A stretch of 58,023 bases of DNA, taken from NCBI GenBank assembly GCA_030652575.1, contig JAUSQI010000119.1:1-58023 (forward strand), given 5' to 3'. The stretch comes from Stagnimonas sp. GTDB lineage: Bacteria > Pseudomonadota > Gammaproteobacteria > Nevskiales > Nevskiaceae. The notes beneath the pieces were generated by a model. The model ran no database searches. It was not told the DNA's origin and saw nothing but the letters and a program-made list of their open reading frames with translations. This document shows positions 1 through 58,023 of this stretch, one piece after another. The translations under genes and the position numbers were made by a program. Position 1 is the first letter of the stretch. Every line of letters begins with the position of its first letter.

Positions 1-88
1 GGAGAGGTGGCAGAGTGGTCTATTGCGGCAGTCTTGAAAACTGCTGAGTCGCAAGGCTCCGGGGGTTCGAATCCCTCCCTCTCCGCCA
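1..88 (+). tRNA. tRNA-Ser (UGA)
   Basis: Complete serine tRNA with the long variable arm typical of class II tRNAs. The acceptor stem GGAGAGG (1-7) pairs with CCTCTCC (78-84), followed by discriminator G85 and an encoded CCA (86-88). The anticodon loop CTTGAAA gives anticodon TGA. The window opens exactly at the first base of this gene. It is chromosomal, outside the mobile element. Confidence 0.95.
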
Positions 89-106
89 TCACTTTCAGTT
101 TCTGTT

Positions 107-185
<79 letters not shown>

Positions 186-221
186 TTGATGAAAATATCT
201 GGCTATAATTCGCGCCCCTTT

Positions 222-298
222 GGTGGCCGTAGCTCAGTTGGTAGAGTCCCAGATTGTGATTCTGGTTGTCGCGGGTTCGAGCCCCGTCGGTCACCCCA
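222..298 (+). tRNA. tRNA-His (GUG)
   Basis: The anticodon loop TTGTGAT gives GTG. Acceptor GTGGCCG (223-229) pairs with CGGTCAC (288-294) with one G-T wobble. The extra G(-1) at 222 faces C295, the hallmark of tRNA-His, followed by encoded CCA. Confidence 0.95.
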
Positions 299-315
299 AA
301 GTTTTTTGTAGGCTT

Positions 316-391
<76 letters not shown>

Positions 392-411
392 TCTACCGTC
401 GGTAAATATTG

Positions 412-440
412 GCCCGGCACCTCACGGTGTCGGGCTTTTT
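412..440 (+). terminator. Intrinsic terminator after the tRNA cluster
   Basis: GCCCGGCACC (412-421), loop TCAC, GGTGTCGGGC (426-435), followed by a run of T. The 10-base stem has a single wobble. It would stop transcription of the tRNA cluster before the integrase. If the att core is inside tRNA-Lys, this terminator belongs to the element side. Bases 441-570 show no gene. Confidence 0.75.
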
Positions 441-570
441 ACTTGCCACGTCCGAAAGTGAAAATCTCTCGGCTTCGAGTCTTTCCCACGCGACTGCGAG
501 CCTCAGCAATCGCTACCTTTCCTCAACAAAATCCTTGCTTTGTGCCGAGCCGAAACCCGGTATCAGCAGG

Positions 571-1536
571 CTACTCGCGGGAGACAGTAGCGTCAACAAC
601 CGGGGGCCTGACCCTCTTGGCACTGAGATTTCCCATAAGGTCGCGCATCTCGTCCATGTCTGGGTGGACATAGCAAAAGGTGGTGCGCACGTCGCGGTGG
701 CCGAGGATGCGTTGCAGCGTTTTGATGCGCCCGGTCTTGGCCAGTTGGGTGGCGAAGGTGTGGCGCACCTTGTGCGGGCTGGCCTTGAAACCGTGGTGCG
801 TCTTGAGTGCGCGGAAGAAGTTGGCCAAGTGCCATTCGTTCATCTGCTTGAGCTTCGGATTGCGGCGACGGCGCAGGAACAGCGTCAGGTTGAACACCTG
901 GCCGTCGCGCAAATACTCCTCCCCCACTGCCGCCCGCGTCTTGGCTCGGAGGGTGCGCAGATCCTCGGCGACGGCGGGCATCATCGGCACCGACCATTCC
1001 CGGCGGGTCTTGCTGGTCTTCGAGCGCAGGACGATCTGGGATTCGGTGAAATCCACGTCCTCCCAAGTCAGACCGATCAACTGGCGGCGGCGGATGCCGG
1101 TCATGAACAGGGTGCGCAGTACCGCCAGCCAGAACCAGTGTGGTTCGATGCGTGACCCGTCGCGTGACAAGGACGCGATGATGTCGTTCAGGCGATCAAT
1201 GTTGACGGTCTTGGGGGCAATGTCTTCGACCGGCTCGGACGAAACTTCCCACGGGTTTGCGGCGATCAGCTTTTTGGTCACGGCGTAGCGCAACAACACC
1301 TGCACATGCCGCCGGTAGTTGTTCCATGTGACGGATTTTGCGCGATTCAGCACCATGTCCCGCCAAGTCACCTGCTTGTCGGTATTGAGCTGGCTGGGAT
1401 GCGTGACGGCGATGTCCTCGGCCATGAGGCGGATCACCAGATCGAGCTGCCTTTGCATGGCAGCGCTGGCGCGGTGAAGGCGCACATAGTTGTCGAAGAT
1501 TTCACGAAAGCTGTAGTTGGGGCTGCTGTCGAACAT
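571..1536 (-). CDS. int: Tyrosine-type site-specific integrase
   Basis: A 321-residue tyrosine recombinase that would integrate and excise the element at the adjacent tRNA-Lys. An N-terminal SAM-like core-binding domain (about 8-100) precedes the catalytic domain. Visible catalytic residues are Arg149 in TGIRR, His255 and Arg258 in PHKVRH, His280 in LGH and the nucleophile Tyr289 in FCYVHPD. The start is the ATG at 1536, placed by AGGAGG seven bases upstream; an upstream in-frame ATG at 1581 has no such site. The gene reads toward the tRNA and lies 45 bases after the DUF4400 gene, so it could be co-transcribed with the transfer operon. No excisionase is seen nearby. Confidence 0.93.
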   Translation of the reverse strand: MFDSSPNYSFREIFDNYVRLHRASAAMQRQLDLVIRLMAEDIAVTHPSQLNTDKQVTWRDMVLNRAKSVTWNNYRRHVQVLLRYAVTKKLIAANPWEVSSEPVEDIAPKTVNIDRLNDIIASLSRDGSRIEPHWFWLAVLRTLFMTGIRRRQLIGLTWEDVDFTESQIVLRSKTSKTRREWSVPMMPAVAEDLRTLRAKTRAAVGEEYLRDGQVFNLTLFLRRRRNPKLKQMNEWHLANFFRALKTHHGFKASPHKVRHTFATQLAKTGRIKTLQRILGHRDVRTTFCYVHPDMDEMRDLMGNLSAKRVRPPVVDATVSRE

Positions 1537-1581
1537 GGGAATCCTCCTGGCTTGTGGTGGAACCCTACTGATCGCAATCAT

Positions 1582-2256
1582 CTACAAGTATTTTTTGAAG
1601 TAGGCGGTGGCGAAGCGGATTCCGCTTGCAAATGCGATCAATAGGGGCGGCAGAACCCACTGGACGTGCATCACGGTGGGTGGAATCAAGTAAACGGCGG
1701 CGCTGAGGACGAGGCTGTAGGCCACGGCGCGCTTGGCGCGGTGGTAGATGAAGCCCGACTCGCGCCCGCCGCCGGTGCGGCGCAGAAACCAGACGGCCAG
1801 GCCGTCGGCGAAAGCGCCCAAAGCGGCGAGCAGGAGCAGCGGCAGTGTCAAAACCAGCACGGCCAGGCGCGCGGCGAAGAGCTGCAAGCCGGTGGCGGCG
1901 GTTTCCCAGAACTCGCGGGTCGCCAGCACGAACTTGCGCATCAGTTCGTCGGCGTCCTGCATCGGCGCTGGGTCGAGCGCCGACCGCATCATGTAATCGA
2001 AGCCCGGTGCTCTGAAGAACCCGGCATAGAGCTGGTCGTGGATCGCAAAGGCCAACGGCGGGAAGCGCGCATCGCCCAGCGCGACCAGCGCCGCCCACTC
2101 CTGATCGAGATTGCGCCGCAGCGCCGCCACGCCCCGCGCTTCGCCCTGCGGATAGGGCCAGAGCGTGTAGAACAGGTGCGCGATCAGCGTGAGCGCCAGG
2201 ATGATGAGCGCCCACTTCAGCCACCAGAGCAGGCCCGTCCAACGCGAGCTATCCAT
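1582..2256 (-). CDS. DUF4400-type conjugative transfer membrane protein (TraJ/s043-like)
   Basis: A 224-residue protein with a hydrophobic segment near residues 12-32, a soluble stretch, and two or three further hydrophobic segments (about 115-145 and 180-210). Proteins of this kind follow traD in SXT/R391-type ICEs and carry a DUF4400 domain; their exact role in transfer is not established. The start ATG (2256) overlaps the traD stop by eight bases in the arrangement ATGGATAG, which indicates translational coupling. Assignment rests on position, length and membrane pattern. Confidence 0.75.
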   Translation of the reverse strand: MDSSRWTGLLWWLKWALIILALTLIAHLFYTLWPYPQGEARGVAALRRNLDQEWAALVALGDARFPPLAFAIHDQLYAGFFRAPGFDYMMRSALDPAPMQDADELMRKFVLATREFWETAATGLQLFAARLAVLVLTLPLLLLAALGAFADGLAVWFLRRTGGGRESGFIYHRAKRAVAYSLVLSAAVYLIPPTVMHVQWVLPPLLIAFASGIRFATAYFKKYL

Positions 2257-4285
2257 CGCGGGTGCTCCGGTAGCGGGACTGCGCCCAGGCGCGGATGTCC
2301 TCGACGCCTCGCGGTAACAAGGGATCAGCACCGGCGAGTGGCAGCCGCAGCTTGTAGAGGCGTCCGCCGTCCAGCAGCGCGAAGGCTTGGCCCTTCGGGA
2401 GCTGCACCAGGTCGGCGGGCTGGAGCATGTCCGCCTCCACCTCGGTCACGCGATCCGAGTTCGCGGAGGTGAAATCTGTGGCGGTTTCCGGGTCGTTGTC
2501 GTCGGTGGTGCGGCTCTCGGCCAGCTTCGTATAGACCCGCACCTTCGGCAGCTGAGTGGTGAGGAACTCGGCGGTTTCCTCGTTCTTCACCCGCATCATG
2601 ATGAGCGTGTTGAGGTTGCCGGAAATCTGTCCGGCTTTTGCCTTGTCGCCGATGCCCGCCTCGATGTCAGAAGCAGTCTGCGTGTAGGCGGTGATCTGCA
2701 TTCCTGCACCTCCGCCCTTGTTGAGCAGCGGGATGAACTCGTTGCCGACCAGCTCGTTGAACTCGTCGGCGTGAATGCAGACCTTGCCGCGCTGGTGGCC
2801 CGCCACATCGGGCAGACCCTGGGTATCGCCAAACTTGTAGAGCGCACCAGAAACAGAGGTGAGATCGGCAAACATCGAGTTGCCGACCGCACTCGCCACT
2901 TCGTTGTCGGAGAGCGCGTCCAACCCCACATAGACCACCCCGCGCTGGCGGATGACGCGCATCCAGTCCAGCACTGGGCGCTTGTCGGCGAGGTCGGAAT
3001 AGACCGGCGTCAGCAGCGTGCCGGAGCGCCCGCTGGTGAGCTTTTCCAGTAGCGGCAACAGGCTGGCGGTGAGCTTGTCGAAGTAGGTCTTGTCGTATTC
3101 AAAGGCGCTGCGCAGGCCGTCGGCCACCGGGTCGTAGAGGTTGCGTTCCTTCGCAAAGCGCACCATCGCAATGGCACGCGGATCGCGGCCCCGCAGGGCC
3201 ATCGGCAGGTTCTTCTCGTTGACGTTGGCGGCGATGTTGGCCACGGCCTCGCGCCAGTCCGAGGGGCCATCGGCCTTGAACCACAGCTCGTGATATTCGA
3301 TGAGCAGCGGCTCGATATGCGTCACATAGCGCGCAATGTCGGCGTAGGCAGGCTTGCGGCCTAAGCCCACCAGCGCCCGCGAAACGATGTTGGTGAAGCG
3401 CCAGGCGAACTCGCGGAAGGCGGCTGAATTGCCTTCCGACGGCAGTTGCGTGGCGATGCGCGAAGCGACTTCCGTGATGCGCCCGAACTCGCCCACCGGG
3501 TTGTAGCGTTCCGAGAACTCCGGGTAGCCGAGGTGGAAGACGTGGAACTGCTCCAGCCGCCCCGTGCGCTGGCATTCCGCGAACATGCGGCCCAGCAAGT
3601 CGAGATCGCCCTTGGGGTCGAAGACGATCACGGTCTCACCCCGGCGAATGTCCTGTGCCACCAGCAGCTCGGCGAGCCGCGTCTTGCCCACGCGCGTGGT
3701 GCCGAGCACCAGCGTGTGGGCCACGCGGTCGCCCAAGTCCATCCACACGTCGCGCTCGTCTTCCAGACCCACGCCGTGCAGGCAGGCGTTGCCGCCCACG
3801 GGTGGCAATGGCCGTAAAGGGTTCCAGGGGCTATCGCGGCGCGTGAACCGCGCGAGCGGTGCCAGCCAGGGACGATGCTCGGCGCTCAGTTCCATCGACC
3901 GTGCGGCGCGGTAGAGCGGGCCAGGATCAAGCCAGCGCCGCTTGGCGGGGTCGAGTGTTTCGATCAGCCGCTGGCTATGCCGCTGATCCCAGCGGAAGCC
4001 TCTGCCCAGAAACAGCTTGGCCTTCGAGACCGGAATAGCGTCCGCGTCGAGCACATAGCGCGGCAGCTTCCGCAGATTGGCACGGTAGCGAAGAATCTTG
4101 AGGCCCTGCCAGAACCGCCACAGCGCCAGCGAGGCAAAGACGCCTGCCATCGTCGTGGCCACGCCCGGCATGATTGGCAGCAGCCAATGGGCGTCCTGCC
4201 ACAGTGCCAGCGCCGTGCCGCCCAGCACCGTGGCCGGGAAAAACTCGAAGGCAGGCCGTAGCCGGTTGTCGAAGTATTCGCTCAT
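2249..4285 (-). CDS. traD: Type IV coupling protein TraD
   Basis: A 678-residue coupling ATPase that would link the relaxase-DNA complex to the secretion channel at the inner membrane. Two hydrophobic segments lie near residues 15-60. Walker A is GTTRVGKT (195-202) and Walker B is VIVFDPKGD (219-227). The rest fits a VirD4/TraG/TraD-type RecA-like fold, with a typical region around HADEFNELVGN. It starts with ATG in a four-base ATGA overlap with the relaxase stop, the usual relaxase-coupling protein pairing of MobH elements. Confidence 0.93.
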   Translation of the reverse strand: MSEYFDNRLRPAFEFFPATVLGGTALALWQDAHWLLPIMPGVATTMAGVFASLALWRFWQGLKILRYRANLRKLPRYVLDADAIPVSKAKLFLGRGFRWDQRHSQRLIETLDPAKRRWLDPGPLYRAARSMELSAEHRPWLAPLARFTRRDSPWNPLRPLPPVGGNACLHGVGLEDERDVWMDLGDRVAHTLVLGTTRVGKTRLAELLVAQDIRRGETVIVFDPKGDLDLLGRMFAECQRTGRLEQFHVFHLGYPEFSERYNPVGEFGRITEVASRIATQLPSEGNSAAFREFAWRFTNIVSRALVGLGRKPAYADIARYVTHIEPLLIEYHELWFKADGPSDWREAVANIAANVNEKNLPMALRGRDPRAIAMVRFAKERNLYDPVADGLRSAFEYDKTYFDKLTASLLPLLEKLTSGRSGTLLTPVYSDLADKRPVLDWMRVIRQRGVVYVGLDALSDNEVASAVGNSMFADLTSVSGALYKFGDTQGLPDVAGHQRGKVCIHADEFNELVGNEFIPLLNKGGGAGMQITAYTQTASDIEAGIGDKAKAGQISGNLNTLIMMRVKNEETAEFLTTQLPKVRVYTKLAESRTTDDNDPETATDFTSANSDRVTEVEADMLQPADLVQLPKGQAFALLDGGRLYKLRLPLAGADPLLPRGVEDIRAWAQSRYRSTRDG

Positions 4286-6066
4286 GGGCTGGCCTGCTCA
4301 GGTGTTTCCAGTGGAAACACTTCGCGCACTTTCGCGGCGGGGTCGGCCACATCCGTGACCCGGTGCAAAACCGGGTTGATGCGGGTGACGACGATGCCCA
4401 ACTGGGTTGGCGCGTCGGCGATGACCACCCCGCGCAGCAAGGCCCCGGACTTGGTTTCACCCACCACGCGATACGTCCAGACGTTCGTGCCCTGTGCGGT
4501 TTTGCGGTGCAGCCGCAGCTTCAGCAGCTTCTTCTGAGCCGCTTCCCAGCCAGTGACGCCCGCAAAGTCGCGGAACACCGCTGGCGAGACCAACAGCAAG
4601 CCTTCTTCAACGTAGTGGACGCGGGCATCGGCGGTATTGGTCTTGAGTCGCCCGGTGACGATGCCGTCGCGCAGCCAGGTGAGGAACTCGCTTTGCTGGC
4701 AAATGGCGTTGTGCGTTGCCCCGGTCGTGGCGACCTCGGTGTCGTCAGGATCGGATTCTGTTGATGGCAAGGTCGAAGGCACCAATGGAGACGGCGGCAC
4801 TTCAGCGAGAACGGTCTCTCGCATCGCCCGAATCGGAGTAACCGTTGCGGGCGGCTCCATCGCCACCGGCGGTGAACTCATCGCCGGTGCCTGTTCGTGG
4901 TCGGGCACCGTCCCGTCCGGCGCCACGCTGCCATCGAAAGCAGGCGGACGTGCCTCGGCCTCCGGCCACAATCTGGCAAGCGGCACGCGCAGCAGGGTCA
5001 GCGTCACCGACCAGCCGCCGCGCTGCACCGTCGCGTTCCAGATCGCCCGGTCGCCGTTGACCGTGACCAAGCCATTGCCTTGCAGCTCGTCCATCAGACG
5101 GTCGTTACGCGCAGGCACGCCGCCTTGCGCTTCGCTCAGCAGATGCTCGCGCAGCGCGTCCAGCGCGCGCTTGCTCACCAGCCACAGCGCGTCCTCCGTC
5201 ACCCAGCCCGCCGCACCGGGCTTGTTGAGTGGGAGCTGACCCTGATCCACCAGAAAGCGCAGGCCGGTCGCCAGACGCTCGGAAAGCGGCTTGGGTGCGC
5301 CCAACGGTGCGCGCGACGCCTGCACCCCTGTCAGATCGGTGGCCACTGAAAGCCCGTCTGCCGAGCGGATCAGCTTGCCGAGTTCGCCCGCAATGTCATC
5401 GTCTGCACCAGAGATCGTCGCCAGCCAGGACTCGAACACATCCATGTCGGATGCCAGCCAGCGCAGTCCTGATGCAGGCACGATGTGGTGCGCCAACAGC
5501 GGCGGCAGCCGCGCGTGCAGCCGGTAGCGCCGCCCACGCCGGAACTGGATGCGGTAGGCCACCGCCGGAGCCGCCATCGGCCCGGCCAGCGCGTCCCAAT
5601 CACCGAGGGCTTTGCCGCTCTCATCGAACAGCGCGGTGCGCTGATCGCAGAGAGGTTTGCCGATGTCGTGCAGCAATGCGGCCGTCGCAGCGGCATACGT
5701 CCACACATCCTGTTTCTCAGCGAGTTCTTCGGCATTGGCACCCGGCGGCAGCAACACGCCCCGGCGCAGGGTCAGCGCGCTCAAGGTGACTTGCAGACCG
5801 TGCGCCAGCAGTCCACCGGGTTCGTGGTGGTGATGGGCTTCTGAGGCAGGGAGCTGCTGAACGAAATCCGCGAATGACAGGAACAGGCAGTGATACAGGC
5901 TGTTCCAGTGCGCATCCGGCACGCCAACCTGTTGGCGGATGGACGACAGCAAGGGGCCATGTTCCAACAGGAGCTTCGCCGGACTGCTGACAGGATGCAG
6001 GTGCGCCAAACCAGGGATAGCCGCAGCGTCCGCAGGGGCCTTCCGCCAACGGCTTAGCAGCCCCAT
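4282..6066 (-). CDS. traI: MobH-family relaxase TraI
   Basis: A 594-residue relaxase that would nick the origin of transfer and lead the strand into the recipient. It carries the MobH signature: a histidine cluster HHHHEPGGLLAHG (78-90) and an HD motif in ALLHDIGKP (about 130-138), which together form the metal site of TraI_2-type relaxases. The C-terminal region (about 430-590) fits the winged-helix TraI C-terminal domain. The start ATG at 6066 was chosen because MGLLSRWRK opens the conserved region; the frame stays open upstream. It overlaps the preceding gene by 13 bases and traD by four. Confidence 0.9.
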   Translation of the reverse strand: MGLLSRWRKAPADAAAIPGLAHLHPVSSPAKLLLEHGPLLSSIRQQVGVPDAHWNSLYHCLFLSFADFVQQLPASEAHHHHEPGGLLAHGLQVTLSALTLRRGVLLPPGANAEELAEKQDVWTYAAATAALLHDIGKPLCDQRTALFDESGKALGDWDALAGPMAAPAVAYRIQFRRGRRYRLHARLPPLLAHHIVPASGLRWLASDMDVFESWLATISGADDDIAGELGKLIRSADGLSVATDLTGVQASRAPLGAPKPLSERLATGLRFLVDQGQLPLNKPGAAGWVTEDALWLVSKRALDALREHLLSEAQGGVPARNDRLMDELQGNGLVTVNGDRAIWNATVQRGGWSVTLTLLRVPLARLWPEAEARPPAFDGSVAPDGTVPDHEQAPAMSSPPVAMEPPATVTPIRAMRETVLAEVPPSPLVPSTLPSTESDPDDTEVATTGATHNAICQQSEFLTWLRDGIVTGRLKTNTADARVHYVEEGLLLVSPAVFRDFAGVTGWEAAQKKLLKLRLHRKTAQGTNVWTYRVVGETKSGALLRGVVIADAPTQLGIVVTRINPVLHRVTDVADPAAKVREVFPLETPEQASP

Positions 6067-6437
6067 GTGCGCAGCCACTCCAGCGTTTCGGGGATGGCGG
6101 GCCGCAACTCGCCGTCCGACCAGAACACCAGTTCCCCGTGCTGAACGCGGAACTGGCGCAGGGACTCGCGCAACGGGTGCCAAACCTCCGGCCCGGACGC
6201 CGCCCCCGCGCGATACCGAAACACCGGCAGCCCAACACAGACCTGCATCAGGAGTAGCCGAGCTTCGTCGGGCGGGAGCAGCGCGCAGTGGCCGAGTTGC
6301 TTGCGCAGGACGGATTCCAGTTGCTCGTCCTCTGCGTCAAGCGCCACTTCGATGCCGGAGACACGCTCCAACAGCAGCGTCAGAGGCGCGATGAAGCATC
6401 GCAGGCTCAGCCCTTCCAGCATTTCAGTGATTGGCAT
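6054..6437 (-). CDS. Hypothetical protein preceding the relaxase
   Basis: A 127-residue protein beginning MPITEMLEG that overlaps the relaxase start by 13 bases, so it is almost certainly in the same transcript. It is soluble, with Leu-rich N-terminal helices and a C-terminal part rich in Trp and Arg (VWHPLRESLRQF, TLEWLRTWGC). I do not recognise the family. A role in relaxosome assembly or regulation is possible from its position only. Confidence 0.7.
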   Translation of the reverse strand: MPITEMLEGLSLRCFIAPLTLLLERVSGIEVALDAEDEQLESVLRKQLGHCALLPPDEARLLLMQVCVGLPVFRYRAGAASGPEVWHPLRESLRQFRVQHGELVFWSDGELRPAIPETLEWLRTWGC

Positions 6438-6785
6438 ACCCGGCGCGCCTCCTGGGCCAGATTCTTGCCGTGGCCACCATCCATCCACGAGAGAAAACCA
6501 GCATCACCAGCAGGTAGGTTTACCTGCCCATTTCGGCGCGCCCGGTGTGACGGCCCTTTCGGATTGGCCCATTCCCCTTGATCCACCCCTACCGTTGAAA
6601 AGACCAAGCTCTGCCGCAGTCACCGCCCTTGACCCTTTTGCCCGGCGCGCACAATCAAATGGGTAGCACCCGTGCTACAGCCTCCTCTTGAACTCGGCGT
6701 GCCGCAGGCGCAAAGTTGTTGCGACTCGATTGGATGCGTTTCGCCATCAAGCCGAGTCTCGTCAAACGTGTGGAGTGCCCAGCCT
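6438..6785 (+). other. Divergent intergenic region with two hairpins, candidate oriT/promoter region
   Basis: This 348-base gap lies between the divergently read pre-relaxase gene and the 86-residue gene, and I see no credible coding sequence in it. It has two perfect inverted repeats: GCAGGTA (6510-6516) with TACCTGC (6521-6527), and GTAGCAC (6663-6669) with GTGCTAC (6672-6678). Noncoding DNA next to a relaxase gene with short palindromes is where an origin of transfer or divergent promoters would be expected. I cannot identify a nic site. Confidence 0.4.
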
Positions 6786-7046
6786 ATGAAACTCAACCTG
6801 GTTCAAATCTGCGACGCCAGTCTCGTGGCGCTGGTCACGACGGGCGCTGCAATGTTCGCCGGGTGGCCACTCGCGCTGGTGGTGCTGGCGGTTGGCGTGT
6901 TCCTGATTCGTCGTGCAAGCAAGGCTCGTCCCGAAAGCCCGGAGGAAGCGGCAGAAGGCCGTCGCCGCACCTATGCGCAGTTTCAGAAGGATCTGCACGA
7001 TCCCACCGGCGGCGCTGGCATCTCTCTAATGCGAGACGTGGACTGA
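6786..7046 (+). CDS. Small membrane protein converging on traG
   Basis: An 86-residue protein beginning MKLNLVQICD, with two closely spaced hydrophobic segments (about 8-24 and 26-43) and a charged soluble tail ending LMRDVD. GGAG lies nine bases before the ATG. It is the only plus-strand gene inside the transfer region, and its stop abuts the traG stop (7046/7047). In SXT-type ICEs the entry-exclusion gene eex sits next to traG, so a surface-exclusion role is possible, but there is no sequence motif for it. Confidence 0.65.
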   Translation: MKLNLVQICDASLVALVTTGAAMFAGWPLALVVLAVGVFLIRRASKARPESPEEAAEGRRRTYAQFQKDLHDPTGGAGISLMRDVD

Positions 7047-9893
7047 CTACGGGCGACGCTCGTCGCCGAATAGCTTCTCTGGAATGTCGCTGAACTTGTC
7101 CACGAAGGGCACCACTTTGCCTGCTCCATCGAGAGCTTCGCCCAGCAAGCCCTGATTGGCTGAGTCGGTTTTTTGCCTCACAGTTTCTTGCAGCGGCTTG
7201 CCTTCTGCGGCGGATGCAGCCTGGCCCTGCACGGCTTGGCCTTCAATCTGCTGGCGACGTGCTTCCACGTCAGAGACCGTATTGCCGCTGCGCTCCAGGA
7301 TTTCGCTTTTGTTCGTCGTCACGCTGATGTCGCGCGCGGTTTGTACGTTGCGGCGGTTGCCCTGATCGGTGTCGGTGATCGAGTTGCGTGCCTGGCCTGA
7401 AACGCTGTCGAGCTGCGACTGCCCTCGCGCTTCAAGCCCCGCCGCCGTTGGCGGCGCGCCTAAGCCTGCAATGTCCGATGCCGAGTCGCGTGCGAAGTCG
7501 CGCGCCGCACGCAACACGATTTCCCGGTCGGCTTCGCTGCCCATCTGGGCGCGCTGCAACACACGGTCGGCACCCTGTGGATCGCCACCCGCGACGGATT
7601 CTGCGAGGTACTGCCGAAATGGGTTGTTGAGATCGGTCGAAAACGACACGCCGGAAGACTCCAGTCGCTCACGTGCAGTCGTGAACGTATCCGCCTTCTC
7701 AAGGCTCGCTTGCGCCGTGCGACGCAGGTCTTGGCTGAACTGGAAGCTCGCTTGCACCTGGTCGAGGCCGGACTGCGCCGCATCACCGCGATAGCTGGCG
7801 GTGAGGCGGTTGCTGGCCTCCTGCGCATCGGAGAACTTCTGGCTGTAGCCGGTTTCCTGCGCGAACTGCTCGGCGCGCTTATACAGCTCGGTATCCGATG
7901 CTTGGCTATTGCCACGAATCTGTGCCTGCGCAGACAAGTCCACCGGATTTACCAGCTTGATAAGACCCGGCTGTGCGACCGAGAGCGTCGCCAGACCGAG
8001 CACCTGCGCGGCCTGTTCTTCTTTGAGTCCATTCTCCTGTGCAAACTGCTTGACCAGCTTCTGCGTCTCGTCGGTTTCCTTGGTCGCACTCGCGGCCAAA
8101 CCCGAATCGAACTGCTGCGCGAACGATTGATTGTTGGTGATCTGCTCGGAGACGGCAGTCATGTTCTGGTACGCCGCAGCGGTTGCGGTAGTGAAGGCCG
8201 CGACATCGTTGCGCGCCGACTTCACCGACTCGGCCTGCTGCGCCGTGAGGGATTCACGCATCGCTTGGTCGATGCCCACATTCACCGGCAGCTTCGATTC
8301 CGGGAAGCTCACATATTCGCCGGAGGGCGTGACGCTGCGGCGGATGCCATCCGCGCCCTGCATCTCCACCGGGCCGGTCATGGTGCGCGGCGCGGTGTTC
8401 TGCGCCCACCATCCCGAATTGCCGAAGCTGGTGTTGCCCAGCGAGAGATTGCCTGTCGTCGCCTCACCCGCGCCTTGGCTCACCGGGCCTTCGTAGCTTT
8501 GCAGGATGCGCCCGCCAATCCCCGCCGCCACCGAGCCGCTGAAGCTCACCAGCATGTAGGCGATCATCGGGATCGACATCGTGAGATAGCCCGCGAGAAT
8601 CGTGTGATCGGCCATCACCTGCGCGAGGCCGCTGTAGTTGGCGAGCGAGAGGATGGTTTCGGTGGTGCCGGTTGACGTGATGTGGTGCAGCGTCGCTTCC
8701 GCTGGCCAGCGCGAATACACCGTGATGGCCCCGTGCAGCACCGCATAGAGCGGTGCCCACAACTGCACCCAGAGAATCATCTTGAGGTAGGACGCCGCCA
8801 CCTTGTGCGCTACCGGCAACATCAGCAGCAGCGCGATGATCGGAAACACGGCGTAGATGAAGGCTTCCATGATGTTGCGGATCAGCGGCAGCATCCGCGC
8901 CGCAAGCTCGCCCAGCGCGCCATAGGACGTGCGCCGCTCGGCTTCAGCGCGTGCGAGCGCGAAGTCCTGCGCAGCGGCGGGCGCGTCCACTTTCGCAGCC
9001 CAGGCGGAGACGCCGCGCTTCATGGAGTTGGCCAGGGCGTTTTCGCGGATGATCTGCTCCGACGACATCGAAAGCCCGGTGAGGAACTGGTAGCTCACCG
9101 GCATCGAGGCCGCGAACTTGGTGACGGCAGCGTCCACCGTCTCGGCACGCACCAACTGCGGGCCGTAGAAGCGTTGGGCTTTGGCGACGGCGTTCTGCAC
9201 GTCCAGCGCCAGCGGGCCGCTGCTGGCATCCACAGCCTCTTTGCAGATGGCAGTGCCGCGCGCGCCGCTCTCTTGCAGGTAAGGAAAGGCGCGGACGGTG
9301 GAGGTGCGATCCTGCACGAACAGCCACATCGAGTCGTAGCCGCTGTGCCAGTAGAGGTCTTCCCAGGTGTAGCGCCCCAGCAAGATGTCGTAGAACACGC
9401 ACTGCTGCCAGAACTCCGCGAGGTTCTCCTGTGTGCGCACATCGGTCAGCTCGAAGCGCGTCGAGGCTTCCACCAGCTTGGAGCCGAACAGCAGCCCATT
9501 GCCGGAATAACCCATCTGATCTGGCAGTGCGAACAACAGCTCGAAGCTGCGTGTTAGCCAGTCGCCGAACAGGCTGGATAGGCCCGCTGTCGCGGCCAGA
9601 CCAATCGGCACATTGGAGACCACCGCCGACTGCGAGGGGTCAATGCGGTCGGTAATGATGACGTTGGAGCGCGGCAGGATGACGACGTAGAAGGCCATGA
9701 TGAACCCCAGCAACCACTGCATGTTCATCGCCGAACCTTTGAACGCGGCCTGCACCAGAACGACCAGCAGACCGAGGGTCGCGGCGGCTTTCAGGGCGGT
9801 GAGGTAGTCGCCGTTGTTGAGCATGGCGGCAACGGCGTTGAAGGTGACGCGCAGGAACTCGCCGCCGCCGTAGGTGAAGACCTCGAAGTCCAC
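7047..9893 (-). CDS. traG: Mating-pair stabilisation protein TraG
   Basis: A 948-residue F-type TraG homologue with a GTG start at 9893. The first half has several hydrophobic segments (near residues 35-80, 330-365, 370-400 and 435-465) and would sit in the inner membrane for pilus assembly. The second half (about 500-948) is hydrophilic, Gln/Ala-rich and helical, matching the periplasmic TraG domain that acts in mating-pair stabilisation and is the usual target of entry exclusion. F TraG is about 940 residues. It follows traH by nine bases and is the last gene of the T4SS block. Confidence 0.9.
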   Translation of the reverse strand: MDFEVFTYGGGEFLRVTFNAVAAMLNNGDYLTALKAAATLGLLVVLVQAAFKGSAMNMQWLLGFIMAFYVVILPRSNVIITDRIDPSQSAVVSNVPIGLAATAGLSSLFGDWLTRSFELLFALPDQMGYSGNGLLFGSKLVEASTRFELTDVRTQENLAEFWQQCVFYDILLGRYTWEDLYWHSGYDSMWLFVQDRTSTVRAFPYLQESGARGTAICKEAVDASSGPLALDVQNAVAKAQRFYGPQLVRAETVDAAVTKFAASMPVSYQFLTGLSMSSEQIIRENALANSMKRGVSAWAAKVDAPAAAQDFALARAEAERRTSYGALGELAARMLPLIRNIMEAFIYAVFPIIALLLMLPVAHKVAASYLKMILWVQLWAPLYAVLHGAITVYSRWPAEATLHHITSTGTTETILSLANYSGLAQVMADHTILAGYLTMSIPMIAYMLVSFSGSVAAGIGGRILQSYEGPVSQGAGEATTGNLSLGNTSFGNSGWWAQNTAPRTMTGPVEMQGADGIRRSVTPSGEYVSFPESKLPVNVGIDQAMRESLTAQQAESVKSARNDVAAFTTATAAAYQNMTAVSEQITNNQSFAQQFDSGLAASATKETDETQKLVKQFAQENGLKEEQAAQVLGLATLSVAQPGLIKLVNPVDLSAQAQIRGNSQASDTELYKRAEQFAQETGYSQKFSDAQEASNRLTASYRGDAAQSGLDQVQASFQFSQDLRRTAQASLEKADTFTTARERLESSGVSFSTDLNNPFRQYLAESVAGGDPQGADRVLQRAQMGSEADREIVLRAARDFARDSASDIAGLGAPPTAAGLEARGQSQLDSVSGQARNSITDTDQGNRRNVQTARDISVTTNKSEILERSGNTVSDVEARRQQIEGQAVQGQAASAAEGKPLQETVRQKTDSANQGLLGEALDGAGKVVPFVDKFSDIPEKLFGDERRP

Positions 9894-9902
9894 GGCGCAG
9901 CC

Positions 9903-11309
9903 TCAACGCGCGGAAGTCCACATCGCCGACTGCAACACTGTCGGCGACAGGCGACCCACCAGGGCGCGCTCATAGTCGCGCGCCTTGACCACGAAGTTCA
10001 GCGCGCGGTCGTAGTCCTCGCTGACTTTCTGCTGGCTCTCAGCGAGCTGCTTGCGGGCATCGCGGATGTCGGCCTGAAACTGCGTAACGGCCTTACCCTT
10101 GGTCTCTTCAAGGCCGCTCGCGCCGTCGCCAATCTTCTTCAAGAGATCGAGCAGGTAGGCGTGAACGATGTCCTTCGCAATCAGCTCGGAGAAGGTCGCA
10201 ATCTCGGAGTCCACATTGCCTGCGAAGTAGGCGGTGGAGACGGTGAGGAACTTGTAGACCGGCAGGCTGGTGGCCTGGATCAGACCACGCTCTTCCTCGG
10301 TGGGCGGTGCGGCCTCGGTCACGATCTTCTCGGCCAGGCTGGTCAGCAGGCGCTTCACTTTGCCGTCGAGTGCCTGCGTCGAGGCAATGGTGAGGTCGCT
10401 CTTGCTACCGCCGAACAGCACACATTTGCCGGTATCGACTTCTGCATCCTCGCAGCGATAAATCTGCACGGTGCCGCCGTTGAGCAGAGCAGCAATCAGC
10501 GGGTCGCTACCACCCTGACCGATGAGCTGCGAGGGGATCACCCGCGTGGTGGTCTGCGGATCGGAATCGCCGCTACGGGTCGTGACCACGGTGCCGGTGA
10601 TGTTCATCACCAACTGCGCGACTTCAAGGTCGCTGCGGAAGAAGCTGTTCTTCATCATCGCCTGCCAAGCGATGTTGCCTTCGTGGAAATTGATGTCGTC
10701 CTCGTCGGCATTGAGCGAGGGCTTGTCATTGGGGTTGTTGCGACACTTCACCTTGGCGGAGCCGTAGTCCTCGCCGAGCTTCGACACGCGCCGCGTGATG
10801 CACGCCTGTTCTTCCTGCCCCAGCAGTTCCAGTGCGCCGCCGATGGCGGCACCTGCGGCCTGGCAGGAATCCATCGTGAACTGGTTAATCATCTGCGCCT
10901 TCTCTTGCAGCCAGGCGATGGTCTGCTCGATCTGCGGGCTGACCACCTTCATCGCCAGCATGAAAGCCAGGCCCTTCGCGTTCTGGCCCACCGTACGCAG
11001 GAACTGCACGAACTGATCGGCATTGATGAAGCTGAAGCCGCCGGTGTAAACGTCGATGCCGCCGCACCCGGCGCGGAAGCGCGGCATCTGCACGCCGACG
11101 AGCTGGAAGTCGCGCACTGGAGTGCGCGCATAGATGCCGCCGCCGGTGAAGTAGCCAGCCTGCTGGCCCTCATACACGCCGGGTCGCGTGACGTTGACGT
11201 AGTTCATGTCGTTGAAGAACGTCTCCAGATCGCCGCCCACGCCGGCAACGGCCTGATGCGTGGTCAGCACGCTGCTGGCGGCGAGGAAGGCGATGGCGAT
11301 GTGTTTCAT
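9903..11309 (-). CDS. traH: Conjugative pilus assembly protein TraH
   Basis: A 468-residue exported protein with signal peptide MKHIAIAFLAASSVLTTHQA and the early conserved TraH segment FNDMNYVNVTRPGVYEGQQ. Other family-like stretches are CGGIDVYTGGFSFINADQF and a helical C-terminal third. TraH is a periplasmic/outer-membrane component of F-type pilus assembly working with TraF, TraU, TraW and TrbC. It overlaps the traF stop by four bases (ATGA). Length agrees with F TraH (about 458). Confidence 0.92.
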   Translation of the reverse strand: MKHIAIAFLAASSVLTTHQAVAGVGGDLETFFNDMNYVNVTRPGVYEGQQAGYFTGGGIYARTPVRDFQLVGVQMPRFRAGCGGIDVYTGGFSFINADQFVQFLRTVGQNAKGLAFMLAMKVVSPQIEQTIAWLQEKAQMINQFTMDSCQAAGAAIGGALELLGQEEQACITRRVSKLGEDYGSAKVKCRNNPNDKPSLNADEDDINFHEGNIAWQAMMKNSFFRSDLEVAQLVMNITGTVVTTRSGDSDPQTTTRVIPSQLIGQGGSDPLIAALLNGGTVQIYRCEDAEVDTGKCVLFGGSKSDLTIASTQALDGKVKRLLTSLAEKIVTEAAPPTEEERGLIQATSLPVYKFLTVSTAYFAGNVDSEIATFSELIAKDIVHAYLLDLLKKIGDGASGLEETKGKAVTQFQADIRDARKQLAESQQKVSEDYDRALNFVVKARDYERALVGRLSPTVLQSAMWTSAR

Positions 11310-12316
11310 GGCGCTGCTCCGTTCAGGGCGAGACCCTGTGTGTTTTGTTGCTTGGCGATCTCGCCCAGCGCGGAATCCACCCGCTGGGCCAGCTCCGAAA
11401 ACCCGACATAGCCGAACATCGCAGGGGCCACCGTGCGGGTGCGCGGCTCGATGAGATAGACGGCGGGCACGCTCTCGACGCGAAGCGCGGCTGCCGCATC
11501 GACATTGCCCAGCGGCTTGGGGAACTCCGGCAACGCGCCGCCATCGAGCGACACCGGCAGGATGTCGAAGCCATAGCGTTCGGCAAAGGCTTTCAGCACC
11601 GGCGCAAAGCGATGGCAATGCGGGCAGCTGCCCCGGAAGAAAAACATCAGGCCGTAGCGTTGCGCAGCCCCGGTCAGGCGCTCATCGAGTGCTTCGGACT
11701 GCACGTCCGCCTGGATGTAGGCAGCGTTGCCGGTCGGGGCGCTCAGGGTGTTGTCGTATTCCGGCGTCGTCCACACTACGTTCTGCCAGGCATCGGCGAA
11801 GCGTGCGGACTGCTCCATCAAGGCCACATGCTTTTCGAGGTAAGCCGCGACATGCGCGCGCGTGGGTTCGAGGATGGCGAGGGCTTGCAGGCGTTCGAGG
11901 TCTTCTTTCTGCCTTGCTAGGCGTTGCAGCGGGTCGTTGGCAGGCGGTTCGATCTTGCTCGCGGGTGGTGCGGCGGGCATCGGAATCGGCGCTGTGATCG
12001 GCGGCTTGGCTTCTTCTGCCGGGCTGCGATACCAGAACCAACCTTCCTCGCGTTCGCGGTAGTAAGGCGGTGCGGCGGGCGCTGGTGCAGGCACGGCTGG
12101 CAACAAGCCCTCGCGCAATTCCGGCGGCACCGGAATCGGGATGCGGACGGCCCCACCGGGGCGGCGCTGCACCTCGGTCTGTGGATCGCGCTGCGCACAG
12201 GCGCGACCGGGCCAAAGGGCGAGCAGTGCGAGCACGGCGCTCATCAGCGCGGCCAGCAGCCACGGCAACAACAATTCGGCGAGGCTGCGATCCGTGCGGG
12301 CGACATGGCTATCCAC
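11306..12316 (-). CDS. traF: Conjugative transfer protein TraF, thioredoxin-like with CPHC motif
   Basis: A 336-residue exported protein: N-terminal hydrophobic segment (about 12-36), a Pro-rich linker, then a thioredoxin-like domain with FFRGSCPHCHRF (cysteines 231 and 234) and the cis-Pro region SVPAVYL. F TraF has the fold but lacks CxxC; here the redox pair is present. It may help form disulfides in the Cys-rich TraN and TraU. I chose GTG 12316, which has GGAGG six bases upstream and overlaps the traN stop as GTGGATAG; ATG 12328 is an alternative without a clear ribosome site. Confidence 0.88.
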   Translation of the reverse strand: MDSHVARTDRSLAELLLPWLLAALMSAVLALLALWPGRACAQRDPQTEVQRRPGGAVRIPIPVPPELREGLLPAVPAPAPAAPPYYREREEGWFWYRSPAEEAKPPITAPIPMPAAPPASKIEPPANDPLQRLARQKEDLERLQALAILEPTRAHVAAYLEKHVALMEQSARFADAWQNVVWTTPEYDNTLSAPTGNAAYIQADVQSEALDERLTGAAQRYGLMFFFRGSCPHCHRFAPVLKAFAERYGFDILPVSLDGGALPEFPKPLGNVDAAAALRVESVPAVYLIEPRTRTVAPAMFGYVGFSELAQRVDSALGEIAKQQNTQGLALNGAAP

Positions 12317-14303
12317 CGCCGCCTCCATTGTTCGCAGGCGTGCCGGACTGGTTCATGCGTTCGATGCGCTCGCGCATCCGCGTTTCGAGCTGCTGGTTGG
12401 AGTCGATGTTCTGCGCGGCGGCATCGGCGGCGGCTTGGGCGTCTTGATAGAACTCGCTCAAGTCCATGCGTGACCAGTCGAGGCGACCCACTTCATCAGT
12501 GCTCAGGGGGCGGCAGTCCGGGTCGCGGGAACTGCCCCAGGCAACGCCCAGTTGCGGGCGACCCTGCTCCTGAATGATGCGGGTCAGCTTGCTGTTGAAC
12601 ACGCAGTAGGTTTTGTAGTCGCGCTCGTCGATTGGCCCGCCGCTGGTGTGGCTGCCGACGTAGTGCGCGCGACCGGCTTCCTTCGCAAAGCCCAGTTGCT
12701 CCTCCTCCTGACTGCACTGGTGAAAGCCGATGTCGTTGCCCCAGCCGGAGTCCTTGCAACAGTCAGAGAAACCAAAATTGGTCTTGGCACAGCGCATCGG
12801 TGCGCCCTTGAACATCGTGAAGTTGTTGGGATCGAAATCGTCGGAGGCGTTCTGCGCGGCGGCGAGCCAGGTCGCCGCCTGCGCCATGTCCTGCGCTCCG
12901 GTGTCCACGGTGACGCGATCCGCCGCCGAGCAGTTGCCGCCGGGGCAGTAGAGGTCAGCGCCGCAGACCGTCGTCGCCGATGCGCTGCCACTACCTGCGG
13001 GGCAGCGGAAGTCCTGGCGGAACCGTTGGCAGCGTCCGGTGTTCGGGTCTTGAGCGACACAGGTGGAACTGGTCTGCTCACATTGGCGTTCGCGCAGATC
13101 GCGGCAGGCTTGTTCCTCGTTCTGCTGATCTTCGGAGCAGAGGTAGGTGTCCTCGTAGCGCCAGCATTCCCGATACACCGGCACGCCGTTGACGGTGCGC
13201 CGCTCCGGGCCTTCGAGGCAGCTTGTCGAATGGATACGGCACTGCGGCGCGGCTGCGATAGGGCGTTCGCAACTGGTCTCATAGCTGTCGGTGCCTTGAT
13301 CCGGGCAATCGCAGAACCGCTTCACTGAAAAGCGCATGTAGCCTTCGCCCTTGCCGGACACCACCACCTTCATGCGGATGGTGTTGCTGCCGGTGCGCAG
13401 GTAGGGGCGGATGTCCATGTTCACGCCATAGCGCCAACTGGTCTTGAGTTCGCAGTTGCCGGTCTGAGTGGGGCTGTAGCGCACACGACCGCTTTCCACT
13501 TCCAGCCGGTCGCCGCCGTAGGGGCCGACCGCAACGAGGTGGCCGTTGACCTCGATCAACTGCCAGTCGTCGAAGCCCACCTCGAACAGGCGGAACTCCT
13601 TGACCATCGCCACATCGTCGATGTTGAACCGGGTGCTGCGGTCGTAGACGCCGCAGGAGCCACCCCAGTAGTCGTCGGCAATTGTGCCGAGCGTCAGCGT
13701 TGGATACTGGTAGTTCCAGGCCATATCCGAATTGATGGACTGCACGTCCATCGCCAGCTCGCATTCGGCATTGGCCGGGCAATCGGGTGTACGGCGACGC
13801 TGGCAGGTGGGCAGCGGATTCACGGCATCGGCATTGCACGAGGCTGCCGAATAGCTCTCGTTGTTCGCGCCGTGGCCGTAGCTCTGGCAGCCAGAATAGT
13901 TCTGCGTCAGCGCACTGGCACCAGCCTGCGCCTCGCGCTCGCGGGCGAACTCCGGCTCGTCGCGTTCCAGCCGGAATCGCGGACGGCTGTAGGCCGCGTC
14001 GTTCACGCCGCTGCCGACTTCGTGGTTCGGCATCTCCTGGCGGGCTTGATTCTCGATGGCGAGGCCGGAATGGAAGTATCCGGTCTCTGGCGGATTCGAG
14101 CCTTGAAAGCCGGGATAGGACTCCGGCGGCTGCTGACCAGCAGTAATCGCAGCGGCATTGCCGTCCTTGCCGGTCTGCCGTCCCTGCTCGTAGGCATCGG
14201 ACTGCGCATAGACCAGCAAGACCGGCAGGCCCACGGAAAATAGGCAGGCCCCGACGCCCCAGGCCAGGCCGACCAGCGCGCGGCGGATCTGCGGGCGCGT
14301 CAT
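12309..14303 (-). CDS. traN: Outer-membrane mating-pair protein TraN
   Basis: A 664-residue exported protein with an N-terminal hydrophobic segment (about 8-30) and 29 cysteines, many in short spacings such as GFSDCCKDSGWG and CPGGNC. F TraN is a Cys-rich outer-membrane adhesin that recognises recipient surface structures and stabilises mating pairs; the conserved C-terminal FGFSDCCKDSGWG block is typical. It starts in an ATGA overlap with trbC. The high disulfide load fits the presence of a CPHC-bearing TraF next door. Confidence 0.92.
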   Translation of the reverse strand: MTRPQIRRALVGLAWGVGACLFSVGLPVLLVYAQSDAYEQGRQTGKDGNAAAITAGQQPPESYPGFQGSNPPETGYFHSGLAIENQARQEMPNHEVGSGVNDAAYSRPRFRLERDEPEFAREREAQAGASALTQNYSGCQSYGHGANNESYSAASCNADAVNPLPTCQRRRTPDCPANAECELAMDVQSINSDMAWNYQYPTLTLGTIADDYWGGSCGVYDRSTRFNIDDVAMVKEFRLFEVGFDDWQLIEVNGHLVAVGPYGGDRLEVESGRVRYSPTQTGNCELKTSWRYGVNMDIRPYLRTGSNTIRMKVVVSGKGEGYMRFSVKRFCDCPDQGTDSYETSCERPIAAAPQCRIHSTSCLEGPERRTVNGVPVYRECWRYEDTYLCSEDQQNEEQACRDLRERQCEQTSSTCVAQDPNTGRCQRFRQDFRCPAGSGSASATTVCGADLYCPGGNCSAADRVTVDTGAQDMAQAATWLAAAQNASDDFDPNNFTMFKGAPMRCAKTNFGFSDCCKDSGWGNDIGFHQCSQEEEQLGFAKEAGRAHYVGSHTSGGPIDERDYKTYCVFNSKLTRIIQEQGRPQLGVAWGSSRDPDCRPLSTDEVGRLDWSRMDLSEFYQDAQAAADAAAQNIDSNQQLETRMRERIERMNQSGTPANNGGGGG

Positions 14304-15016
14304 GGGGCCTCCATCTGCTTGCGCAGTGCGGCAGCACGAGTGCGCGCTGCCGGTTCGCGGGCCTTGCGCTCAATCTGGCCCAGCAGGTATTCGAGACTGG
14401 CTTCGCCCGCAACCTTGACGTGCTCCGGCACCGGACAATCCTGCTCCGAGCAACTGCGCAGGGCTTGCAGCGGAAGCACGACCGTCGGCACGCGATCCAC
14501 GCCAAAGCGGGTGAACAGTGTCGGATCAATGGCGAGACTGCTGCCCGCATTCTTGCGCAGGGCGGCGATGCGCTTGGCGGTTTCCTCCATCGAGTCACCG
14601 ACCAGGCCACGCAACACCAGCGGTGCGCCGATCTTGCCCGCCTGTTCGGCGAGCGCATTCAGCGTATCGGCGGGCATCGAGAACGAAACCAGCACCAGCA
14701 GCGGCGGCGTGGCCTGAGCGTTCTCGCTCAAGGCCCAGGTTCTGGAAAGGCTGGTGTCGTCGGGCAGGGCCAGCGTCGGGCTGCCGAAGTCGGGCAACTC
14801 GAAGTTGGGCGAGATTGCGGGCGCAGTGTTCTCCATCGCCCGGCGTGACTTCTTCAAATCCCTCGCAAACTGGCTTCCCTCGGAATGCTTGTCGGCGTCG
14901 CTGATGGCGCGCTGCGCGGCTGCGCCTGCATCCCGTTGCTCGCTGGCCGCAGGCTCGCGCGCCAGAACCCAGCCCGCGAGCGCAAGTGCTGCGCACAGGC
15001 TTAGAACGCGCAGCAC
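14300..15016 (-). CDS. trbC: F-type pilin assembly protein TrbC
   Basis: A 238-residue exported protein. I set the start at GTG 15016 because GGAGG lies seven bases upstream and translation begins directly with a signal peptide (LRVLSLCAALALAGWVLA); GTG 15031 is the alternative. The domain LLVLVSFSMPADTL through VPTVVLPL is the thioredoxin-like TrbC core, lacking a CxxC. TrbC acts in the periplasm with TraW in pilus assembly. It overlaps traU by 16 bases and traN by four. Confidence 0.88.
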   Translation of the reverse strand: MLRVLSLCAALALAGWVLAREPAASEQRDAGAAAQRAISDADKHSEGSQFARDLKKSRRAMENTAPAISPNFELPDFGSPTLALPDDTSLSRTWALSENAQATPPLLVLVSFSMPADTLNALAEQAGKIGAPLVLRGLVGDSMEETAKRIAALRKNAGSSLAIDPTLFTRFGVDRVPTVVLPLQALRSCSEQDCPVPEHVKVAGEASLEYLLGQIERKAREPAARTRAAALRKQMEAP

Positions 15017-16008
15017 AGCCGCTTCCTCCACACCAGATGCGAGAAGTCCTCGCCTTCGTAGGGATACTCATGGCCCGCCGCCCAGATCGCACTGGGTCTG
15101 CCAAAAGGCACCGAGCCATTGTTGGTGCGCACCGGATACAGCATGTGCGTCTTGTATTGGTTCTTGCGCAGAATCGGTTGCAGTTGCGAGCCGCACATCG
15201 CACCCGTGGTGGACGTGTCCTGCCCGATGCCCTGGCGGTGCAGCTTGAAGGCCATGCGGTGCGTCATCAGCAGGCTGGTATCCACGCCGCCGACGTGATG
15301 CGCCGAACTGCCGGAGATGGGATACACCGAGCCTTGCGAGCCGGAGCACCAGAACAGCGGATCGAGGCCAAACCCCACCGTCGCCGCCACGGTGTCGGCG
15401 ATACACGCGGCCTGCGCGATGGGGTTGGCAAACAGCACGGCTTCGGGGTTGATGAGAAAGCTCAGTTCGTCGTCGTCCCACAGCGGATCGAGTTCGGTGA
15501 CGTAGGCGAGATCGAAGCTGTCTTCCACGCCGCAGACCGCAGAGGTGAAGGCCGCGCCGATCCACGACAGCAGCGGATAGGTGAACCAATGGACGTGGTA
15601 GAAGGCGTGCCGCTCGCCGTCGGAGTTGCCAGCGTGTGCGCCGCGCGGTGCTTCGTAGTCGGCCAGCACGGTGCCGTTGAGCGTCGGCGAGCACCAGGGA
15701 GTGCGCACCACTTCGGCCACACGCGCTGGCTCCCAGTAGCCGATGCCGATGCCATAGCGGATGAACAGCGGCGGCGGCGCGGGACAGGTGCAGATCAGCG
15801 GCGGGTCGTCGCCCGCATCCTGCTGGTCGAGCGTGATCTTGGCGGGGCCGATGGAGATCGGGAACACGCACTTCCAGCAGATGTCGGAAATCGGATTCGG
15901 GAAACGGCCCGGACAGGGGCCTGCGGTGCTGCTATCACCGCTACCGGAATCCTGCGCCGCAGCGCCCAGCGACAGCAGCACACCTGCCACAGCAATCCAG
16001 TGCTTCAT
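15001..16008 (-). CDS. traU: Conjugative transfer protein TraU
   Basis: A 335-residue periplasmic TraU homologue: signal peptide MKHWIAVAGVLLSLGAAAQ, then the Cys-containing conserved region CPGRFPNPISDICWKCVFP, and later PLFWCSGSQGSVYPISG. F TraU (about 330 residues) is needed for DNA transfer and pilus function. It starts in an ATGA overlap with traW. Cysteines are spread along the chain, implying disulfides. Confidence 0.93.
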   Translation of the reverse strand: MKHWIAVAGVLLSLGAAAQDSGSGDSSTAGPCPGRFPNPISDICWKCVFPISIGPAKITLDQQDAGDDPPLICTCPAPPPLFIRYGIGIGYWEPARVAEVVRTPWCSPTLNGTVLADYEAPRGAHAGNSDGERHAFYHVHWFTYPLLSWIGAAFTSAVCGVEDSFDLAYVTELDPLWDDDELSFLINPEAVLFANPIAQAACIADTVAATVGFGLDPLFWCSGSQGSVYPISGSSAHHVGGVDTSLLMTHRMAFKLHRQGIGQDTSTTGAMCGSQLQPILRKNQYKTHMLYPVRTNNGSVPFGRPSAIWAAGHEYPYEGEDFSHLVWRKRLCCAF

Positions 16009-16625
16009 GGCCGTTCCTCCACCACGCGCAGCAGACGACCATCCTGCGAAACCACGGCAGGCACGGCCTTGATGCCAAAGGTCTTCACCAGCGAACCGTC
16101 CTGATCGAACCAGGCCGGGCGATGCAGTTGCTTCGAGACGGTCTCCGGCGAGCCGCCAGTGAGCACCAGCTTCATCGCGCCGGGCGCGGCCAGCTGCTTG
16201 CGCAGCCAGTCGAGCTGCATCGAATCGGCGGCGTCCACGAAGACGATGCGCTTGGTCAGTGTCATGTGATCGAGCGGGTTCACGCTCGTCCCGGCTTTGT
16301 GGAAGACCCGGCCCTCGGCATCGCTCAGGTCGTAGGGCACGGTGACGCTGGGGTCGAACAGAAAGCGGCGCGGCTTCACCACGCGCGGCAGGCCCAGCGA
16401 ACGCGGGGCGCGGGCCGTGGCTTGCGCACGCTCGCGCATCCCCTCATGCAGCTTCGCCAGCTCGCCGCTGCGCTCCTTCTCGCGCAGGCGTGCAATCAAA
16501 GCCTCAGCCATGTCGCGCTCGGCCACCGGCCAGCTGCGACCCACCTGGCCCAGGTCTTCCGCCTGCGCACTACAGCAGACGGTAAGCACGGCCCAGCACA
16601 CGATCCGCCGCAATCCAGCCGACAT
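16005..16625 (-). CDS. traW: Conjugative pilus assembly protein TraW
   Basis: A 206-residue exported protein with signal peptide MSAGLRRIVCWAVLTVCCSAQA, followed by the TraW signature DLGQVGRSWPVAERDM and the C-terminal TraW/TrbC-like segment VNPLDHMTLTKRIVFVDA. I chose ATG 16625 because GAGG lies seven bases upstream; ATG 16631 is possible. TraW acts with TrbC and TraU in F-pilus assembly. It overlaps the signal peptidase gene by 56 bases and traU by four. Confidence 0.9.
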   Translation of the reverse strand: MSAGLRRIVCWAVLTVCCSAQAEDLGQVGRSWPVAERDMAEALIARLREKERSGELAKLHEGMRERAQATARAPRSLGLPRVVKPRRFLFDPSVTVPYDLSDAEGRVFHKAGTSVNPLDHMTLTKRIVFVDAADSMQLDWLRKQLAAPGAMKLVLTGGSPETVSKQLHRPAWFDQDGSLVKTFGIKAVPAVVSQDGRLLRVVEERP

Positions 16626-17112
16626 CGACATACCTCGAATCAAAGGAATCCGGGTGCGGTGTCCACACCCAGAAGAAACCATCGGGCAGCACGCCCTCCG
16701 GGCCGGGCTGCAAGGGCTGCCCCTTGAGCGAATGGGCTTTGGCGGTTGCCAGGTGCTGGCCGTTGACGAAGAACTCAGCGTCGCGCCGCTCGATGTGGTC
16801 GCCGCCGATGCCCTTCACCTGCTTCACGAAGAACATGCCGTCGCGGGTGTAGCGGTTGCGCGGCGGGTAGAAGGCGATGAGCTGGTCGCGCTGTGGCAGC
16901 TCACTCACGCGGATGACATAGAGAAAGCCCGGCAGGCTGTCCGAACTATTGAAGGCCAGCCGCACCCAGGGCCGCATCCCAATCAGCATCAAGCTGCCTG
17001 CAACAGACCAAGCCACCAGTGCGACGATGAAGCGCCGGTTCTTGGCGATGCTGGCCGCGCGGGTGGCGGCTTCATCCATGCCGGGCAGCGCGGTGATGTT
17101 TTGGCTGCTCAT
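16570..17112 (-). CDS. trhF: Conjugative transfer signal peptidase (TraF/TrhF, S26 family)
   Basis: A 180-residue membrane protease of the S26 type. A transmembrane segment (about 28-45) is followed by the catalytic serine box SSDSLPGFLY and the lysine box MFFVKQVKGIGGD. In R27/SXT systems the homologous TrhF/TraF processes the pilin or other transfer proteins. It starts in an ATGA overlap with trbI. The name trhF separates it from the thioredoxin-like TraF at 11306. Confidence 0.9.
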   Translation of the reverse strand: MSSQNITALPGMDEAATRAASIAKNRRFIVALVAWSVAGSLMLIGMRPWVRLAFNSSDSLPGFLYVIRVSELPQRDQLIAFYPPRNRYTRDGMFFVKQVKGIGGDHIERRDAEFFVNGQHLATAKAHSLKGQPLQPGPEGVLPDGFFWVWTPHPDSFDSRYVDVGWIAADRVLGRAYRLL

Positions 17113-17471
17113 GGCTTGCTGCCTTCTGACACCGCAAGCCGCGCTTCGAGGCGGCTGCGCACCGTCACGGTTAGATCGGTTGCGCCGCGAACTACGGCCC
17201 CGCTGGCGAAAACCACCGCGCCGTAGTCCTTCGCCACGGTGTCGAGTTCGACATCGAGCGCGCGGGCAAAGCGTTCCGCCGCAACCGCCCGCTGTCCCGG
17301 ATCATCCAGTTGCGAGGAGAGGGTCATCACCTGTGCGGTGATGAGTTCTTCCACGCGCACGGAGACGAACACCGGCGCGGGCGCGATGAGCCGCTGCGCC
17401 GCCACAACGCCAGCGGCAGCAATCAGCCCACCGGCCAGCCCGGAGCACAGCGCGAGCACGAGCGGCTTCAT
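17109..17471 (-). CDS. trbI: F-type transfer protein TrbI
   Basis: A 120-residue protein with one N-terminal membrane segment (about 5-25) and a helical periplasmic part. Size, topology and position between traC and the peptidase/traW genes fit F TrbI (about 128 residues), which influences pilus outgrowth and retraction. It overlaps traC and the peptidase gene by four bases each. There is no catalytic motif; the call rests on synteny and topology. Confidence 0.8.
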   Translation of the reverse strand: MKPLVLALCSGLAGGLIAAAGVVAAQRLIAPAPVFVSVRVEELITAQVMTLSSQLDDPGQRAVAAERFARALDVELDTVAKDYGAVVFASGAVVRGATDLTVTVRSRLEARLAVSEGSKP

Positions 17472-20023
17472 CGCTGCGCTCCGCGCCGCACCAGTTCTTC
17501 CACGGCCCAGACCAGGCTCTTGCCTGCCTTCTCGGCATCGCGGATGAACTGAAACTCGTCGGCCTTCGTCGAGTAGAGCTTCTCCGCGAAGGGATCAACC
17601 ACCAGCCTTCCGATGGAAACTCCGGCAGGGCCTTTCACGGCAATCTCGGAATACTTGCCCTGCACGGTGTCCACACCGCGCAGCAGTTCTTCCAGGCTGT
17701 CGTCCATGTGCAGCAGACCCTTCTGACGAACCTGCGCGAGCGACTCCGGCTTCTGTCGCAGCAGGAACAGGAAGTCGGCGTTCTCCAGTGCCGCCTGACT
17801 GATCGGCGATTTGTAGTAGTCGCCGATGCCCTGCGTGACGGTCATAAACGCACCGCCGTATTTGCGGGCCGTGCGATAGCCGCGTTCGATGAACTTGCCC
17901 GCCTGACCCTGGCCCATGAGCTGCCAGGCTTCATCAATGATCGCCAGCTTTCTGAGCTTGCGGTCGTGCAGATACATCTCCTCGGTGATGCGCAGCATCA
18001 GGGTGAGCAGCACCACGCTTTGCAGATCGGGCGTGTTGACCAGATCGTCCAGTTCCAGCACCACGAAGGGATTGGATAGATCAATGTTGGCGCGGCCCTC
18101 GAAGAACACGCCGTAGCCGCCGTCGCGGGTATAGGGATAGAGCATCACCGACAGTTCGCGCTGCGCTGGTTCGTAGGCGCTGGCCAGCTCTGCCGCGACC
18201 GCAGTGATGGTCGAGTCCGGCCCGTGCTTACGCCACACCGCGACGATGGCCTGTTCGAGATAAGAGAGTTGCGCGCTGTCGAGCGGTGTCACCGGCGAGG
18301 CCATCTGCGAAAGCAGTTGCTTGAGCAGCGGCAGCTCCTCCGACAGCTCGTCGTGATTCACCCGTGAGAAGGGGTTGATGTTGAGGCCCGACGTGCGCGT
18401 GAACTTGAGATAGCTGCCGCGCAGCAGGCCGCAGAGGTTGCGGTAACTTTCGCCCGCGTCGATCACCGACACGCGCCCGCCAGTGCCCATCACGCTGGTC
18501 GCCAGCTCTTGCGTGAAGAAGCTCTTGCCCGCGCCGGAGGTGGCCGCGCAGGCGATATTGAAATTGCCCTTGGTGTTGTCGAAAGGGTCAACGAACTGCA
18601 CCTGCCCACGACGGCCCAGCAGCAACAGCAGCGGACTGCCGGTGCCTTTCCACTCACCAACGACCGGCGCGGTGTTGATGCAACTCCAGGTCAGCATCGA
18701 GCGGAAGAAGCGCAGCTTTTTCAGCTCGGCTATGAAGGCAGGGCCGGTGCTCATCGGCAGCGCGGCGAGGAAGGAATGCAGGACTGAAAAGCGATCCTTC
18801 GCCAACTGCCAGCCGCGTGACTCGAACACGGCGCGCATCCGCTGCTCGCAGTATTCCTCCTGTCCCAGCGGCGCAAACAGCACGATCTGAAAATGGCCTT
18901 GCAGCAGTTTGTGGCCTTCTTCCAGCGACTTGATGACGAAATCCCAATCCTTCTTGCGCTCGCGCCAGGCCGGGACGAACTTGCCCATCGGTGTATCGGT
19001 CATCTGGGTGGCACGGGCACTCTTGAGCTTGGCGGCACCGGCGGCGGCGACCGGATCGCCGACGACGATGGTCTGCGTGTAAAGCACCGGGCATGGCAGG
19101 CGCAGCGTGTTGTTGGTAAGCGCGCCAATCAGTTCGCCCATCTGCCAGCCGGGCCATTCAAGAGGGTAGTTGCGCACCGACCAGGGCAGCACGCTGATGT
19201 TGAACTCGCCATGCACCAGCGAGGCCGAATCGCGCCCAACCAGCAACAGGCTGTCGCGGTCTGCGACTTGCTCTGCCAAGGGGCGTGACTTGTCCCAGTG
19301 CAGCGGGAACCGCTTGCCCGGCTGCGGGTTGAGCATCGTGTCTATCAACCGCACGAAAGCATCCGGGCTGATCTCCGTCGCATTGAGCTTGGCGCTCAAC
19401 AGCAGGCCCTTGTATGCCTCGCGGGTGCGTTGCAGCCATTCGAGTTCGGCGTCTTCGACGCCGTTCGCGCCGATGGGCCGTGCCACGCTAATGAACAGCC
19501 GCCAGTCCTTGAGCACGAAGGGCTGATCGGTGAGCAGTGACGACCAATTGCCGGTGCCGAGGTAGTCCGCGCGCTTGGCGGCGAGCGTCTCGAAAATCTC
19601 CGACCGCTCTCCGGCGCGGCCATGACGTGCGCTCTGCCACTGGTCGAGCAGCGGTTGCACGTTGGGGTCGCTGTAGAGCACCAACTGCACCACGGTGTTG
19701 TCTTTCAGGCCCTGGGTGAGCAGGCCGGACAGGGTGTTCAAGGCCGAGCGATCCAGGCCGACGGCGGGCATCACTTCGAGCAGGAAGGCCACGCTGTCGC
19801 TGTTCCACCAAAGCTGCGTGTCCGGGTCGTAGGACTCGTAAGGCAGCAGGCTGGAAAGCGCGCGTGCGGAGGCGATGCGCGAGGTCTCGCGCAGGCTCGG
19901 CGGCAACTGCCCGGCGGCATACAGCTCACCAGGAGGTTCTTCGGCCAGCCAGCGCCGAGCCTCACCGCCGATTCGCGCCTTAAGGCGGGCGAGCGCCGAG
20001 GCGTTCAGTGCGCGACTGTCCAT
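17468..20023 (-). CDS. traC: T4SS ATPase TraC (VirB4 class)
   Basis: An 851-residue cytoplasmic ATPase that powers pilus assembly. Walker A is TSGAGKS (495-501) and the Walker B region is AIIDEAWQL (Asp-Glu-Ala-Trp at 697-700). An N-terminal VirB4-like domain precedes them. F TraC is 875 residues. The start ATG 20023 gives MDSRALNAS and overlaps traV by 19 bases; the frame is open upstream but that stretch lies inside traV and traB. Confidence 0.94.
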   Translation of the reverse strand: MDSRALNASALARLKARIGGEARRWLAEEPPGELYAAGQLPPSLRETSRIASARALSSLLPYESYDPDTQLWWNSDSVAFLLEVMPAVGLDRSALNTLSGLLTQGLKDNTVVQLVLYSDPNVQPLLDQWQSARHGRAGERSEIFETLAAKRADYLGTGNWSSLLTDQPFVLKDWRLFISVARPIGANGVEDAELEWLQRTREAYKGLLLSAKLNATEISPDAFVRLIDTMLNPQPGKRFPLHWDKSRPLAEQVADRDSLLLVGRDSASLVHGEFNISVLPWSVRNYPLEWPGWQMGELIGALTNNTLRLPCPVLYTQTIVVGDPVAAAGAAKLKSARATQMTDTPMGKFVPAWRERKKDWDFVIKSLEEGHKLLQGHFQIVLFAPLGQEEYCEQRMRAVFESRGWQLAKDRFSVLHSFLAALPMSTGPAFIAELKKLRFFRSMLTWSCINTAPVVGEWKGTGSPLLLLLGRRGQVQFVDPFDNTKGNFNIACAATSGAGKSFFTQELATSVMGTGGRVSVIDAGESYRNLCGLLRGSYLKFTRTSGLNINPFSRVNHDELSEELPLLKQLLSQMASPVTPLDSAQLSYLEQAIVAVWRKHGPDSTITAVAAELASAYEPAQRELSVMLYPYTRDGGYGVFFEGRANIDLSNPFVVLELDDLVNTPDLQSVVLLTLMLRITEEMYLHDRKLRKLAIIDEAWQLMGQGQAGKFIERGYRTARKYGGAFMTVTQGIGDYYKSPISQAALENADFLFLLRQKPESLAQVRQKGLLHMDDSLEELLRGVDTVQGKYSEIAVKGPAGVSIGRLVVDPFAEKLYSTKADEFQFIRDAEKAGKSLVWAVEELVRRGAQR

Positions 20024-20355
20024 GCGCCACGATCCAGTCGGAGATAGAGATAGCCACCGGCATTGAGGTCGCCGCCGTCGTCCTCCCAGGGCAGCACCAA
20101 CACGCGCACGACGCGCGGGCGTGTCAGCAGTGCATCGCCGGGATTCGGCGCGGCCATCGGCGCGACGGGATTGGTGACGGGTAATGGCTCTGAGGCAGCG
20201 GTCTTCGCCGACTGCATCTTCAAGGAGTCCTCGAACACACGGCTCACGGTGCGGCAGCCACCGGCAGACAGCGGCACACCGCAGGAATAGCGTGGCTCGC
20301 TGACACAGGCGGTAAGCGAGAGCAGCGCGACGCAGGAAACACGCAGGGTTTTCAT
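20005..20355 (-). CDS. traV: Outer-membrane lipoprotein TraV
   Basis: A 116-residue lipoprotein: signal sequence ending in the lipobox SLTAC with the lipidated cysteine at 17, then CGVPLSAGGC, the Cys pair common in TraV. It corresponds to VirB7-type components of the TraV-TraK-TraB core complex. It is short compared with F TraV (about 171 residues). It overlaps traB (ATGA) and traC (19 bases). Confidence 0.87.
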   Translation of the reverse strand: MKTLRVSCVALLSLTACVSEPRYSCGVPLSAGGCRTVSRVFEDSLKMQSAKTAASEPLPVTNPVAPMAAPNPGDALLTRPRVVRVLVLPWEDDGGDLNAGGYLYLRLDRGAWTVAH

Positions 20356-21683
20356 CCGGTCTCCGGTGCGCGGGGCCGCGCGTGACTGTTGCGCTCGAAG
20401 GCTTCGCCGAGCGTGACGGCATCGGTGAGGACGATCTCGCCAATGCGGGCGGAGTCCACTTCGATGATGGGATACAGCTCGTTGGCGCGCTCGATGTAGA
20501 AGTCGGCGACTTTTTCGAGCGCATTGGAAACGCCAGTGGCAACGCCGGTCTTGGCGATGTCCGCCGGATCAACCGTCTGCACCGTGCCGAGCGGGCTGGT
20601 TGCGACCTGCGCGTAAGACTGGGCGATGGAGCTGCCGAGACCGCTGGCAATGCCCGCGAACAGGGCGCGTGCAATCAACTGGCCTTGCTTGCTGACCACC
20701 TTGCCGCGAAAGCCGTTCTTGCCGTCTTCGCCGGTGACGTAGCCCTTCAAGGTGAGGTCGAGCACTTCGCCGGTTTTCATCACGCAGGAGAGTTTTTCGA
20801 GCCGCATGTAGGCGCGCTCGGCGGACAGATCGCCGTAGGCCGCAGCGGTGACGAAGCACTCCTTGACGCGGCTGCGGTAGTGGTTGGGCAGCTGCGCGAG
20901 TTCCATCACCCGCAGCAACACGGGGTGCGGATTGGTACGAGCCAGCCCGCCGGTGGGGGCGTCCACACCGGAGAGCAGCACTGCGCGTGCAAACGCGCCG
21001 GTGGGCAACGTGTTGTGAACGGTGGCCACCGGCGCGGTGGGCTTGGCGGCTGGTGCCTTGGTTTTATCTTCGGCTGCGCCGATGCGCACGCTCAGGATGG
21101 CCGGGCCAATCGGCGCAGTATTGGCGGCGCTGCCCGCGCGCGCGGCAGGTGGCACCAGCGGTTGTGACGGGAAGCCACTTGCGGCATTGCGTGCGCTGGG
21201 TGGAGGCGGAGGCAGTAGCGCTGGACGGCGCACCGTGGGTTCCGATGTGCCATGCGAAGCACCTGGCGCTGACTTGCTCGCGGTGTCATCCGGAGTCGCA
21301 AAACTGTCGAACGCGGGCGAGCTTTGCGCATCGCCTCCCGACGGGGGCGGAAGGGCGTTGCCGCCGCGCTGCATCTGATCGCGCATGGCTTTCAGCTCGC
21401 GTTCCAGCTCCTTGTTGCGCTCGTCGAGTCCACGCAGGCGCGTCTCGGAACGCTCGATCCAGACTTCATTCGGGTCGAGGTTGGCGCCGGGCGTGCGGTA
21501 GCTGCGCAGCACGTCCTGTTTGGGGTCAACCTTGCTGGCTTCCGTGACCTTGCGCTTGGGGTCGGTAAGCCAGAGGCCAAACACCACCACGCCCACCAGC
21601 AGCCCAATGGCTGCGAGCACCAGCACCATCTGCTTGCGCTTGATCGGCGAGCCGCCTTCCAGCCGGGGTAGCGAGACGCTCAC
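20352..21683 (-). CDS. traB: T4SS core-complex protein TraB (VirB10 class)
   Basis: A 443-residue envelope-spanning protein with one membrane helix (about 17-40), a coiled-coil stretch (about 80-112, KELERELKAMRDQMQRGG), a Pro-rich linker and a C-terminal VirB10/TrbI-like domain (about 230-420). It would bridge inner and outer membranes in complex with TraK and TraV. It uses a GTG start in a GTGA overlap with the traK stop. Confidence 0.92.
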   Translation of the reverse strand: MSVSLPRLEGGSPIKRKQMVLVLAAIGLLVGVVVFGLWLTDPKRKVTEASKVDPKQDVLRSYRTPGANLDPNEVWIERSETRLRGLDERNKELERELKAMRDQMQRGGNALPPPSGGDAQSSPAFDSFATPDDTASKSAPGASHGTSEPTVRRPALLPPPPPSARNAASGFPSQPLVPPAARAGSAANTAPIGPAILSVRIGAAEDKTKAPAAKPTAPVATVHNTLPTGAFARAVLLSGVDAPTGGLARTNPHPVLLRVMELAQLPNHYRSRVKECFVTAAAYGDLSAERAYMRLEKLSCVMKTGEVLDLTLKGYVTGEDGKNGFRGKVVSKQGQLIARALFAGIASGLGSSIAQSYAQVATSPLGTVQTVDPADIAKTGVATGVSNALEKVADFYIERANELYPIIEVDSARIGEIVLTDAVTLGEAFERNSHARPRAPETG

Positions 21684-22396
21684 GGCTTGGCATCCCGCAG
21701 CAGCAGGATGGGCGTGGCGTCCTGCGGAGCCAGCACCTGAACCGGCACGGCGACCGCGCGCACGTCGGGATACAGCGCCTCGAACTCGTGCTCGTCCAAT
21801 CGCAGTTCAGCCGACGAGACGTTGCGCAGCGAGAGTTCTTCACCGATGAAGGCTTCGCACCGCCAGCGGCGAACGATCTCCACATAGCTCTCTCGCCACA
21901 ATGGAATGGCGCGGCCCACGGCCTCCAGCGTGCAGCCCTCGGCAGCTTCGCTGCTGCCATCGAGCATCGCGCGGATCTGCACCTTGATCCGATCTACATA
22001 GGGCGTGGCCGGGCCGCTCGCGGGCGCTGCGGCCTTGTGAACACCTTGCGGCTTCAGCAATACCGTCTGCGCCGGAAGGTCAGCGACCGTCGCCGTCAGT
22101 GTGTAGACCGCGCCCGTCGCATCGCGCACGAACAGGCTGAAGGCTTGCCCGACGGGTGCGCCTTCCACAGGCCGGATGAAGGCTTCGCCGCTCTCATCGT
22201 CGGCCTGCACGGTGAACTGGCCGTCCACGCCCCAGACGCGGGCGAGCTTGCCGCCATCGGCCAGTGCCAGCCGCGTCAGCTCGCGTTGCGAGACCGTCAC
22301 CGGCACGGTCGCGCCATCGCGCACGACGATTTCCTGCGCGGCCTGCGCGAGGTTAGTGAGTGTCAGGAGCAGCAGGAGTGAAAGGATTGCCTTCAT
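21680..22396 (-). CDS. traK: T4SS outer-membrane core protein TraK
   Basis: A 238-residue exported protein with signal peptide MKAILSLLLLLTLTNLAQA and a beta-rich body with the TraK/VirB9-like pattern (VVRDGATVPVTVSQRELTRL near the N terminus). It forms the outer-membrane ring with TraV and TraB. It overlaps traE by 44 bases and traB by four. Confidence 0.9.
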   Translation of the reverse strand: MKAILSLLLLLTLTNLAQAAQEIVVRDGATVPVTVSQRELTRLALADGGKLARVWGVDGQFTVQADDESGEAFIRPVEGAPVGQAFSLFVRDATGAVYTLTATVADLPAQTVLLKPQGVHKAAAPASGPATPYVDRIKVQIRAMLDGSSEAAEGCTLEAVGRAIPLWRESYVEIVRRWRCEAFIGEELSLRNVSSAELRLDEHEFEALYPDVRAVAVPVQVLAPQDATPILLLRDAKP

Positions 22397-22949
22397 TGGC
22401 TGCCTCGTTGAACTCGGCGACGAATAGCCGCCCGTTTCGGTAGGAAAGACGCATGGCGAATACCGCGCGCCGCCGCCCGGTGACTTGCTCGCCGACCATC
22501 GTCACCAGGTCGCCGGTGATGGCGATGCGCTGCTGCTTGTCGCGGATGCGCACCTCCACCGGGTAGAACACCGATGAGAGGTTGTTGCGCTTGATCTTCT
22601 CGGCCTCTGCCGAGAGCCGCGTGGCAAGTTCGCCGTGGGCTTCCGGGTCGGTGTAGCGCAGGAACAGCGCCACCTGGCCGTCGATGTTGTCCTTGGTGTA
22701 GGACAGCGCCAGACCCGTGAAGAAGGTCGCCATCATCTCCATGTATTCGGGGGCTACCTTGTCGCCCTGCACCCAGAACGCCTTCTCGATCACCGGCGGC
22801 GTGACGATGGTTTTTTCCTGCGTGCTGGTGGTTAGCACCTTGCAGGACAGCAGCAGGTTGGCGAACACCATTGCGAGTGCCGCCACCATCCACACATTGC
22901 GGCGATACACGGCTTCGGCGAGGGCCGACACATAGCGTCTGCGTTCCAC
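22353..22949 (-). CDS. traE: T4SS inner-membrane protein TraE (VirB5/VirB8-like position)
   Basis: A 198-residue protein with an N-terminal membrane segment (about 17-36) and a periplasmic domain; F TraE is 188 residues. The start is GTG 22949, two bases after the traL stop, giving the typical N terminus VERRRYVSALAEAVYRRN. It belongs to the conserved traL-traE-traK-traB block. Confidence 0.9.
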   Translation of the reverse strand: MERRRYVSALAEAVYRRNVWMVAALAMVFANLLLSCKVLTTSTQEKTIVTPPVIEKAFWVQGDKVAPEYMEMMATFFTGLALSYTKDNIDGQVALFLRYTDPEAHGELATRLSAEAEKIKRNNLSSVFYPVEVRIRDKQQRIAITGDLVTMVGEQVTGRRRAVFAMRLSYRNGRLFVAEFNEAANEGNPFTPAAPDTH

Positions 22950-22951
22950 CG

Positions 22952-23239
22952 TCAGCCCCCCACATACTCGCGGATGTTCGAGGGCGCACGGCTGCGCAGC
23001 CACCAGTCGCTGGGCGTCATCCAGTAGAGCGCCTTCATCAGCAGCCCGCGCCCGCCCTGGGCCTTGAGCCGGGCGTAGGCGCGGGCCAGCAGATAGCCTG
23101 CGAACAGGCCCGGCACGAGCTGGCCGAGAATGCCGAACAGGATGCCCGCGACGATCACGATGATCGCCTCGTCGAAGTTCCACATGAAGAACAGCGGCGG
23201 ATCGTCGAGCGTGCGCGGGATGACAAAGCGACCGTCCAC
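22952..23239 (-). CDS. traL: T4SS protein TraL
   Basis: A 95-residue membrane protein containing the family phrase FVIPRTLDDPPLFFMWNFDE and a hydrophobic segment (about 26-52). F TraL is 91 residues and acts in pilus assembly at the inner membrane. It starts at GTG 23239, eight bases after the traA stop. Confidence 0.9.
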   Translation of the reverse strand: MDGRFVIPRTLDDPPLFFMWNFDEAIIVIVAGILFGILGQLVPGLFAGYLLARAYARLKAQGGRGLLMKALYWMTPSDWWLRSRAPSNIREYVGG

Positions 23240-23247
23240 GGCGAGGC

Positions 23248-23568
23248 TCAGATGATGGCTGAGCCGAACACGTTGTCGATGATTGTCGGCCCCAGCGCGC
23301 CGAAGATGGCGAGGATCACGCCGATGATCGCGGGCAGTGCCGACCCGCTGGCCGCACCCAAGCCCAGACCGATGATGCCGCCGATGATGGCGATGCCGCG
23401 ACCGAGATAGCCCGTGGCCGCGTCATAGATGAACTGGTAGGCGGGCTGAAACTCGCCGCCGGTGGTGGAGGCGAAGCTCACCATCGGCATCAACAGCAGG
23501 GACACCAGCCAGAGTTCGGCGCGCTTGGTGGTGAGGCGGGTGAAAGTCCAGATGTTCGACAGCTTCAT
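23248..23568 (-). CDS. traA: Conjugative pilin TraA
   Basis: A 106-residue pilin precursor: a long signal region (about 1-34, ending MVSFAS), then two hydrophobic glycine-rich segments (about 55-77 and 79-98) around a short polar turn, as in F-type pilins. It lies directly before traL as in SXT/R27 systems and overlaps the preceding lipoprotein gene by four bases. The peptidase at 16570 may process it. Confidence 0.85.
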   Translation of the reverse strand: MKLSNIWTFTRLTTKRAELWLVSLLLMPMVSFASTTGGEFQPAYQFIYDAATGYLGRGIAIIGGIIGLGLGAASGSALPAIIGVILAIFGALGPTIIDNVFGSAII

Positions 23569-24251
23569 GGCAATGCTCCGGGTTCGGGTGAGGTGCGCGC
23601 GGTAGAAACGCCGTCGGATGCCGGGCGCGCGACGGCTTCCTCCGGTGGATGAAAATCGGGGGTGGTTTTGGGCGTGGCAGCCGTGCCGCTGGGCAGGTGC
23701 GTCACTTCGATGGCGACACGGCGCGCCGGGTCAGGTGCGACTTCGACGCGATGCTCGATTTGCGGGAACGGAATGCCCAGGTGCTGCAAGGCGTGATGCA
23801 CGGCTCGCACGCGGTCTTCACACAGGCGGCGTGAGGCGCGGGTTTCTTCGGCGTAGGCGGTGATGCGCAGTTGCGCGGCAGGGCTTGGCCCCCAGCTCGC
23901 GGCCCAGTGGCTCAGGGCCGCTTGTTCTGCGCTGCCCAGGCTGACCGACTTGAAGGCGAAGCGCAGTTCCGTGCGCGGCAAGGGTTGTGCGGGTTGAGCC
24001 GCTACAGAGCGCGGCGCGGCGGGGATCGCCATCACGGCTGGCCTGGCTTCGGCAGGTTCCATGCGGGTCTTCGCAGTCGTCGAAGGGCAATCAGTGCAGC
24101 GCCGCCACACCGCTTGCTGCACTGCATGACCCTCATCCGCAATCAGTTGCACCACCTGCACACGCGGCGGTGGCGCACGCTCAGGGAGCTGCGGGGCCTG
24201 TGCGCAGGCCGTCAGCAGTCCGCAGCAACTGACGATGAATGCGTTGCGCAT
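23565..24251 (-). CDS. OmpA-like lipoprotein of the transfer operon
   Basis: A 228-residue lipoprotein. The start ATG 24251 gives MRNAFIVSCCGLLTAC, a signal sequence with a lipobox cysteine at 16. A C-terminal OmpA-like peptidoglycan-binding domain covers about 95-175 (ELRFAFKSVSLGSAEQAAL, ITAYAEETRASRRLCEDRVRA). It probably anchors the conjugation apparatus to the cell wall. Its start lies 71 bases inside the transglycosylase gene, an unusually long overlap. Confidence 0.78.
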   Translation of the reverse strand: MRNAFIVSCCGLLTACAQAPQLPERAPPPRVQVVQLIADEGHAVQQAVWRRCTDCPSTTAKTRMEPAEARPAVMAIPAAPRSVAAQPAQPLPRTELRFAFKSVSLGSAEQAALSHWAASWGPSPAAQLRITAYAEETRASRRLCEDRVRAVHHALQHLGIPFPQIEHRVEVAPDPARRVAIEVTHLPSGTAATPKTTPDFHPPEEAVARPASDGVSTARTSPEPGALP

Positions 24252-24690
24252 AGCGTTCACGGCGCTGCTGCGCCGCTGCGCTGGCAGCCGTGCCCGCGTT
24301 GTAGGCACCCACGGCCTGCCAGCCGTAGCCATAGCGTGCGACGTTGCCTGCCAACACCCAGGCCCCGACCCAGATGGAGGTGCAAGGGTCGTAGAGCTGC
24401 GACGCACTGATCCCGCTGGATTCCAGCAGCGGCACCCATCGGGAATTGATCTGCATCAAGCCGATGTCCCAACTGCCATCGCGGTTGGCGGTGTTCAGGG
24501 CCGAGGCGTCCATCTGACTCTCGGTCTGCGCGATGGCAGTCAGTAGTGCCGGTGCGAGTCCGTAATGTTGTGCTGCGGCTTGGAAGCAGTCGGCATACGG
24601 CAGCGATTCGCGGGCCATTGTTGAGGGCGCACAGCACAGCAGGCCCAGCGCCATCGCGCATTGCCACTGCCTGTATTGGGGCCACTGCAT
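24181..24690 (-). CDS. Lytic transglycosylase (VirB1-like), first gene of the transfer operon
   Basis: A 169-residue exported SLT-type transglycosylase. A signal peptide is followed by the catalytic segment ALLTAIAQTESQMD with the glutamate in TESQ, and downstream GLMQINSRW and GAYNAG, the SLT-domain motifs. It would locally open peptidoglycan for channel assembly. The start is uncertain: ATG 24690 gives a clean signal peptide, ATG 24720 adds ten residues, and neither has an ideal ribosome site. Confidence 0.85.
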   Translation of the reverse strand: MQWPQYRQWQCAMALGLLCCAPSTMARESLPYADCFQAAAQHYGLAPALLTAIAQTESQMDASALNTANRDGSWDIGLMQINSRWVPLLESSGISASQLYDPCTSIWVGAWVLAGNVARYGYGWQAVGAYNAGTAASAAAQQRRERYAQRIHRQLLRTADGLRTGPAAP

Positions 24691-24805
24691 ATGCCATCGC
24701 AAATCCCGCTCCTTGTTCATCTGGCTAGCAGTGTCATCAGCAGCGGCATCGATTCGAAACGAAAAACCGCTGCGGCGTGCGCGCCGGTTTGTGCCAGCAA
24801 CGCGC

Positions 24806-24847
24806 AAAAAGAAACCCCGGTGGAATCGGATGACTCCACCGGGGTTT
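24806..24847 (-). terminator. Intrinsic terminator in the leader of the transfer operon (candidate attenuator)
   Basis: AAACCCCGGTGGA (24812-24824) and TCCACCGGGGTTT (24835-24847) form a perfect 13-base stem with a ten-base loop. On the minus strand the stem is followed by TTTCTTTTTG, the pattern of a strong intrinsic terminator. No minus-strand gene ends upstream of it, so it would act within the leader of the transfer operon. Confidence 0.7.
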
Positions 24848-24997
24848 AGCAGGCCCGGAGCGTGTCGAGCGGTCATGGTGCTGCCGACCACAGATTCGAC
24901 ATGCCGATGCCGCAACGACAGCGAAAACCACCACGCGCGGCGTCGCGGTTTCGGATGGCTCGCACCCGCCGAGGGATGCGATGAAGGCGCCGGTTCA

Positions 24998-25032
24998 AAC
25001 GTAGAACCCTAGAACGTATGACCCGTAATACG
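24998..25032 (+). promoter_or_regulatory. Repeats before kfrA, candidate KfrA operator
   Basis: Two direct repeats at a 15-base step, AACGTAGAACCC (24998-25009) and AACGTATGACCC (25013-25024), overlap an inverted repeat CGTAT (25015-25019) with ATACG (25028-25032). They end 25 bases before the kfrA start. KfrA proteins of plasmids repress their own promoter, so this is a plausible operator. Confidence 0.45.
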
Positions 25033-25057
25033 AACACAACGAATGAAAGGAGTTGCC

Positions 25058-25945
25058 ATGCCCAAGAAACAAATCGCCACCCCGGAAGCCGTCGCCACCG
25101 CTGTCGAAAAGCTCACCGCCGAGAACCTGGAACCGACGCTTGAACGGGTGCGTGCAAAGCTCGGCGGCGGCAGCTACACCACGATCAATCGCGCGCTCGC
25201 CGGGGTGATGCAGGCCCGGCAATCCGGCCCGGCCAAGATCACCGAGATTCCCACCGACCTTATCGAGATCGGCCAGAAGGCCGTCGCCGCCATCTACACC
25301 GCCGTGCAGCGGCAGACGATGGCCACCATTGAGTCCATCGAAGGTGATTCCCGCCGCCAGATCGAGACCGCACAGGCGGCGCGCGCCGAGGCGAGCCTGG
25401 AAATCGAGCGGCTTGAATCTGAGTTGGAATCGGCTGCCGAGGAACTGGAGCAAACGCGCCACGCGGCACAGGAGGCGATCCGTCGCACCGAGCGTGCGGA
25501 AGCTCGTATCGAAGGCCATCAAACCGAACAGCAGCGACTCGCCAGGGAGCTGACTGCCACAAAAGCAGAGGCGGACGCTTCACGAACCCAGGCCCGTGAG
25601 GTGGAGGCGCTCGCACGTCGCTCAGAGCAGGAATCCCGGCAGGAGATTCAAACGCTGCAACGGTCACTGGCGAAAGCCGAGGCCGTGCTGGATGCCGCCG
25701 CCGAGCGCCAGCAGCGGGAAGCGACGGCGATGGCGCAGCTACGCGCTGAGTTGGCAGGCAGCAGGGAGATTGTCGCAACCAGCGCGGCGCGCGCGGAGCG
25801 TGCCGAGGCGGCGCTGGGCGTTCACGAGGAGGCACTGCGCAGCCTGCGCATTGAGCTGGCACAGGCGCGAGAAGCGGAAAATCAGGCTCGCACCGAGGCT
25901 GCTGAACTACGCGGGCAGCTTCGTTTGCAGGCGGCTGCTGCATGA
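25058..25945 (+). CDS. kfrA: KfrA-like coiled-coil DNA-binding protein
   Basis: A 295-residue protein with an N-terminal KfrA-type DNA-binding domain (about 6-80, including VRAKLGGGSYTTINRAL) and a very long alpha-helical, Ala/Glu/Arg-rich coiled coil from about 85 to the end. KfrA proteins are plasmid regulators with histone-like behaviour linked to partition and stable maintenance. The start ATG 25058 is preceded by AGGAG. It is transcribed away from the transfer operon and could also repress that operon. Confidence 0.87.
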   Translation: MPKKQIATPEAVATAVEKLTAENLEPTLERVRAKLGGGSYTTINRALAGVMQARQSGPAKITEIPTDLIEIGQKAVAAIYTAVQRQTMATIESIEGDSRRQIETAQAARAEASLEIERLESELESAAEELEQTRHAAQEAIRRTERAEARIEGHQTEQQRLARELTATKAEADASRTQAREVEALARRSEQESRQEIQTLQRSLAKAEAVLDAAAERQQREATAMAQLRAELAGSREIVATSAARAERAEAALGVHEEALRSLRIELAQAREAENQARTEAAELRGQLRLQAAAA

Positions 25946-26091
25946 GCGCAGGCAGCTTGGGTAGGGCCTGAGTTCTATGGCTGGCTGGACGCAAAAAAAC
26001 AGAAGCCCTTGACATGATTGAGGCGTATAAGCAACGTGTGAAGCAGACACTCGCATCTATCGTCGAACTGGAGCAATCCCGGCGACAAATC

Positions 26092-26116
26092 CTAAGGCCG
26101 CTACGAGCGGCCTTAG
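26092..26116 (+). terminator. Perfect hairpin between kfrA and the defence island
   Basis: CTAAGGCCGCT (26092-26102), loop ACG, AGCGGCCTTAG (26106-26116): an 11-base perfect stem followed by CTGTTTT. It sits between the convergent kfrA and GHKL ATPase genes and may terminate in either direction; the T-run is modest. The rest of 25946-26155 holds only a doubtful 61-codon reading frame (see rejected items). Confidence 0.6.
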
Positions 26117-26155
26117 CTGTTTTGGAGACTGCCGCTTTCACTCACGGCGCGCAGA

Positions 26156-28150
26156 TTATCCAGCCAGCGTGTCTGTTGGAGTCTCGACGGCTTCGATGAT
26201 CGCGTCAGGGATATATTTGGAATGCGCCTTCCTCAGATATTCTGCTTCCGAGCTTGAATCAGCCTGGTAGTCCAGTTGATCGCTGTAGAACTTCAACCTT
26301 GCGCGGGCATCGTCGAGAATCTCAGACCATCTTTTCGCCCACACTGTGAGATTGAGGTCTCCAGCATCGTAAATCAGACCTTGCGGGCGGTCTTTCTGGC
26401 GAGCCTTTCCTTCCGCGTGGTCGTCCATGTCATTCGCAACCACCATGAACGTCCATTTGGTGTTTGCTTTATTGAATCTGGGGTCTTTGGCAACGGCCAG
26501 TGCGTAACTTTCAACCTGTCCAAGCACTTTCGACGTGATGGGTTGACTGGGGCGCTTTAACTCAACCACCAGATACTCGAATTGTCCCTGCGTAGGTCGA
26601 ATCGCGCGTGACAACATGAGGTCGATGCGACCTTGCTTGCCGCCTTCGAGTAGCACCGGATCATCCGCATCCGCGCGTTGTCCCAGCTCGTGCAGATGGA
26701 TGGCCAACACGTCTTCCAGGCGCTTTTCTGAGCCTGCAAGAAAAAAATCTTCCCGGAATAGCCAGGCTTCATTTTCGAGCGCCTTATGCAGGTGGTCGCG
26801 CTCCAGCAATTTAGCCTTCGTTTCTTTATTGAATAAGAGGTCGGTGAGCGCCTCGACAAAATCAATGCGATTTGCAACCACCCTGGCCGAACTGATGATG
26901 CGCGACAGCGTCGTCTTTTTCAGGAGGCTCGCCAGATCATCCTGCTCCTCTTTTTTCAGGCCGAGCACATCTTCCAGTATTCGCCGAACCGACTCTGGGT
27001 TCTCACGAACGGCTTGTGCCAAGAGCCGAAACGTGAACTTGCGAGAGGACTTGTCGGCGTTCTCAAATGAAGGCAAATAGCTCTCGACATTCACGGCAAG
27101 GATGTCGAACACTTGCCGCTCGACTTGCTCCGGCGCGCTGATGTCGGCCTTGTCCTCGTAGGGGTAGATGTCGTCTGCTTTCCAGCGTTCGATAGTGGCG
27201 CTGCGATCTGCTAATTGCCGCAGTCGAAAATGCTCCTTAGTTCTTACCTTTACTGCTTTCAGAATGGATTGAACATCGCTGTGCAAGTCTGCAAGTGAAA
27301 GAAGATCGGTCTTGTCCAGCTCCCGGAAATGGTCTGCCCGAACGTAAACAGTGAAGTTGTAGCCGGGCGCTTTAATTTGAGGGCCAATAGCCATTTCATG
27401 AAGTGCCACACCGCTTGCATCGCATAGATGAAATACCCGTTCCGACGGCACACTCCACTCCACAATGGACACCCTGACGGGCACAACTTTCCCGTTCCCA
27501 AGATCAACATTGCCCAGGTCGTAGTTGTCGCTTCGCAGCTGGACGGAGCGGGGATCAATCGTCTCGCCGTTATAAACAAGTGCTAGGTCTGGATACTCGG
27601 TCAGATAAGCCGCAAAGACTTTCGTAACCTCCAGCATTGACGTGTCGTCGTTTAGCGACGGGAAGTTCTGCTTCATGTTCGAGATCAGAACTTCCGTGCC
27701 ACGAATTGCATCAGGTGTGGCCTTCGGATCAGTCGCCTCGAAATCAGTTAGCTGATTGTCATTGCCTTTGATTCTGTAGCTGATGAGCACGCCGGATTCA
27801 TCGTAGGTGGTATTCCATTCCACCATCTCGCCCAGCGCGAATGCCTTGAATCGGCCTTTGCCGTTTTTCCCGTGCAGCGCACGACCATCGAATCGGCGCT
27901 CTCGGCTTTTCCACGAGTCGCCCAAGCCACCGAAGTAGGCTTCCACCTTGTCACGCCGAATGCCTACTCCATCGTCACGGATTCTGACGGCATGAACACC
28001 GCTCAACTCATTGGGTTCGACAAATACCTGAACCTTCTTCGCACCTGCATCGAAGCCGTTCCAGACCAGCTCAGAAACCGCAGCCAGCGGTTTTGATGCC
28101 GTGAGCGATTTCAAAAAATCTGGCTTTGCAATGACTTTGAAGGTGGTCAC
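26156..28150 (-). CDS. GHKL (HSP90/MutL-like) ATPase with C-terminal PD-(D/E)xK-like domain
   Basis: A 664-residue protein. The N-terminal GHKL ATP-binding fold shows the N box (ELVWNGFDAGA, Glu27, Asn31, Asp34), the G1 box (RDDGVGI, 58-64) and the G2-like GKNGKGRF (94-101). Near the C terminus GRIDLML (Asp510) and YLVVELKRP (Glu530, Lys532) resemble a nuclease core of the DUF4263/Shedu type. ATP-driven conformational control of a nuclease is an inference. It starts with GTG, preceded by AGGGG, 20 bases after abiEii, so it is probably the third gene of the AbiE operon. Base composition is less GC-rich than the transfer genes, consistent with separate acquisition. Confidence 0.8.
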   Translation of the reverse strand: MTTFKVIAKPDFLKSLTASKPLAAVSELVWNGFDAGAKKVQVFVEPNELSGVHAVRIRDDGVGIRRDKVEAYFGGLGDSWKSRERRFDGRALHGKNGKGRFKAFALGEMVEWNTTYDESGVLISYRIKGNDNQLTDFEATDPKATPDAIRGTEVLISNMKQNFPSLNDDTSMLEVTKVFAAYLTEYPDLALVYNGETIDPRSVQLRSDNYDLGNVDLGNGKVVPVRVSIVEWSVPSERVFHLCDASGVALHEMAIGPQIKAPGYNFTVYVRADHFRELDKTDLLSLADLHSDVQSILKAVKVRTKEHFRLRQLADRSATIERWKADDIYPYEDKADISAPEQVERQVFDILAVNVESYLPSFENADKSSRKFTFRLLAQAVRENPESVRRILEDVLGLKKEEQDDLASLLKKTTLSRIISSARVVANRIDFVEALTDLLFNKETKAKLLERDHLHKALENEAWLFREDFFLAGSEKRLEDVLAIHLHELGQRADADDPVLLEGGKQGRIDLMLSRAIRPTQGQFEYLVVELKRPSQPITSKVLGQVESYALAVAKDPRFNKANTKWTFMVVANDMDDHAEGKARQKDRPQGLIYDAGDLNLTVWAKRWSEILDDARARLKFYSDQLDYQADSSSEAEYLRKAHSKYIPDAIIEAVETPTDTLAG

Positions 28151-28170
28151 TTATTTCCCCTGTTGACGCT

Positions 28171-29022
28171 TCACGGCGGCACCACGCCACTCTTAATAAA
28201 TGCATCTCGCAATCGCCCTACCACGTCTGCAATTTGTATCAGGCCCAAGCGATTTTTCCTCAAAAACGCTTGCCACTGCACTTGCTTACCTATGTCGGCA
28301 GCAAAACCATCGCTCAGACCCACGGGCATGACTGCGGGCATTGCCATCTTCCGACGCGCGAAGGTGGCTTCGATGGCCCGCTTCATCTCGCGGGGATCAA
28401 GTGTGCCCTCGCCGAGCAGAATCCACAGATCGAAGTAGTCCTTCATTCGGCTGTTCGCCATGCCGAGCAGACAGATTGCATGAAACTTCTCGGCGACCAC
28501 CGTGTATTTCGGATAGGAGCGGAGCTGAGGTGAAGGCAAATCGCTCAACAGCACTGGGTATTCAATCGCCTCCGGTGCCGGTGTCACCGCATCGCCGAAG
28601 CCGATGTCCACTTGCAGTGTCAGACGCGCACCGTCGAGCTTGGCAAGGATTTCGATGCGCACACCACCGTAACCAGCGTCCTTGCGGATCTCGCTGCCGA
28701 CCACCTGCTGCGGGTCGAAATCGATTCCGTCTTCCGATGCGATGCGGCAGATGTCCTGGAAGACAGCAACCACGGAGCCGATGTCGTCTGCGCCGAAGCC
28801 CAACAAGTCGGCATCGCGTGTGGGCCGGTGCGGGATGTCATACCAAAGCGAAAACAGCAGCGCGCCCTTGAGCAGAAAGTTCGGCGCGTGCGGTGAAATC
28901 GACAGGCGATAGAGCAGGCGCTCCAAGCCGTAGTGCGTCAGCACCAGGTTGAAATCCTGCTTGCGCGCGTCGGCCACGTTCTTGAGCCGGGCGCGGATCG
29001 AGGCTGCGAGATTGCGGCTCAT
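28171..29022 (-). CDS. abiEii: AbiEii nucleotidyltransferase toxin
   Basis: A 283-residue type IV toxin of the AbiEii/AbiGii family. It shows the nucleotidyltransferase pattern LKGALLFSLWYDIPHRPTRD with the catalytic Asp pair in RDADLLG, followed by VVAEKFHAI and RMKDYFDLW. Family members block growth by modifying nucleic-acid substrates such as tRNA and give abortive infection. It overlaps the antitoxin gene by four bases (ATGA). Confidence 0.9.
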   Translation of the reverse strand: MSRNLAASIRARLKNVADARKQDFNLVLTHYGLERLLYRLSISPHAPNFLLKGALLFSLWYDIPHRPTRDADLLGFGADDIGSVVAVFQDICRIASEDGIDFDPQQVVGSEIRKDAGYGGVRIEILAKLDGARLTLQVDIGFGDAVTPAPEAIEYPVLLSDLPSPQLRSYPKYTVVAEKFHAICLLGMANSRMKDYFDLWILLGEGTLDPREMKRAIEATFARRKMAMPAVMPVGLSDGFAADIGKQVQWQAFLRKNRLGLIQIADVVGRLRDAFIKSGVVPP

Positions 29023-29642
29023 GCGGTGAGTGATTCGAGATAGGGGCGCATGACATTGGCGACCCGGTTGATCGTGGCGTAGCGCGTCAGTTCGTCCATC
29101 GTGAACCGCTTCAGCCGCCAGCCTTCATGCAGAGCTTCGAGCGCCACGTCGAGGCCGATCTTGTTGCGATACTTGAAGCAGTCCGCCACCGTCTTGGCCG
29201 CACAGAAAACGGGAACCGTGATGCCGTCCACCGCCACCCGATCAACGCCTTCGGAAAGTGTCGATTCGGACATGCGGATGACGCGCAGCGCAGGTTGATC
29301 GAGGCGCGGTGCCACGACGTTGCCTGGCAGTGCGAGCCAGACCTCAAACGGAGCCTGGGTGCCGATTTCATGCACACGCAGCGCGGAGAGCAGGCAAACC
29401 ACGCCACGCGGCACGCGCAGGGCGACTTCCGCCAGCGAGCGATGCGCGCTCACGGGCTTGTTCGGCAGGCTGTAGATGCCACGCGCTACACGCGCCATCT
29501 TGCCGGCTGCGACCAGCCGAGTAAGCACGACGGTAGGTAGGCCCTGGGCCTTGAGGTCACGGGCGCGCAGCAGACCTTTACGGCGCGCTAGCCCCAGTGC
29601 GGACTTCTCGATGGTGGCTGCGGGTTGCTTCATGGCGCTCAT
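29019..29642 (-). CDS. abiEi: AbiEi antitoxin / autorepressor
   Basis: A 207-residue AbiEi antitoxin with an N-terminal winged-helix domain (about 10-65, including LVAAGKMARVARGIYSLP) and the C-terminal antitoxin domain. AbiEi counteracts AbiEii and represses the operon by binding inverted repeats at its promoter; a matching repeat lies just upstream. The start may be ATG 29642 or ATG 29633; neither has a clear ribosome site. Confidence 0.88.
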   Translation of the reverse strand: MSAMKQPAATIEKSALGLARRKGLLRARDLKAQGLPTVVLTRLVAAGKMARVARGIYSLPNKPVSAHRSLAEVALRVPRGVVCLLSALRVHEIGTQAPFEVWLALPGNVVAPRLDQPALRVIRMSESTLSEGVDRVAVDGITVPVFCAAKTVADCFKYRNKIGLDVALEALHEGWRLKRFTMDELTRYATINRVANVMRPYLESLTA

Positions 29643-29690
29643 ATTGTTGCTTAATCAATGTATATGTCAACAAGTGCATTGCTTGAGCAA
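29643..29690 (-). promoter_or_regulatory. abiE promoter with inverted-repeat operator
   Basis: TTGCTTAATCAATG (29647-29660) and CATTGCTTGAGCAA (29677-29690) form an imperfect inverted repeat (12 of 14 positions). On the minus strand TTGACA (complement of 29664-29669) is followed by a 17-base spacer and an AT-rich ACAATA, a plausible promoter reading into abiEi. The remainder of 29643-29862 separates divergent defence operons and contains no convincing gene. Confidence 0.5.
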
Positions 29691-29862
29691 CGCAGAATTG
29701 ATGCGAATCCTCGGATAAATCAGATGGCCATCCGATGTTTTGTATCTTCACTTGCCTCTACGACAATGGCACAAGAGCTTGAAAATCAAACGCCTGGGCC
29801 TGCACGGACAGAGCGCCGCCAACAGTGCAGCCACCTCGTTAATCCACGTTATCGGGGTAATA

Positions 29863-32724
29863 ATGGCTGACATGCCAATCACCCCCCACCAAGCGAAGTA
29901 TTTCGCCTACGAACTCACGCGCCGCCATCCGCCGGACAGTTTGGAGAAGCTCGCTAGCGTGGTGGCCGGTGCGCAGGTTGACCTCAACCCGCACCAGGTC
30001 GATGCCGCTCTGTTTGCCTTCAGCTCTCCGCTGTCACGCGGGGTGCTGCTGGCCGATGAAGTGGGCCTGGGCAAGACCATCGAAGCGGGCTTGGTGCTCA
30101 GCCAGAAGTGGGCCGAGCGCAAGCGGCGCATTCTCGTTATCACCCCGGCCAACCTGCGCAAGCAGTGGCACCAGGAATTGAGCGAAAAGTTCTTCCTGCC
30201 TTGCCGCCTGCTCGAAGCCAAGTCCTATAACGCCGCTATCAAGGCAGGCCAGTTCCGCCCGTTCGAGGTGGATGAGATCGTAATCTGCTCCTACCAGTTC
30301 GCCCGCAGCAAAGCGACCGATGTGGCCAACACCTCCTGGGACATCGTGGTGATGGATGAAGCGCACCGCCTGCGCAACGTCTACAAGCCCAGCAACGTCA
30401 TCGCCAACACCCTCAAGCTCGCGCTCAAAGACCGCCAGAAGCTGCTGCTTACCGCCACCCCGCTGCAAAACTCGCTGCTCGAACTCTACGGCCTCATTAG
30501 CCTGATTGACGACCATGTGTTCGGCGATGCCAAGAGCTTCAAGGAGCAGTTTTCGGCGCTCAATCAAGAGCAGGTGTTTGCCTCGCTCAAGGCGCGGCTC
30601 AAGCCCCTGTGTCACCGCACCTTGCGCCGCCAAGTCACGGCCTACATCCCCTACACGAAGCGCCTGCCGCTGGTGGAGAAGTTCACGCCAGACGAAAGCG
30701 AAGACCAGCTCTACGCCCTCGTGACGGAGTACCTGCAACGCCCCAATCTGCAAGCTCTTCCATCGGGCCAGCGCAGCCTGATGACCCTAATCCTGCGCAA
30801 GCTCCTGGCATCCAGCACATTCGCCATTGCCGGCGCGCTCACCACCATCAGCAACCGGCTCAAAGACAAGCTCAAGCAACACACCCCGGTTAGAACGCTC
30901 GAAGACGAGCTGGGCGAGGACTACGACGCTTTCGATGAAACCGCAGAGGAATGGGACGCCGTTCATGACGAGCCGCTAACAGCGGAAAGCCGTGATGCCA
31001 TCACCGCAGAAATTGCCGATCTCGACGAGTTCGCCCGCCTCGCAACCAGCATCAGCCAGAACGCCAAGGGCGATGCCCTGCTGCGCGCCCTGCATATTGC
31101 AATGGACACCGCCAGCCACCTCAAGGCGGCTCAGAAGGCCATCATCTTCACCGAGAGCCGCAAGACTCAGGACTACCTGCTGCGCATCCTCAGTGACAGC
31201 CCCTGGAAGGACGGCATCGTCCTCTTCAACGGCAGCAACACCGACGCCCGCTCCAAAGCCATCTACACAGAATGGCTGGCGCGCCACAAAGGCAGCGACC
31301 GCATCACCGGCTCCAAAACCGCCGACATGCGCTCGGCCCTCGTGGACTACTTCCGCGAGCAGGGCCAGATCATGATCGCCACCGAAGCGGGGGCAGAAGG
31401 CATCAACCTGCAATTTTGCTCGCTGGTGGTGAATTACGACCTGCCTTGGAACCCCCAGCGCATCGAGCAGCGCATTGGCCGCTGCCACCGTTACGGGCAG
31501 AAGCACGACGTCGTGGTGGTCAACTTTCTCAACAGCAAGAACGAGGCGGATCAGCGCGTCTTCGAGCTGCTGTCCGAGAAGTTCCAATTGTTTGAAGGCG
31601 TGTTCGGGGCCAGCGATGAAGTGCTGGGCGCGATTGAGTCTGGCGTGGACTTTGAGAAGCGCATCAGCGACATCTACCAACGCTGCCGCAAGCCCGATGA
31701 GATCAAGACCGCGTTCGATCAGCTACAGCTCGAACTCAGTCTGGAAATCAACCAGGCCATGACCCAGACCCGCCGCAAGCTGTTGGAACATTTTGATGAC
31801 GAGGTGCAAGAAAAGCTGCGCATCCAAGATGCCTCCTCGAAAGCCGTGCTGGGCCGCATCGAAAAACTGCTGATGCGCCTCACCCAGCATCAGCTACGTG
31901 ACCTCGCCAGCTTCCCCAACGATTCCTCCTTCCACCTCAAGACCCTGCCAGCAGACTGCGAGACACACAGCATTCCGCTGGGCCTTTACGAGCTACCTCG
32001 GCGCAGCGGCGACGCCCATACCTACCGCCTCGGCCACCCGCTGGCCGACGCAGTTGTGCGGCAGGCCAAAGCCAAGGCGCTGGCTCCGGCAGAGTTGCAA
32101 TTCAACATCGAGGCGCACCAGGGCAAGGTCAGCATCCTGCAACCGTTGCGCGGCAGCAGCGGCTTCCTCACCGTCAGCCAGTTCACTTTGGAATCAATGG
32201 ATCAGGCTGAGGATCATCTGATTCTGGCTGCCGTCACAGATAGCGGCGAATTGCTTGATGAAGAAACTGTTCGCCGCTTGTTATCGGTGCCTGCTCAGGC
32301 CGGCAGCCCTGGATTGCTGCCCGCGCCCTTACAGCTCAACGAGTGGACGCTTAAGCGTCAGCGAGAGATTCAGCACAGGACATCCGAGCGCAACGCCGAA
32401 TTCTTCGAAGCCGAGGCTATGAAGCTTGACGGATGGGCTGATGACCTCAAGGCAGGCCTGGAGCGCGAAGTCAAAGAGCTGGATCGTCAGATCAAGGATG
32501 CACGCCGGGCAGCAACCGTGGCACTGACGTTGGAAGAAAAGCTCAGTGGACAAAAGCAAGTCAAGGCGCTCGAATTTCAGCGCAACGAACGTCGTCGGTC
32601 GCTTTTCGATGCACAGGATCAGATCGACAAGCAGCGCGAGGCATTGATTGCTGACATCGAGAAAAAGTTGTCGCAGCAGCATCACCTCGAAACTCTCTTC
32701 ACAACTCGCTGGAGTCTGTGCTGA
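29863..32724 (+). CDS. SNF2-family helicase of the defence operon
   Basis: A 953-residue SF2 ATPase. Walker A is DEVGLGKT (65-72), motif II is DEAH (165-168), and the helicase C domain ends with VNYDLPWNPQRIEQRIGRCHRYGQ-type residues. A long helical region follows (about 780-950). Such proteins translocate on duplex DNA; it could scan or remodel DNA for the downstream enzymes. The start ATG 29863 (MADMPITPHQ) was chosen for the conserved N terminus. Its stop overlaps the next start (TGATG at 32722-32726). It is first of four coupled genes. Confidence 0.88.
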   Translation: MADMPITPHQAKYFAYELTRRHPPDSLEKLASVVAGAQVDLNPHQVDAALFAFSSPLSRGVLLADEVGLGKTIEAGLVLSQKWAERKRRILVITPANLRKQWHQELSEKFFLPCRLLEAKSYNAAIKAGQFRPFEVDEIVICSYQFARSKATDVANTSWDIVVMDEAHRLRNVYKPSNVIANTLKLALKDRQKLLLTATPLQNSLLELYGLISLIDDHVFGDAKSFKEQFSALNQEQVFASLKARLKPLCHRTLRRQVTAYIPYTKRLPLVEKFTPDESEDQLYALVTEYLQRPNLQALPSGQRSLMTLILRKLLASSTFAIAGALTTISNRLKDKLKQHTPVRTLEDELGEDYDAFDETAEEWDAVHDEPLTAESRDAITAEIADLDEFARLATSISQNAKGDALLRALHIAMDTASHLKAAQKAIIFTESRKTQDYLLRILSDSPWKDGIVLFNGSNTDARSKAIYTEWLARHKGSDRITGSKTADMRSALVDYFREQGQIMIATEAGAEGINLQFCSLVVNYDLPWNPQRIEQRIGRCHRYGQKHDVVVVNFLNSKNEADQRVFELLSEKFQLFEGVFGASDEVLGAIESGVDFEKRISDIYQRCRKPDEIKTAFDQLQLELSLEINQAMTQTRRKLLEHFDDEVQEKLRIQDASSKAVLGRIEKLLMRLTQHQLRDLASFPNDSSFHLKTLPADCETHSIPLGLYELPRRSGDAHTYRLGHPLADAVVRQAKAKALAPAELQFNIEAHQGKVSILQPLRGSSGFLTVSQFTLESMDQAEDHLILAAVTDSGELLDEETVRRLLSVPAQAGSPGLLPAPLQLNEWTLKRQREIQHRTSERNAEFFEAEAMKLDGWADDLKAGLEREVKELDRQIKDARRAATVALTLEEKLSGQKQVKALEFQRNERRRSLFDAQDQIDKQREALIADIEKKLSQQHHLETLFTTRWSLC

Positions 32725-34607
32725 TGCCTACGCGCGACGAAAAGGTAAGTGAGATTGAGGCGGCTCTGCGTAAGCGTTTCTTCCAGCATGTGCCCAAAGT
32801 CGAGACGCCAAGCCGTCAAACCTGGACAGACGAACAGCACGACATCGACCGACTATCGCGCGCCATCGCGGCATACAGCCTTGTGGGCGAGTGCGAGGTG
32901 GACGACGCAACCGCTGCCAGCGCTATCACCGACGGCAGCAACGACGGCGGTATCGACTCGCTCTACTTCGACCGAGCGAACGGACGCCTGCTGATCGTCC
33001 AGGCAAAATTCAAGAGAACTGGTGCTGCACCTTCCCAAGAGGAGACTCTCAAGACAATCAACGGCATTAAGGCCCTTCTTGCCAGACGTTTCGGGGAGTT
33101 CAATCAGGCCATCCAGAATCGGCTCGACGAAATTGAAGAAGCCCTGGACAAGCCCGGAACAAAGGTTGAAGTCATCCTCGCGTTTCTAGGCGACCAAGTC
33201 GGTCCTCACGTTACCAACGACCTCAACGCACTGCGGACAGACTTCAATGGGTTTGATGAGGTGTTGAATTGGAAAGCTGTCGGGCTCGAACTCATCCACG
33301 CCTGGTTGGTTGCAGAGCAGACGCCTGCAAATATAGAAGCGCAGATCACGCTCACAAACTGGGCGCATGTAACCACGCCGCGCCGAGCGATTTACGGGCA
33401 GATCACCGCCGCCTCACTCGCTGCCTTGGTGGTCGAGCATGGCAAGTCGCTATTCGAGCGCAACATCCGACATTACTTGGGCTCCGTTGGTGTGAACACC
33501 GCCATCGAGAAGACGGTGCGCAGCCGCCCGGAGGAATTCTTCTATCTAAACAACGGCATCACCGCCACGGCCAGCGAAATTACACCTGCCCTTGGCGGGC
33601 CTGATCCGCGGACGTTCCGGCTTAAAAACGTGTCTATCGTCAACGGAGCTCAAACCGCCGGTGCGATCGCCAACGCTGCCTTGGCAGGGGCCATTTCGGA
33701 TGATGCAAAGCTGCTCATCACGGTCATCCAGGTCGGGGATTCCGAAGACACCATAGGTATGAAGGTCACAAAAGCCCGCAATCATCAAAATACAGTACGG
33801 GGAGTCGATTTTGCAGCGCTCGACCCCAACCAAGAGCAGCTCCGTCGTAGCCTCGCAATGGTCGGCATCACATATCACTACCGGCCTTCAGCAGAGGCAC
33901 GCGCGCGACGCGATGATGCCTTCACGCTCGAAGAGGCCGCCATCGCGCTGGCCTGCTGGTCTCAGCCGATCCTGACCGGCATAGCGGCGTATCGGCTTCG
34001 CGGCAGCCAAAAGGTCAACAACGCCATAGGTTTCGTGGTCATCGCCAAGCGAGAGGTCGGGCGTCTATGGGAGCAAGACGGCGAGCTTTACGGCCAGTTG
34101 TTCACGGCGGACCTTTCTGGAATACGCGTATCTCGAATGGTTCGCCTGTATCGCTTTGTGGATCAGATTCTGGCCGACACCGAGACGTCTCAAACTCAAT
34201 ACAGCCGTCGCATGTTTTTCAGGCACGGGCGCTATTTCACGATGGCCTTCGTTGCCCATGCGTCCAAAGACATCATCAACCGCAACGAATTAGCTTTGTC
34301 GCCTGCGGATCGACTGTCGATTTCCCAGCGGGTGAACGAGATGGCCGAGCTGATTTATGCGCAAAGTCAGAGGCTCTCGCTGGAGGCCGGCTTCCTATCG
34401 GTCTTCAGGAATCTAAGCGATGCACAACCGCTGGCTGAAAGCGTGCTGGTCGAACTGAACAGCTCAGCCGGTGCGACGGCGCCGCCCGTAGCAGGACCAC
34501 GAGCACCGGAACCCGCAGCACCTATAGCACCAGAATCAGCAGCTGAAGCATTGGCAGCAGTAGAAGCACCGACCCTCACTGCGCACACCAACGGTGCGAA
34601 TCCATGA
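32724..34607 (+). CDS. AIPR-family abortive-infection protein with nuclease-like N terminus
   Basis: A 627-residue protein with the AIPR signature: EFFYLNNGITATA (NNGIT at 276-280) and NVSIVNGAQTAGA (NGAQT at 307-311). Near the N terminus DGSNDGGIDSLYF (Asp70-Asp78) and LIVQAKFKR (Gln93, Lys95) form a D...QxK pattern typical of Mrr-like restriction nucleases. The C-terminal 60 residues are Ala/Pro-rich. It starts with ATG 32724 overlapping the helicase stop and ends in ATGA with the methyltransferase. AIPR proteins are tied to phage defence; the exact chemistry here is an inference. Confidence 0.85.
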   Translation: MPTRDEKVSEIEAALRKRFFQHVPKVETPSRQTWTDEQHDIDRLSRAIAAYSLVGECEVDDATAASAITDGSNDGGIDSLYFDRANGRLLIVQAKFKRTGAAPSQEETLKTINGIKALLARRFGEFNQAIQNRLDEIEEALDKPGTKVEVILAFLGDQVGPHVTNDLNALRTDFNGFDEVLNWKAVGLELIHAWLVAEQTPANIEAQITLTNWAHVTTPRRAIYGQITAASLAALVVEHGKSLFERNIRHYLGSVGVNTAIEKTVRSRPEEFFYLNNGITATASEITPALGGPDPRTFRLKNVSIVNGAQTAGAIANAALAGAISDDAKLLITVIQVGDSEDTIGMKVTKARNHQNTVRGVDFAALDPNQEQLRRSLAMVGITYHYRPSAEARARRDDAFTLEEAAIALACWSQPILTGIAAYRLRGSQKVNNAIGFVVIAKREVGRLWEQDGELYGQLFTADLSGIRVSRMVRLYRFVDQILADTETSQTQYSRRMFFRHGRYFTMAFVAHASKDIINRNELALSPADRLSISQRVNEMAELIYAQSQRLSLEAGFLSVFRNLSDAQPLAESVLVELNSSAGATAPPVAGPRAPEPAAPIAPESAAEALAAVEAPTLTAHTNGANP

Positions 34608-36268
34608 AAAAAAATCAAAAACTTGAACTGACCTGGATCGGTAAGGAAAGCCGACCTAAGTTGGAACCGCGCATCTTGCTGGAAGATCCGGCGCGGTCGT
34701 ATCACGCAGCGCACAAGGTGACGGGGGCTGACCACTTTGATAACCGGCTGATCTTTGGCGACAACCTGCTGGCGCTCAAAGCCCTGGAGCAGGAGTTTGC
34801 AGGCAAGGTGAAGTGCGTGTTTATTGACCCGCCTTACAACACCGGCAGTGCGTTTACGCATTACGACGATGGCGTGGAGCACTCCATTTGGCTGGGGCTG
34901 ATGCGCGACCGGTTGGAGCTGATTCGGCGCTTGCTGGCCGACGATGGCTCGCTGTGGATCACCATTGACGACAACGAGGCGCATTACCTCAAGGTGTTGT
35001 GCGATGAGGTTTTTGGGCGGGCGAACTTTATCGCCAGCGTCATCTGGCAGAAGCTATTCACCGTAAAAAACTCTGCGCGCTTTATGTCAGATATGCACGA
35101 GTATGTGCTGGTGTATTCAAAGTCTGTAGATCAGTGGGAACGCAACTTATTGCCCAGAAGCGCGGAGCTTGATGATAGCTACTCAAATGCAGACAACGAC
35201 CCTAGAGGTGCTTGGACAACAAATGCGATTCAAGCGCGCAATTTTTACAGCCAAGGCAGCTACGAAATCACATCTCCGGCGGGCCGCATTTTTACTCCGC
35301 CACAGGGCACTTACTGGCGTGTTTCACGCCAAACATTCGACGAACTGAATCAAGACGGACGTGTTTGGTGGGGTCGAGACGGCACTGCTATTCCACGTAT
35401 CAAAAAGTTTTTGAGCGAGGCCAAACAGGGCGTTGTTCCCGCAACTCTTTGGTTTCATGAAGACGTTGGCACGAATGCCCAAGCAAAAGTAGAGGTGCGG
35501 TCGCTCTTTGCGAGCGTGGATGAAGCAGATGTCTTCATGACGCCAAAGCCGGAAAAGCTAATCAAACGGATATTGGAGATCGCCACCAACCCAGGCGACC
35601 TAGTCCTCGACTCCTTCGCAGGCTCGGGCACCACGGGCGCGGTGGCCCACAAAATGGGTCGTCGCTGGATCATGGTGGAGCTTGGCGAGCACTGCCATAC
35701 GCACATCATTCCGCGTCTGCAAAAAGTGATTGATGGGCAGGACGCAGGCGGCATCACTGAGGCGGTGAACTGGCAGGGCGGTGGCGGCTTTCGCTACTAC
35801 CGGCTGGCCCCGTCGCTGATGGCCAAAGACAAGTGGGGCAACTGGGTCATCAACCGCGAATACAACGCGGCCATGCTGGCCGAGGCGCTCTGCAAGGTGG
35901 AGGGCTTTACCTACGCGCCCAGCGACACACTGTATTGGCAGCACGGGCGCTCGACCGAGCGCGACTACATCTATGTGACCACCGCCAGCCTTTCGCACGA
36001 GCAGTTGCAGCAGCTCAGTGATGAGGTGGGCAGCGAGCGCAGCCTGCTGGTGCTCTGCACGTCGTTCCGTAGCCGTGACGACCACCCCAACCTGACGGTA
36101 AAGAAAATCCCCCGCCAAGTGCTGGCCCGCTGCGAGTGGGGGCACGACGATTACTCCTTGCAGGTGGAGAACTTGCCAATGGCTGCACCAGCCCCGACTA
36201 CTCCGACGCCAAGTGGTAAAGCTGCGCAAAGCGCAAAGCAGGGCGGCTTGTTTGAGGACAAGCCATGA
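34604..36268 (+). CDS. mod: Beta-class adenine DNA methyltransferase (type III Mod)
   Basis: A 554-residue N6-adenine or N4-cytosine methyltransferase. The catalytic DPPY motif (75-78) comes before the SAM-binding FAGSGTT (338-344), the beta-class order of type III Mod subunits. Between them (about residues 150-325) is the variable target-recognition region, visibly AT-richer than the flanks. It would protect host DNA and give specificity to the Res subunit that follows. It overlaps both neighbours by four bases (ATGA). Confidence 0.92.
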   Translation: MKKNQKLELTWIGKESRPKLEPRILLEDPARSYHAAHKVTGADHFDNRLIFGDNLLALKALEQEFAGKVKCVFIDPPYNTGSAFTHYDDGVEHSIWLGLMRDRLELIRRLLADDGSLWITIDDNEAHYLKVLCDEVFGRANFIASVIWQKLFTVKNSARFMSDMHEYVLVYSKSVDQWERNLLPRSAELDDSYSNADNDPRGAWTTNAIQARNFYSQGSYEITSPAGRIFTPPQGTYWRVSRQTFDELNQDGRVWWGRDGTAIPRIKKFLSEAKQGVVPATLWFHEDVGTNAQAKVEVRSLFASVDEADVFMTPKPEKLIKRILEIATNPGDLVLDSFAGSGTTGAVAHKMGRRWIMVELGEHCHTHIIPRLQKVIDGQDAGGITEAVNWQGGGGFRYYRLAPSLMAKDKWGNWVINREYNAAMLAEALCKVEGFTYAPSDTLYWQHGRSTERDYIYVTTASLSHEQLQQLSDEVGSERSLLVLCTSFRSRDDHPNLTVKKIPRQVLARCEWGHDDYSLQVENLPMAAPAPTTPTPSGKAAQSAKQGGLFEDKP

Positions 36269-38940
36269 ACCGCCACGTCAACGCCATCGCAGGTCGTTTG
36301 AGCCTGCGCCCGCCGCAGCGTCGCTCGTTGGAACTGCTGGATCGTGTGACTGAGATTGCCCAGCTCAAGAAGGGGGCGGATGTCGCTGCGGCGTTGGAGG
36401 TGATTCGCAGCGAGTTTTCCAGCGTGCAGGACTTCGAGCGGGAGTTCCCCTCGCTATGCTTTTCGCTCGCCACCGGCGTGGGCAAAACGCGCTTGATGGG
36501 GGCCTTCATCAGCTACCTACATCTGGCGCATGGCATCAACAACTTCTTCGTGCTGGCACCCAATCTCACCATCTACAACAAGCTCATCGCCGACTTCACG
36601 CCCAATACGGCCAAGTATGTGTTCAGGGGCATCTCGGAGTTTGCGGTGAACGCGCCGCAGGTGATTACCGGCGACACCTACGAGCAGCACAACGCGGTGG
36701 CGGGCGGGCTGTTTGGCGATGTGCGGGTCAACATTTTCAACGTCGCCAAAATCAGTTCCGAAGTGCGTGGCGGCAAAGCTCCGCGCATCAAGCGTTTGAG
36801 TGAATACATCGGGCAGAGTTACTTCGATTACTTGGCGGGTCTGCCGGACTTGGTTCTGCTGATGGACGAGAGCCACCGCTACCGCGCGAGCGCGGGCGTG
36901 CGGGCCATCAACGAACTCAAGCCCATCTTGGGCCTGGAACTGACGGCCACGCCTTTTGTGGAAGGCGCACGCGGTGCGGTGGCCTTCAAGAACGTGATTT
37001 ACGACTACCCGCTTTCGCAGGCAATGGCCGATGGCTTTGTGAAGGAGCCAGCGGTGGTCACACGCAAAAACTTCAACCCCGCTGGCATGTCTCCGGAGGA
37101 GATTGAGCAGTTGAAGCTAGAAGACGGCGTGCGTCTGCACGAGAGCGTGAAGGTGGAGCTGGAGACCTATGCCCGCGAGACGGCCAACCCCATCGTCAAG
37201 CCGTTTTTGCTGGTGATTGCGCGGGACACCACGCACGCAGCGGCGCTGTTGAAGCTCATCCAGTCCGAGCAGTTTTTTGAGGGCCGCTATCAGCACAAAG
37301 TGATTCAGGTTGATAGCAGCAAGACCGGCGCGGAGGAGGAAGAAATGATCGGGCGGTTGCTCAAGGTGGAGAGCACCGCCGAGCCGACGGAGATCGTCAT
37401 CCACGTCAACATGCTCAAAGAGGGCTGGGACGTGACTAACCTCTACACCATCGTGCCGCTGCGAGCTGCCAACGCGCGCATTCTCATCGAGCAGTCCATT
37501 GGCCGTGGCCTGCGCCTGCCGTATGGCAAGCGCACAGGCGTGGCGGTGGTAGATCGCCTCAACATCGTGGCGCACGACAAGTTTCAGGAAATCATCGACG
37601 AGGCCAGCAAGCCGGATTCAGCCATCCGCCTGAAGTCGCTGGTGCTCGATATGGAGCAGCTAGCCAAGAAGACCCAGACGGTGTTTTCTGAGCCTGGCAT
37701 CAAGGCGGTGCTGGGGCTGCAAGCGGCGGGCACCACGCCGGTAGCGGGTGCCGCACCCGTGGCTCCTGCCTTCAGCAAGCCTACCGAGCAGCTGATTGCG
37801 CAGCAGGTGTATGAAGAGGTGCGGGCGCTGGAGAGCCAGCCGAATGCGGTGCCGACTTCAGCCCACTTGAAGCAGGCGGACATTCAGGCTCGCATCGTCA
37901 AAGCTGTAGAAGCTCGCCAGCCGGTGCAAATGGAAATGGATGCGCTGGCCGAGAAACCAGACATCGCCGCCATCGTCGCCAAGACGGTAGAGCTGGTGAC
38001 GCAGCAGACCATCGACATTCCCCGCATTCTGGTGGTGCCCAAGGGCGAGGTGAAGTCTGGCTTCAAGCCCTTCACGCTCGACCTCAGCACGCTGCGCTAC
38101 CCGGCGGTGGATGAGGAGCTATGGATCAAAACGCTGCGCACGCATGAAACCGAAGTGATGACCTTGGGACGCGGCGGCATCGAGGAGCCGCGCCCGGAAG
38201 ACTATGTGGTGAGCGGCTTGGTGGATAAGGACGACATCTCCTACGACGAGCACGCCGATCTGCTGTATGACCTTGCCGCACAGGCCGTGGCGCACTTCCA
38301 GACCTATTTGTCGGATGAGGAAACGCGCAAGGTGCTGCGCTGCTATCAGCGCAACATTGCCAACTTCATCCACTCACAAATGCAGGCCCACTATTGGCAA
38401 GAGACCGCAGGCTACGAGGTGAAGGTGAGCAAGGGCTACAGCGAGCTGAAACCCAGTGCCTACACCCATGCCGCCAAGGATGCGCCGCAGGACTACCGCA
38501 TCGCCCCGGCAGACAAAAGCAACATCGCCAAGGTGTTGTTCGGAGGCTTTAGCCGCTGCCTCTACGGCTACCAGAAGTTTGGTTCCGACGCGGAGCGCAA
38601 GCTGTCGGTGATTCTGGAGCGCGAGAGCCTGCGCTGGTTCAAGCCAGCGCGTGGGCAGTTCCAGATCTTCTACAAGAACGGCCCCGACCACTTGGAGTAT
38701 CAGCCTGACTTCGTCGCCGAAACTGCCGATGCGATTTACATGCTGGAGCCCAAGGCAAAAAACGAAATGGAAGATGCCATCGTGATCGCCAAGAAGGATT
38801 CAGCGGTGCAGTGGTGCGCCCACGCCGGCGACCATGTCCAGGCACATGGCGGCAAGCCTTGGCGCTATGTGCTGATCCCACACGACGAAATTGCAGAGAA
38901 CATGACGCTCGATAATCTGGCCAGGCGCTGGGGGCATTGA
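36265..38940 (+). CDS. res: Type III restriction endonuclease subunit Res
   Basis: An 891-residue SF2 helicase-nuclease. Walker A is ATGVGKT (69-75) and motif II is DESH (201-204); helicase motif VI-like residues lie in EQSIGRGLRLPYG. The C-terminal nuclease core shows QPDFV (Pro814-Asp815) and LEPKAK (Glu828, Lys830), a PD-(D/E)xK site. With Mod it should form a type III restriction-modification complex. It begins in an ATGA overlap with mod and ends the four-gene operon. Confidence 0.92.
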   Translation: MNRHVNAIAGRLSLRPPQRRSLELLDRVTEIAQLKKGADVAAALEVIRSEFSSVQDFEREFPSLCFSLATGVGKTRLMGAFISYLHLAHGINNFFVLAPNLTIYNKLIADFTPNTAKYVFRGISEFAVNAPQVITGDTYEQHNAVAGGLFGDVRVNIFNVAKISSEVRGGKAPRIKRLSEYIGQSYFDYLAGLPDLVLLMDESHRYRASAGVRAINELKPILGLELTATPFVEGARGAVAFKNVIYDYPLSQAMADGFVKEPAVVTRKNFNPAGMSPEEIEQLKLEDGVRLHESVKVELETYARETANPIVKPFLLVIARDTTHAAALLKLIQSEQFFEGRYQHKVIQVDSSKTGAEEEEMIGRLLKVESTAEPTEIVIHVNMLKEGWDVTNLYTIVPLRAANARILIEQSIGRGLRLPYGKRTGVAVVDRLNIVAHDKFQEIIDEASKPDSAIRLKSLVLDMEQLAKKTQTVFSEPGIKAVLGLQAAGTTPVAGAAPVAPAFSKPTEQLIAQQVYEEVRALESQPNAVPTSAHLKQADIQARIVKAVEARQPVQMEMDALAEKPDIAAIVAKTVELVTQQTIDIPRILVVPKGEVKSGFKPFTLDLSTLRYPAVDEELWIKTLRTHETEVMTLGRGGIEEPRPEDYVVSGLVDKDDISYDEHADLLYDLAAQAVAHFQTYLSDEETRKVLRCYQRNIANFIHSQMQAHYWQETAGYEVKVSKGYSELKPSAYTHAAKDAPQDYRIAPADKSNIAKVLFGGFSRCLYGYQKFGSDAERKLSVILERESLRWFKPARGQFQIFYKNGPDHLEYQPDFVAETADAIYMLEPKAKNEMEDAIVIAKKDSAVQWCAHAGDHVQAHGGKPWRYVLIPHDEIAENMTLDNLARRWGH

Positions 38941-38965
38941 GTTTCGGCAGGCAGTAGTCAAAGCC

Positions 38966-38996
38966 AAAAAAAGGGCAGCCCCATGCGGGGCTGCCC
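38966..38996 (-). terminator. Intrinsic terminator of the ICE core operon
   Basis: GGGCAGCCCC (38973-38982), loop ATGC, GGGGCTGCCC (38987-38996): a perfect 10-base stem preceded on the plus strand by AAAAAAA. Read on the minus strand the stem is followed by a T-run, so it terminates the helicase gene at 39006. It also sits just after the convergent res stop. Confidence 0.88.
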
Positions 38997-39005
38997 TGTA
39001 AACGC

Positions 39006-41327
39006 TCAAGCCAATAACTGCTTGGCCAAAGCCACTTCAATGGAATCGGCGTCCTGGTTCAGGACATCCAACCCCGTGTCCGGCATGTCGCCGGAGGTAG
39101 ACTGCGAGACGGCGATCTTCTTGGCCATGAGCGTCAGACACCCGATCTGGGTGGTGTCGCCGTAGCCGAGAAAATGCACGTCCACGGGCAACTTCTGCCC
39201 GATGCGCCAAGACCTGCGCGCCGCTTGCTGCAAGGTGTAGACGTTGTAGCCCGTCTGCATGAACACGATGGTGGGAAAGTCGAGCAGGTCGAGGCCCGTC
39301 TTCACCAGCTCCGGGTTCGTGACCAGCACGTCCACGCCGCGATCCACCTGATCTGCAATCCAGGCTTCCCGCTGCGACGTGTCCACGCTCGCCTTCAGCA
39401 CCGCCACCTTCAGACCCTCGGCTTCGAGGATCGCCTTCAAGCGCGCCGTCGTATCGCGTGTGCCCGTGTAGGTGGTGTAGGCCAGCACCTTGCGGTGTTT
39501 GGCTTTCTCCGCTTTCACGATGCGCAACAGCTCGCGCTCCTTCGGCATTGGCTCCAACGGCCCGAACAGAACCGGCGCTTCGACCAACAGCGACCGTGAG
39601 CGCGGGTGCCGCACCACTTCCTCACGGAAGCAACAGTCCGGCCAGGCCAGCAACACGTTGAGCACCACGCCGAGCAGGGATTGATCCCCGCTGACGAGCG
39701 CACGCCGCATCTCCGCCACCAACGACGACCGCAAACGCGCGTAGTGAAACGCCTGATCCTCTGACAGCTTGACCTCGGTGAAATGCTCCCGATACGGCGG
39801 CAGCACGTCGGCCCCGATGTCGCGCAGCTTCAGGAAGGCGGTGAACGGCAACACATACCGCGCGATGCCTTTGGGGCCGAAGCCCGGTGCTTTCGTCGTG
39901 CGCACGGTCATCTGCTTCGCGCGCGAGGTGCGGTGTGACTTGCCCTCGGTCTGCTTGTAGATGTCCTTGAGCACGCCATGCTTGCGCATGAAGCCCATCG
40001 CCGCTGCGCCGATGCTGCCGCGCGTGTAGCGAAAGCCGTCCTCGATCATCCGTTCCGGCATGATCCGCCACAGTAGGTGAAACAGGTCGTCGGCATAGCC
40101 ACCCATCAGCGTGCCAGTGAGCAGCAACACCTTGCGCGACTTCGCCGCCAGCACGCCCATCGCCTGTCCCTGCGCCGAACCTTCGTTCTTGAACTCGTGA
40201 CCTTCATCCACGATGAGCAAGTCGAAAAAGCCGTCCGGCAGGTAACGCTTGATGAACTCCGTCGGTTGATAGCCGCCCTGACCAAAACCAAACTCGGTCG
40301 TGGCCAGTGCGCGCTCGATGCGCCGCGCCTGCTTGTCGTGAAACACCAACTCGCCGTCCTCATCCATCAGATTGACGAACTCGTAGACGTTGTCTTCGAT
40401 CATGCCGCTGAGCAGCTCCTCGCCGAACCGGCCAACGAGCTTGCCCGCCGTGACCTTGCCGATGGTCGGCAGGCCACAGAGTGCATCCACCAGCACCTCG
40501 CGGCGCGACTTGGGCTGGCCGGTGGGCCGCATCAAAGACCACAGGGGCGAACTGCACTCCCCGCACTTCACGCGCTTGTCGAGCGGGAACAACGACGGCT
40601 GATATGGATTGCCATCGCTATCCCGCGCCGGGGTGCCGCAGCAAGGGCAGACCGCCACCTCGCGCAGCTCCGAGTCCACCACTGCGCCATCTTCACCCTT
40701 CGTCTCAATCCGCAGACGCCGGACGTTGAAGGCAGCCCGCCAGTGAAAGCCCATGCGCATCCGCACGCGACCGAGCACGAAGAACTCCCGTGCCGCAGCC
40801 CCGCCTTCACGCACCTTGAGCAGCTTGCGCAGGGTGTCGGGGCCGTTGAGCACCGTCACCTTTGCGCCTGGGATGGTTTCCAGGATTTCGCGCCGCCACT
40901 TGTAGACCAGGTGCGGCGGTGAGATCACCAGCACGCGCCCATATTGCTCGGACTGTTGCAGCACCGCAGCGGCAGAAATCGCCATCATGGTTTTGCCGGT
41001 TCCCATCTCCGCGTTGATGACGGCGGCGGGCTGATCGGCTTCGACCAACAGACGGCAGACGGCCTGCACCACGGCGCGCTGGGCGGCGAAGGGTTTGCGC
41101 CGAAGCGCATCCATCACCACATCACGCGCCGCATCCGGTGTGCCGTCGTAGATCGGCGGGTTCTGCGTGGAGACCGCTTCCAGCAGGCCATCACCAAACT
41201 CGGCGACGAACTGCTGCAAGGCGATCACACGCTCCCCCGTCTGCGCCATGTCCGGCGCGGGATGAAACTCAGGCAGCGCCGAAACCGGCATTGCGTCTTG
41301 CACAACAACATCAAGGTCTTCGCTCAT
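39006..41327 (-). CDS. SNF2/DEAD-type helicase of the ICE core with zinc ribbon
   Basis: A 773-residue SF2 ATPase. Walker A is EMGTGKT (107-113), motif II is in LLIVDEGHEFKNEG, and the C-terminal helicase domain includes LQQAARRSWRIGQ. An inserted zinc-ribbon-like module has CPCC (227-230) and CGEC (255-258). Proteins of this type are conserved in ICE maintenance blocks and probably act on element DNA. ATG 41327 lies behind GGAG and the repeated structured leader. It is unrelated in detail to the SNF2 protein at 29863. Confidence 0.87.
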   Translation of the reverse strand: MSEDLDVVVQDAMPVSALPEFHPAPDMAQTGERVIALQQFVAEFGDGLLEAVSTQNPPIYDGTPDAARDVVMDALRRKPFAAQRAVVQAVCRLLVEADQPAAVINAEMGTGKTMMAISAAAVLQQSEQYGRVLVISPPHLVYKWRREILETIPGAKVTVLNGPDTLRKLLKVREGGAAAREFFVLGRVRMRMGFHWRAAFNVRRLRIETKGEDGAVVDSELREVAVCPCCGTPARDSDGNPYQPSLFPLDKRVKCGECSSPLWSLMRPTGQPKSRREVLVDALCGLPTIGKVTAGKLVGRFGEELLSGMIEDNVYEFVNLMDEDGELVFHDKQARRIERALATTEFGFGQGGYQPTEFIKRYLPDGFFDLLIVDEGHEFKNEGSAQGQAMGVLAAKSRKVLLLTGTLMGGYADDLFHLLWRIMPERMIEDGFRYTRGSIGAAAMGFMRKHGVLKDIYKQTEGKSHRTSRAKQMTVRTTKAPGFGPKGIARYVLPFTAFLKLRDIGADVLPPYREHFTEVKLSEDQAFHYARLRSSLVAEMRRALVSGDQSLLGVVLNVLLAWPDCCFREEVVRHPRSRSLLVEAPVLFGPLEPMPKERELLRIVKAEKAKHRKVLAYTTYTGTRDTTARLKAILEAEGLKVAVLKASVDTSQREAWIADQVDRGVDVLVTNPELVKTGLDLLDFPTIVFMQTGYNVYTLQQAARRSWRIGQKLPVDVHFLGYGDTTQIGCLTLMAKKIAVSQSTSGDMPDTGLDVLNQDADSIEVALAKQLLA

Positions 41328-41402
41328 GTGAATCTCCGGGTGGGTAGAAAGAAAACCCGGCGGGTACACGACCCCTGGCGGGAGCGTGTCCCGCGCGGGG
41401 TA
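41328..41402 (-). promoter_or_regulatory. Structured leader copy 8 (helicase)
   Basis: In the sense of the gene: ACCCCGCGCGGG, a CCC/GGGG hairpin, then CCGGGT pairing with ACCCGG just before the GGAG ribosome site. This matches the architecture of the other seven leader copies between 42.1 and 47.2 kb. Confidence 0.6.
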
Positions 41403-41417
41403 ATGCAAAGTGAAGCC

Positions 41418-42107
41418 TTACGCCGCCCTGCGGCGGGGTGTGGCAACAACAGGTGAAGCGTCTGGTTCCAGGCGCAGATGTCCGGCGTGCATCAGTTGCG
41501 AGATCGCGGCCTCGAAGGCCGGATCACCCAACTCCACGCGCCAGGCTTGAACACCGGCACCGTCGTCGAGACGACGCAGCCAGTTTTTCGCGTCGAGCAC
41601 TTCCAGCACCGGCTTGCGCCAGTGCGGGAGCAGCGGCAGATGTGAAACCTCGCGCACGAGCTGCCAGATGCGGCACAGCTCGTTCTCGCTCAGGCCATCG
41701 CTGGTATTGCTGCCGCGCAGGAACAGCAGGCCGACGCGGTTGGCGCGATCCGGCTCGGTGGCCAGACGGTCGTAAATCCAGAGCTGCGCGACATCGCCGA
41801 ACAGGTTCCGTGCAGGCAACCGTCCGCTGTGCTTCTCCATGCAGTTGATGCGGTCGAGATTGACCCGCAACTCAGAGGACTGACCCTGCGTGCCCTGGGT
41901 GATATGCAACATCGTGACGCCGCCATCCGAGACCGGCAGCGACAACCGCGCCTGCAATTCCTGCAAAGCGGTATCGCGGCCCCAGAGGGAGACAAACAAC
42001 AGACCGCCACGCTCATCGCGCAGCAGGGCATCGGCGTAAACGCCGGGAGCTTCCCGGACTTCCATCAGTGGAACAGACGGCTTGGCAACAGCGTGAGGTG
42101 TAGGCAT
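41418..42107 (-). CDS. Conserved ICE hypothetical protein (229 aa)
   Basis: A 229-residue soluble protein beginning MPTPHAVAKP. It has an alpha/beta N-terminal half (GGLLFVSLWGRDTALQELQA) and a helical C terminus ending in an Arg-rich tail. I do not recognise the family. ATG 42107 is set by GGAG in the structured leader; the frame is open upstream but that region folds as leader. It is in line with the helicase gene 90 bases downstream. Confidence 0.75.
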   Translation of the reverse strand: MPTPHAVAKPSVPLMEVREAPGVYADALLRDERGGLLFVSLWGRDTALQELQARLSLPVSDGGVTMLHITQGTQGQSSELRVNLDRINCMEKHSGRLPARNLFGDVAQLWIYDRLATEPDRANRVGLLFLRGSNTSDGLSENELCRIWQLVREVSHLPLLPHWRKPVLEVLDAKNWLRRLDDGAGVQAWRVELGDPAFEAAISQLMHAGHLRLEPDASPVVATPRRRAA

Positions 42108-42439
42108 GACGTTCTCCGTGTGGTTGAGGAAAACGCCGAACGCACAGCCGCCCGTGAGGGCGATTGCGCCCTCGGCGGGTGGTGAAACCGGCGGATGCCG
42201 GTGATGGTTGAAACGAGGATCGAGGGCCGAATGGCCCTTGCAGTGCTTCCCGATCCGGCACTGGTACGCACGAAACCCTCGTGCGGGGGTGAAACCTGTT
42301 CGGTGGGCAATGCTCCCGCAATGCCCGATGCGTTTGCTTGCGACGCTTCTCTCCAAGCGGCCTTGCAGACCACTTCGAGAGAAGCGTCGCGCAGATGCGC
42401 GACGCTGCCGGAAGACCGGCCCAAAAATGTAACGACAAC
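42108..42439 (-). promoter_or_regulatory. Long structured leader copy 7 with alternative hairpins
   Basis: This 332-base gap has no gene but dense structure. Nearest the start codon is the common leader (42108-42182), where CGTTTTCC pairs with GGAGAACG over the ribosome site. Further upstream in the transcript are a CCGGC/GCCGG hairpin with a short T-run, the hairpin GCACGA/TCGTGC (42268-42284), and two overlapping stems that share one strand (42340-42405). The order of elements is repeated before the DUF3577 gene. Confidence 0.6.
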
Positions 42440-43543
42440 TCAACGGATGGTGATGACCTGCCCGTAGGTGGACGAGTGCGGCGTGAAGTCGAGTGCGCGA
42501 ATCACCGGCACAAACTTGTCGGTGAGGATGCGGATCTCCGAAGTCGTGCCGTCAGGCAGTTCCTCGTATTCCGTTTTCACGTCCTTCTCCTTGTGCGTAT
42601 CGCCCTTGACCACAAAGCGGCGACCGCCTGCCGCGTGAACCACACCCGACACCTGGCCCGCTGCAAGCGCCAAGGCCAGATGCCAGCGTGAAAGCGGCCG
42701 CAGAGGCCGACGATGGGTGGTTTCGACGTGCGCAAAGCGCACCTCGAATTGCTCCCACAGACTTGGCCAGCGGCGAAGCTCGTCCGCAAGTTGCGTCGGT
42801 TCGATGACGCTGTAGGCGAACTTCACCTCGGCCCCGGTTGCGGCAGGCACGGCATACGGCAGGTTGTCCCAGTGCTCCGGGATGACCTCCAGCCCTTCGC
42901 CGCGTCCCGCCGCTTCGAGCTGCTCACGGATCAAGCTGCTGGGTGCGGCATCTGCGGTGCGACGGCGCACGCCGATGACGATGGCCTGCTTGAACCGCTC
43001 CTCCGGTGCCTTGTAAACACACACGCGGTCGAACTGCCCCGCGATCCAGGTGGAGAACTCACGATCCAGCGTGTAGTGCGGAACGATCAGCACCAGCACG
43101 CCGCCGTAAGCCAGGCTCGGCAGCGCGCGCTGGTAGAACAGCTTTTCCAGCCGCTTGCGCCCCTTGCCATCGGAAGGCCCGCCGGACTTGTCGGACACCA
43201 GATCGCCATACGGCGGATTCAGCCACAACAGGCCGAATTGCCGCTTGCCGACGAGGCAGTCCTGAAAGTCGCCGTGAATGCAGCGGTCGAGCAGACCCTT
43301 CGCGTGCCAGGCACGTTCGCGGTCGTATTCGACGCCATAGGCTTCGGCCTTATCGCCGCCCAGATGGGCTTTGACTTCGGCCAGTGCCACACCTTCACCG
43401 GCGCAGGGGTCGAGCACACGCATCGCGCCCGATGCGGCTGGGACGATGGCGTTGAGGATGCGCGAAGTGGTGTCTTCGTCGGTGGGGAAATACCCGTTCT
43501 TGATGAAGTTGCGCGCGAGGCGCTGAAACATGAGTGCTGACAT
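42440..43543 (-). CDS. DUF6094-type SAM-dependent methyltransferase of the ICE core
   Basis: A 367-residue class I methyltransferase. Motif I is in VLDPCAGEGVAL (about 43-54) and the catalytic-type motif is LLWLNPPYGD, typical of amino-methylating DNA methyltransferases. Conserved in ICE core regions, where it may modify element DNA. ATG 43543 is preceded by AGGAG. It is the one gene of this block without the repeated leader; a terminator hairpin precedes it instead. Confidence 0.85.
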   Translation of the reverse strand: MSALMFQRLARNFIKNGYFPTDEDTTSRILNAIVPAASGAMRVLDPCAGEGVALAEVKAHLGGDKAEAYGVEYDRERAWHAKGLLDRCIHGDFQDCLVGKRQFGLLWLNPPYGDLVSDKSGGPSDGKGRKRLEKLFYQRALPSLAYGGVLVLIVPHYTLDREFSTWIAGQFDRVCVYKAPEERFKQAIVIGVRRRTADAAPSSLIREQLEAAGRGEGLEVIPEHWDNLPYAVPAATGAEVKFAYSVIEPTQLADELRRWPSLWEQFEVRFAHVETTHRRPLRPLSRWHLALALAAGQVSGVVHAAGGRRFVVKGDTHKEKDVKTEYEELPDGTTSEIRILTDKFVPVIRALDFTPHSSTYGQVITIR

Positions 43544-43573
43544 GGATGAACTCCTGGTAGTGACATGGATGTG

Positions 43574-43603
43574 AAGAAAACTGCGGCGCGAAATGCGCCG
43601 CAG
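43574..43603 (-). terminator. Intrinsic terminator between the 191-aa gene and the methyltransferase
   Basis: On the minus strand CTGCGGCGC, a five-base loop, GCGCCGCAG and then TTTTC. The nine-base stem (43581-43603) is perfect. It would end the transcript of the 191-residue gene, implying that the methyltransferase has its own promoter or depends on read-through. Confidence 0.75.
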
Positions 43604-43617
43604 CGAACGAAGCCACG

Positions 43618-44193
43618 TCAGGCCGTAGCGGCTTGAGTGGGCAGTGACAACGGGGTTTGAACAGGCGATGCAGCCGGATCGGCCGGGAGCTTTTCGCCGA
43701 GTAGGCGGCGCTTGATGCGGTAGAGCGTGCCGTTGCAGTCGCGTCCCCGAAGCGGGCGAACGCTGGTGATGCGCACGGACTCGACCTTGCAGCCGACGAG
43801 CGACCAGCAATCCCCAACCGCAATGGGACGGCTGTTGCGCGCATGCCACTTGCGCACCTCCTCGCGCCAGGCTGGACAGGCTTCAGGAGCCATGTCCAGA
43901 TAGGTCAAGGGGCAGTGGTAGTGATACGGGTGCATGGATTCCTCCATGTCCTTGTAGCCCCAGCCGAAGTTCTTCTGCGGTGCGATCAGGTAGCAGCCGA
44001 TGAAGCGGTGTGGAACGCCCGCCTCGAAGCGAGGATTGCCTTGCTTGAACACGACCTCTTGCACCGTCCACAGCACATTGCCTTTGGTGCAATGGGCGAG
44101 CGTGCGGTAGCTGGTCTTGTCGTTTTCTTCCGGCTTGGTGAGACGTTGAATCAGGTCAGCGCGGGTCTGACCACGGGTGAATAACCATCCCAT
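43618..44193 (-). CDS. Conserved ICE hypothetical protein (191 aa, MGWLF start)
   Basis: A 191-residue protein beginning MGWLFTRGQTRADLI with aromatic-rich central segments (CYLIAPQKNFGWGYKDMEES, HPYHYHCPLTYLDMAP) and a basic C-terminal part. The MGWLF N terminus recurs in small proteins of ICEs and plasmids (possibly DUF6927-type, from memory). No catalytic motif is evident. ATG 44193 lies behind AAGGAGA in a structured leader. Confidence 0.75.
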   Translation of the reverse strand: MGWLFTRGQTRADLIQRLTKPEENDKTSYRTLAHCTKGNVLWTVQEVVFKQGNPRFEAGVPHRFIGCYLIAPQKNFGWGYKDMEESMHPYHYHCPLTYLDMAPEACPAWREEVRKWHARNSRPIAVGDCWSLVGCKVESVRITSVRPLRGRDCNGTLYRIKRRLLGEKLPADPAASPVQTPLSLPTQAATA

Positions 44194-44262
44194 GACGAAT
44201 CTCCTTGAGTGATGCCGGGAGACGCGCCACCCCTGTCGGGGAACGAGTCCCCGGACGGGTAG
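44194..44262 (-). promoter_or_regulatory. Structured leader copy 6 (191-aa gene)
   Basis: Sense-strand order: CTACCCGTCCGGGG, a CCC/GGGG hairpin, then TCTCC that can pair with GGAGA of the ribosome site. Same arrangement as the other leader copies. Confidence 0.6.
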
Positions 44263-44285
44263 AACAACGGTTTTTCTGGCAGTGG

Positions 44286-44618
44286 TTAAGTGAGGCTGTA
44301 GGCTTCCTTGCGCGCGTCGTCGGTGAGACGGCAGCGCGCATGGCAATCCGCAGTGATGCCGAGATACACCGGCGTCCAGAACGGACGCACGATGCCGCCC
44401 TCGATCAGCGCGGCAACGAGACCGACGTGTTCACCCTGGGTTTTGACCAGGATTTCGTCGGCTTCGAGACGCACTTCACCGGGCGATGTAGCAACCGCGA
44501 TGAAACGCCCATCCGCCGAAGGCCGCGCCGAACAGCAACTGAGCGCGAGGCATAGGGACTGGTTTTCGTAGAACGACCATTCGGTCGTGCAGCGACAGCT
44601 TTTGAAGCTGATCTTCAT
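44286..44618 (-). CDS. Conserved ICE hypothetical protein (110 aa)
   Basis: A 110-residue protein beginning MKISFKSCRC with four cysteines in the first 30 residues and a short C-terminal Cys pair (CHARCRLTDDARKEAY). The family is unknown to me. It sits between the 191-aa gene and the DUF6573 gene, behind a structured leader with GGAG before ATG 44618. Confidence 0.72.
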   Translation of the reverse strand: MKISFKSCRCTTEWSFYENQSLCLALSCCSARPSADGRFIAVATSPGEVRLEADEILVKTQGEHVGLVAALIEGGIVRPFWTPVYLGITADCHARCRLTDDARKEAYSLT

Positions 44619-44686
44619 AAATTCTCCGTGATGAAAGAAAGCCGGAGACAAGCCCCCGCAAGCGGGGACAGGCCCCGGCAGGGTGG
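44619..44686 (-). promoter_or_regulatory. Structured leader copy 5 (110-aa gene)
   Basis: Sense strand: CCACCCTGCCGGGG, CCCC/GGGG hairpin, then TCTCCG pairing with CGGAGA over the ribosome site (six base pairs). Confidence 0.65.
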
Positions 44687-44709
44687 GTGAAAAGCGATGA
44701 AGCGAAACC

Positions 44710-45171
44710 TCAGTCCTCGTGCGGCAACAAGATCGTGATGACGTGCTCCCCGTTGTCGCCGGGGCCGCTCAACATCTTCAATGTCGCCTTGCGGGGTCTG
44801 GTGGCGCGGCCACCGCGCGGCACGCGATAGAGCTGGTAGAACAGAGCTGGAAACCGCTCCTGCGAGCGACCCGATTCCGGCACGCGCAGGCGGCTGGCGA
44901 TGGCCACGTAGCCCATCCACAGCACGTCCCACAGGCGACCCGATTCGTTCTGCGTGGTCTGGCGGCGAGTGTCCTCGTCGCTCCATTCCACGAAGTCCGA
45001 CCAGGCTGCGCGCGTCATTGCGACCGGCACCTTGAAGCCCGCTTCGACAGCGGCATTCGACACGTCCACCAGCACGCCATCCGCCAGCGCCTGAGCACGG
45101 GTGTAGGCGTAGATGACCGGGCCAAACGGGTTGTTACCTTCTGGCCCTTGCGAGCCGTCGTTGTTGTGCAT
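44710..45171 (-). CDS. DUF6573-type ICE protein
   Basis: A 153-residue soluble protein: MHNNDGSQGPEG, then VIYAYTRAQALADGVLVDVS, AAWSDFVEWSDED and a C-terminal beta-rich part ending ILLPHED. The YxRAQAxxDGxLxDVS phrase is characteristic of the DUF6573 family found on ICEs and plasmids; function unknown. ATG 45171 follows AGGAG in the structured leader, although the frame is open further upstream. Confidence 0.82.
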   Translation of the reverse strand: MHNNDGSQGPEGNNPFGPVIYAYTRAQALADGVLVDVSNAAVEAGFKVPVAMTRAAWSDFVEWSDEDTRRQTTQNESGRLWDVLWMGYVAIASRLRVPESGRSQERFPALFYQLYRVPRGGRATRPRKATLKMLSGPGDNGEHVITILLPHED

Positions 45172-45256
45172 GTGCAACTCCTGGAATAAGCCGGAGCGCA
45201 CGCACCCCGCGTGGGGTGGTTGCCCCAGCGGGTTGGAAAAAACCGGCGAATGCCGG
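45172..45256 (-). promoter_or_regulatory. Structured leader copy 4 with upstream terminator-like hairpin
   Basis: Sense strand: CCGGC/GCCGG hairpin followed by six T (45237-45256), then CCAACCCGCTGGGG, CACCCC/GGGGTG hairpin, and CTCCGG facing CCAGGAG at the ribosome site. The T-run makes the first hairpin look like an intrinsic terminator placed before the leader. Confidence 0.65.
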
Positions 45257-45796
45257 CGGCTAAAACAGAACACCGAGGGACTCAAAGCGAATCCCCGCCG
45301 CACCTTCCCGATGCGAAAGCGGCTTGCCACGAAACTCTCTTGGCCAGAGCGAAAAACCATGAAGCTGTCAGCGAGCTTTCCGCACGACTCAAGCGCATGA
45401 GCCGTGTGGAAAACCCTCTGCCGAAAACTGCTCGGCAAAAGGCGGTTTTGAAGACATCAGCGATGAGAGACGGCGCGGGCTTCCATATAGCCGTGAAGCG
45501 GAAGCCTGCGGGCTAAAAGCCTTTACAGCGGACAACCCCTGGGGACGAACACGACGATCTGCGGTGGGATGCGTCTGGCCTCGTTCCTGACCCATTGCAG
45601 CGGGGCGTTGAGCCAATCGAATGCGGCGCACGGAGTTACCCGCACAAAGGGGCCTGGTCGGGTGCCGACGCCAGGCAGCCGGTGCGTTGAAGAAGGCCAC
45701 CGGCCTTCTTGCAAGACCCGACGGAAATCACTCCCGCAAGGCCCTCCAAGAAAGCCGGTGGCGAACCGTCACCGGCTTCGCCACCGACTGGAAGGA
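45257..45796 (-). other. Noncoding stretch upstream of the DUF6573 leader
   Basis: About 540 bases without a convincing gene. It holds several hairpins: AAGCCGGTG/CACCGGCTT (45752-45778), likely terminating the DUF3275 transcript; AAGAAGGCC/GGCCTTCTT (45690-45710); and a 12-base imperfect stem around 45385-45415. The part near the leader resembles the upstream part of leader copy 7 (a shared ATCGGGAAG motif). A 63-codon frame at 45523-45714 has only a TTG start and is not accepted. Confidence 0.5.
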
Positions 45797-46408
45797 CTAC
45801 TCCTTCACCCACAGCTGACCCAAAGGCTGGAACTTGAAGCCCAAATCCTTCAGGGCATCGCGCTGGGCGCGAAAGTTCTGCCGATCCACGGTGGGATCGA
45901 GCTTCACCTTGCCCTGGAGCGGCCACAGCGTGCCGAACATCCGACGGTATTCCTGCTCATTGCGGAAGATGATTTCTTCCTCGATGGACATGACCGGAAT
46001 CGGTGCGCCAGCAGGTGGAATGGCCTCAATACCAGCGCCATGCACTGCCGGTTCGAGATCGGCGATTTCGAGTGGTGCTTCAGCCACGATGGGCTTGCGC
46101 GCTTCCTCGATGGGATCGTGCTCGACGACGGGCAGCGTGTCTTCATCGGTGAGCTGCTCGATGCCCTTGAGGGCGATGCTGCCGAGCCGCGCACGGATTT
46201 CGACGACGGTGCGTCCGTTGGTGAAGTAAGTCGAAGGAAAGATGCTGCTGATACTGAACTCGCCTTCGTAACGGCCCTCTTCGTATTCCTCGATGAGGGG
46301 GTCTTTGACGGCGAACTCGCCGATCTCGGTGACGAGGCGACCGACATTGAAGTCGCCGCGTGCGCCTTTGACGGAACGAATTGCCAGAATGCCGCTGAGT
46401 TTCAACAT
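45797..46408 (-). CDS. DUF3275-family ICE protein
   Basis: A 203-residue soluble protein: MLKLSGILAIRSVKGARGDFNVGRLVTEIGEF, FSISSIFPSTYFTNGRTVVEIRA-type beta segments and an acidic central region, then a C-terminal helix-strand part ending LGQLWVKE. This pattern matches DUF3275 proteins of PAGI/ICE-type elements; function unknown. ATG 46408 follows GGAG in leader copy 3. Confidence 0.85.
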   Translation of the reverse strand: MLKLSGILAIRSVKGARGDFNVGRLVTEIGEFAVKDPLIEEYEEGRYEGEFSISSIFPSTYFTNGRTVVEIRARLGSIALKGIEQLTDEDTLPVVEHDPIEEARKPIVAEAPLEIADLEPAVHGAGIEAIPPAGAPIPVMSIEEEIIFRNEQEYRRMFGTLWPLQGKVKLDPTVDRQNFRAQRDALKDLGFKFQPLGQLWVKE

Positions 46409-46481
46409 GGGATGACTCCGGTGGTGTGGAAAGAAACACACGGCCAGCGCCAGCCCTTGCGGGGTGGCACCCGCCGGGTGG
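46409..46481 (-). promoter_or_regulatory. Structured leader copy 3 (DUF3275)
   Basis: Sense strand: CCACCCGGCGGGT, CCCC/GGG hairpin, then CTGGCCGTGTG opposite CACACCACCGGAG. The stem CGTGTG/CACAC places the ribosome site at its base. It diverges most from the other copies but keeps the order of elements. Confidence 0.55.
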
Positions 46482-46502
46482 AAACGCTTGGGAACGACAG
46501 CC

Positions 46503-46583
46503 CTACATCACGCTTGCGAGTGCGATGGCTTGCGAGGTGAAGAGGTAAATCACCAACATGCGAACGCTGAACAGATGGGACAT
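46503..46583 (-). CDS. Candidate 26-residue hydrophobic small protein
   Basis: A short frame starting MSHLFSVRML and ending ALASVM, then TAG. The middle is hydrophobic enough for one membrane span. It has AGGAGA eight bases before its ATG and its own copy of the structured leader that otherwise precedes only real genes. It is either a functional micropeptide or the remnant of a deleted gene. No family is recognisable at this length. Confidence 0.55.
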   Translation of the reverse strand: MSHLFSVRMLVIYLFTSQAIALASVM

Positions 46584-46650
46584 GACGCATCTCCTAAAAA
46601 GTCGGAGACACGTCAGCCCCAGGCGGGGAACGTGTCCCCGGCGTGGGTGG
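46584..46650 (-). promoter_or_regulatory. Structured leader copy 2 (26-residue gene)
   Basis: Sense strand: CCACCCACGCCGGGG, then the extended stem GACACGT/ACGTGTC enclosing CCC/GGGG, and TCTCC facing GGAGA at the ribosome site. Among the best-formed copies of the leader. Confidence 0.65.
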
Positions 46651-46666
46651 TGAAGCGGGAAGAAAA

Positions 46667-47116
46667 TCAGGCGGCGTTTTGCACCGCTGCGGCTTCGCGC
46701 GGCGGCTGGTAAACCATCACGCCATCCACCTTCGCAAACGTCAGGCGCAGCAGGTGGGCCTTGAGGGAAATCCCGGTCTGGCCCGCCTTGTCGCCTTTTT
46801 CGTACACGAAGGTTTCCGCGTAGAGATCACCGACCTTGAAGCCGACCAGCACCTTCTTCTTGGCCTCGATGTCGGCCTTGAGACGGTTGATGAGGCTGAT
46901 GGCTTCCTCACCGCTGACGCGGCAGTCGAAGCGGGTGTATTCAACCTCGTCGCTGGTGCCGCGCAGGGCGGAAACATCCACACAGACGAAGGGGTCGCCC
47001 TTCTTCACCTTCACTTCACGAACACGGCTGAGATAGCCGACGCCGGTGGTGTGCAGGTCGAAGTAACGCGGGCCGTTGGTGACGGGTGTATCGGTGCTGG
47101 TTTGAGTCTGGGACAT
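46667..47116 (-). CDS. DUF3577 (STY4534-like) ICE protein
   Basis: A 149-residue protein: MSQTQTSTDTPVTNGPRYFD, then LHTTGVGYLSRVREVKVKKG and the beta-rich core VCVDVSALRGTSDEVEYTRF. This is the DUF3577/STY4534 family found in the replication-maintenance block of PAGI/ICE elements; an OB-like single-strand DNA binding role has been suggested by position only. ATG 47116 follows GGAG inside leader copy 1. Confidence 0.88.
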   Translation of the reverse strand: MSQTQTSTDTPVTNGPRYFDLHTTGVGYLSRVREVKVKKGDPFVCVDVSALRGTSDEVEYTRFDCRVSGEEAISLINRLKADIEAKKKVLVGFKVGDLYAETFVYEKGDKAGQTGISLKAHLLRLTFAKVDGVMVYQPPREAAAVQNAA

Positions 47117-47377
47117 GGGACTACTCCGGTAGGAACAAAGTGAAATGCCGGAGCGCGCAGACCCCGACGGGCTTGCTTGCCCCAGCGGGTGGTCGAACCT
47201 TGCGGTTCGGGATGGGTGAATACACCGGGCGGGGCCGGGCTGAAACGAGTGAATCTGATCTGCGATTCACCAGCACCGCGAAGGCTTGAAGGCCCTCGTG
47301 CAGCTGCAATCCGGTGCGATAGCTGCGCCCCCCAAAAACAGCCGACAGTCGGGGGCACTGGCATGAAAACCTCATGC
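47117..47377 (-). promoter_or_regulatory. Long structured leader copy 1 (DUF3577)
   Basis: Nearest the gene, 47117-47192 is the common leader, with CTCCGG pairing perfectly with CCGGAG over the ribosome site. Upstream in the transcript are CGAACC/GGTTCG, and at 47361-47377 the hairpin GCATGA/TCATGC, the counterpart of GCACGA/TCGTGC in copy 7. The remaining gap to 47557 holds no gene and must contain the divergent promoters for this block and the PLD gene. Confidence 0.65.
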
Positions 47378-47557
47378 GGGGGAAACTTTGCGAACGCTAA
47401 TTCAGCCCCCCATCCCAGGCCAAGGAAAACCGCAACCTGATCCGGCACGGTTTCATTGACTGATTTGCCACCATCCTCGACGACGATGCCGCGACGCGCG
47501 CCCGGCCTCTCGTTTCTGACTCGGCAGCGTGCGGATCACCGACATCAGGAGAACGGC

Positions 47558-49264
47558 ATGGCGACCATCGTGGACTTCGAGCGCGTGTTCCAGCGCGACG
47601 GCCTCACCCTCAAGCTCTATCGTGGCGAAGGCATGGCGCTGCTGGCTTTCGATCTCGACCCGGCGCAGGCCACACGGGACTTCGTGGGCTTCGCCGTCGA
47701 GTTCAAGCCGCCGCGCGCCTACGAGTGGTTCCCGCTGCCCAACCGCCTGCGCTTCGAGGGCGCACCAGCGCACCCCAATCATCGCTATTCCTCGCTGGAC
47801 GCCCCGTTCCAGAAGTTCCGCTGGATTCATGTGCCGAGCAAGGTCGTGCGCGGGGACTACGCCTACCGCGTTACCGCGCGCTACATGCAGCCCGATGGCA
47901 GTCTGGTGTCGGGTGCCAGCGTCATGGGTGCGATCTCGCTCGATCCCGTCACCATCAGCGGCTTCGTCAACGTCGGCTTCACGCGCGGCTTTGCCTCCTC
48001 TCAGGCGTATGCAGAAAAGGACTGGCCGAACAAGGAAGGCATCCTGCCGCCGCCGGAACTCAAGGGCATCGCCGAGCTGACACATCCTGTCGCCAACTTC
48101 CAGCCGCACTACGAATGGCTGGGCTTCGAGGCCAGGCGCTTGCTGTTTGATCTGCTGGAAGCCTGCTTCGTGGATGAAGAACTCACCGTCGAGGCAATGA
48201 TCTACGAGTGCCGCGAACCGGCAGTGCTCACCGCGTTGGAGAAGCTCGGCCCGCGCCTGCGCGTGCTGATGGATGACCACGGCGAGATGGGCGACGACGC
48301 CAGCCCGGAAAGCGAATCCGCACGACGGCTCGTTGCGGCCGGTGCCGAGGTGAAGCGCACGCACTTCAAGCGCCAGCAGCACAATAAGGTGCTGATCGTG
48401 AAGCGCAATGGCGTGCCGGTGCGGGCCTTGGCGGGTTCCACCAACTTCTCGCTGCGCGGCCTCTACATCCAGGCAAACAACGTGCTGCTGTTCGAGGACA
48501 AGAACATCGCCACGCGCTACGCCGATGTCTTCGCGGCCTACTGGAGTAACCCGAAGAAGTTTCATGAGCATCCGCTGTCGCAGCAGTGGCATGTCGGACG
48601 CGATACGCCGGAGTCACGCTTCTCGTTCTGCTTCTCACCGCGCCGGGACGAGGCCCTGTCGCTCGACCCGGTGGCGCAGGCGATCCGCGAGGCCGAAAGC
48701 TCGGTGCTCTATGCCGTGGTGTTCCTGCCACAGCTCACTGGTGCCGTGAAGAATGCGATTGAAGACCTCAACAACCGCTCGCTGTTCTCCTACGGCGTGG
48801 CCCAGCGCACCGGCTCGCTGACGGTGAACAAGCCGGACGGCTCACGCGGCCTGTTGCCGTTCGCGTACATCGGCGCGAACGCGCCGGAGCCGTTCAAGCG
48901 CGAATGGTCGGGCGGCGAAGGCAACATGGTGCATCACAAGTTTGTCGTTACCGACTTCAACGGCGCGCGGCCCAAGGTCTTCACCGGCTCGTCGAACCTC
49001 GCCGCCGGTGGCGAGCGCGAGAACGGCGACAACCTGGTGATGATCGAAGACCGCAAGGTCGCCATCGCCTATGCCATCGAGGCATTGCGGCTGTTCGACC
49101 ACTTCCACTTCCGCGCGCGGCTCAAGGAGGGCGAGACGCAAGTCGAGCGCATGACGCTGGCCAAGCCGCCCAGCACGCCGACGGGCAAGACCTGGTTTGC
49201 GGCCTACTACCGCACGGGGCATGTCAAAGAGAGGGATCGTCGGCTGTTTGCGGGATCATGTTGA
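47558..49264 (+). CDS. Phospholipase D-like protein with two HKD motifs
   Basis: A 568-residue PLD-superfamily protein. Two catalytic motifs are visible: HNKVLI (His275, Lys277) with AGSTNFS (292-298), and HHKFVV (His459, Lys461) with GSSN (477-480). Two HKD half-sites form one active site in this family, which includes nucleases and phosphodiesterases. There is no signal peptide, so it is probably cytoplasmic; a nuclease role in the element or defence is possible. ATG 47558 has AGGAG upstream. Its end overlaps ynfA by nine bases on the opposite strand. Confidence 0.85.
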
Positions 49265-49591
49265 TCGCAGTGAGCCAACGATCAGCACGCCACATCCCAG
49301 CGCGATCAACGTCACACCGGCGACATCGGTCACGGTCGGCATCGAGCGATCCACAATCCACAGCCAGGCCAGCGCCGAGCAGGTATAGACCCCGCCGTAG
49401 GCGGCGTAGACCCGCCCAGATTCGGCGGGATGACGGGTCAGCAGCCAGGCAAACAGGCCGAGTGCGACTGCCGCAGCCGCCAGCATCCATAGCCCGCCGC
49501 CGCGCTTTGACCAGTGGAGAACCAAGTAGCAGCCGACGATCTCTGCCACCGCCGTGAGCAGAAATAGTCCCAGTGTGGTGATGAGCGACAT
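49256..49591 (-). CDS. ynfA: YnfA/UPF0060 family membrane protein
   Basis: A 111-residue, four-helix membrane protein with the family phrases [15 protein letters not shown] and [22 protein letters not shown]0060 proteins resemble small multidrug-resistance transporters. It is coupled to the regulator gene (TGATG overlap at 49589-49593), so the two form one minus-strand unit. Confidence 0.92.
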
Positions 49592-50052
49592 CAGTGCCCC
49601 CGGCGCGAGCTATGGACACCGGCAGCAGCACCGGCTCGCCGACTGGACGGTGCCGTTGCCAGCTCGTGCAGGATGCCGCAGTCCTTGCTGGTGCTCGGCG
49701 CATCGCAATGGGCGCGCAGCGCCTTGAGTTCGACATGAAGCCGCCGCAGAGCGCGCATTCTTTCGGTGACATGCTCGATGTGCTCGTCCAGCACCGCATT
49801 CACCTCGGCGCAGCCCTGCTCAGGATCATCGCGCAGGCGCAGCAGGCTGCGAATCTCCAGCAAGCTCATGTCCAGCGCGCGGCAATGAAGGATGAACTCC
49901 AGCCGCGCACGTTCGCCCTCGGCGTAGAGTCGGTAGTTGCCGTCGCTGCGGGCGGGCTTGGGCAGCAAGCCCTCGCGCTCGTAGTAGCGAATGGTCTCCA
50001 CCGGCACATCCAGCAGGCTGGCGAGATCGCCGATTCGGTAGGTTTTGGGCAT
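49591..50052 (-). CDS. cadR: Cd(II)/Pb(II)-responsive MerR-type regulator (CadR/PbrR-like)
   Basis: A 153-residue MerR-family activator. The N-terminal winged helix ([20 protein letters not shown]) and dimer helix are followed by metal-site cysteines 81, 116 and 125 in the CadR/PbrR pattern. It would bind the long-spacer promoter at 50068-50098 and switch on the transporters when metal is present. CadR proteins often end in a His-rich tail; here the tail is Arg/Ser-rich. Confidence 0.88.
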
Positions 50053-50067
50053 GAGCGACTCCGGGGC

Positions 50068-50098
50068 TTGACCCTGAAGCTACTACAGGCTGTCCAAT
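50068..50098 (+). promoter_or_regulatory. MerR-type promoter for the metal transporter genes
   Basis: TTGACC (50068-50073) and TCCAAT (50093-50098) are separated by 19 bases, the long spacer used by MerR-family activators, and the spacer contains the dyad CCTG...CAGG. It lies between cadR and the first transporter and faces the transporter. Confidence 0.7.
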
Positions 50099-50126
50099 AC
50101 GCGCCATTCCCGCTCCGAGTACTGCG

Positions 50127-50816
50127 ATGTCGGCCAATTGCTGCGAATCCAGTTGCACCCCTGCCACGGCGATCCCGCCGCGCTACCGGCGTGCCTTATG
50201 GATCGCCCTCGTCGTCAACCTCGCCATGTTCGGAGTCGAATTGGCGGCTGGCTGGGGCGCGGGTTCTGCCTCGCTGCTCGCAGATGCCATAGATTTCTTC
50301 GGCGACGCCGCCAACTACGCCGTCTCGCTGTTCGTGCTGTCGATGGGTTTGGCGGTGCGGGCACGGACTGCGCTGCTCAAGGGGCTGTCGATGGGGGCTT
50401 ACGGCCTCTATGTGCTGGGCGTGGCAGCCTGGAACGCCGTGCATGGGGTGGTGCCGGAGGCGATGACGATGGGCCTGGTCGGCACGCTGGCGCTGTGCGC
50501 CAACCTTGGCGTCGCGGCAATGTTGTACGCCTACCGCGAGGGCGACGCCAACATGCGTTCGGTCTGGCTGTGCTCACGCAACGATGCGATCGGCAATCTC
50601 GCCGTCATGATTGCAGCAGTCGGCGTCTGGGGCTCCGGCTCTGGGTGGCCGGATGCAGTCGTCGCCGTCGGTATGGCAGCACTCGCCCTGAGTGCATCGG
50701 CCTCGGTGATCGGGCAAGCACGAAGAGAGTTGCGTGCGGCGACGTCGCGTCTAGTGGCAATCGACGAATCGAGAAGCGGTCGAGCTACTGATTTGCTGAC
50801 GGGAGACCGGGGATGA
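50127..50816 (+). CDS. Cation diffusion facilitator-like transporter 1
   Basis: A 229-residue membrane protein with a Cys-rich N terminus (MSANCCESSC) and five or six hydrophobic segments. DAIDFFGDAANY and SRNDAIGNLAV take the place of the paired His-Asp motifs in helices 2 and 5 of classical CDF proteins. It probably exports divalent metal. It starts 28 bases after the MerR-type promoter and overlaps the second transporter (ATGA at 50813). Confidence 0.82.
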   Translation: MSANCCESSCTPATAIPPRYRRALWIALVVNLAMFGVELAAGWGAGSASLLADAIDFFGDAANYAVSLFVLSMGLAVRARTALLKGLSMGAYGLYVLGVAAWNAVHGVVPEAMTMGLVGTLALCANLGVAAMLYAYREGDANMRSVWLCSRNDAIGNLAVMIAAVGVWGSGSGWPDAVVAVGMAALALSASASVIGQARRELRAATSRLVAIDESRSGRATDLLTGDRG

Positions 50817-51430
50817 GCGAAGACTGCAAAGACTCCTGCCGCGCGACCGAGAACGTCCAGCGCGGTGTGCTGGCCAAGGTGCTCGGCATCAATCTGGCGC
50901 AATCGCTGATCGGCGGCAGCGTCGGCCTCTGGGCGGCTTCAACTGCTGTGATGGGTGCCGCCATCGACAACCTCGCCGATGCCGGCGTCTATGCCATCAG
51001 CCTCTATGCGGTCGGCCGTTCCGCGGCGCACAAAGCCCGCGTGGCGCGCATCAGTGGCTGGCTGCTGCTGTTACTCAGTGCCTATCTGGGCGTTGAAGTC
51101 ATCCGGCGGTTTCTGGGATCGGCAGCACCCATCGGCTTCGCCATGATGGTGATGGCCTCGGTCAACGTCGGCCTCAATCTGATCTGCCTGCGTTTGCTGC
51201 GCAGCCAGAAGGATCAGGGGGCCAATTTCAAGGCGTCGTGGATCTTCACCAACAACGACACGCTGGTGAATCTGGGCATCGTGTTGTCGGGTGCCTTGGT
51301 GCTGGCCTTTGAGTCGTCGATTCCCGACCTCATCGTCGGTTCGGTGGTCGTGGTGATCGCTTTCCGCAGCGGACTGGAAGTGCTCGAAGAAGCGCGCGGA
51401 AGCGCATCCGAGCCAGCACCACCGCGATGA
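50813..51430 (+). CDS. Cation diffusion facilitator-like transporter 2
   Basis: A 205-residue membrane protein with the same plan as its upstream neighbour: Cys-containing N terminus (MSEDCKDSC), DNLADAGVYAIS in helix 2 and NNDTLVNLGIV in helix 5. Four-base overlap with transporter 1 suggests a fixed ratio and perhaps a heterodimer. It lacks the cytoplasmic C-terminal domain of full-length CDF proteins. Confidence 0.8.
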   Translation: MSEDCKDSCRATENVQRGVLAKVLGINLAQSLIGGSVGLWAASTAVMGAAIDNLADAGVYAISLYAVGRSAAHKARVARISGWLLLLLSAYLGVEVIRRFLGSAAPIGFAMMVMASVNVGLNLICLRLLRSQKDQGANFKASWIFTNNDTLVNLGIVLSGALVLAFESSIPDLIVGSVVVVIAFRSGLEVLEEARGSASEPAPPR

Positions 51431-51513
51431 ATACACCGAAAATGCCATCAGGCCGTCGTCACTCCGAGTTCTGAGTTACCACCCATCGAATCACCCTCAC
51501 TGGTCATCGCTGC

Positions 51514-53457
51514 ATGAAAATCTTCACTCGCACCGTATTGCTTGCCCTGCTGCTGGTGCCGCTGCACCTCAGCGCGAAGACTGCCGAGGCGCAAACCATC
51601 TGGCGGTTGCTTGATTACGTGGCGGTGGACTACGCCAGCGCCGTCCAGGCCGGTGCGGTGAGCGATGCGGGCGAATATGCCGAGATGCAGGACTTCGCGG
51701 CCACCATCCAGCGGGAGATCGCCACCTTGCCCGCGAGTGGCCAGCAGGCGGGACTGGCAGAAGGTGCGAAGGCGCTCGACGCCGCGATTGCGAGCAAAGC
51801 GGAAGCTGCCACGGTTGCTACCCTCGCACGGCAACTGGCTTCCGAACTGCTCGCCGCCTATCCGGTGCCGCTGGCACCCAGCGTCACGCCCGATGTCACG
51901 CGCGGTGTCGCGCTCTACGCCACGCAATGCGCAGGCTGTCACGGCGCGACGGGGCGCGGCGACGGCCCGCTGGCCAGCAACATGTCGCCGCCGCCGGTAG
52001 ATTTCACCGACCTTGCCCGCGCCCGCGAGCGTAGTGTGTTCGGGCTGTATCAGGTCATCAGCCAGGGCTTGGACGGCACGGCCATGCCGAGCTACGCCGC
52101 ACTGCCAGAGACAGATCGTTGGGCAGTGGCGTTTGCGGTCGGGCAGTTTGCCTATCCCGCCACACTGAGCGAACAAGGCAAGGCGCTGTGGACGAGCACG
52201 GCATCGCTGCGGCAGCCCTTGCAGGGCTTGCAGGCGCTGGTCTCGCAGCGTCCCGCCGAGCTGGCAGCCGCGACTGACGAGGCGACGATGCTGGCAACCA
52301 CCGCCTATCTGCGCCGCCATCCCGAAGCCGTGCTGCCGAGCCGCTCGCAGTCGCTGCAACTGGTGCGTGCGCGCCTCGCCGAGGCGGTTGCGGCCTATCA
52401 GCAGGGAGATCGCCAGTCTGCTGGGCGATTCGCGGTATCCGCCTATCTCGACGGTTTCGAGCCGCTGGAGCCGGTGCTGGCGATCAAAGCGCCGGATCTG
52501 CTGCGCAGTCTCGAAACCGATCTCACCGGCTTGCGCGGCCAGATCGCCAGCGGCGTGGAGCCAAGTGCCTTGCAGCAGGCGGTGACCACCATCGAGCAAA
52601 AGCTGGCGTTAGCGGAGACCGCTCTGGGCGAGTCGTCGTCCAGCGCAAGTTCCTCGTTCGGGGGTGCATTCGCCATCTTGCTGCGCGAGGGGCTTGAGGC
52701 GCTGCTGGTCGTCGTCGCCATGCTGGCCTTCCTGCGCAAGGCGGGGCGAGTGGAAGCCATTCCCTATGTCTACGGCGGCACCGCCGTGGCACTGCTCGGC
52801 GGCATTGCGACCTGGGGTGCCGCGACCTATCTGGTCACCATCAGCGGTGCGAGCCGCGAGGTTATTGAAGGCGCGTCCGCCTTGTTCGCCGCCGCTGTAC
52901 TGGTGTTCATCGGCATCTGGATGCACGGCAAGAGCCAGGCCGGTGCCTGGCAACGCTACATCCGAGAGAAGATCGGAGCCGTGCTTTCGCGGCAGTCCAT
53001 CTGGGGCTTGTTCCTGCTCAGCTTCGTGGTGGTCTATCGGGAAGTCTTCGAGACCATCCTGTTCTATGTCGCGCTCTGGAGTCAGGGCAATGGTAAGGCC
53101 GTCATCGCGGGAGCCTTATCCGCAACCCTCGCCTTGATCGTCATCGCCTTCCTGCTGCTGCGTTACTCCAAGCGGCTGCCGCTCACCCAGTTCTTTTCAC
53201 TGAGCGCCTTGTTGATGGCCCTGCTGGCCGTGGTGCTCACCGGCAAGGGCGTAGCGGGCTTGCAGGAGGCCGATCTGCTGTCGTCGCGGTTGATTGATCT
53301 GCCCCGCATTGATCTGCTGGGTTTCTACCCGACGCTTCAGGGCGTCTCCGCTCAGGCCATCTGCCTGACTATCCTGATCGTGGGCTTTGCCTGGAATCGC
53401 AGAACGGGCGCGCAAGCAGCCGTGAAAGCGCAACCGGCTTCGGCATCGCAGGGCTAG
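51514..53457 (+). CDS. pbrT: Cytochrome c-FTR1 permease fusion (PbrT-like)
   Basis: A 647-residue protein: signal peptide (about 1-26), a periplasmic cytochrome c domain with CAGCH (139-143), a helical linker, then an FTR1-type permease with seven or so membrane spans. Permease motifs are REGLE (391-395) and REVFE (509-513). This architecture is that of PbrT, the lead uptake protein of pbr operons, and of related bacterial iron permeases. With a CadR/PbrR regulator nearby, Pb(II) or Fe transport is likely; substrate cannot be fixed by eye. Confidence 0.85.
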   Translation: MKIFTRTVLLALLLVPLHLSAKTAEAQTIWRLLDYVAVDYASAVQAGAVSDAGEYAEMQDFAATIQREIATLPASGQQAGLAEGAKALDAAIASKAEAATVATLARQLASELLAAYPVPLAPSVTPDVTRGVALYATQCAGCHGATGRGDGPLASNMSPPPVDFTDLARARERSVFGLYQVISQGLDGTAMPSYAALPETDRWAVAFAVGQFAYPATLSEQGKALWTSTASLRQPLQGLQALVSQRPAELAAATDEATMLATTAYLRRHPEAVLPSRSQSLQLVRARLAEAVAAYQQGDRQSAGRFAVSAYLDGFEPLEPVLAIKAPDLLRSLETDLTGLRGQIASGVEPSALQQAVTTIEQKLALAETALGESSSSASSSFGGAFAILLREGLEALLVVVAMLAFLRKAGRVEAIPYVYGGTAVALLGGIATWGAATYLVTISGASREVIEGASALFAAAVLVFIGIWMHGKSQAGAWQRYIREKIGAVLSRQSIWGLFLLSFVVVYREVFETILFYVALWSQGNGKAVIAGALSATLALIVIAFLLLRYSKRLPLTQFFSLSALLMALLAVVLTGKGVAGLQEADLLSSRLIDLPRIDLLGFYPTLQGVSAQAICLTILIVGFAWNRRTGAQAAVKAQPASASQG

Positions 53458-53460
53458 CGA

Positions 53461-53964
53461 ATGAAAGACCTCGTCACGATGCGTTTTGAATCCGAGCTAC
53501 AGGCATCGGCAGAAGAGGTTTGGACGTGGATGACTTCGATACACGGCATCTCGCTGGAGATGTCGCCCTACCTCCGCATGACGGTGCCCCAAGGCTTTCT
53601 CACGCTTGCCGATGCCAAGTTCCAGCCGGGCAGGCGCTTGTTCCGCAGCTGGCTGAAACTCTTCGGCGTGTTGCCCATCGACTACTCGGATTTGACCTTG
53701 CTCACGCTCGACCCCGGCGTCGGGTTCATCGAGCAATCGCCGATGGGTTCGATGCGACTGTGGCGTCACGAGCGGCGAATCGAGTCGAAACCCGGCGAGC
53801 CAGCGCGGGTGATGCTGATTGACCAACTCACGTTCAGCCCGCGATTGGCGAGACCGCTGGTGGCTTGGTTAGTCCGCTACTTCTTTGCGCACCGGCACCG
53901 GGTCTTGCGTCGCACCTTCAGCACAGGCGATGGCACCGGCCCCAATTCGGGGCGCAAATGCTAG
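53461..53964 (+). CDS. SRPBCC-like (START-fold) hypothetical protein
   Basis: A 167-residue protein starting three bases after the pbrT stop. The N terminus FESELQASAEEVWTWM and the alternating strand pattern after it fit the SRPBCC ligand-binding fold, with an amphipathic C-terminal helix and basic tail. No enzymatic motif is evident. Its tight spacing to pbrT suggests a linked role in the metal operon. Confidence 0.7.
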   Translation: MKDLVTMRFESELQASAEEVWTWMTSIHGISLEMSPYLRMTVPQGFLTLADAKFQPGRRLFRSWLKLFGVLPIDYSDLTLLTLDPGVGFIEQSPMGSMRLWRHERRIESKPGEPARVMLIDQLTFSPRLARPLVAWLVRYFFAHRHRVLRRTFSTGDGTGPNSGRKC

Positions 53965-53975
53965 GCTCTCGCCCA

Positions 53976-54365
53976 ATGCGCAACGGCCTATCACTCTGGA
54001 TAGTGGTCCTGTCTCTCGTTTTGACGAGATTGACAGGGCTGCACCTGCACGCCTGCGCGGGTGTCGAATCCGGGGCTGGTCATGCCACGGCTCATTACGC
54101 AGACAACGGTTTTTTCTTCGGCGAACACCATGCCGAAGACGACAGCGACGACAACGAAGTCGATTACGTCACGGCGGTCGCCTCGAAGGTCCAGATCGAC
54201 TTGGACGACTTCGTCACCCCGATTCCTACCCATCCTGAATTGGTCTACACCGCAAAGCGCCTGCTCTCAGTCGCGGCGCCACGCGGCCCGCCATCGACCT
54301 TCTCGACGCATTCACCGCATTTTGTGCCGCCTCTGCGCGGCCCTCCCTCGCACTCCCTCGCTTGA
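53976..54365 (+). CDS. CzcI-like exported small protein
   Basis: A 129-residue exported protein: hydrophobic signal sequence (about 5-25), then a His/Asp/Glu-rich region (FFFGEHHAEDDSDDNEVDYV) and a Pro-rich tail. Position directly before czcC and the acidic/His-rich content match CzcI, a periplasmic modulator in czc operons; similarity is by layout, not strong sequence. ATG 53958, overlapping the upstream stop, is an alternative start. Bases 54366-54451 contain only two short hairpins. Confidence 0.6.
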   Translation: MRNGLSLWIVVLSLVLTRLTGLHLHACAGVESGAGHATAHYADNGFFFGEHHAEDDSDDNEVDYVTAVASKVQIDLDDFVTPIPTHPELVYTAKRLLSVAAPRGPPSTFSTHSPHFVPPLRGPPSHSLA

Positions 54366-54451
54366 ACCCGTAAGGCGTCCGCTTTGCTGACGCCATCCGC
54401 CTGCCTTGCAGACGGCTTTCGACTGGTCAACACGCTGTTTGGGAGTCATCC

Positions 54452-55720
54452 ATGTTTCGATCTACCGCCACCGGGCGCTTTGCGCTCGCGGCTCTGCTGG
54501 CCCCGGTTCTTTCGCTGGGCTTGCAACCTTTCGCACGCGCCGAAGAACCCGCTTTAACGCTGCGCGACGCGCTCTCGCGCACGCTGCAATCCAACCCTGA
54601 TCTCGCGGCCTATCAATACGTCCTGAAGGCCAACGATGGGCGCGTCACACAGGCGGGCTTCAAACCCAATCCGGTCTTCAACAGCACGCTCGAAAACGTG
54701 CTCGGCACCGGCGACACCAAGGGCCTGAAGGGTGCTGAACTCACCCTGGGCCTGAGCCAGCTCATCGAGCTGGGCGGCCTGCGCGAGAAGCGCGTGGCCG
54801 TGGCACAGATCGAACGCGAGGGGCTGGAGGCTGAAGGCCACATCCAGCGGCTCGATGTGATTGCCGAGACCGCACGCCGCTTCGTGTCGCTGGTGCGCCA
54901 GCAGGAAGAGCACCAGCTCACCCACCTCGCGGTCGAACTGGCGGAGAAGACCGCGACGGCGGTGGAGCGTCGTGTTGCAGCCGCCAAGTCGCCGCTGGCC
55001 GAGCGGGATCGTGCCGCCGTCTCGCTCGAACGCGCCAGGAATGCCGACGCCCATGCCGAGCACGAGCTGCTGGCGGCGCGCTACGACCTCGCTGCGAGCT
55101 GGGGCGCGGCTCAGCCGGACTTCAGCCGTGCCGATGCCGCGCTCTACACGCTGCCGGCCGTCGCCGACTACGCCACGCTGCTGGCTGCACTCGAAAAGAC
55201 GCCCGATCTCAACCGCTACCTGAGTGAATCCCGCCTGCGCGATTCGGAAATCAGCCTGGCACTCGCCAGCCGCAGACCCGGCGTGGAAGTCGGTGCGGGT
55301 CTGCGTCGCTTGCAGGCGACCCAGGACACTGCGCTGGTGTTCTCGTTCGGCATGCCCCTGCCGCTCTACAACAAGAACCAGGGTGTGATCGCCGAAGCCG
55401 AAGCCCGCAAGCAAGGCAGCGCGGCCGAACGCGCGGCGGCGCTGGTGAAGGCCCGCACCCAACTGTTCCGCTACCACCGCGAGCTGCTGGATCGCGCCCG
55501 CGAAGTCACTGCGCTGCGCGAGCGAGCCCTGCCGCGCATGGAAGCCGCGCTCGAAAACACCGAATACGCCTACGAGCGGGGCCGCTACAGCTATCTGGAA
55601 CTGGTGGACGCGCAGCGCGAGCTGCTCACCGTCAAGCGCGAAGTGATCGAAGCCGCCGCGCAGTACCACCTCACCCTCATCGAAATCGAACGACTGACCG
55701 GCAACGGTCAGAGCCGCTAA
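54452..55720 (+). CDS. czcC: CzcC-type outer-membrane efflux channel
   Basis: A 422-residue TolC-family protein with a signal peptide (about 1-33, ending ARA) and two long helical repeats typical of outer-membrane efflux factors (LTLRDALSRTLQSNPDLAAY near the start; EKTPDLNRYLSESRLRD in the second half). In czc systems it completes the RND pump across the outer membrane. ATG 54452 follows GGAG; czcB starts ten bases after its stop. Confidence 0.92.
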   Translation: MFRSTATGRFALAALLAPVLSLGLQPFARAEEPALTLRDALSRTLQSNPDLAAYQYVLKANDGRVTQAGFKPNPVFNSTLENVLGTGDTKGLKGAELTLGLSQLIELGGLREKRVAVAQIEREGLEAEGHIQRLDVIAETARRFVSLVRQQEEHQLTHLAVELAEKTATAVERRVAAAKSPLAERDRAAVSLERARNADAHAEHELLAARYDLAASWGAAQPDFSRADAALYTLPAVADYATLLAALEKTPDLNRYLSESRLRDSEISLALASRRPGVEVGAGLRRLQATQDTALVFSFGMPLPLYNKNQGVIAEAEARKQGSAAERAAALVKARTQLFRYHRELLDRAREVTALRERALPRMEAALENTEYAYERGRYSYLELVDAQRELLTVKREVIEAAAQYHLTLIEIERLTGNGQSR

Positions 55721-55730
55721 AGGAACCCCT

Positions 55731-56918
55731 ATGAATCGCACACTCTCCACCGCCACACTGCTGCTCATTGCGCTCACGCTGAGCGCCTGCGGTGAATCGA
55801 AAGCGCCCGAAGCCAAGCCCGCTGCCGAGGTCGCGCACACCGACGAAAAGGGCCACGCCCACGACGATGAAAAAGGCCACGACGAAGCCAAGCCTCACAA
55901 CGAAGCCGAGGAAGGCCACAGCGAGGGCGATCAGCACGAGAAGGGCGGCAAAGCCGCGCACGCCGACGAAAAGGGCCACGCCCACGACGACGAAAAAGGC
56001 CACGACGAAGCCAAGCCCCACGATGAAGCCAAGGAAAGCCATAGCGAAGGCGATCAGCACGAAGAGGGCGGCGAAGCTGCGCACGGCGAAGAAGGCGAGC
56101 ACTCCGAAGCCCTCAAGCTCACCTCCGAAGCCCGCAAGGCTGCTGGGCTGGTCATTGCCGCCGCAGGCCCGGCCACGCTGGTCGAAACCCTGCCGCTGTA
56201 TGGCGTGGTCAAGCCCAATGCCGAGCGCGTGCGCAGCGTCACCGCACGCTTCCCCGGCGTGGTGCGCAGCGTCAACGCCAAGGTCGGCGATAGCGTGCGC
56301 CAAGGCGCAGGCCTCGCAACGGTTGAAAGCAATGAGAGCTTGCAGGTCTACGGCGTCAGCAGCCCGCTCGCGGGCGTGGTGACGGAACGCTTCACCAACC
56401 CCGGCGAGCAGGCCGAGGGCCAGCCGCTGTTCACGGTGGCCGACTTGAGCAGCGTCTGGGTGGAGCTGTCACTGTTCCCGCGGGATCGCAATCGCATTCG
56501 CGTCGGGCAGACCGTGCGGGTCAAGGCGGCGGATGGCGGTGTGCAGAGCGAGGGCAAGATCGTGTTCGTCTCGCCGCTCGGCAGCAGCGTGTCGCAAAGC
56601 CTCGCCGCGCGCGTGCTGCTCGACAACAGCGATGGTCGCTGGACGCCCGGTCTGTATGTGCAGGGTGAGGTCGGGGTGGGCGAATCCAGCGTCGCACTCG
56701 CGGTGCCGGTGTCGGCCTTACAGGAGCTGGAAGGCGGCACCTCGGTATTCGTCGAAGATGCCGATGGCCTGGAACAGCGCGCCGTCAAGACCGGCCGCAG
56801 CGATGGCCGCGTGACCGAGATTCTGGAGGGCCTGAAAGCCGGTGAGGCGGTGGTGGGCGAGGGTAGCTTCGTGCTGAAGGCCGAGCTGGGCAAGGGCGAG
56901 GCCGAACATGCGCACTAA
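55731..56918 (+). CDS. czcB: CzcB-type RND adaptor with duplicated His-rich region
   Basis: A 395-residue periplasmic adaptor. A lipoprotein-type signal ends in LTLSAC (Cys20). Residues 36-117 are two copies of a 41-residue His/Glu/Asp/Lys-rich unit, then the lipoyl/HlyD core (RFPGVVRSVNAKVGDSVRQG) and beta-barrel. The His-rich segment likely binds Zn, Co or Cd and hands it to the pump. AAAGGAA precedes the ATG. Confidence 0.92.
   Translation: MNRTLSTATLLLIALTLSACGESKAPEAKPAAEVAHTDEKGHAHDDEKGHDEAKPHNEAEEGHSEGDQHEKGGKAAHADEKGHAHDDEKGHDEAKPHDEAKESHSEGDQHEEGGEAAHGEEGEHSEALKLTSEARKAAGLVIAAAGPATLVETLPLYGVVKPNAERVRSVTARFPGVVRSVNAKVGDSVRQGAGLATVESNESLQVYGVSSPLAGVVTERFTNPGEQAEGQPLFTVADLSSVWVELSLFPRDRNRIRVGQTVRVKAADGGVQSEGKIVFVSPLGSSVSQSLAARVLLDNSDGRWTPGLYVQGEVGVGESSVALAVPVSALQELEGGTSVFVEDADGLEQRAVKTGRSDGRVTEILEGLKAGEAVVGEGSFVLKAELGKGEAEHAH
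55836..56081 (+). repeat. 123-base tandem duplication inside czcB
   Basis: Two adjacent 123-base units (55836-55958 and 55959-56081) differ at 13 positions, several of them silent. Each encodes a 41-residue unit with the motif DEKGHAHDDEKGHDEAKPH. A third unit begins (HGEE at 56082) but stops matching. The frame is preserved. Confidence 0.9.
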
Positions 56919-56956
56919 GCCCGCACTCCCTCTCGTAACTGCCGGAGATACCTCCC

Positions 56957-58023
56957 ATGATTGAAGCCATCCTGCGCTTCTCCATCGCCCGTGCCGGCGT
57001 GGTGATGACGCTCATGCTCGCGCTGGTTGCGCTGGGCATCTACAACTACCAACGCCTGCCGATCGATGCCGTGCCGGATATCACCAACGTCCAGGTGCAG
57101 ATCAACGTGCAGGCGGCGGGCTACACGCCGCTCGAAGTCGAGCAGCGCATCACCGTGCCGATCGAGACCGCCATCACCGGCCTGCCGGGGCTGGAATATC
57201 GCCGCTCGCTCTCCCGCTACGGCCTGTCGCAGGTGACTGTGGTGTTCGAGGAAGGCACCGACCTCTACTTCGCCCGCAACCTCGTCAACGAGCGCCTACA
57301 ACAGGCGCGCAGCCGACTGCCGGAAGATGTCGAACCGGCGATGGGGCCGATTGCCACGGGCCTGGGCGAGATCTTTCTCTACACCGTCGAAGCCGACCCC
57401 ACTGCACGCCAGCCCGACGGCAAACCCTACGACGCCACCGCCCTGCGCAGCTTGCAGGACTGGGTGATCCGCCCGCAGCTCTTGCAGGTGCCGGGCGTGA
57501 CCGAGGTCAACTCCATCGGCGGCTTTGCCAAGCAGTTTCATGTGCAGCCTGATCCGGGCAAGTTGCTGGCTTATGGCCTTACCTTCGATCAAGTCTCGGA
57601 GGCCATCGAGAAGAACAACGCCAACCAGGGCGCGGGTTATCTCGAACGCAACAAGGAGCAGCTGCTGGTGCGCATCCCCGGCCAGGTGTCGGGGCTGGAG
57701 GATCTGCGCAAGCTGGTCATCGCCACCCGCGAGGGCCTCCCGCTGACGGTGGGCGACGTGGCCGAGGTGAGTCTCGGCAAGGAGCTGCGCACGGGTGCTG
57801 CCACCCGCGATGGCCACGAAACCGTACTCGGCACTGCCGTGATGCTCGTGGGCGAAAACAGCCGCACCGTGGCGAAGGCCGTGGCAGAGCAACTGGTGAA
57901 GGTCAACGATTCGCTGCCCAAGGGCGTGAAGGCCGTCACCGCCTACGACCGTACCGTGCTGGTGGATAAAGCCATCGCCACCGTGCAGAAGAATCTGCTC
58001 GAAGGCGCGCTGCTGGTGGTGGT
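56957..58023 (+). CDS. czcA: CzcA-type heavy-metal RND pump, truncated by the window end
   Basis: The first 355 residues of a heavy-metal efflux RND permease: MIEAILRFSIARAGVVMTLM with the first membrane helix, then the family phrases LPIDAVPDITNVQVQ and GLPGLEYRRSLSRYGLSQVTV, and the periplasmic pore domain. Full-length CzcA proteins are about 1050 residues. ATG 56957 has GGAG upstream; it follows czcB by 38 bases. The frame is intact to the last base. Confidence 0.94.
   Translation, partial: MIEAILRFSIARAGVVMTLMLALVALGIYNYQRLPIDAVPDITNVQVQINVQAAGYTPLEVEQRITVPIETAITGLPGLEYRRSLSRYGLSQVTVVFEEGTDLYFARNLVNERLQQARSRLPEDVEPAMGPIATGLGEIFLYTVEADPTARQPDGKPYDATALRSLQDWVIRPQLLQVPGVTEVNSIGGFAKQFHVQPDPGKLLAYGLTFDQVSEAIEKNNANQGAGYLERNKEQLLVRIPGQVSGLEDLRKLVIATREGLPLTVGDVAEVSLGKELRTGAATRDGHETVLGTAVMLVGENSRTVAKAVAEQLVKVNDSLPKGVKAVTAYDRTVLVDKAIATVQKNLLEGALLVV

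Follow-up and report, generated by a model that had tools for sequence, protein, structure and literature searches.

Eight structured leaders, each running up to an ATG, are present on the minus strand of the window, the whole stretch of DNA analysed here (58,023 nt of Stagnimonas sp., GCA_030652575.1, contig JAUSQI010000119.1, forward strand). In these leaders and their relatives elsewhere, the anti-Shine-Dalgarno (anti-SD) segment is complementary, leader by leader in the predicted pairings, to both the Shine-Dalgarno (SD) region and the 5' arm and loop of an upstream hairpin, and this double complementarity is new. Each leader probably acts in cis, within the mRNA, as a two-state translational attenuator that switches between fold 1 and fold 2. 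Seven of the window leaders are good copies, and the one before 46408 is weak.

47117..47191, minus strand, leader 1, before the DUF3577/STY4534 gene (start 47116); 15.7 bits, E 0.075; alternative fold ahead by 4.5 kcal/mol
46584..46650, minus strand, leader 2, before a 26-aa ORF (start 46583); 55.6 bits; among the 32 training rows
46409..46482, minus strand, leader 3, before the DUF3275 gene (start 46408); 13.2 bits, E 0.26; weakest copy
45172..45235, minus strand, leader 4, before the DUF6573 gene (start 45171); 39.8 bits
44619..44685, minus strand, leader 5, before a 110-aa gene (start 44618); 28.4 bits
44194..44261, minus strand, leader 6, before a 191-aa gene (start 44193); 58.7 bits; among the 32 training rows; clearest copy
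42108..42181, minus strand, leader 7, before a 229-aa gene (start 42107); 17.9 bits; two helices can coexist
41328..41402, minus strand, leader 8, before the SNF2-like helicase gene (start 41327); 23.6 bits

The recognizable genes of this block are the following.

46667..47116, minus strand, DUF3577 / STY4534 family ICE replication protein (PF12101, E 3.1e-50; NF040584)
45797..46408, minus strand, DUF3275 protein (PF11679, E 2.3e-51)
44710..45171, minus strand, DUF6573 protein (PF20213, E 3.4e-26)
42440..43543, minus strand, DUF6094 methyltransferase-like protein (PF19587), without a leader
39006..41327, minus strand, SNF2-like helicase (PF00176, PF00271)

The differing families downstream bear out the first-pass annotation in that the genes behind the leaders are unrelated. 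Its description of one copy per core gene holds in part: the eight copies are where it placed them, but inspection of the upstream sequences revealed no such leader before the DUF6094 gene (43543) or the gene at 48592, and the copy at 46583 precedes the 26-aa ORF. In leader 3, the upstream hairpins are present, the alternative fold is good and the SD pairing is poor (2.0 expected pairs). A motif descriptor written from the eight leaders found 11 sites in the window, all eight included; the remaining three were one reverse-strand echo and two unrelated sites.

When only the eight window leaders were aligned (MAFFT), the result was not good enough to build a model from, and a wider leader set was therefore taken. 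The resulting covariance model, R1, was built from 32 leaders, of which the window supplied two (44193 and 46583). R1 gave 12 matches in the window, including all eight leaders; the other four were plus-strand echoes of the same palindromes. Because these echoes reach 13.0-16.4 bits, the leaders at 47114 and 46406 score no better than echoes. Over the whole 3.4 Mb genome, R1 gave five matches with E below 0.1, all inside this block; the leader at 42105 was found at E 1.5, and those at 47114 and 46406 were absent from the matches at E<=10.

The motif is not peculiar to the element in the window and recurs across many ICEs and conjugative plasmids. The first-pass annotation had proposed looking in other ICEs for copies before other genes, and such copies were found in many elements, before varied genes (DUF3577, RadC, ArdC, RecT/Bet, exonuclease, SSB and helicase). 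The leader was detected in 32 of 369 genomes of the class, and also in the IncA plasmid pRA1, an IncC plasmid and Pseudomonas ICE-type plasmids; pY89 is taken here to be PAPI-1-like, a label that rests in part on its gene content. On pRA1, 23 matches at E<=0.1 all lie in about 26 of 144 kb, and a stretch of about 26 kb holds all 21 plus-strand matches. The leader stands before bet in pRA1, where it scores 38.1 bits with R1, in pUMNK88 and in three other loci (L071, L081 and L087), and the annotated bet starts of IncA pRA1 and IncC pUMNK88 coincide with R1 matches. The bet region is present in 88 of 5,426 E. coli genomes. In a Xanthomonas plasmid stretch (L092) that has a DUF6573 gene, no leader copy was found at E<=0.5.

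The architecture is clearest in leader 6, whose segments were read from the sequence and, for all but the P1 5' strand, also from the predicted folds.

44257..44259, minus strand, P1 5' strand, CCC
44244..44254, minus strand, segment A, P2 5' arm and loop; pairs with A' or B
44237..44243, minus strand, segment A', P2 3' arm
44230..44233, minus strand, P1 3' strand, GGGG; pairs with the P1 5' strand in fold 1 and with A' in fold 2
44215..44228, minus strand, segment B, anti-SD; pairs with C in fold 1 and with A in fold 2
44194..44204, minus strand, segment C, SD region

Fold 1, in which the ribosome site is masked, consists of P1 (CCC/GGG), P2 (A:A') and B:C. Fold 2 is a single long hairpin, with A:B around A':P1-3', and leaves the ribosome site free of B. 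Few letters are conserved outside the helices, namely an AACCC flank and a U-rich tract.

Both complementarities are specific to the individual leader. When the pairing energies of the actual segments were compared with 500 partner shuffles among 194 non-redundant leaders, A:B had an own mean of -17.32 kcal/mol versus -11.60 shuffled (sd 0.20, z -28.3), B:C -15.71 versus -10.57 (sd 0.19, z -26.9), and the A loop by itself against B -3.45 versus -2.29 (sd 0.10, z -12.0). The control pairings gave z 0.1 (A:C), -1.1 (A loop:C) and -2.5 (A':B); an earlier A-to-C likeness test was positive (own -10.22 versus -9.05, sd 0.18). With partners swapped within the same locus, A:B was -17.33 versus -13.56 (sd 0.25). 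The B:C statistics on model matches are inflated because R1 contains the B:C helix, a bias from which a second set of 119 leaders, obtained with a descriptor that makes no B-pairing demand, is free. In this set (200 shuffles), A:B gave z -18.9, B:C -14.3 and A loop:B -7.2, with controls at 0.0 and -0.5; two of its eight shuffle tests (A loop versus the first 8 bases of B, and A loop-C likeness) were dropped for unusable shuffled means. In 191 of 194 leaders, the best A:B and the best B:C overlap by half or more of their B bases. B is thus complementary to A and C over largely the same bases, and the two folds therefore compete. In 162 of 194 leaders, A:B was more stable when read from the coding strand than from the opposite one, as expected of a transcript.

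Counts in aligned columns (147 distinct rows) gave 262 cells changed on both sides for fold 1, versus 96.2 shuffled, and 110 for fold 2, versus 78.9, neither being reached in 500 shuffles. These counts and the shuffles bear out, over many leaders, the earlier claim that the anti-SD helix is kept while its letters change. The fixed columns of fold 2 were weak: pairs with two-sided change numbered 10 versus 9.1 shuffled, 43 of 500 shuffles reached the observed value for further pair types, and slid controls came near the fold 2 counts. In our opinion, fixed-column counting understates fold 2 because loop lengths vary, and segment energies were therefore used instead. B:C cells were not skewed toward G-U (120, versus 156 A-C); many of the A-C cells may sit where B serves both the GGGG of A and the GGAG of the SD. 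A comparison of 21 IncA/IncC gene pairs for compensatory changes gave only one clear case. In the divergent leader of the pRA1 gene at 90446, which is not a model match, B changes from GCCCC in IncA to GCTCC in IncC and the SD from GGGG to GGAG. The plain folds of most of the 21 pairs agree closely; three pairs differ in many columns, namely bet (its leader truncated in this comparison), yfbR and the gene at 99812.

In predicted folding of RNA cut before the SD, A:B (at least 5 expected pairs) formed in 155 of 194 leaders, giving an SD-free fold. A like construct formed A:B in 151 of 194 leaders with its own B and in 29-38 with the B of another leader. At full length, B:C formed and the SD region was paired in 176 leaders, and 138 had both the nascent A:B and the full-length B:C; 12 held both pairings together at full length. 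Fold 1 was favoured in 173 of 194 and was better by 7 kcal/mol on average, and many leaders may therefore be simply locked off. The pRA1 leaders cut before the SD adopted the predicted fold 2 in 16 of 20 cases, judged by eye, and the bet leader did not. In the window, the masked fold won at full length in two of the seven leaders compared, and the alternative won in five by 0.9-4.5 kcal/mol; an ORF-length filter left out the leader at 46583, whose plain fold shows the masked form. Off by default may therefore not hold in the window, which qualifies the masking of the ribosome site described in the first-pass annotation. The two helices of the leader before 42107 draw on largely separate stretches of the anti-SD segment and can coexist.

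The preference for fold 1 across the 194 leaders would also be expected of plain, always-masking translational attenuators, in which A:B would be either a step in folding or a remnant of the origin of B as a copy of A'. The absence of fold 2 from the cut pRA1 bet leader agrees with this, as does the published attenuator before bet, described simply as strong in the relevant part of a review (PMC4542580). This explanation is nevertheless rather unlikely, given that A:B complementarity is no less specific to each leader than that of B:C and extends to the P2 loop, which is unpaired in fold 1, and that fold 2 is favoured in five of the seven window leaders. Still less probable is a role for fold 2 as intrinsic terminator or pause site, with the leader acting mainly on transcription between operon genes. 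The six bases that follow the fold-2 helix are rich in U (T 0.66, 0.55, 0.59, 0.55, 0.51 and 0.42), and five of the ten terminator-like sites of 41200-47600 lie at leaders, but these ten are not in clear excess (6.4 expected, sd 3.0). A run of at least four T occurs in the next 9 bases in 60 of 194 leaders, whereas 134 lack a run of four T, and B:C, made after the U tract, would serve no purpose.

That the hairpins act as single-stranded DNA after transfer, as Frpo/ssi-like promoters or protein sites, rather than as RNA, is very improbable. The downstream genes do overlap in kind with the leading-region genes listed in the part of PMC11541004 concerned (SSB, anti-restriction), but a simple consensus scan of 41200-47600 gave no sigma-70-like promoters versus 0.9 expected by shuffles, the element adjoins the SD and start codon, and the excess stability of A:B on the coding strand also argues against DNA. 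Chance secondary structure of GC-rich intergenic DNA can hardly be the explanation: the helices are rich in GC, and the scores of the two weakest leaders in the window are like those of reverse-strand echoes, but the confinement of the five genomic matches and the 23 pRA1 matches to single blocks, and a partner-specific complementarity far beyond shuffles, speak against it. An RNA thermometer was set aside by judgement on the GC content of the helices.

For the two-state attenuator, a shared architecture, a place before start codons, both complementarities and a predicted exchange between folds are read from the sequence analysis. We infer that masking lowers translation here and that the exchange takes place in cells. 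On nascent RNA, fold 2 would form first because A, A' and B precede C in transcription. C, once made, would displace fold 2, with the P2 loop, free in fold 1, able to act as a toehold for strand exchange, and most full-length messages would become masked. Translation would then be poor from stable or read-through messages and would occur from fresh transcripts or where something holds fold 2. A factor recognizing the shared AACCC/P1/P2 part could set the balance between folds. The whole block of gene-transfer helper genes seems, from the placement of the leaders, to be under translational control by the shared leader, and the leaders may coordinate the block, as the first-pass annotation suggested. 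A wider reading is possible but tentative: one self-contained RNA device, copied to positions before many of the early genes in several conjugative families (PAPI-1-like ICEs, IncA/C plasmids and others), might time translation by sequential refolding, fresh transcripts being translatable and older ones self-shutting, with a private pairing word per gene avoiding cross-pairing in one mRNA, and might thus form an RNA-level regulon for establishment genes.

Carried by some 20 genes in a single plasmid block, among them genes for recombination, anti-restriction and ssDNA handling, such a leader would add a second, shared layer at translation to the control of these elements, which the parts of the literature consulted describe mainly at the promoter; in PMC8565334, on PAPI-1 control, the word "translation" was not found. 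A shared leader fits the report, in the same review of SXT/R391 elements, that bet is highly transcribed yet poorly made (PMC4542580). The elements concerned spread drug resistance (IncA/C), and Pseudomonas ICEs are among them too. The leaders also supply folding studies with many naturally varying versions of one bistable RNA, and they help to mark the start codons of small conjugation genes.

The window gave no family plausibly matching the leaders in Rfam 15 at the gathering threshold, and 41000-50500 gave none at E<=10, where low thresholds produced chance names only. A Rfam motif named after DUF3577 or DUF3085, which the first-pass annotation had suggested might cover part of the leaders, is thus not borne out, as judged by matches rather than names. 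At gathering, the window and 14 other loci contained tRNAs, one cobalamin riboswitch and radC RNAs; in the other loci, radC RNA was the only family touching leaders, partly overlapping two. The radC RNA (RF01754; Weinberg et al. 2010), described in the part of PMC2864571 concerned, is, like the leader, a structured RNA located in gene 5' regions of these elements, but is another, longer structure, and the leader sits between it and the start codon. Of eight radC RNAs in the scanned loci (four in L093, two in L020 and two in L022), six lie 6-30 nt 5' of a leader and two partly overlap one; most leaders in the 14 loci have no radC RNA. None was found in the window at gathering, in 41000-50500 at E<=10, or in the 5' regions before 47116 and 42107 searched alone.

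The leader is mostly undescribed as a shared device in the sources as consulted, and one copy, that before bet, has a precedent. A translational attenuator before bet in SXT/R391 ICEs, also noted for IncA/C plasmids, lowers translation of an abundant message, according to the relevant part of a review (Garriss et al. 2013, via PMC4542580). The leader has the same place before bet in IncA pRA1 and IncC pUMNK88, and the same kind of effect is expected. In contrast to the one attenuator on one operon described there, about 20-27 plus-strand matches are present per plasmid block; the leader also occurs in other element families, and the passages of the review on the attenuator mention no second fold (PMC4542580). 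Frpo/ssi elements, the single-stranded DNA promoters of plasmid leading regions as described in part of PMC11541004, are likewise structured elements serving early genes of conjugative elements, but are DNA promoters with -10/-35 boxes, whereas the leader would mask the SD and 41200-47600 has no sigma-70-like sites. Searches of the open-licence literature revealed no description of a leader that recurs before many conjugation genes. Bistable RNA leaders are established in the expression platforms of riboswitches and attenuators, in the MS2 maturation gene and in hok mRNA. The leader shares with them exclusive folds, sequential refolding and SD masking as predicted; it differs in having no recognized aptamer and in being repeated many times across one mobile-element block, with a private pairing word for each copy.

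All eight structured leaders claimed by the first-pass annotation were present on the minus strand of the window. Before each of the starts at 47116, 46583, 46408, 45171, 44618, 44193, 42107 and 41327, the sequence shows CCC, then a hairpin and GGG, followed by the anti-SD segment and finally the SD. Seven of these leaders were good, and the copy before 46408 was weak, lacking a proper anti-SD helix by predicted folding. The products encoded behind them are unlike one another, as had been proposed; they include DUF3577/STY4534, DUF3275 and DUF6573 proteins and an SNF2-like helicase, along with some that match no family. The description of one leader per core gene overstated the case; the upstream sequence of the DUF6094 gene at 43543 contains no such leader, and the copy at 46583 serves an ORF of only 26 amino acids. 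Other features of the window are as follows.

46503-46583, minus strand: the 26-amino-acid ORF, whose leader is among the best
45172-45796, minus strand: long 5' region preceding a leader
42108-42440, minus strand: long 5' region preceding a leader
1-388, plus strand: four consecutive tRNA genes at the window edge (Rfam matches)

In pY89, two small leader-bearing ORFs occupy the same place after the DUF3577 gene. The two long 5' regions, each of several hundred bases, contain visible inverted repeats without a convincing Rfam match. The four tRNA genes possibly mark the attachment neighborhood of the element.

Segment B, the anti-SD, shows complementarity to the SD region (C) and, equally strongly, to A, which comprises the 5' arm and the loop of hairpin P2 farther upstream. 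A and C are sometimes almost one word, as at pRA1 97183, where GGGTACACCT and GGAGTACACCT flank AGGTGTACCC. In 194 nonredundant leaders, pairing energies with the leader's own partner were better than those of 500 shuffles by 28 standard deviations for A:B and 27 for B:C, and by 12 for the A loop alone with B. The control pairs A:C and A loop:C were flat, and A':B, where A' is the 3' arm of P2, showed a slight effect (z, -2.5). The A:B and B:C effect persisted when partners were shuffled within loci, and a leader set found with a descriptor that did not impose B pairing agreed with this result. A:B and B:C overlap over half or more of their B bases in 191 of the 194 leaders; within the window, sharing was low only before 42107 (3/10) and moderate before 44618 (3/6).

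Two folds can be drawn from B: fold 1, with the CCC/GGG frame (P1), P2 and B:C, in which the SD is masked, and fold 2, a long A:B hairpin enclosing A' paired with the 3' side of P1, in which the SD is free of B. In 147 aligned rows, cells changed on both sides numbered 262 for fold 1, compared with 96.2 after shuffling, which bears out the earlier claim that pairing is kept while the sequence varies. The signal for fold 2 was weaker (110 versus 78.9), which we think reflects varying registers. Outside the private pairing words, the letters that leaders have in common are an AACCC flank, the GGGG/CCCC core and, following B, a U-rich tract.

When leaders were cut before the SD, A:B pairing was predicted in 155 of 194. 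In a comparable construct, it was predicted in 151 of 194 leaders with their own B versus 29 to 38 with a foreign B. At full length, B:C pairing was predicted in 176 of 194, and 138 leaders were predicted to form A:B when short and then B:C when complete. Predicted energies put fold 1 ahead in 173 of 194 leaders and fold 2 ahead in 20, with a median difference of 7.2 kcal/mol; among the window leaders, fold 2 was favored in 5 of 7. For pRA1, predicted folds inspected by eye showed fold 2 in 16 of the 20 leaders when these were truncated ahead of the SD, the bet leader being among the other four, and an SD paired with B in 19 of 20 full-length leaders. The leader starts within 60 nt of the preceding stop codon in 52% of 255 cases (median, 56 nt). 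Few leaders overlap that stop codon, and a ribosome arriving from upstream would therefore rarely open them directly.

DUF3577 occurs in 11 of 58 genomes of the family, 17 of 85 of the order and 20 of 369 sampled from the class, and in loci from such genomes a plain descriptor picked out as many as 17 candidate leaders within 12.5 kb. A covariance model (R1) built from 32 leaders matched 32 of the 369 class genomes at an E value of ≤0.001, comprising 12 of the 349 without DUF3577 and all 20 with it, many of which had supplied training rows. In the phylum sample, 15 of 398 genomes matched at ≤1e-4, including the window's own genome and two outside the class. All five R1 matches with an E value below 0.1 in the window's own genome fall in 41 to 47 kb of the window. 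A marginal match (E value, 0.28) on another contig of that genome, C168 (19609-19701), is perhaps a second element.

A search of other elements for copies, as had been suggested, found leaders in pRA1, pUMNK88, pY89 and pSTJ2. pRA1 (IncA) gave 23 R1 matches at ≤0.1, 21 on the plus strand, all within 73.7 to 99.8 kb of its 144 kb. In the pRA1 stretch L095, most plus-strand matches end exactly at annotated starts, including those of the bet, exonuclease, DUF3150, VWA and yfbR genes. Matches at L095 206 and 13412 end at an ATG without an annotated start, which suggests missed or mis-started small genes. pUMNK88 (IncC) gave 35 matches at ≤0.5, 27 on the plus strand. Pseudomonas aeruginosa pY89 has the gene order of the window, DUF3577-DUF3275-DUF6094-helicase, and 8 of its 9 plus-strand matches at ≤0.5 are at annotated starts. 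The leader-bearing genes of Sulfuricystis pSTJ2 include those for RecT, exonuclease and ArdC. The same plasmid also carries a cobalamin riboswitch (RF00174; minus strand of L089, 43601-43812) just 5' of a ribonucleotide reductase gene (41320-43458). Among the 25 of 35 Pfam families listed for 145 protein clusters behind leaders, counts were 15 for DUF3577, 13 for RadC, 6 for DUF6573, 5 each for DUF3275, ArdC and RecT, 4 each for DUF3150 and DUF6094, 3 for DUF932 and 1 each for SSB and an antirestriction protein. The bet genes of the other four bet-bearing loci, 47 to 85% identical to pRA1 bet, have kept the leader; upstream of several exo and ssb genes, none was seen by eye.

The first-pass annotation had raised candidate Rfam motifs, but scans of the window, leader regions and other loci returned no model for the leader motif. 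All eight copies of radC RNA (RF01754) identified, in L093 (7201-12134) and two further loci, L020 and L022, sit just 5' of a leader or partly overlap one; radC RNA and leader may together make up a single composite 5' region. A literature search of open-licence papers found no published account of the repetition before many genes or of the second fold.

We interpret the leader as a translational attenuator that would exchange between its two folds; a protein, a helicase, the ribosome or time alone might set the balance. Comparison of the sequences supports both folds and their location before starts. For a lowering of translation by masking, support comes from one reported case, the SXT bet attenuator, by which one instance of the device is already in print by function; PMC4542580 places this attenuator before bet in SXT and states that it exists in IncA/C too.
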